Virus record (IMG/VR): IMGVR_UViG_3300022223_000030 | Coordinates: 1 to 20,087 of that record | Reading direction: 5' to 3' (one strand) | DNA from: a virus | Length of the DNA stretch: 20,087 bases | Shown here: positions 1-20,087 of the stretch, piece after piece | Numbering within the stretch: the stretch's first letter is position 1 | How the letters are laid out: the number at the start of each line of letters is the position of its first letter | Made by a program: the position numbers and the translations under genes | Notes under the pieces: generated by a model | What the model saw: only the letters and a program-made list of their open reading frames with translations | Databases searched by the model: none | Told to the model about the DNA's origin: nothing

Positions 1-2
1 GC

Positions 3-464
3 AGGCCACCATTCAAATGGGATGAGGACATCGAAGACGAAATCCTCACGCGCATCGTCATGGGGGAGGCTGTCCTGACCATTTGCGGCCCGGATCGCAA
101 TGCCTTCTTGCCTAGCGAGACGACCTTCTATTCAAGGGTAGCTGACGACAAGGACTTTGCGGAGAAGTACGCGCGAGCCAAGGAGGCTCTGGCGCATCGC
201 TACGTTGAGGAAATCAGGTCGATCGCGATGGCGGCAACACCCGAGAAGGTTGGCGTTGCGAGGTTGCAAACCGATGTGCTCAAATGGACTGCCGCTCGGC
301 TGGCCCGGCGGCACTACGGGGACAAGGTGGCTGTTGGGGGCGATGAAGACATGCCACCGATAAAGACAGAGGACGCAAGTGCAAGGATGCTCATCGAAAG
401 CCGCCTCGCTGGCCTCGCTGCCCGAGGATCAGCGGAAGGCGATACTGGCGGAGCTGACGAGTGA
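3..464 (+). CDS. Terminase small subunit (5' end outside window)
   Basis: This is the DNA-recognition subunit of the packaging motor, which selects viral DNA and hands it to the large subunit. The frame is open to the left edge, and residues before the first ATG at 60 (ending DEILTRIVMGE) already fit the family, so the true start lies outside the window. Visible family features are the W-D-E helix followed by an 'ILTRIVMGEAV' segment (helix-turn-helix region), a 'PSETTFYSRVADD' stretch, the 'YARAKEA' helix, and a C-terminal 'LKWTAARL..RHYGDKV' motif typical of this widespread prophage small-terminase type. About 153 residues are present, close to full length, so only a few N-terminal residues should be missing. 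It overlaps the large terminase gene by 86 bases. Family assignment is from remembered motif pattern; confidence is high because of the adjacent large terminase. Confidence 0.88.
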   Translation, partial: RPPFKWDEDIEDEILTRIVMGEAVLTICGPDRNAFLPSETTFYSRVADDKDFAEKYARAKEALAHRYVEEIRSIAMAATPEKVGVARLQTDVLKWTAARLARRHYGDKVAVGGDEDMPPIKTEDASARMLIESRLAGLAARGSAEGDTGGADE

Positions 465-1692
465 GCAACTTCGGGACCTGGCTCATGACTGGTTGTTCTG
501 GGCTCGTCCGGAACAGCTAGAGCCCGAGGGGGATTGGGCGGCATGGGCCATTCTGGCAGGCCGGGGGTTCGGCAAGACTGAAGCTGGAGCCCAATGGGTT
601 CGGAAGCGGGAAGCGGCGGGGGCGCGAAGCATCGCGCTTGTGGCGGAGACATACAAAGACCTTGTCGAGGTCATGGTGCCGAGGTTGCTGGCGATATACC
701 CGCCAGATGAAGCGCCCGAAGCCAGATATCGACCTGTAAGGGTGAACTGGCCAAGCGGGGCCGTCGCATATGGGTACGTGGGCAACGAGCCAAGCCAGTT
801 GCGGGGGCCGGAGTTCGACACCGCGTGGGTCGATGAATTTGCGAAGTACCGATACGCCCGCGAGTTGTGGGATATGCTGCAATTCACCATGCGCTCAGGC
901 ACGGACCCGAGGACGCTGATAACGACGACGCCGCGGCCGATCCCGGTGTTGAAGGAAATCCTGGCGGACCGGGAAACTGTGGTCACTCGGGGCAGCACGT
1001 TCGATAACGCCGCCAACCTGGACCCCGGGTTTTTGCAGAGGGTTCGGAGCCGGTACGAGGGAACCCGCCTTGGGCGGCAGGAACTATTCGCTGAAATACT
1101 GGACGATGTGCCCGGCGCGCTGTGGACGTATGAGATGATCAGCCATGGCGACACGCCGGAACTAACCCGGATCGTGGTGGCCGTTGACCCGTCTGGAGCT
1201 GGCGGAAGCGAAGACAGCGCGGATGAAATCGGCATAGTCGTCGCGGGTAAGGGTGTTGATGGCAGGGCATACGTTATCGAGGACGCCACCTGTGTCATGT
1301 CGCCAGCCGGGTGGGGGCGTCGGGCGGTGGAGAGATACCACGACCACAAGGCTGACCTGATCGTTGCCGAGCGCAACTTTGGCGGGGCTATGGTTGAGTC
1401 GGTAATCCGGGTGGCAGACAGGAATGCAAACGTGCAGCTGGTGACAGCGTCGCGCGGCAAGGCGGTGAGGGCTGCGCCCATTGCCGCTCTCTACGAGCAA
1501 GGGAAAGTCACACATGCCCCGGGGCTATCGAAACTGGAAGACCAGATGTTGCAGATGACCACGACAGGCTACATGGGTGAGGGCAGCCCGGACCGAGTGG
1601 ACGCCCTTGTATGGGCGCTGACGGAGTTGATGCTTGGGCGGGCGCCTTCAATGGGCATGTTGGTCAAGAAGTCTAACAGGGGATCGGCGTGA
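379..1692 (+). CDS. Terminase large subunit
   Basis: ATP-driven DNA translocase and headful or site-specific nuclease of the packaging motor. The 437-residue product shows a Walker A motif GRGFGKT (residues 61-67), a Walker B AWVDEF with catalytic D152-E153, a TTT coupling motif in 'TLITTTPRP', and an RNase H-like nuclease half: 'AVDPSG' (D270), a central 'VAERNFGG' acidic residue and a late 'DRVDALVWAL' aspartate. The start is GTG 379. It is preceded by AGAGGA about 7 bases upstream. The long 86-base overlap with the small subunit is required because residues 14-41 (LPEDQ...HDWLFWAR) belong to the conserved family N-terminus. No alternative downstream start preserves this. The stop overlaps the portal start (GTGA). 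Confidence 0.96.
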   Translation: MQGCSSKAASLASLPEDQRKAILAELTSEQLRDLAHDWLFWARPEQLEPEGDWAAWAILAGRGFGKTEAGAQWVRKREAAGARSIALVAETYKDLVEVMVPRLLAIYPPDEAPEARYRPVRVNWPSGAVAYGYVGNEPSQLRGPEFDTAWVDEFAKYRYARELWDMLQFTMRSGTDPRTLITTTPRPIPVLKEILADRETVVTRGSTFDNAANLDPGFLQRVRSRYEGTRLGRQELFAEILDDVPGALWTYEMISHGDTPELTRIVVAVDPSGAGGSEDSADEIGIVVAGKGVDGRAYVIEDATCVMSPAGWGRRAVERYHDHKADLIVAERNFGGAMVESVIRVADRNANVQLVTASRGKAVRAAPIAALYEQGKVTHAPGLSKLEDQMLQMTTTGYMGEGSPDRVDALVWALTELMLGRAPSMGMLVKKSNRGSA

Positions 1693-3068
1693 CCGTGCAG
1701 CTTAACAACCGGCAAGTGGCCGCCGCGCGCCGCATCATGGCCGTCAATGCCTATGGCAGCGTCGGTTCGGTTGCGAGCCTGTTGCAGCAATCTCAGAACT
1801 TCAAGCACAACATCGGCTACGACTTCGGATATCCGCTGACGGCGGAACTGTCTTTCACCTACTTCTATGACCTGTATAAGCGCCATGGCCTGGCGCACGG
1901 CCTTGTCACAAAGACGGCTGGCAAGACGTGGCAGGACCATCCGAGGCTTCTCGAAGAGGAGGCCCGAGCTGGCGATGAGACGGGAATCGAAGCCGCCATC
2001 CGCCAACACTTCGATGATATCCGCTTTTGGCAGCAGCTGCAGGAAGCAGACACGCGGTCAATGGTCGGCAAGTATGCTGGCGTCATCTTCCAGCTTGGCG
2101 ACGGGGCCGCATATGACCAGCCGGTCAAGTCGGTTCGTGGGGGCATCAAGGGCCTCATATCCGTTCTGCCCGCATGGGAAGGCCAGTTTGAGCCCAGCCA
2201 ATGGGTGAATGATCCGACCAGCCCGAACTACGGCAAGCCGAGTCTGTTTCGCTTCAACGAGAGCGCTGTTGATCCGGAGAATGGCAAGGTCAGGTCGTTC
2301 ATGGTTCACCCTGACAGGTGCATTGTGTGGAGCCGCGACGGGACGACATTCGGAGATAGCAAGTACGAGCCGATATACAATGCGCTGGCGGACTGGGAGA
2401 AGATCAGGGGCGCAGGCGGGGAAGGCTTCTGGAAGAACTCCAAGGGCCAGCCTGTTCTGACGGCCGCCCCGGATGTGGACTTCACCCAGCTTGCCACCAT
2501 GTTGGGGACCACGCTGGACGGATTGGCGGATGCGCTGGACGAGGTAATGGGCAAGTGGTCCAAGGGCTTTGACGATAGCCTTGTGTTGCAGGGCATGGAC
2601 GTAAAGACCCTGCCCGTTGCGCTGCCTGGCAACCCTGAACAGTATATGCAGGGGCCGCTGCAAGAGATCAGCGCCGCTTGGCCGATGCCCCAGAAGGTGC
2701 TTTCCGGGATGCAGACAGGCGAGCGAGCCAGCACGGAAGACGCCCGGGAATGGGCGCAAACATGCATGAGCCGAAGAACCAACATGGTGATCCCCAACAT
2801 CATGGATATGGTGCGCAGGTTCGAGCGCTGGGGTATGTTGCCAGAGCGTGACTGGTATGTGGAATGGCCCGATCTGACGGCCCCGACGCTGGATGAAAAG
2901 CTGAGCATCGGGGAGAAGATGGCCAAAATCAACCAGGCCATGTTCGCGCAAGGTGAGGTTGTGTTTACGGAAGACGAAATCCGCGAGGTTGCGGGTTACG
3001 ATCCGGCAACGCAGGAACAGCTTTCCGAGCCGATGGACGCGGAAGATGAGGGTGCCGCGGTTGTTTGA
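1689..3068 (+). CDS. Portal protein (DUF1073 family)
   Basis: Dodecameric ring at the unique capsid vertex through which DNA enters and leaves, and which docks the terminase and then the neck. The 459-residue product has the DUF1073-type N-terminus: a hydrophilic leader, 'YDLYKRHGLAHGLV' near residues 61-74, the 'KTWQDHPRL' strand, a central wing, the 'WPMPQKVLSGMQTGERAS' segment, and a C-terminal helical stretch ending in acidic residues. The start is GTG 1689, sharing GTGA with the terminase stop and preceded by AGGGGA at good spacing. Some databases name this domain after the anti-CBASS protein Acb1, but I see no paired HxT/HxS motifs of a 2H phosphoesterase here, and the position between terminase and minor head genes makes portal the sound call. 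Confidence 0.92.
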   Translation: MTVQLNNRQVAAARRIMAVNAYGSVGSVASLLQQSQNFKHNIGYDFGYPLTAELSFTYFYDLYKRHGLAHGLVTKTAGKTWQDHPRLLEEEARAGDETGIEAAIRQHFDDIRFWQQLQEADTRSMVGKYAGVIFQLGDGAAYDQPVKSVRGGIKGLISVLPAWEGQFEPSQWVNDPTSPNYGKPSLFRFNESAVDPENGKVRSFMVHPDRCIVWSRDGTTFGDSKYEPIYNALADWEKIRGAGGEGFWKNSKGQPVLTAAPDVDFTQLATMLGTTLDGLADALDEVMGKWSKGFDDSLVLQGMDVKTLPVALPGNPEQYMQGPLQEISAAWPMPQKVLSGMQTGERASTEDAREWAQTCMSRRTNMVIPNIMDMVRRFERWGMLPERDWYVEWPDLTAPTLDEKLSIGEKMAKINQAMFAQGEVVFTEDEIREVAGYDPATQEQLSEPMDAEDEGAAVV

Positions 3069-3984
3069 CGCCTTCATCGCAAAGCAGCCTGCCGTGCCGT
3101 CTTCGCAAACGAACCCTGTTGGCCAGACGCAAAGGATCAAGCGAACACGCTCCCTGATTGCCGCCGATATCCGAAGGGCGCGCGATATGGTTCTCGGGCA
3201 TGTGGAGGGGTGGCAGTACACCATTGCCAACGAGATGCGAGCCAACGCCTTCTACGACTTCTTTGTGGACACTGCGCAACTGGAGGCCATCGTGGATGCC
3301 ATCCAGCGGGCGCTAGCGGGCGGCGCTGGTGCTGATGGGGTGCGGCAGGCAGCGGCGGGCGCATACCGAGAGGGGACCGCAAGGGCCGTTGATAACCTTG
3401 CTGGCCTGAGTAGTGACTACCCAAGGAAGGCCGTGCAAAGGCTTGCTGACGGTGACGTACTGCGCCGGGCTACCATGGCAGGGGCTCGCGCGTTTGAGCA
3501 AATGTCAGGGTTTGCAGCACAGGTCGCCAAGGACTTGTCGAGGGTTCTGTTCGACGCTGTCCAGAGCGGGGAGAACCCGAGGCAGACGGCAAGGATCATT
3601 CGGGACCGGTTCAAGATCAGCCTGGCGCGGGCGCTCATGATCGCGCGAACGGAAATCACCATGGCGCACAGGCGCGGGCGCTGGGATGAGGCGAGAGACG
3701 CAGAGGAGCGTTTCGGTATCAGAACCATGTTGCTGCACAACAGCGCCCTTATCGCCGGGCGCACACGAAGAACACACGCCGCGCGCCATGGTGGGCTGTT
3801 CACGAGAGAAGAAGAGGCAGCATGGTATTCCACCGATGGAAACGCAATCAACTGTCTGTGTAGTCAGACCGAAGTGACGGTGGACAAGAACGGGAAGCCG
3901 TTGTTTGGAGAGAAGCTCATAGCCCGCATGGCGGAACGCAGAACGCAGTTCATTGCCGCTGGAGTTGAACCGGGGAGTACGTAA
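3046..3984 (+). CDS. MuF-like minor head / head morphogenesis protein
   Basis: Minor capsid protein of the Mu gpF / SPP1 gp7 type, thought to sit inside the head near the portal and possibly be injected with DNA. The recognisable C-terminal core runs from 'RALMIARTEITMAHRRGRWDEA' style helices to 'RTHAARHGGLFTREEE.AWY' and a paired-cysteine strand 'NCLCSQ' followed by 'VDKNGKPL'. The N-terminal half is alanine-rich and helical. I chose ATG 3046 (MRVPRLFDAF), giving 312 residues and a 23-base overlap with the portal. A GTG at 2953 would extend it by 31 residues of arginine-rich out-of-frame portal sequence and looks spurious. The ribosome site for 3046 is weak, so coupling to portal translation is likely. 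It ends in TAATG with the next gene. Confidence 0.88.
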   Translation: MRVPRLFDAFIAKQPAVPSSQTNPVGQTQRIKRTRSLIAADIRRARDMVLGHVEGWQYTIANEMRANAFYDFFVDTAQLEAIVDAIQRALAGGAGADGVRQAAAGAYREGTARAVDNLAGLSSDYPRKAVQRLADGDVLRRATMAGARAFEQMSGFAAQVAKDLSRVLFDAVQSGENPRQTARIIRDRFKISLARALMIARTEITMAHRRGRWDEARDAEERFGIRTMLLHNSALIAGRTRRTHAARHGGLFTREEEAAWYSTDGNAINCLCSQTEVTVDKNGKPLFGEKLIARMAERRTQFIAAGVEPGST

Positions 3985-5189
3985 TGCCGATGGACAGTGG
4001 AAACAGGAAAGACGAAGCAATGAAGATTCCGGCCTTGAACTTCGCGGCTGGCGAGCGCATCCGCGCAAATGTTCGGTGTAACGTCCAGTCCGACAATGTG
4101 CGCCGCGAAAAGCGCGATGGCCGTGACGTGATCATTGTTCCGAGCTACACGCTCCCTGACAACATCGTCATGAACGGCATTCTCTATCCGGAGGGTGAGA
4201 TCGCCAAGGGCTACAAGACGCTGGAAGGTACGCCCGCCCCCTTTGGCCACCCGACCGTGAACAGCATGTTCGTTTCGGCCAAGTCGCCACTCGGGCTGAA
4301 TATCGGCTACTTCGGCGCATGGAACGCCAATGTGACGCGCGTCAATGGCCGGGTATTTATCGAGAAGGTGATTGACGTTGAGCGCGCCGCCGAAAGCGCG
4401 ATGGGCCGCCGGGTTCTTGCCGCTATCGAGGCGAAGACGGCCATCCACACGTCAACGGGCCTTCTCATGAACATCCGCAAGTGCGAGGTTTCTAATCTTG
4501 CTGATTGGGAAGGCTATGACATGGAGTTTGACCACGACGCGATCCTTCTGGACGAGGAGGGCGCGGCAACCCCGGAACAGGGCGTCGGGATGCTGGTCAA
4601 TGATAGTCGGGTGAGGGTGGTGAACAGCGATATTGCCGAACGCATGGATGATCAGGTCGATGCGATCGGTATGGAACTGCTTGCGGCAATGAACCGCAGG
4701 GAGGCTGCGTCAAGATGGGCGCAGATCAAAGACGCGATCGCGGAGGCCTTTGGCCTCGGTCGCGGTGTGGAAACCGTTCCGGATTCAAAGGAGGCTATGA
4801 ACATGGCTGATGGGAACGATACCGGCGGCGGCCTTGAGAAACTGGCCTCTCGCATGGACAAGATCGAAGAGCGGATGACCGCGATGGATGAAGCGATCTC
4901 CAACATGGGCAAGAAGACCGACGCCCATGAAGATGTCGTGAATGCCATCAAGGCAGACCGCGAAGCCGATAGGGCCGCACTGGTCAACAAGGCTGTGGAG
5001 GCGAAAATCCTCTCGGAAGACGACGCCAAGGCTACCCCCATGGCGGCGCTCAAGGCGCTTGTGAACGCTCACGAGGCCAAGTCGGACCCGGAGCCAATTC
5101 CCGCGCCGGGTATCGCTGGCGGGTTCAACGCCAACCGCGACAATGTTGCCCTGTTCTCGCCTCTTGGCGTGACGAAAAAGGAGGCATGA
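3984..5189 (+). CDS. DUF2213 prohead protease-like protein with scaffold C-terminus
   Basis: Head maturation protein between minor head and capsid genes, where protease and scaffold genes normally lie. Residues 1 to about 215 match my picture of DUF2213: 'VIIVPSYTLPDNIVMNGILYP' and 'GTPAPFGHP', then 'IHTSTGLL' and 'EFDHDAILLDEEGAATPEQGVGM', patterns typical of capsid maturation proteases. The rest (about 270-401) is acidic, helical and coiled-coil-like ('LASRMDKIEERM', 'NAIKADREADRAAL'), as expected for a scaffold that is cleaved and expelled. The start ATG 3984 overlaps the previous stop and has GGGGAG 6 bases upstream; ATG 4020 is an alternative with AGGAAAG. A strong internal start at 4803 lies in the same frame (listed separately). 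Protease chemistry is inferred; I cannot assign catalytic residues with certainty. Confidence 0.85.
   Translation: MPMDSGNRKDEAMKIPALNFAAGERIRANVRCNVQSDNVRREKRDGRDVIIVPSYTLPDNIVMNGILYPEGEIAKGYKTLEGTPAPFGHPTVNSMFVSAKSPLGLNIGYFGAWNANVTRVNGRVFIEKVIDVERAAESAMGRRVLAAIEAKTAIHTSTGLLMNIRKCEVSNLADWEGYDMEFDHDAILLDEEGAATPEQGVGMLVNDSRVRVVNSDIAERMDDQVDAIGMELLAAMNRREAASRWAQIKDAIAEAFGLGRGVETVPDSKEAMNMADGNDTGGGLEKLASRMDKIEERMTAMDEAISNMGKKTDAHEDVVNAIKADREADRAALVNKAVEAKILSEDDAKATPMAALKALVNAHEAKSDPEPIPAPGIAGGFNANRDNVALFSPLGVTKKEA
4787..4805 (+). promoter_or_regulatory. Internal ribosome binding site for nested scaffold
   Basis: AAAGGAGG at 4787-4794 followed by an 8-base spacer and ATG 4803-4805. A second ATG at 4797 is only 2 bases from the motif and so is too close to be used. 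The site lies inside the DUF2213 coding frame, where the codons read Lys-Glu-Ala-Met-Asn-Met. Confidence 0.75.
4803..5189 (+). CDS. Nested scaffold protein from internal in-frame start
   Basis: A 128-residue product starting at ATG 4803 (MADGNDTGGG) in the same frame as the DUF2213 gene and sharing its stop. The sequence shows a perfect AAAGGAGG at 4787-4794 with an 8-base spacer to this ATG, as good as the sites used for the cement and capsid genes here. The product is exactly the part that looks like scaffold: a flexible Gly/Asp start, about 60 residues of heptad-like acidic helix, then an Ala-rich and proline-rich tail. Lambda uses the same arrangement: Nu3 scaffold is made from an internal start in the C protease gene. 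Expression of a separate protein is inferred, not proven. Confidence 0.7.
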   Translation: MADGNDTGGGLEKLASRMDKIEERMTAMDEAISNMGKKTDAHEDVVNAIKADREADRAALVNKAVEAKILSEDDAKATPMAALKALVNAHEAKSDPEPIPAPGIAGGFNANRDNVALFSPLGVTKKEA

Positions 5190-5192
5190 TCA

Positions 5193-5669
5193 ATGACCAC
5201 CGCGAATGTCGTTTTCTCGGGCCCGGCGGACAAGGTTCGCCCGATTACCCGGGACGCCCCGATCAAGACGGGCGAAACCATCCTCCCCGGCCACCTCGTC
5301 GCGCTTGACAGCAACGGCGAATGGGTTGGGGTAACCACGCAGGGCGGGGCCATCGGCTTCTGCATCGCTGACATGAACGTCATCGAGCAGAAATCGGCAA
5401 CCGAGGCCCTGACTGCTGGCGACAACGCCAAGGCCTTCGTGCCGGAAGTGGGCTGCACCTACAATCTGGTCCTTGCCACATCCCAGACCATCGTGAAGGG
5501 TGACGCGATCACCTCTTCAGCGACGGCGGGGCTGGTTGAAAAGGCCACCACCACTGGCGCGACCGTCGATGAAGTCCTCTTCATCGCGGAAGAAGCCGTA
5601 ACCACCACCGGTGCCACCGCCCGCATTCGTGTTCGTCACGTTGCTTCGGGCGTTGCCGCAACCGCGTAA
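5193..5669 (+). CDS. Capsid decoration / structural cement protein
   Basis: Small beta-rich protein of 158 residues immediately before the major capsid gene, the usual position of cement or decoration proteins that stabilise the expanded shell. The chain is rich in Thr, Val, Ala and Gly with alternating strand patterns ('ILPGHLVALDSNGEWVGV', 'TTTGATARIRVRHV') and no predicted helices or membrane segments. It resembles the gp24-like structural cement proteins in style, but this is by pattern and position rather than a diagnostic motif. AAGGAGG lies 8 bases before ATG 5193, predicting strong expression to match capsid protein. Only 3 bases separate it from the preceding stop. Confidence 0.75.
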   Translation: MTTANVVFSGPADKVRPITRDAPIKTGETILPGHLVALDSNGEWVGVTTQGGAIGFCIADMNVIEQKSATEALTAGDNAKAFVPEVGCTYNLVLATSQTIVKGDAITSSATAGLVEKATTTGATVDEVLFIAEEAVTTTGATARIRVRHVASGVAATA

Positions 5670-5682
5670 GGAGGCATTCACA

Positions 5683-6744
5683 ATGCTTTACTTCGATCCC
5701 GCCTTCGCCACGAACACCCGTTCTGGCGAGGCTCACCGCGAGCAAGCGGCGCACGTTGCGAGCAGACGCGCTCACTTTGCCTCGCACAATGCGCAGTTCC
5801 TGGGCGCAAACGGGCTGTTCCGGGCGGCCAACGCTTCCGCGATCATCCCGCAAGATGTGTACCGCGAGTTCGAGTCTCAAACCAAGGAACTCATGCGTGC
5901 GCCAAACCTTACCCTTCTGGGCGACCTTATGCCTCTGGCAAAGGGCCTTCCTGTGGGCAAGGTGGAACACGTCTATCGCAAGGCTTCGGACAGCGGCGTT
6001 GTCGTGACCGACCTTGAGGGTTCTTCGCCGGTCGAACTCGACAAAGCCGACTACATCTATGATTCGACCATCAAGGTTGTCCACCGAGCGGGCTTCGGTC
6101 GTTCGTGGATGGAAATGGAAGGTCAGCGTTCGGAAGGCTTTGACGGGCTGGTCGATGACCAGGCCAACTCTGTGCGGAAGATGCAGGAAATGATCGCGTC
6201 GCACATCTACAACGGCGCGGACGTGACGTTCAAGGGCACGGCGGCGGTTGGCATCAAGAACTCAAGCCGGGTTGCCTCGGTGGACCTTGACGCTTCCGGC
6301 CTTAACATCGACTTCACGTCCAGCGCTGCCACGGCGGCGAATATCCGCTCCGCGTGGATTTCGCTGGTGGACACGCTCAAGATCACCAACAACGTCGGGC
6401 AGAACATTACGTTCTACGTGTCGCGGGAGATCATGAGCAACTTCCAGCGCTATTTCAGCACTTCCGACGTGGGCTTCGGCACGATCCTTCAATCCCTGCT
6501 GAACCTGAACGCTGTGGCAGCGATCAAGGAGGACGCGCAACTTTCCGGTAACGAGGTGATCGGCCTCGTTCTGGACGCGCAGTTCATCCGGCCCTTGGTC
6601 GGCATGGCTGTAACCACTGTCCCGCTGACCAGGTCGAACCCGTTCGACAATTACAACTTCATCACCTGGGCCAACGTGGGCCTTGAGATCAAGACGGACT
6701 ACAGCGGCCGCACTGGCGTGCTGTACGCCCGCGAGATCGCGTGA
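5683..6744 (+). CDS. Major capsid protein
   Basis: Main shell protein, 353 residues. The N-terminal arm is followed by the family pattern 'VYREFESQTKELMR.PN..LLGDLMPLAKGLPVGK', then 'EHVYRKASDSGVVVTDLEG', a central helical spine, and a C-terminal 'YNFITWANVGLEIKTDYSGRTGVLY'. This is a major capsid family common in proteobacterial siphophages and presumed to have the HK97 fold; I do not claim the Pfam number. The start is ATG 5683, which has AAGGAGG 8 bases upstream; a GTG further upstream (5611) would overlap the cement gene for no reason. A strong hairpin follows the stop. There is no long basic delta-domain, consistent with scaffold being supplied by the upstream DUF2213 gene. Confidence 0.92.
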   Translation: MLYFDPAFATNTRSGEAHREQAAHVASRRAHFASHNAQFLGANGLFRAANASAIIPQDVYREFESQTKELMRAPNLTLLGDLMPLAKGLPVGKVEHVYRKASDSGVVVTDLEGSSPVELDKADYIYDSTIKVVHRAGFGRSWMEMEGQRSEGFDGLVDDQANSVRKMQEMIASHIYNGADVTFKGTAAVGIKNSSRVASVDLDASGLNIDFTSSAATAANIRSAWISLVDTLKITNNVGQNITFYVSREIMSNFQRYFSTSDVGFGTILQSLLNLNAVAAIKEDAQLSGNEVIGLVLDAQFIRPLVGMAVTTVPLTRSNPFDNYNFITWANVGLEIKTDYSGRTGVLYAREIA

Positions 6745-6751
6745 TAGAATT

Positions 6752-6778
6752 GGCTGGGGCGGGTTTCTCGCCCCAGCC
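6752..6778 (+). terminator. Hairpin after capsid gene (attenuator or processing site)
   Basis: Perfect 10-bp stem GGCTGGGGCG / CGCCCCAGCC with a 7-base loop GGTTTCT, starting 7 bases after the capsid stop. No T-run follows, so it is not a classical intrinsic terminator. It may be a partial terminator or an mRNA-stabilising or processing structure that raises capsid mRNA relative to downstream neck genes. Confidence 0.6.
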
Positions 6779-6803
6779 GTCACATGACACCGGAGAAACA
6801 TCA

Positions 6804-7118
6804 ATGCTCGTAAAATGTATCAGCGACAATTTCGCGCACGTCCACTGGTTCAAGGACGCTCAAGGCACGTGGCGCGGGCGCAAGATCGTGAAGGGCGATA
6901 CCTTCAACGTGATTGGCATTCCGCCCCATTGGGCCAGGTTTGTCATTCCTGTGAAGGGCGAACGTGTTGCGGTCACCAACCCGGCGGAGAGCCCCGAAAT
7001 GGAGGCACTCAAGGCCCGCTACAAGGAGGTCACCGGCCGCGCGCCGCGCTACACGTGGGATGCGGATACGATCCGCGCCAAACTGGATGAGAAAACGGGC
7101 GACAGTGAAGGGGAGTGA
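6804..7118 (+). CDS. Small head/neck-region protein of unknown function
   Basis: A 104-residue soluble protein not recognised as a named family. It starts at ATG 6804 with GGAG 8 bases upstream; a GTG at 6741 would run through the post-capsid hairpin and is unlikely. The first half looks like a small beta fold ('MLVKCISDNFAHVHW', 'GRKIVKGDTFNVIG', 'FVIPVKGERVAVTNP'), and the last 40 residues form a charged helix plus tail ('MEALKARYKEVTGRAPRYTWDADTIRAKLDE'). That C-terminal part resembles short HeH/LEM-like helical modules found in phage proteins between capsid and connector genes. The position suggests a structural or assembly role in the head-neck. Confidence 0.7.
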   Translation: MLVKCISDNFAHVHWFKDAQGTWRGRKIVKGDTFNVIGIPPHWARFVIPVKGERVAVTNPAESPEMEALKARYKEVTGRAPRYTWDADTIRAKLDEKTGDSEGE

Positions 7119-7148
7119 GCCCGCACCGATTGACCGTATGAGGATGGC

Positions 7149-7523
7149 ATGAGCTACGCAATCACGACAGCGGACGTTCTGGACGGGTTCACTACAGGCG
7201 CCAGCACGGCTGACCTTGACGCATATATCGCCGTTGCCGACCAGGCCGATACGTGCCTGACTGCAAACGGCGTGTCTGTGGCCATTGGCAAGCAGCTCAA
7301 GGTACTTGGCGTCCGTCATCTGGCGGCGAACGCCAATGACAGGGGGGCGGTCACACAGGAGCGGGCCGTCTCAGGCGCATCCCGCAGCTACTCGGAACGC
7401 CTTGGGGGCGAAACAGGATACCTGCAAACCTTACGCACCATCGACCAGTACGGGTGTGTCATGGCAGCGATCAACAATAATGCCCGGGTCCAGTTGCGTT
7501 CGGTCGGCAGACGGGCAAGCTGA
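7149..7523 (+). CDS. Head-tail connector (adaptor) protein
   Basis: 124 residues, first of a row of four overlapping neck genes, where the adaptor that binds the portal ring is expected. Pattern: 'TTADVLDGFTTGAS' then 'LDAYIAVADQADTCL' and 'QLKVLGVRHLAANA', an all-helical layout like gp6/gp15-type adaptors, followed by 'GAVTQERAVSGASRSYS' and a C-terminal helix. ATG 7149 has GAGG with 5-base spacing. The stop overlaps the next start (TGATG). Assignment is by fold pattern and synteny rather than a unique motif. Confidence 0.75.
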   Translation: MSYAITTADVLDGFTTGASTADLDAYIAVADQADTCLTANGVSVAIGKQLKVLGVRHLAANANDRGAVTQERAVSGASRSYSERLGGETGYLQTLRTIDQYGCVMAAINNNARVQLRSVGRRAS

Positions 7524-7870
7524 TGGGTACGTTTTCCGACTGGTCCTACACGGCGAAGTGCACGGTCTGGGAACCGACGCTGGACGAGTACGACCAGCCG
7601 TCCAGCTATACCAGAACAGTGCATGACTGCTCATTCAAGGCGGGGGGCGACCTGGCGGCGAACGATGTTGGAGAACGGTTCATGCCGAAGACAACGATCT
7701 ATCTCGCGGCTACAGACGCCAACGCGCCAAAGGTCGGCAGTTACGTGGTGACCGGGGAAAGTCTCGCCTCGGCACCCACTGTTGATGCGGAAATAATCCG
7801 GGCGGCCATGAAGCACGACTCAAGCTTGTTCGATGAGGGAACGCCAGACAGGGTGTTGGTGACGGGATGA
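7523..7870 (+). CDS. Head closure / head completion protein
   Basis: 115-residue beta-rich protein in the second neck position, where the stopper that plugs the portal after packaging is encoded. The N-terminus 'FSDWSYTAKCTVWEPTLDEYDQP' and the strand-turn pattern that follows ('CSFKAGGD', 'PKTTIYLAATDAN', 'VGSYVVTGES') fit siphophage head-closure proteins. Its start overlaps the adaptor stop, and its own stop overlaps the next start (ATGA), so translation is probably coupled. No good Shine-Dalgarno is visible. The functional call is from pattern plus order. Confidence 0.7.
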   Translation: MGTFSDWSYTAKCTVWEPTLDEYDQPSSYTRTVHDCSFKAGGDLAANDVGERFMPKTTIYLAATDANAPKVGSYVVTGESLASAPTVDAEIIRAAMKHDSSLFDEGTPDRVLVTG

Positions 7871-8268
7871 GCATCACAGTCAGCGTTGGCGGGCTCACCG
7901 CGGCTCAGGATGCGCTGGAAAAGGCCATGAAGGACGTACAGGTTGAAAGCGAGGAAATGCTTGCGGTCATGCTTCAGGCCATCGCGGCAAATACTATGCC
8001 ATATGTGCCTGTCGATACCGCCGCGCTGATCAACAGCGAGCGGCGGTGGACGCAAATGACCAAAGCCGGGCCTGTAGGCCATATCGAGTACGGCGGGCAG
8101 GGCACGGGTGCGCGCGGAACTCCGGTACAGGAATATGCGGTGTATGTCCACGAGGGGCCGCAAAAGAACTGGCAGAAGCCCGGCGCGAGCAACTTGTTTC
8201 TCGCCAAGGGGGTGGAGGACTTCATCCGCGACGACCTGTCACGGATCATCACGGCGTATAGCCAATGA
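7867..8268 (+). CDS. HK97 gp10-like tail completion / neck protein
   Basis: 133 residues with the general shape of HK97 gp10-like proteins: an N-terminal strand 'ITVSVGGL', a long helix ('AQDALEKAMKDVQVESEEML'), 'PYVPVDTAALINSERR' with the characteristic VP.DT..L step, then 'YAVYVHEGP' and a closing helix 'FLAKGVEDFIRDDLSRII'. The VPVDTAAL and YAVYVHEG motifs are the best evidence. These proteins sit at the head-tail interface and are needed for joining. ATGA overlaps at both ends. Confidence 0.82.
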   Translation: MSITVSVGGLTAAQDALEKAMKDVQVESEEMLAVMLQAIAANTMPYVPVDTAALINSERRWTQMTKAGPVGHIEYGGQGTGARGTPVQEYAVYVHEGPQKNWQKPGASNLFLAKGVEDFIRDDLSRIITAYSQ

Positions 8269-8654
8269 GCAGGGTTCTTCTGGAACGCGTCCGGCAACAC
8301 ATAGTCACCACTGGTGGGCTTCTTGGTGCCTATACGGTGAGATACTACCGGTGGTCTGACAAGGACCTGTCGGGCGCGGCAAGCGTTGCCCTGTTCCGCA
8401 TGTCGGGCACGGGCGGCGGGGCCAACCATGAAGTACAGAAACCAGACGTATCGCTCTTTCTTCTGGCATCGCCATCTCTGGTGAAGCAAGCCGACGACGA
8501 CATGTTGTCGGTACTGCAATACCTGCGGTCGGACTATGCGGGGACGAGTGTCTTCGCATATCATCCGTTGCAGGGCTACACCGGCCCGGCCTATCTTGAG
8601 AATGGCCGGGCCATGTTTGAAATGGTCATACGCTGCGGCGTTGAAGACCACTAA
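8265..8654 (+). CDS. Tail terminator protein
   Basis: 129 residues, directly before the tail tube gene, the normal place for the terminator that caps the tube and fixes it to the neck. Visible pattern: a short N-terminal helix 'LLERVRQHIVTT', beta strands 'SVALFRMSGTGG', 'PDVSLFLLAS', a helix 'DDDMLSVLQYLRSDY', and a last strand 'ENGRAMFEMVIRCGV', matching the alpha/beta layout of gpU-like terminators in which the final strand reads out binding data. The family is low in sequence identity, so the call rests on layout and position. It overlaps the preceding gene by ATGA. Confidence 0.7.
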   Translation: MSRVLLERVRQHIVTTGGLLGAYTVRYYRWSDKDLSGAASVALFRMSGTGGGANHEVQKPDVSLFLLASPSLVKQADDDMLSVLQYLRSDYAGTSVFAYHPLQGYTGPAYLENGRAMFEMVIRCGVEDH

Positions 8655-8667
8655 AGGAGGCTGACCA

Positions 8668-9078
8668 ATGGCGGCAGCAGCAGGGCGGGCAATCCGCATT
8701 GCCTTTGATGCGGACGGGGCTGGGGCTGGCGCGGCGATTGCCATCGTCGGGTCCACCAAAGACAATTTCGAGATCACCAAGGAAGGCATCAACGTCACCG
8801 ACAAGGACGATGCTGGTGTGCAGACGTTCATCGATGATGTGGTCGGGACATGGGCAATGAGCGGGGGTGTCGATGGCTTCTTGAAGGACACAACGATCCT
8901 CGCCCTTATGAACGACACGAGCCAGTTCACTCACACGATGGAAGTGGCGGTTGCCGGGCTTGGTACGTACCGTGGCTTGTTCGCCATCACCAACTTCAAG
9001 GTTGATGGCCCTGAAGGGGCGGAAGCTGCAACTTTCTCGTTCCAGATTACTTCGTCTGGCACAATCACGTTCACCTGA
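8668..9078 (+). CDS. Major tail tube protein
   Basis: 136 residues, the subunit that stacks in rings to form the tail tube. 'AIAIVGSTKDNFEITKEGINVTDKDDAG' and 'TWAMSGGVDGFLKD' followed by 'TMEVAVAGLGTYRGLFAITNFKVDGPEGAEAATFSFQITSSGTITFT' match the short TP901-1-type major tail protein pattern seen in many proteobacterial phages (Phage_tail_2-like). AAAGGAGG with a 7-base spacer precedes ATG 8668, one of the strongest sites in the window, as suits the second most abundant structural protein. It is followed by the chaperone genes. Confidence 0.9.
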   Translation: MAAAAGRAIRIAFDADGAGAGAAIAIVGSTKDNFEITKEGINVTDKDDAGVQTFIDDVVGTWAMSGGVDGFLKDTTILALMNDTSQFTHTMEVAVAGLGTYRGLFAITNFKVDGPEGAEAATFSFQITSSGTITFT

Positions 9079-9089
9079 GGGGGTAAAGC

Positions 9090-9488
9090 ATGAGCGTTTC
9101 GCGCGAGATGACAATGGAGTATGCCGGGGAGACGTACCGTTTCGACTTCTCCAACAAACTCCTTCGTCGCATTGATGCAGGATTGGCCCCGCAGACGTTT
9201 TTCGGCGTTCTCGGTGTCATTGATGGAAGGGAGGCCCCACTTCCGGCGCTCGCCTTCATTATCTCCGAGATGCTCAAGGAGGGCGGTGGCGAGTTTACGG
9301 AAGACGATGTGATCGAAGAGCTATACGATGACATCCGAACCAACAAGGGCAACGGTATCCGCCCGCTTGTTGAGGCGATTGTCGCGTGCGTCTCCATGCC
9401 GGGGCAAGCCCGGGGAAACTCCCCGGCCCCGGCTCAGGGGCCAAAGAAGGCAAAGGCCAAGGCCAAGAGGGCCACACCCAGGCCATAG
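9090..9488 (+). CDS. Tail assembly chaperone, zero-frame product (gpG-like)
   Basis: 132-residue zero-frame product between tube and tape-measure genes, where gpG-type chaperones that coat the tape measure are made. The N-terminal 90 residues are the folded part ('YAGETYRFDFSNKLLRRIDAGL', 'LPALAFIISEMLKEGG', 'IRPLVEAIVACV'). The tail after the slip site is low-complexity and very basic ('KKAKAKAKR'). GAGGGGG lies 6 bases before ATG 9090. This form is expected when the ribosome does not shift frame at 9413-9419. Confidence 0.88.
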   Translation: MSVSREMTMEYAGETYRFDFSNKLLRRIDAGLAPQTFFGVLGVIDGREAPLPALAFIISEMLKEGGGEFTEDDVIEELYDDIRTNKGNGIRPLVEAIVACVSMPGQARGNSPAPAQGPKKAKAKAKRATPRP

Positions 9489-9694
9489 ACTGGAACAGCA
9501 TGTATCTTGCCGCCCGGGCGTGGGGGGTGCAGCCCAGCGAGTTCTGGTCCATGAGCTTTGGCGAATGGCTGCTGGAAGCGCATCACCAATGGCTTGAGTC
9601 CGAAGATGGCAGGCTCTGGCAGAAAAAGCAGGTTTGGATGGAAGATGCGGACCTGACCCGGGAAGAGTGGAGAGCCAAATATGGCCTTGCCTAA
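9090..9694 (+). CDS. Frameshifted tail assembly chaperone (gpGT-like)
   Basis: A 201-residue fusion made by a -1 shift: zero frame 9090-9419, then re-reading base 9419 and continuing in the -1 frame to the stop at 9692-9694. The -1 frame has no credible start of its own but encodes a folded domain ('IDWNSMYLAARAWGVQPSEFW.MSFGEWLLE', 'LTREEWRAKYGLA') with the pattern of the second chaperone half, in which a helix pair ends in P-x-E-F-W. In lambda the equivalent GT extension recruits tube subunits. The stop overlaps the tape measure start by 14 bases. The shift itself is inferred from the signal and frame layout. Confidence 0.85.
9413..9442 (+). promoter_or_regulatory. Programmed -1 ribosomal frameshift signal
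   Basis: Slippery heptamer GGGAAAC at 9413-9419 in the correct phase (G GGA AAC), a 5-base spacer, then a perfect 6-bp all-G/C hairpin GGCCCC (9425-9430), loop GGCTCA, GGGGCC (9437-9442). Lambda uses GGGAAAG at the same place between G and T. Confidence 0.88.
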
Positions 9695-11345
9695 AATCAG
9701 TCTGGATATTGACGCGGATGTTGGCGGGGCCCTTGATGGCATTGAGAGGGTGCAGGGCAAACTTGATGGGTTGGCCAGAGAAGGGACCCGGACCGGGGCG
9801 GCGATGGGGAAGTCCAGCGCCTTTGGGCGTGGCATCCAGAATGCCTCATACCAGCTTGGCGACTTCGCCACGCAGGTTGGGGCTGGTACAAACGCCAGCA
9901 TCGCCCTGGGACAGCAGCTTCCGCAGTTGCTTGGCGGATTCGGCATTCTCGGGGCCGTTCTTGGCGCGGTCGTTGCGATTGGTGTTCCGCTTGCCCGAAC
10001 GCTAAAGACCATGAGCGACAACGGCACCGAGCTTAGCGGTGTTCTGGGTACGATGCAGCCGCTCGCGGAAAGCATGGCGCGGGCGTTTGGGTCCATGCGA
10101 GACGCCGGTATCCAGATGGCAGAATCCATCATAAACAACATGGATCGGATCATCTCCATTGCCCTTGTTGCTGCTTCTGTGTTCGGCGTTCGAATGGTGG
10201 CTGGTTTTGTGGCTGCCCGTGTGGCGACGTTTTCGCTTGCCGCCAGCATGACTTTTCTTCGAGGTGCATTGATCCGCACAGGGATAGGCGCCCTTGTCGT
10301 CGGGGCGGGGGAACTCGTCTATCAGTTCAGCAGGCTGGTGCAGGCCGCGGGCGGTTTCGGGGCGGCACTCGTGGTCCTGAAGGACATCGCGATGGAGACC
10401 TTTGAGCGCATCGGAGCATACATCACGATCCTTTCGACGAACTTCCAACTTCTCATCAACGACATGCAATATGCGTGGGTCATCGGCCTCGGAAACATGA
10501 AGACGAAGTTTGGCGAATTCATGGACGGCATCGCGGCGATCGCCCCAGAGTTCATGAACTTTGAAGGCGGAAACGCTGAGGAAGCGGCGAAGGCGCAGGT
10601 TGACGCCATGGCTGCGCTCAATGATTCGTTGTTTGACATTCTCGCGGAGCAGAGTGCCGCCAGTGATCTTCTGGCTCAGCCGTTGGAGAGCATCCAGACG
10701 CTGAAGGACCTGCTGGCGTCCATCAAGGAAGAGGGGCTGGACCTGCCAAGCCTGTTGTCTGGCGATAGCGGCGGCGGAGAGGGCGGCGGCGGCGGCGGGG
10801 AGGGCGGAGACAAGAAGTCCGCATGGGAACGCGCCATTGAGGCCATTGAAAAGGTCAGGCAGGCATACGAGGGCCTCAGGTCTGCTCAAAGGTCTGTCTG
10901 GACTGAGGCCGCGAACCTGATCCAGATGTTTGCCGGGAAATCCAAGGTGGCAGCGCTTGCCGCTCTTGCGATCCAGAAGGGGCTTTCCATCGCTCAAATC
11001 TTTGCCAACTCGGCTGCGGCACAACTTCGTGCTCTGGCTGAACTGGGTGTGGTAGCAGGCACGCCTGTGGCGGCCAAGATTGCGGCGTATGGCAAGATAC
11101 AGGCAGCACTTGTGGCGGCGCAGGGCCTCGCGCAGGCCGGGGGGATCGGCGGCGGCAGTGGCCCAAACCTTGGTGGCGGTGGCGGCGGCGGCGGCGGGTC
11201 AATCGAGACCCAAGACAGTGCGCGATCAATGCAGATGCGGTCGTTGACAATCATTGGCGATCGGTTCAATCGCGCCCAAGCCATCCAGATTGCCGAGTTC
11301 ATGAACGAAGGCACTGACGATGGCCTTGTGGTCAGGGGGCGCTAG
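9681..11345 (+). CDS. Tail length tape measure protein
   Basis: Extended helical protein that sets tail length and is ejected before DNA. The 554 residues begin 'MALPKISLDIDADVGGAL', a common tape-measure N-terminus, followed by long Ala-rich helices. Two hydrophobic stretches (about 83-105 and 157-190) could insert in the host membrane during DNA entry. Glycine-rich linkers (about 362-378 and 486-505) separate the C-terminal helical and Ala-rich segment. The C-terminus 'ARSMQMRSLTIIGD' then 'FNRAQAIQIAEFMNEG' resembles other small proteobacterial siphophage tape measures. At roughly 1.5 angstrom per residue (the lambda rule) the tail would be near 80 nm. GGAGAG lies 6 bases before ATG 9681. 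Confidence 0.9.
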   Translation: MALPKISLDIDADVGGALDGIERVQGKLDGLAREGTRTGAAMGKSSAFGRGIQNASYQLGDFATQVGAGTNASIALGQQLPQLLGGFGILGAVLGAVVAIGVPLARTLKTMSDNGTELSGVLGTMQPLAESMARAFGSMRDAGIQMAESIINNMDRIISIALVAASVFGVRMVAGFVAARVATFSLAASMTFLRGALIRTGIGALVVGAGELVYQFSRLVQAAGGFGAALVVLKDIAMETFERIGAYITILSTNFQLLINDMQYAWVIGLGNMKTKFGEFMDGIAAIAPEFMNFEGGNAEEAAKAQVDAMAALNDSLFDILAEQSAASDLLAQPLESIQTLKDLLASIKEEGLDLPSLLSGDSGGGEGGGGGGEGGDKKSAWERAIEAIEKVRQAYEGLRSAQRSVWTEAANLIQMFAGKSKVAALAALAIQKGLSIAQIFANSAAAQLRALAELGVVAGTPVAAKIAAYGKIQAALVAAQGLAQAGGIGGGSGPNLGGGGGGGGGSIETQDSARSMQMRSLTIIGDRFNRAQAIQIAEFMNEGTDDGLVVRGR

Positions 11346-12602
11346 ATGACTGTCGAGTTTCAGAGCGGGTATGCCCTCCCCGGCGGCGATCAGCCGCTAA
11401 AGCACGCGCGCATTCTGCACAATGGCAATAGGCATCGCGTCAAGACGGTTACCGCCAGCGATGAAGTGACGGGCTATCCGGGCAGCGCAGCCAACGCCGG
11501 TGACACGGTAGACAGGTGGAGGCCGTTCACGAATGATATCACTGAGCCGGATGATTTCTCCCTGTGGACGACCATCCTTAATGTGACGGTCGGATCTGAC
11601 GGGCAAACCATAACCGAAACAACAGCCACAGACGAGCACAGGGTTCTAATATCGCACACATTCACGGCTGTAGAAACCGTTGTTGCATTCAAGGTTAGGC
11701 GGCAAACGGTCCCGGAAATCAGAATATCGGCGTTTGACGGCGTTACCCACGGGTGTTTCTTCGATCTCCGGGATGGGACTGTCGGAACGGCGGTCAGTTG
11801 CACGGGACAGATTGTCGACCTCGGCAATGATGAGTTCCTCTGCTCGATCTATTTCACCGCCCTCGCCGGGGCCGGGAATGTCCAGTTACGGCTTGCTAAT
11901 GGCTCCGAGCTGGTCAGCTACACCGGCAGCACGGCGAACACGATCCTGGTCTTGCGGGCATCCGTGAACGACAGTATCGCCACGCTCAGATATGACCTGT
12001 TCGAGGCGCAATCCGGTGATGTGATCTGCCTTGCAGGGCACAACTTCGGCTCAACCGGAACGCTGGTGACGCTGCAACACGACAGTAACGAGGACGACAC
12101 GTGGACTGACATTTCGTCATTCACGCCAAGCAATGACAGCCCGATCATGAGCATACTTGTTCCGGTGACCTCCCCCCGATGGAGGCTGCAAGTAAGCCGG
12201 GGCGTGTTGCCCGAGGTGGCCGTGTTCCGGCCCGGGCTGGCGTTGCAGATGCAGCGGTCGTTCTACGCCGGATTCAACCCCGCCCCGATGGCCCGGGCAA
12301 CCCAGGTCACGGGCAATATCAGCGGCAGCGGGGAGTTGCTTGGGCGGTCCAGAAAGAGGACGATCCTTCAGGCCTCCTACAAATGGGAGAACATCACCTA
12401 TGCCTGGGTCAGGGCGAACCTTGACGGACGCGACGGGCTTATCCAGGCGGCGGAAGTTGAGCCCTTGTTCGTCGCGTGGAGGCCGGGGGAAACCGATGAC
12501 GTTGATTATCTCATGAGAGCGTCCGTAACGCCGCCGCAGGCGCAAGGCACCAAGGATCTTTGGACATTCTCCATGGCGGGGGAGGTTTACGCCTATGAGT
12601 GA
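11346..12602 (+). CDS. Distal tail protein-like, with inserted jelly-roll-like domain
   Basis: 418-residue tail-tip protein in the Dit position after the tape measure. Outer parts form a known phage layout: N-terminal 'SDEVTGYPGSAANAGDTVDRWRPF' (start of a discoidin-like domain), resumed at 'YDLFEAQSGDVICLAGHNFGSTG', then 'SPRWRLQVSRG', 'RSFYAGFNPAPMARAT' and a C-terminal fold ending 'AGEVYAYE'. Between about residues 66 and 208 lies an extra beta-rich module ('DDFSLWTTILNVTV...IRISAFDGVTHGCFFDLRDG') of the type seen in phage spike and fibre proteins and carbohydrate-binding domains. The boundaries are by eye. AGGGGG lies 6 bases before ATG 11346, which directly follows the tape-measure stop. 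Confidence 0.72.
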   Translation: MTVEFQSGYALPGGDQPLKHARILHNGNRHRVKTVTASDEVTGYPGSAANAGDTVDRWRPFTNDITEPDDFSLWTTILNVTVGSDGQTITETTATDEHRVLISHTFTAVETVVAFKVRRQTVPEIRISAFDGVTHGCFFDLRDGTVGTAVSCTGQIVDLGNDEFLCSIYFTALAGAGNVQLRLANGSELVSYTGSTANTILVLRASVNDSIATLRYDLFEAQSGDVICLAGHNFGSTGTLVTLQHDSNEDDTWTDISSFTPSNDSPIMSILVPVTSPRWRLQVSRGVLPEVAVFRPGLALQMQRSFYAGFNPAPMARATQVTGNISGSGELLGRSRKRTILQASYKWENITYAWVRANLDGRDGLIQAAEVEPLFVAWRPGETDDVDYLMRASVTPPQAQGTKDLWTFSMAGEVYAYE

Positions 12603-14901
12603 AGCCGACCTTGACCGCGAGCCTATCGAGCTTCTGCAAATCCTCACGCCGAAGTGCGCCAACACCTATGGCCTCGCGCCGTGCACTGCGGCTGCGGGCG
12701 TCGGGTCGGAATGCTTCAACTGTCGAAACACATGTCAGGACGTTGAGAACTACCGCGACACGCCTGACCGACACTTGGCGCCTGATCTGCTCTTGACCAA
12801 CGGGGGGGCTATCGCAAGCGGAGACATCACCCGAACCTCCGATCTGTTCGCCTCGTTTGAGGTGCGGTTTGGGTCCGCCCCGGATGGCATCATATGGGAA
12901 CAGGGCGGCAGCGCTGATTTCGCGGCCTATCTCGGGGTCACGAGCGGAAACCTTGTCTTCCGCGCCGGGGACGGGACTGTCACCAGCGGAGTGAACGCCG
13001 GGAAGGTGTCTGTAGACGCAATGCAGTTTTCCGGCAAAAGCATGACGCTGTATGTCGGGATAGATTTCGTGGCCAGTGGCGCCAGCACTGTCAGCCTATG
13101 GGTGTTTGACCCGGTAGAACTGACCTTGACGCTGTTGGGCACTGACGGGTTCACGGCGAGTACCGCATGGGCCGGAACGGATGCGGGTGCGATCGGGCAG
13201 CTTGGCGGCAGTAACGTCGCCACCGGGGAGAGCGTGGCGAGTTGGGGGGATGGAACCATCATCGCGCGGCTCTATGACGCCACCTCGGCTCCCTCTGACA
13301 TGAGCGACAACTTTCGCAAGGAGCTATGGCTTGGGCGTGGGGTGAAGGGCGAGCCGACCGAGGACAAGTATATTCTCCCCTGCCTCGGCGATGTCGGAAC
13401 GATAAGCAGCCGGATCAACCTCAATGCCGCTGACGACAATTACGAGCCGCTTGGACGCCGGGCCACTCTCGACTTCACCGCGGCGGACTTCACGCATAGC
13501 GATATTGGCCAAGACCCATATTTCGCCACCCGGCTTTACGATCCGAGGGAGCGCAGCACCTTCTGGCGCAAATGGCTGATCAGGGAAAAGTATGGTCGGG
13601 TCGGGGCTCTGGTTCGGCGGTGGACAGGATACCGGGGGCAAAGGCTGGCGGAGTATCGGTCGCAAGCATTCATTCTGGACAAGGTGGGCTATACCGAAGA
13701 CGGGGTTTCCGGCCATTGCCGTGACATCCTGAGCAAGACAGAATTCCGCCGGGCACAGATTCCGGAGCCAAGCCCGGGCGTTCTGGGGCTGGACGTTCTT
13801 GCGGCCGACACGAGCTTTATCCTGGCGGGAGACGTGACCGAAGAATACCCGGCGGCGGGAACGCTCCGGATCAATGACGAGATCATGACCTATACGGGGC
13901 GAAGCGCGGCGGGCGCGCCTGTCATGACCACGTTTACCGGCGTTACGCGGGGAACGGACGGCAGCGCGGCGGACGACCACGATGCTGGCGATCTGGTCCA
14001 GCTTTGCCGCAGATACACGAACGACACGATTACGAACGCCCTGATTGAGTGGCTGGTGGACGATTCTGAAATCCCGGCACAGTATATCGACCTTGTGGGC
14101 ATTGCCGAAGAAGACGCAGCCTATCTGGATGCGTATACTCTGACCGGGCTACTGACGGAACCAAATGGCGCCGGGAAGCTGATAGGCCGCCTGAATGAAG
14201 AATGTTCGTTCTACATGTGGTGGGATGAGCGCGCGCAAAAGATACGGATGCAGGCTATCCGCGCGGTGGATGACAACGATGTCATTGCCGACTGGTCGAA
14301 CGAGGGCAACATCATCGGGGATACGCTGAAGCTAACCGAATACCCGAAGCAGCGCCTGAATGTGATCACGTTCCGCTACAACCCGCGCGACTTCGCTGGG
14401 GACATGGAAAAGTCAGCCAACTTCAAGAACGGCCTCAAGCTGATCAACGGCACGACCAGCTTGCCAGAACAATATGGCAACCTTGTCCAGACCCGAGATA
14501 TCTATTCGATATTCCTGACGACAGAAGCGCAAGCGAACCAGACAAGCAGCCGATTGGCGATCCGGTATGCGGACGTGCCTCAGTTCGCAGAGTTCTATGT
14601 AGACGCCAAGGACCGGGCGGTCTGGGTTGGAGATATCGTGAAGCTGGATCACCCGATGTTGGTATCCCCTCAGGGGGTGCAGAGAATGCGCAGGTGGCTG
14701 GTTGTCGAGGCAGAGGAAGTCGACCCGGGCCACATCTTGCGCTATGTCTGCGCTGACATCACGCTGGATGGAACGATATACAAGATCACCGAGAATGGAA
14801 TCGGGGATTACACGCCAGAGTTGTTCGATTTGGATAACGCATTCATTACGGACAATGCTGGACTAAACCCGGACGGCACAAGGGGGGCTACGATTAGCTG
14901 A
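12595..14901 (+). CDS. Tail hub / tail tip protein with Cys cluster and lectin-like insertion
   Basis: 768-residue baseplate hub that closes the tube end. The N-terminus has a cysteine cluster (C21, C30, C40, C43, C47) in 'KCANTYGLAPC' and 'ECFNCRNTCQDVENY', a phage hub signature (usually C-Y-N-T-x-x-T-C-Q-D). About residues 62-238 form a concanavalin/LamG-like beta region ('SFEVRFGSAPDGIIWEQGG', 'LYVGIDFVA', 'IIARLYDA') that appears inserted before the hub core resumes at 'FRKELWLGRGVKGEP'. The core includes 'TFWRKWLIREKYGRVGALVRRW', a 'DDHDAGDLVQL' turn and a long C-terminal region. GGAGG lies 9 bases before ATG 12595; it overlaps the distal tail gene by 8 bases. Metal or Fe-S binding by the cysteines is inference. 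Confidence 0.75.
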   Translation: MSEADLDREPIELLQILTPKCANTYGLAPCTAAAGVGSECFNCRNTCQDVENYRDTPDRHLAPDLLLTNGGAIASGDITRTSDLFASFEVRFGSAPDGIIWEQGGSADFAAYLGVTSGNLVFRAGDGTVTSGVNAGKVSVDAMQFSGKSMTLYVGIDFVASGASTVSLWVFDPVELTLTLLGTDGFTASTAWAGTDAGAIGQLGGSNVATGESVASWGDGTIIARLYDATSAPSDMSDNFRKELWLGRGVKGEPTEDKYILPCLGDVGTISSRINLNAADDNYEPLGRRATLDFTAADFTHSDIGQDPYFATRLYDPRERSTFWRKWLIREKYGRVGALVRRWTGYRGQRLAEYRSQAFILDKVGYTEDGVSGHCRDILSKTEFRRAQIPEPSPGVLGLDVLAADTSFILAGDVTEEYPAAGTLRINDEIMTYTGRSAAGAPVMTTFTGVTRGTDGSAADDHDAGDLVQLCRRYTNDTITNALIEWLVDDSEIPAQYIDLVGIAEEDAAYLDAYTLTGLLTEPNGAGKLIGRLNEECSFYMWWDERAQKIRMQAIRAVDDNDVIADWSNEGNIIGDTLKLTEYPKQRLNVITFRYNPRDFAGDMEKSANFKNGLKLINGTTSLPEQYGNLVQTRDIYSIFLTTEAQANQTSSRLAIRYADVPQFAEFYVDAKDRAVWVGDIVKLDHPMLVSPQGVQRMRRWLVVEAEEVDPGHILRYVCADITLDGTIYKITENGIGDYTPELFDLDNAFITDNAGLNPDGTRGATIS

Positions 14902-15746
14902 TGGCATTTGCTTGGACAAGTATCACGAATGCGCAAGTTGCCGCAGGGGCAAGCCTGACTACCGCGTTGATGACAGCGCTCAGGGACAATGTTGAAGGCG
15001 CCGCGCAGCGGGCACCCGGCGCACCGAAAATATTCGGCGTGCCGTATGACTACCAAGAGTTCACGGCCAGCGGCACATGGACAAAGCCCAGCAACGCGGA
15101 AAGCGGCGATAAGGTTGCAGTTCAGGTTGTTGCTGGCGGGGGCGCCGGGGGTAGGGCCGCCACCGGCGTGGGGGGGGGCAGGGGCGGCTCTGGCATACTC
15201 CTCAAAATCAATGACATTGACGACCTTGCCTCGTCGGTCTCTGTGACTGTTGGCGCTGGCGGCGTTCCAACTGCGACCACCGGTGGGAATGGGGGAAGCA
15301 GTGCTTTTGGTGCAACCACTGATCGTAATTACCTCTTTCTGGGCGGTGGCTCTGGGGGTTTCACTACTTCAGGTGCTACAACGGCCACTGCCTCAACATA
15401 CGGAAATACGGCATGGGGTGAAGCATCGCTTCAGGACGCGCTTGTTGGTGGGGGAAATGGGGGAGATGTCGGCTCGGTCGGAACGGGTGGCGGCGGTTCC
15501 GAATACGGCGGCGGTGGCGGCGGCGGTCCCGGGAACACCAATGGTACTACTGGCGGAACTGGCGGACTGTCTGTCCGTGCCGGTGTGGGCGGCTATGGCA
15601 CGTCGAACAACACAACGACAGGATGGGAGGACGGCGCGTTCCCCGGCGGCGGCGGCGGCGGCGTAGACAGTACCTCGGGCGTTGCTCTTGGCGGCGCTGG
15701 CGGCGATGGTGTCGTTAGGGTATGGTGTTACAGGGAGGAGGCGTGA
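14901..15746 (+). CDS. Glycine-rich tail tip adhesin
   Basis: 281-residue probable receptor-binding protein at the end of the tail module. An N-terminal attachment segment ('FAWTSITNAQVAAGASLTTALMTALRDNVEGA') leads to 'DYQEFTASGTWTKP' and 'VAVQVVAGGGAGG', the start of a glycine-rich domain of the phage tail-tip type. From about residue 80 to the end the chain has many poly-Gly runs, alternating with Ser/Thr/Asn loops, and it closes with a strand 'GDGVVRVWCYREEA'. This resembles polyglycine sandwich adhesins such as gp38 of T-even phages, in which loops between Gly runs give specificity. A G9 homopolymer lies in the gene. The start overlaps the hub stop by one base with only a distant AGGGGGG, so coupling is likely. 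Confidence 0.8.
   Translation: MAFAWTSITNAQVAAGASLTTALMTALRDNVEGAAQRAPGAPKIFGVPYDYQEFTASGTWTKPSNAESGDKVAVQVVAGGGAGGRAATGVGGGRGGSGILLKINDIDDLASSVSVTVGAGGVPTATTGGNGGSSAFGATTDRNYLFLGGGSGGFTTSGATTATASTYGNTAWGEASLQDALVGGGNGGDVGSVGTGGGGSEYGGGGGGGPGNTNGTTGGTGGLSVRAGVGGYGTSNNTTTGWEDGAFPGGGGGGVDSTSGVALGGAGGDGVVRVWCYREEA
15170..15178 (+). repeat. G9 homopolymer in adhesin gene
   Basis: Nine consecutive G residues in the glycine-rich adhesin coding frame (codons Val-Gly-Gly-Gly). Such tracts are prone to slippage by replication or RNA polymerase. GGC-repeat runs at about 15645-15662 lie in the same gene. Confidence 0.9.
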
Positions 15747-16387
15747 TGGACCAGCCGGAAATCAAGCGGGGCGTGCTGGTGGACCCGCAAGGGTTCTTCC
15801 TCGGAGCATTCCAGTGGGAAGCAGGAACGCCCGCGCCGAAGTTCAACACCAAGGCAATGCGCAACGACCCGGCCAAGAGGCTGCACCTTCTGACAGAGGA
15901 CGCCGCACTGAATGTTCCAAGCGCCAAGGCCCGATGGGATTTCAACGCCAAGGCATGGGTTCTGCCGGAAACCAGGTTCTTTATTGTCGAGGAAAGCACA
16001 GGCCGGCTTTGCGGGGGCGTGACGGAATGGCCGGAAAGACTGCGCGGCCTGCCGCCCGGCAAGGTCTATGTCGATACGCCCCCGCCGCCTGAGAGAGCCC
16101 GTCGCTCTGTCTGGAATGCGGGCGTGCAAGAGTGGCAAGATCAAATCCGCGTTCTATTGGTGACCCCGGAAGGCGTGGTGGATAACATCGTTCTCGAAAG
16201 CCCACTTGCATCCGCACACAAGATAGCGGTGCCGAAGGGGTGGAAACGCTTTGACGACAAGCCCGGCACCCGTTCGCCATGGCCAAAGACATGGGATGGA
16301 TTGCCTGTCGGCATCGGGTGCCGAATGAACGCTCAAGGCGCATGGGAGCAACCGGGAAGACCCCAACCGCCGGATGCGCCCGCATGA
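15746..16387 (+). CDS. Triple-repeat protein after adhesin (fibre accessory or chaperone?)
   Basis: 213 residues, not recognised as a named family. It consists of three diverged units, at about residues 7-74, 76-132 and 134-202. Each opens with a strand and turn ('GVLVDPQGFF', 'RFFIVEESTG', 'RVLLVTPEGVV') and each closes with an aromatic-Asn-Lys/Gln motif ('RWDFNAKAWVLP', 'SVWNAGVQEWQD', 'CRMNAQGAWEQP'). The end is proline-rich. I chose ATG 15746 because GGGAGGAGG lies just upstream and overlaps the adhesin end; an ATG at 15722 lacks a site. The position after a glycine-rich adhesin is where fibre assembly chaperones or accessory tip proteins lie, so either role is possible. No membrane segments are present. 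Confidence 0.75.
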   Translation: MDQPEIKRGVLVDPQGFFLGAFQWEAGTPAPKFNTKAMRNDPAKRLHLLTEDAALNVPSAKARWDFNAKAWVLPETRFFIVEESTGRLCGGVTEWPERLRGLPPGKVYVDTPPPPERARRSVWNAGVQEWQDQIRVLLVTPEGVVDNIVLESPLASAHKIAVPKGWKRFDDKPGTRSPWPKTWDGLPVGIGCRMNAQGAWEQPGRPQPPDAPA

Positions 16388-16722
16388 TCGACGCCATCCG
16401 CCGCGTTATCGCCGAACTGAAGAAGCCCGGCTATGGCGGCAGCCCATACATCCGCGGCATCATCGGCATTGCCCATTCTGTTGTCGGGGCGGCCATGGCT
16501 GAATTCTTCGGGGTGTATGGAACTGGCGCGGCCTTGGGCATCGGGGCGGGCTACTGGTACCTGAAAGAGCGTGGCGACCTTCGGCGCGGTGGCGCATGGA
16601 AGGACGGTATCGAGGACGCGATATTCGTAGCCATTGGCGCATGGTATGGTACCCCATGGTGGCCGATTGCAATATTGGCGGTGGGCTTCGCCGTCATGGT
16701 CAGGGCGGAAGCACGGCGATGA
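16384..16722 (+). CDS. Membrane protein, lysis region (function unknown)
   Basis: 112 residues. A basic amphipathic N-terminus ('MIDAIRRVIAELKKPGYGG') is followed by two or three hydrophobic segments: 'IRGIIGIAHSVVGAAMAEFF', 'GTGAALGIGAGYWYL', and near the end 'FVAIGAWY...PIAILAVGFAVMV'. Small Gly/Ala residues predominate, which suits close helix packing or oligomers. The start is ATG 16384 (ATGA overlap with the previous stop); an ATG at 16279 would overlap the upstream gene by about 100 bases. It could be a holin or an accessory inner-membrane protein, and I cannot choose. It is the first of three linked membrane genes before the endolysin. Confidence 0.8.
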   Translation: MIDAIRRVIAELKKPGYGGSPYIRGIIGIAHSVVGAAMAEFFGVYGTGAALGIGAGYWYLKERGDLRRGGAWKDGIEDAIFVAIGAWYGTPWWPIAILAVGFAVMVRAEARR

Positions 16723-17159
16723 GCCGCGCCCCCTACGCATCAATCGGGCTTCGCAGGCACGGGAACGCGCAGGAGACGGTGTCGTGGGCTTTCTTCGCCA
16801 CGTCCATGATATTCTGGATCGTGGCCGTGACCCGCGACGAGCCGATCATGCCGATTGCAAACTATGGTGATGCGGTTGTCCAGTATCCCGCAGAGTGGTG
16901 GGCCGGGTCGATCATGTTGGCGACCTCGGCTCACCTTCTCGGGATCATCATCAACGGCAGATGGCGCTGGTCGCCTGCGCTGCGCTTCTGCGGGTCGCTA
17001 TGGCAAGTCGGCACGCTGTTTGCCTTTGTCTTCGGGGCCATGACTGCGGAATACGACTTCTTCGCCATTCCATGCGGCGTATTCGCGGTGGTGTATGTGT
17101 GGTTTCTCGGCTGGAATACGGTCGACTTGGCGAGAGTCGTTCGCGATGGAGCCTGGTGA
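16719..17159 (+). CDS. Four-helix membrane protein, lysis region (function unknown)
   Basis: 146 residues with four likely membrane helices: 'SWAFFATSMIFWIVAV' (about 22-37), 'WAGSIMLATSAHLLGIII', 'WQVGTLFAFVFGAMT' and 'IPCGVFAVVYVWFLGW', joined by short loops with a basic 'NGRWRW' turn. It is rich in Trp and Phe. Phages often carry a protein of this general shape near their lysis genes, but I do not recognise a named family. The start is ATG 16719 in an ATGA overlap, with GGAAG upstream; upstream in-frame starts would overlap the previous gene too far. It overlaps the next gene by 14 bases. Confidence 0.8.
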   Translation: MSRAPYASIGLRRHGNAQETVSWAFFATSMIFWIVAVTRDEPIMPIANYGDAVVQYPAEWWAGSIMLATSAHLLGIIINGRWRWSPALRFCGSLWQVGTLFAFVFGAMTAEYDFFAIPCGVFAVVYVWFLGWNTVDLARVVRDGAW

Positions 17160-17436
17160 CGTTGCACTCGTCGGGCTGATCCTTGACGCCGTTAGAGAGG
17201 GTGCCATCCCGGGCTTGGCCGCTGCCATCCTTGGCGGGGCTCTGATCTGGCGCGAGCGCGAAAAGCAACGGGACCGCGAAAAGCAAAGCGACCAAAAGCC
17301 GGACCATGTTGCCGAACAGCTAAAAGAGCTGCATACTCGCATCACCCAGAGGCGCGACGAAATAGCCGCCCTGCAATCGCGCGTATCGCGGATAGAAGGT
17401 CGGCTTGACGCACAAAGTGATAGGAAAGGCAAATGA
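17146..17436 (+). CDS. Membrane-anchored coiled-coil protein (lysis accessory?)
   Basis: 96 residues. One N-terminal hydrophobic helix ('ALVGLILDAV...IPGLAAAILGGALIW') is followed at once by a highly charged linker ('REREKQRDREKQSDQK') and a heptad-like helix ('VAEQLKELHTRITQRRDEIAALQSRVSRIEGRL'). The order, membrane segment first and coil second, is unlike XhlA-type haemolysins (coil first) and more like a tethered oligomer. The chosen start ATG 17146 gives a 14-base overlap with the previous gene; earlier starts add polar residues encoded inside that gene. It overlaps the endolysin start by ATGA, so it is translated together with it. Function unproven. Confidence 0.75.
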   Translation: MEPGDVALVGLILDAVREGAIPGLAAAILGGALIWREREKQRDREKQSDQKPDHVAEQLKELHTRITQRRDEIAALQSRVSRIEGRLDAQSDRKGK

Positions 17437-18137
17437 GCGCAGCCAGCTTCCCCGTGGCGATGAAATACCTTGCCGAATACGAAGGCGGGTACGTGAACGA
17501 CCCCCACGACCCTGGCGGGGCTACCAATCGAGGTATCACGCAGAAGACCTACGACGCCAGCCGCCGGAGCAAGGGCCTTCCCCTTCGCCATGTCACGATG
17601 CTGACCGACGCCGAACACGACGCGATCTATGCTGAGCAGTACTGGGAGCGCGTGCGAGGCGACTTCCTGCCGCCGGGTGTTGATCTGGCGGTGTTTGACT
17701 TCGCGGTCAACAGTGGTGTTCGCCGCGCGTCCGAGTATCTGCAACGGATCGTGGGGGCCAAACCCGATGGGTATATCGGCTTCATCACAGCCGAGGCTGT
17801 CTGGGCATACACCAATCGTCATGGTGTTGAGCGCCTGATCACCGAATACTGCGCGGCTCGTGAGCGGTTTTTGCGCGGCCTGCCCACTTTTTGGAGGTTC
17901 GGCAAGGGCTGGATCAGGCGCGTGGTCGGCAAGACGCCAGGTGCCCAGCCTGGGGCGGATATGGGTGTCCTGGATCTGGCCATTGCCCTGCACCGCGATA
18001 GTTCAGGCTTCCTCCCGAGCGGAATACCCCGCCCCGTCGCGCCCAAGGCGGGCAGGGCGACCAAGGACGCAGCACCCCCAAACGGCCTGGCTGGCCTTCT
18101 GGGGTCAATTCTGGCAGCATTCAGGAGGAAAGCATGA
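17433..18137 (+). CDS. Endolysin, glycoside hydrolase family 108
   Basis: 234-residue peptidoglycan hydrolase expected to cut the glycan strands at the end of infection. The N-terminal GH108 signature is 'LAEYEGGYVNDPHDPGGATNRGIT', with the glutamate of EGGY (E17) the catalytic candidate. A second half ('DLAVFDFAVNSGVRRASEYLQ' to 'GLPTFWRFGKGWIRRV') matches the peptidoglycan-binding part that usually follows. There is no N-terminal signal peptide, so release should need a holin. Unusually, the C-terminus adds a Pro/Ala linker and a short hydrophobic-basic end ('NGLAGLLGSILAAFRRKA'). ATG 17433 has AGGAAAGG just upstream. The stop overlaps the following holin-like gene. Confidence 0.93.
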   Translation: MSAASFPVAMKYLAEYEGGYVNDPHDPGGATNRGITQKTYDASRRSKGLPLRHVTMLTDAEHDAIYAEQYWERVRGDFLPPGVDLAVFDFAVNSGVRRASEYLQRIVGAKPDGYIGFITAEAVWAYTNRHGVERLITEYCAARERFLRGLPTFWRFGKGWIRRVVGKTPGAQPGADMGVLDLAIALHRDSSGFLPSGIPRPVAPKAGRATKDAAPPNGLAGLLGSILAAFRRKA

Positions 18138-18346
18138 GCACGCAGCATAAGGCATGGTCTCGGTCCAGGACAATCTGGTTTGGGGTCGGCACCGGGCTTG
18201 CCAGCACGGGCAGCGAGTTGATGTTCATGGCTGATCTGCTGCCCGAGGCGTGGCAGATTCCCGTTCGCATCGGGCTGGGTGTCATCACCGCCATTGGCAT
18301 CGTCATCCTTCGCGTTATCACCGACAGCCCCATAGGCGCGAGATGA
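18134..18346 (+). CDS. Holin-like small membrane protein
   Basis: 70 residues: basic N-terminus 'STQHKAWSRSRTIWFGVGT', a weak first hydrophobic helix, 'LLPEAWQIPVRIGLGVITAIGIVILRVITDSPIG' containing a clear second helix, then a polar end. The pattern S-R-T-x-W ... L-P ... LR-x-x-T-x-x-P-I recurs in small phage membrane proteins next to endolysins, often labelled holins. Its immediate position after the endolysin and a perfect AGGAGGAA site 3 bases before ATG 18134 (ATGA overlap) support this. Three other membrane proteins upstream of the endolysin are competing holin candidates. Confidence 0.72.
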   Translation: MSTQHKAWSRSRTIWFGVGTGLASTGSELMFMADLLPEAWQIPVRIGLGVITAIGIVILRVITDSPIGAR

Positions 18347-18645
18347 CGTGGCTTTTCATCTCACTCCGCGGGGTATGGCGCGCCATCACAGGTCCTGTGG
18401 GCGCGTTCTTCGCAACCCCGTTCGGCAGGTGGATCGGCAAGGCGCTGCTGATCATCCTGACTGGTGGCGCTGCCCTGCTGATCGCCCGCCGGGATGCGGC
18501 CAAGGACGCGCGGGCCGAAGACAAGATGCAAGACCTTCAGGAAGACCTTGAGACCGTAAGGAGGGTTCAGAATGAAACTGCCAGCATTACTGATGCTGAT
18601 GATGCTCGCCGGGTGCTCTTGGCTCGACAGTCGCGGGACAAATGA
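18343..18645 (+). CDS. Inner-membrane spanin-like protein (Rz-like)
   Basis: 100 residues. An N-terminal basic/hydrophobic region and one clear membrane helix ('GKALLIILTGGAALLIARRD', about residues 32-51) are followed by a charged helical region ('AEDKMQDLQEDLETVRRVQNETASI') and a short end 'ADDARRVLLARQSRDK'. A single anchor with a periplasmic coil is the i-spanin design, and the 'DADDARR.LL' ending resembles Rz-type proteins in proteobacterial phages. The strongest support is that a lipoprotein gene starts inside it in another frame, the classic Rz/Rz1 layout. Spanins fuse inner and outer membranes after wall breakdown. ATGA overlap with the holin-like gene. Confidence 0.72.
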   Translation: MTWLFISLRGVWRAITGPVGAFFATPFGRWIGKALLIILTGGAALLIARRDAAKDARAEDKMQDLQEDLETVRRVQNETASITDADDARRVLLARQSRDK

Positions 18646-18787
18646 GGGGGCGTATCTCGCGCTCCGACCGACTGCCGACGAGCTGGCTGACGCTCTGGCG
18701 GAACACGGCGCGCCGGATGAAGTCATGGTGGCGGGCGTAAGGCTGATCTGCGCTGTTGACGCGCTGGGGCCTGATCCGTGCCCGTAG
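18572..18787 (+). CDS. Outer-membrane spanin-like lipoprotein (Rz1-like)
   Basis: 71 residues with a textbook lipoprotein signal: 'MKLPALLMLMMLAGC' with lipobox LAGC and C15 as lipidation site, giving a mature part of about 57 residues. Two further cysteines lie near the end ('LICAVD', 'DPCP'). It begins inside the i-spanin-like gene in another frame (74-base overlap) with AAGGAGGG 6 bases before ATG 18572. The mature part is less proline-rich than standard Rz1 proteins, so an unrelated phage lipoprotein is the main alternative. Location and lipobox make an o-spanin the best call. Confidence 0.75.
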   Translation: MKLPALLMLMMLAGCSWLDSRGTNEGAYLALRPTADELADALAEHGAPDEVMVAGVRLICAVDALGPDPCP

Positions 18788-18814
18788 TGATCGAACCAAA
18801 CAGCAGGTGACGCT

Positions 18815-19030
18815 ATGGAATACCTTCTGACATTCACATTCTGCATCATGGCCAATGGTCAACCTGATTGCGCGACTACCGGGCCGATCGACGGTGGCTA
18901 TGCGACCGAGGCAGAATGCAACACAGCCGCAATGATCATGAACGAGAAGCTGGCCATTCTGGCATCCACCGCCGGGCACAAGGCATCCATGTCCATGTGG
19001 GCGTGTGATCTGCCGGGTGAGCCTGCGTGA
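18815..19030 (+). CDS. Small cysteine-containing protein, unknown function
   Basis: 71 residues with a mildly hydrophobic N-terminus ('MEYLLTFTFCIMANGQPDC') and four cysteines (C10, C19, C35, C64). The pattern 'GGYATEAECNTAAMIMNEKLAI' followed by '.MWACDLP' resembles small exported proteins in which a C-x(n)-C pair brackets one helix, suggesting a disulfide-linked periplasmic mini-domain. The signal peptide is poor, so export is uncertain. AGGTGA lies 4 bases before ATG 18815. It is the last + strand gene before the convergent junction. Confidence 0.68.
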   Translation: MEYLLTFTFCIMANGQPDCATTGPIDGGYATEAECNTAAMIMNEKLAILASTAGHKASMSMWACDLPGEPA

Positions 19031-19038
19031 GTATTTAT

Positions 19039-19083
19039 TGAGACGCGGGCTCGCGTGTCTTCTTTCCACGTCGCCGCGTCTCA
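19039..19083. terminator. Inverted repeat at convergent junction (possible bidirectional terminator)
   Basis: A perfect 10-bp inverted repeat TGAGACGCGG (19039-19048) / CCGCGTCTCA (19074-19083) separated by 25 bases. A competing shorter hairpin, AGACGCG (19041-19047) with CGTGTCT (19054-19060) including one G-T pair, is followed by TCTTTCC on the + strand. It sits 9 bases after the last + strand stop and 42 bases beyond the last minus-strand stop. T-runs are weak, so termination is likely but unproven. Confidence 0.55.
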
Positions 19084-19124
19084 GGCGGTGTGCCTCGGGG
19101 CGGCCAAGTCCGCTGTCGCCATTC

Positions 19125-19475
19125 CTAAAGCCAAATATCCGGCCCATTGGCAGCCTCAATCAGCCAATCCGCATGGCATGGCTCGCCGGGTTTGCACCAG
19201 CAGCACAAATCGCGCCCGCGCAATTCGTCCTCGATCAGACGCAGATTGAAGATGCTGATCTCGTAATCCAGCAGCTTCGTTTCATTCACCGGCGGCCCGT
19301 TGTGGGTGTATGGGTTCATCATCCTGGCATATAGCCGGACGGCGGTTGCCGCGTCGGGAACGCCGGGATCGCCCACGCGATAGGGGTTTCCCCACCGGGT
19401 GCCGCGCGTCACCACAACGGCCCCAGCCGGTTTGCGCCAACCTTTTGCGCGCCGAAGTTGAATGCGTTCAGGCAT
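19125..19475 (-). CDS. DUF4326 family protein
   Basis: 116 residues matching DUF4326: 'QLRRAKGWRKPAGAVVVTRG..WGNPYRVG' (GNP at residues 29-31), a helix 'AVRLYARMM', and the signature end 'LRGRDLCCWCKPGEPCHADWLIEAA' with C91, C92, C94, C100 and H101. The family is common in phages and its biochemical role is not established as far as I know; the CWC...CH motif suggests metal binding or catalysis. I chose ATG 19475 because AAAGGA lies 6 bases upstream (reading the minus strand). The earlier in-frame ATG (19490) lies 1 base before that motif, so it would add only MKGSS. Transcribed opposite to the structural genes. Confidence 0.88.
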   Translation of the reverse strand: MPERIQLRRAKGWRKPAGAVVVTRGTRWGNPYRVGDPGVPDAATAVRLYARMMNPYTHNGPPVNETKLLDYEISIFNLRLIEDELRGRDLCCWCKPGEPCHADWLIEAANGPDIWL

Positions 19476-19542
19476 CGACGATCCTTTCATGTTCTATAGC
19501 GGCGGCAAACATGTCCATCTGGTGCGGTCGCTCAGTCTTCAC
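19468..19542 (-). CDS. Possible micro-ORF before DUF4326 gene
   Basis: A 24-residue frame (GTG 19542, stop 19468-19470) reading 'KTERPHQMDMFAAAIEHERI' with a GGAAG upstream. Its stop overlaps the DUF4326 start by 8 bases, which could give coupling. The composition is protein-like and the 'Q.DMF' ending recalls C-termini of small phage proteins, but the ORF is very short. In the same frame the open sequence extends upstream to the stop of the cysteine-rich gene without a good start. It could be a true micro-gene or the remains of a longer one. Confidence 0.3.
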   Translation of the reverse strand: MKTERPHQMDMFAAAIEHERIVDA

Positions 19543-19618
19543 CGGCGGCTTCCATACCCACGGGCCCCGCCGCCTGCGCAGAGGGACAATCCGTTCCGGG
19601 GACGTAAGCCCATGTCAT
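19532..19618 (-). CDS. Possible micro-ORF overlapping Cys-rich gene stop
   Basis: A 28-residue frame beginning MTWAYVPGTDCPSAQ and ending at 19532-19534. Its ATG (19616-19618) shares ATGA with the stop of the upstream cysteine-rich gene, and GGGGGA lies nearby. The start M-T/S-W-x-x-V-P-G-T/S is one I associate with the N-terminus of a longer phage protein, so this could be a truncated version. It overlaps the other micro-ORF slightly. Low confidence. Confidence 0.3.
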   Translation of the reverse strand: MTWAYVPGTDCPSAQAAGPVGMEAAGED

Positions 19619-19866
19619 TCCATCCCCCACGGCGGGGCCGGAAGCCTGACGGGCGCGAGGGCGGCGGCGGTGGAATTCACGGACGCATAGGGCACCATCA
19701 CAATATACGTTCCCGGCATGTTTGCCGTTCCCTTTCTTTTTTCCTTGCACGCAAGGCAATCACACAGGTAACCGTCAGCCCTCATGGCGCAGCATCGGCA
19801 GATACCACGCGTGTTGGTGCGGCCAAGAGTGTTTTCACAGCCTGGCGATGCGCATGTGCGAATCAT
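19615..19866 (-). CDS. Cysteine-rich zinc-ribbon-like small protein
   Basis: 83 residues with a dense N-terminal cysteine array: C5-x4-C10, C23-x-C25-C26, and C35-x-C37-x2-C40, in 'RTCASPGCENTLGRTNTRG' and 'LCDCLACKEKRKG'. Two or more pairs could bind zinc in a ribbon or treble-clef-like fold; a helix-turn region follows in such small phage DNA- or RNA-binding proteins. The C-terminal 35 residues are simple and proline/alanine-rich, so the ordered domain is probably residues 1-46. The start shares ATGA with the upstream partial gene, supporting a minus-strand operon. The specific function is unknown. Confidence 0.75.
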   Translation of the reverse strand: MIRTCASPGCENTLGRTNTRGICRCCAMRADGYLCDCLACKEKRKGTANMPGTYIVMVPYASVNSTAAALAPVRLPAPPWGME

Positions 19867-20087
19867 CCTACATCCCCCTTCTGGGCTGCCACCAGACGGC
19901 CCTCCGCCACGTCAATCGCGATTGTCGGTGCCTGCGGGCCGATCTTGATCGCAGCGTCGAGCGCATCGAGATATGGTTGCCAGTCGAAGCCAGAAGACCC
20001 CGCCGCCGCCACCGCCTTCACCGCCTCCGTCTCCGCCGCCGCCGCCTTCGCGCGCCGCGCCTTCACCGTCGCCCACTCCGCCTCCGT
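19863..20087 (-). CDS. Unknown protein, N-terminus outside window
   Basis: The C-terminal 74 residues of a gene that enters from the right edge on the minus strand. The frame is open to the last base, and the first GTG inside (20066) is not needed as a start. The visible part has an alanine/lysine/glutamate helix ('ARRAKAAAAETEAVKAVAAA'), then 'GFDWQPYLDALDAAIKIGP' and a strand 'TIAIDVAEGRLVAAQKGD'. No family recognised. The stop overlaps the cysteine-rich gene start by ATGA. Confidence 0.65.
   Translation of the reverse strand, partial: TEAEWATVKARRAKAAAAETEAVKAVAAAGSSGFDWQPYLDALDAAIKIGPQAPTIAIDVAEGRLVAAQKGDVG

Follow-up and report, generated by a model that had tools for sequence, protein, structure and literature searches.

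Comparative support for a lambda-like -1 frameshift between two tail assembly chaperone frames in a family of uncultured phages

Introduction

The closest functional model for the locus studied here is the lambda G/GT system (Levin 1993; Xu, Hendrix and Duda 2004, as cited in PMC5009743). According to a review, lambda G attaches to the tape measure protein and GT, the less abundant product, contacts the tail tube protein through its T part; the G:GT ratio of 30:1 is crucial (PMC5009743). The g-t site of the haloarchaeal virus HCTV-1 is reported as G GGA AAC (PMC5009743), two chaperone genes of HK97-like phages shifted at 6% and 7% in a published experiment (PMC3711429), and the usual chaperone programmed frameshift is reported to be present in most Rhodobacter capsulatus phages of one collection (PMC8601537). 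The frameshift genes of the SEA-PHAGES collection are nearly all tail assembly chaperones (PMC10885494).

The DNA analyzed here, referred to as the window, is a virus record of 20,087 bases (IMGVR_UViG_3300022223_000030, positions 1 to 20,087). For its two chaperone frames, we computed the slippery heptamer and its phase, the hairpin, the open -1 frame, the homology of both parts, the gene order, and the conservation in relatives.

Gene order in the window

The window holds the head and tail module of a tailed phage, composed of terminase, portal, a DUF6260 virion protein, tail terminator, tail tube, two chaperone frames, and tape measure. The DUF6260 protein (5611-6744; 8.8e-95) also matches phrog_771, a virion structural protein; Pfam states no function for the domain, and the product is the probable major capsid protein. 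A DUF4326 gene (1.2e-19) is located at the right end on the minus strand (19125-19490), in the orientation opposite to the structural genes. At the site itself, the order is tail tube - G - T - tape measure. As in the lambda G/GT kind, two overlapping frames, the second in -1, are thus placed between the tail tube and tape measure genes. The features are as follows.

8668..9078, plus strand: tail tube protein, adjoining G upstream (Phage_tail_2 5e-9; phrog_1407)
9090..9488, plus strand: G, 132-aa tail assembly chaperone in the 0 frame, Phage_TAC_11 / GTA-gp10-like (ORF; homologue, profile and fold matches)
9413..9419, plus strand: slippery heptamer GGGAAAC, read G GGA AAC in G (phase; heptamer excess in relatives)
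9420..9424, plus strand: spacer of 5 nt, TCCCC
9425..9442, plus strand: hairpin GGCCCC-GGCTCA-GGGGCC with a perfect 6-bp stem and a 6-nt loop, candidate stimulator (-15.0 kcal/mol)
9419..9694, plus strand: T, 91-aa -1 frame extension, coordinates including the stop, Phage_TAC_6-like (homologue matches; predicted helical core)
9681..11345, plus strand: tape measure protein, downstream of G and overlapping T (phrog_1538 6.3e-12)

Predicted slip site, hairpin, and reading frames

The original prediction placed GGGAAAC in slippery phase, 5 nt upstream of a perfect G/C hairpin of 6 bp, and this arrangement was confirmed at 9413-9442. It further held the -1 frame to be open up to the start of the tape measure gene. 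The frame is indeed open, from 9374 to 9691, but it does not end there: its stop (9692-9694) lies past the ATG at 9681, resulting in a 14-nt overlap. ORF arithmetic bears out the two predicted products, i.e., a G protein of 132 aa and a G-T fusion of 201 aa (110 residues before and 91 after the shift).

An in-phase slippery heptamer in the G/T overlap is a further trait of the lambda G/GT kind. Taken alone, however, the heptamer is weak evidence and only mildly unusual, as any in-phase heptamer arises in the overlap in 14.6% of codon-shuffle trials (p = 0.146). GGGAAAC occurs four times in the window against 2.65 expected. The hairpin is rarer, with 0.15% of the window's 26-mers folding as strongly. 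In-phase XXXYYYZ heptamers are found at six sites in the 23 window genes, the one at 9413 being followed by the strongest hairpin, and solely at 9413 and 18077 does the -1 frame run well past the gene end. The latter site (CCCAAAC, 18077-18083), likewise in phase, is located close to the end of the Glyco_hydro_108 endolysin gene and has a weak hairpin. From it, the -1 frame stays open over 89 codons and extends into the following ORF (18134-18346), an ORF with its own ATG; the heptamer there is probably due to chance. A mini-hairpin, GGGGA-AAC-UCCCC, takes in the slip site at 9413 itself; it was not counted as evidence because a ribosome reading the site would melt it. Transcriptional slippage was rejected for the window, where the runs consist of four G followed by three A.

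Protein families and folds

Compared with Pfam, window G alone gave no match. Among its homologues, six of 13 matched Phage_TAC_11 (PF11836, GTA-gp10; best 5.1e-11), and the G family profile matched a TAC_11-type protein of a Microvirga genome (E=4.7e-9). Window T alone reached 15.3 bits against Phage_TAC_6 (E=0.027), below the cut-off of 23.4; 12 of its 13 homologues matched this family (PF09550, best 1.7e-12), which assigns T to it. The AlphaFold model of G is composed of two strands and five helices (pLDDT 83.9), and its predicted viral fold matches include proteins named tail assembly chaperone; the model of T has a confident helical core at residues 21-60. Fold searches of both models against the PDB returned no significant match.

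Relatives were sought by several routes. A tblastn search with window G and T and the T domains of three relatives against 50,697 cultured-phage records yielded nothing, a distant blastn search gave only a 23-nt match due to chance, and no relative was found when viral contigs were searched with G alone. A DNA pattern for QPSEFWSM had four matches in bacterial genomes, all of which lacked the chaperone pair and were discarded.

Conservation of frame and heptamer among relatives

Loci were gathered by the T domain alone, such that frame and heptamer were unselected. In each collected locus, the G and T profiles located one G and one T, and after removal of near-duplicates the set comprised 64 viral loci, including the window. 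These loci are related to one another in varying degree, and hence the following counts are not fully independent.

In 63 of the 64 loci, T lies in -1 relative to G. The single exception is L105 (1460-1470), where T is in +1 at an A9 run; transcriptional slippage, a +1/-2 shift, or a homopolymer assembly error may account for it. For relatives with A9 runs, e.g., L104 and L105, transcriptional slippage is possible. Among the 63 loci in -1, 39 carry an in-phase XXXYYYZ heptamer (Y = A or T), compared with 5.3 +/- 2.0 expected and with nine in each of the two other phases. Over all 64 loci, the heptamers are GGGAAAC (14), AAAAAAA (8), AAAAAAG (5), AAAAAAC (4), GGGAAAG (4), AAAAAAT (3), CCCAAAA (2), CCCAAAG (2), and AAAGGGA (1), and they are located 7-94 nt upstream of the G stop. 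The frame relation is thus conserved in all loci but one, while the canonical heptamer is found in 39 of the 63 and varies in type and position. Such variation argues against simple inheritance of the sites. The T domain is conserved across loci. From its opening to the QPSEFW motif, the T frame contains no ATG, GTG, or TTG in 40 of 63 loci, and no ATG in 55 of 63.

Folding downstream of canonical heptamers is only mildly enriched in the relatives (mean z -1.07, 55% below -1, mononucleotide shuffles); therefore, the heptamer is not always accompanied by a hairpin. The window has no close relative with which its own hairpin could be compared by covariation.

With frame relation and signal conserved among relatives, the locus agrees with the lambda G/GT kind in this respect as well. 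The -1 relation, the excess of in-phase heptamers, and the missing starts would together be hard to explain without frameshifting. A lambda-like -1 programmed frameshift, as originally predicted, is strongly supported by this comparison, because the frame is conserved in 63 of 64 loci along with the heptamer excess, and because many relatives have a T without a start, both parts match chaperone families through their homologues, and the gene order fits. The strong support for the frameshift in the window is thus comparative, drawn from the relatives rather than from its heptamer. The signal itself is real and well conserved; it belongs to a known kind and occurs here in chaperones of a family found in uncultured phages.

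A likely substitute slip site

The original prediction named relatives that keep both frames while the heptamer is destroyed as evidence against it. In form, 24 loci are of this type, as they contain no XXXYYYZ heptamer. GGGGGAG is found in 21 of them, GGGGGAA in two, and GGAAAAG in L044. The 23 loci with GGGGGAG/A (L038, L039, L042, L043, L045, L047, L051, L052, L054-L059, L061, L063, L064, L066, L068, L072, L076, L081, and L086) carry it immediately upstream of the G stop, a position occupied by GGGAAAC or GGGAAAG in sister loci, and share a conserved stem of at least 8 bp starting 6 nt past the heptamer.

This stem was assessed with eight pairs in 29 aligned loci, six of which have canonical heptamers. 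Pairing is realized in 88.4% of cells, compared with 79.2% in shuffles and 32-47% in slid versions. Cells changed on both sides number 20 versus 7.8, and the covariation score is 0.275 versus 0.128, neither value being reached in any of 500 shuffles. The shuffles take no account of relatedness, and the stem is located within T coding sequence.

We conclude that GGGGGAG/A is likely a non-canonical -1 slip site, and these relatives appear to have retained the frameshift mechanism by using a different slip site. Re-pairing on GGGGGAG would be cognate in the P-site and only G-U-assisted in the A-site. The same G-U explanation has been given for GGGGGAA, a motif described as 'fivetwo' that occurs a thousand times among the SEA-PHAGES frameshift genes (PMC10885494). 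A literature text search combining GGGGGAG, frameshift, and phage found no relevant paper.

Alternative explanations

The main rival for the window is that T is a separate gene, started at GTG 9386 or ATG 9500 by translational coupling, with no fusion made. The original prediction denied T any credible start, which goes beyond the facts: Shine-Dalgarno pairing at GTG 9386 is moderate (-6.0 kcal/mol, similar to the -6.4 of the tape-measure gene). Pairing at ATG 9500 is weak (-3.3 kcal/mol), and a start there would truncate the first of the predicted T helices. Within the TAC_11/TAC_6 family, separate initiation of T is, by all appearances, a real alternative. T matches were found in 12 of 199 genomes from the order of the Microvirga genome with the TAC_11-type protein, and GTA-like TAC_11/TAC_6 pairs of bacterial genomes are L112, L114, L116, L118, L120, L123, and L124. 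Own T starts are seen in three of these: L120 has its T start in an ATGA overlap, and in L114 and L118 T follows the G stop without a change of frame and has possible starts of its own. For the window, the comparative data speak against this rival, which explains neither the constant -1 offset of T nor the heptamers in phase; moreover, 40 of 63 relatives offer no start codon in T ahead of the motif. We consider it unlikely, with a small chance of being correct.

The overlap is GC-rich, and an in-phase heptamer and a GC hairpin could also coincide there by chance; T would then be unexpressed, or a sequencing error would have broken its frame. Heptamers alone are common enough to allow this (p about 0.15), and indels are possible in metagenome assemblies. 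Against this explanation stand the same split at 63 of the 64 loci, whose heptamers differ, and a T domain conserved across them. The survey of relatives largely refutes this explanation, to which we give even less credit than to separate initiation.

Programmed frameshifting in the window is consequently the reading we hold with high confidence. Ribosomes would slip by -1 at G GGA AAC, aided by the hairpin that starts 5 nt downstream of the heptamer, and would thereby produce a 201-aa G-T fusion as the minor product alongside the 132-aa G chaperone. We infer this shift and its efficiency, as well as the roles of both proteins, which gene order and family suggest to be like those in lambda. 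By analogy, G would form a coat on the tape measure protein, the few fusion molecules would recruit the tail tube protein by way of their T domain, and the G:GT ratio would set correct tail assembly.

Regarding the family as a whole, we lean slightly towards a TAC_11/TAC_6 join that was rebuilt repeatedly in uncultured phages and GTAs, by heptamers of varied type and position, by GGGGGAG or GGGGGAA with a covarying 8-bp stem in one group, or, in some GTA-like loci, by separate initiation.

Comparison with known systems

These findings would extend the lambda-type tail-chaperone frameshift to uncultured phages with GTA-type chaperones, with the frame relation kept while the slip site itself turns over. 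Annotation pipelines would probably miss the G-T fusion, and its prediction is of moderate value as an annotation correction. The relatives furthermore constitute a comparative set for studying which slip sites work (GGGAAAC versus GGGGGAG) and why some GTA-like loci start T separately.

The window shares with lambda G/GT the gene order, the -1 frame, an in-phase GGGAAAR/C-type heptamer near the end of G, and a T frame that overlaps the start of the tape measure gene. Lambda has GGGAAAG where the window has GGGAAAC, at the same place as originally predicted. No similarity between the proteins was detected at the level of profiles, again as predicted: lambda G and T did not match the profiles of this family (hhalign probability 1.0% and 0.1%). 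The pair would thus work like lambda G/GT without detectable homology. HK97 gp13/gp14 is alike in that its record annotates a -1 joined tail protein, and unlike in that gp13 gave no match to the profile of this family. As controls, GGGAAAG of lambda and GGGAAAA of HK97 were both in phase by the same arithmetic. HCTV-1 has the same heptamer as the window, by its published description only (PMC5009743). With the GTA g10-type pair (Phage_TAC_11 / Phage_TAC_6), both proteins appear homologous by profile comparison; while other GTA-like loci use separate starts, L123 and L124 likewise have T in -1, with GGGAAAG immediately upstream of the G stop.
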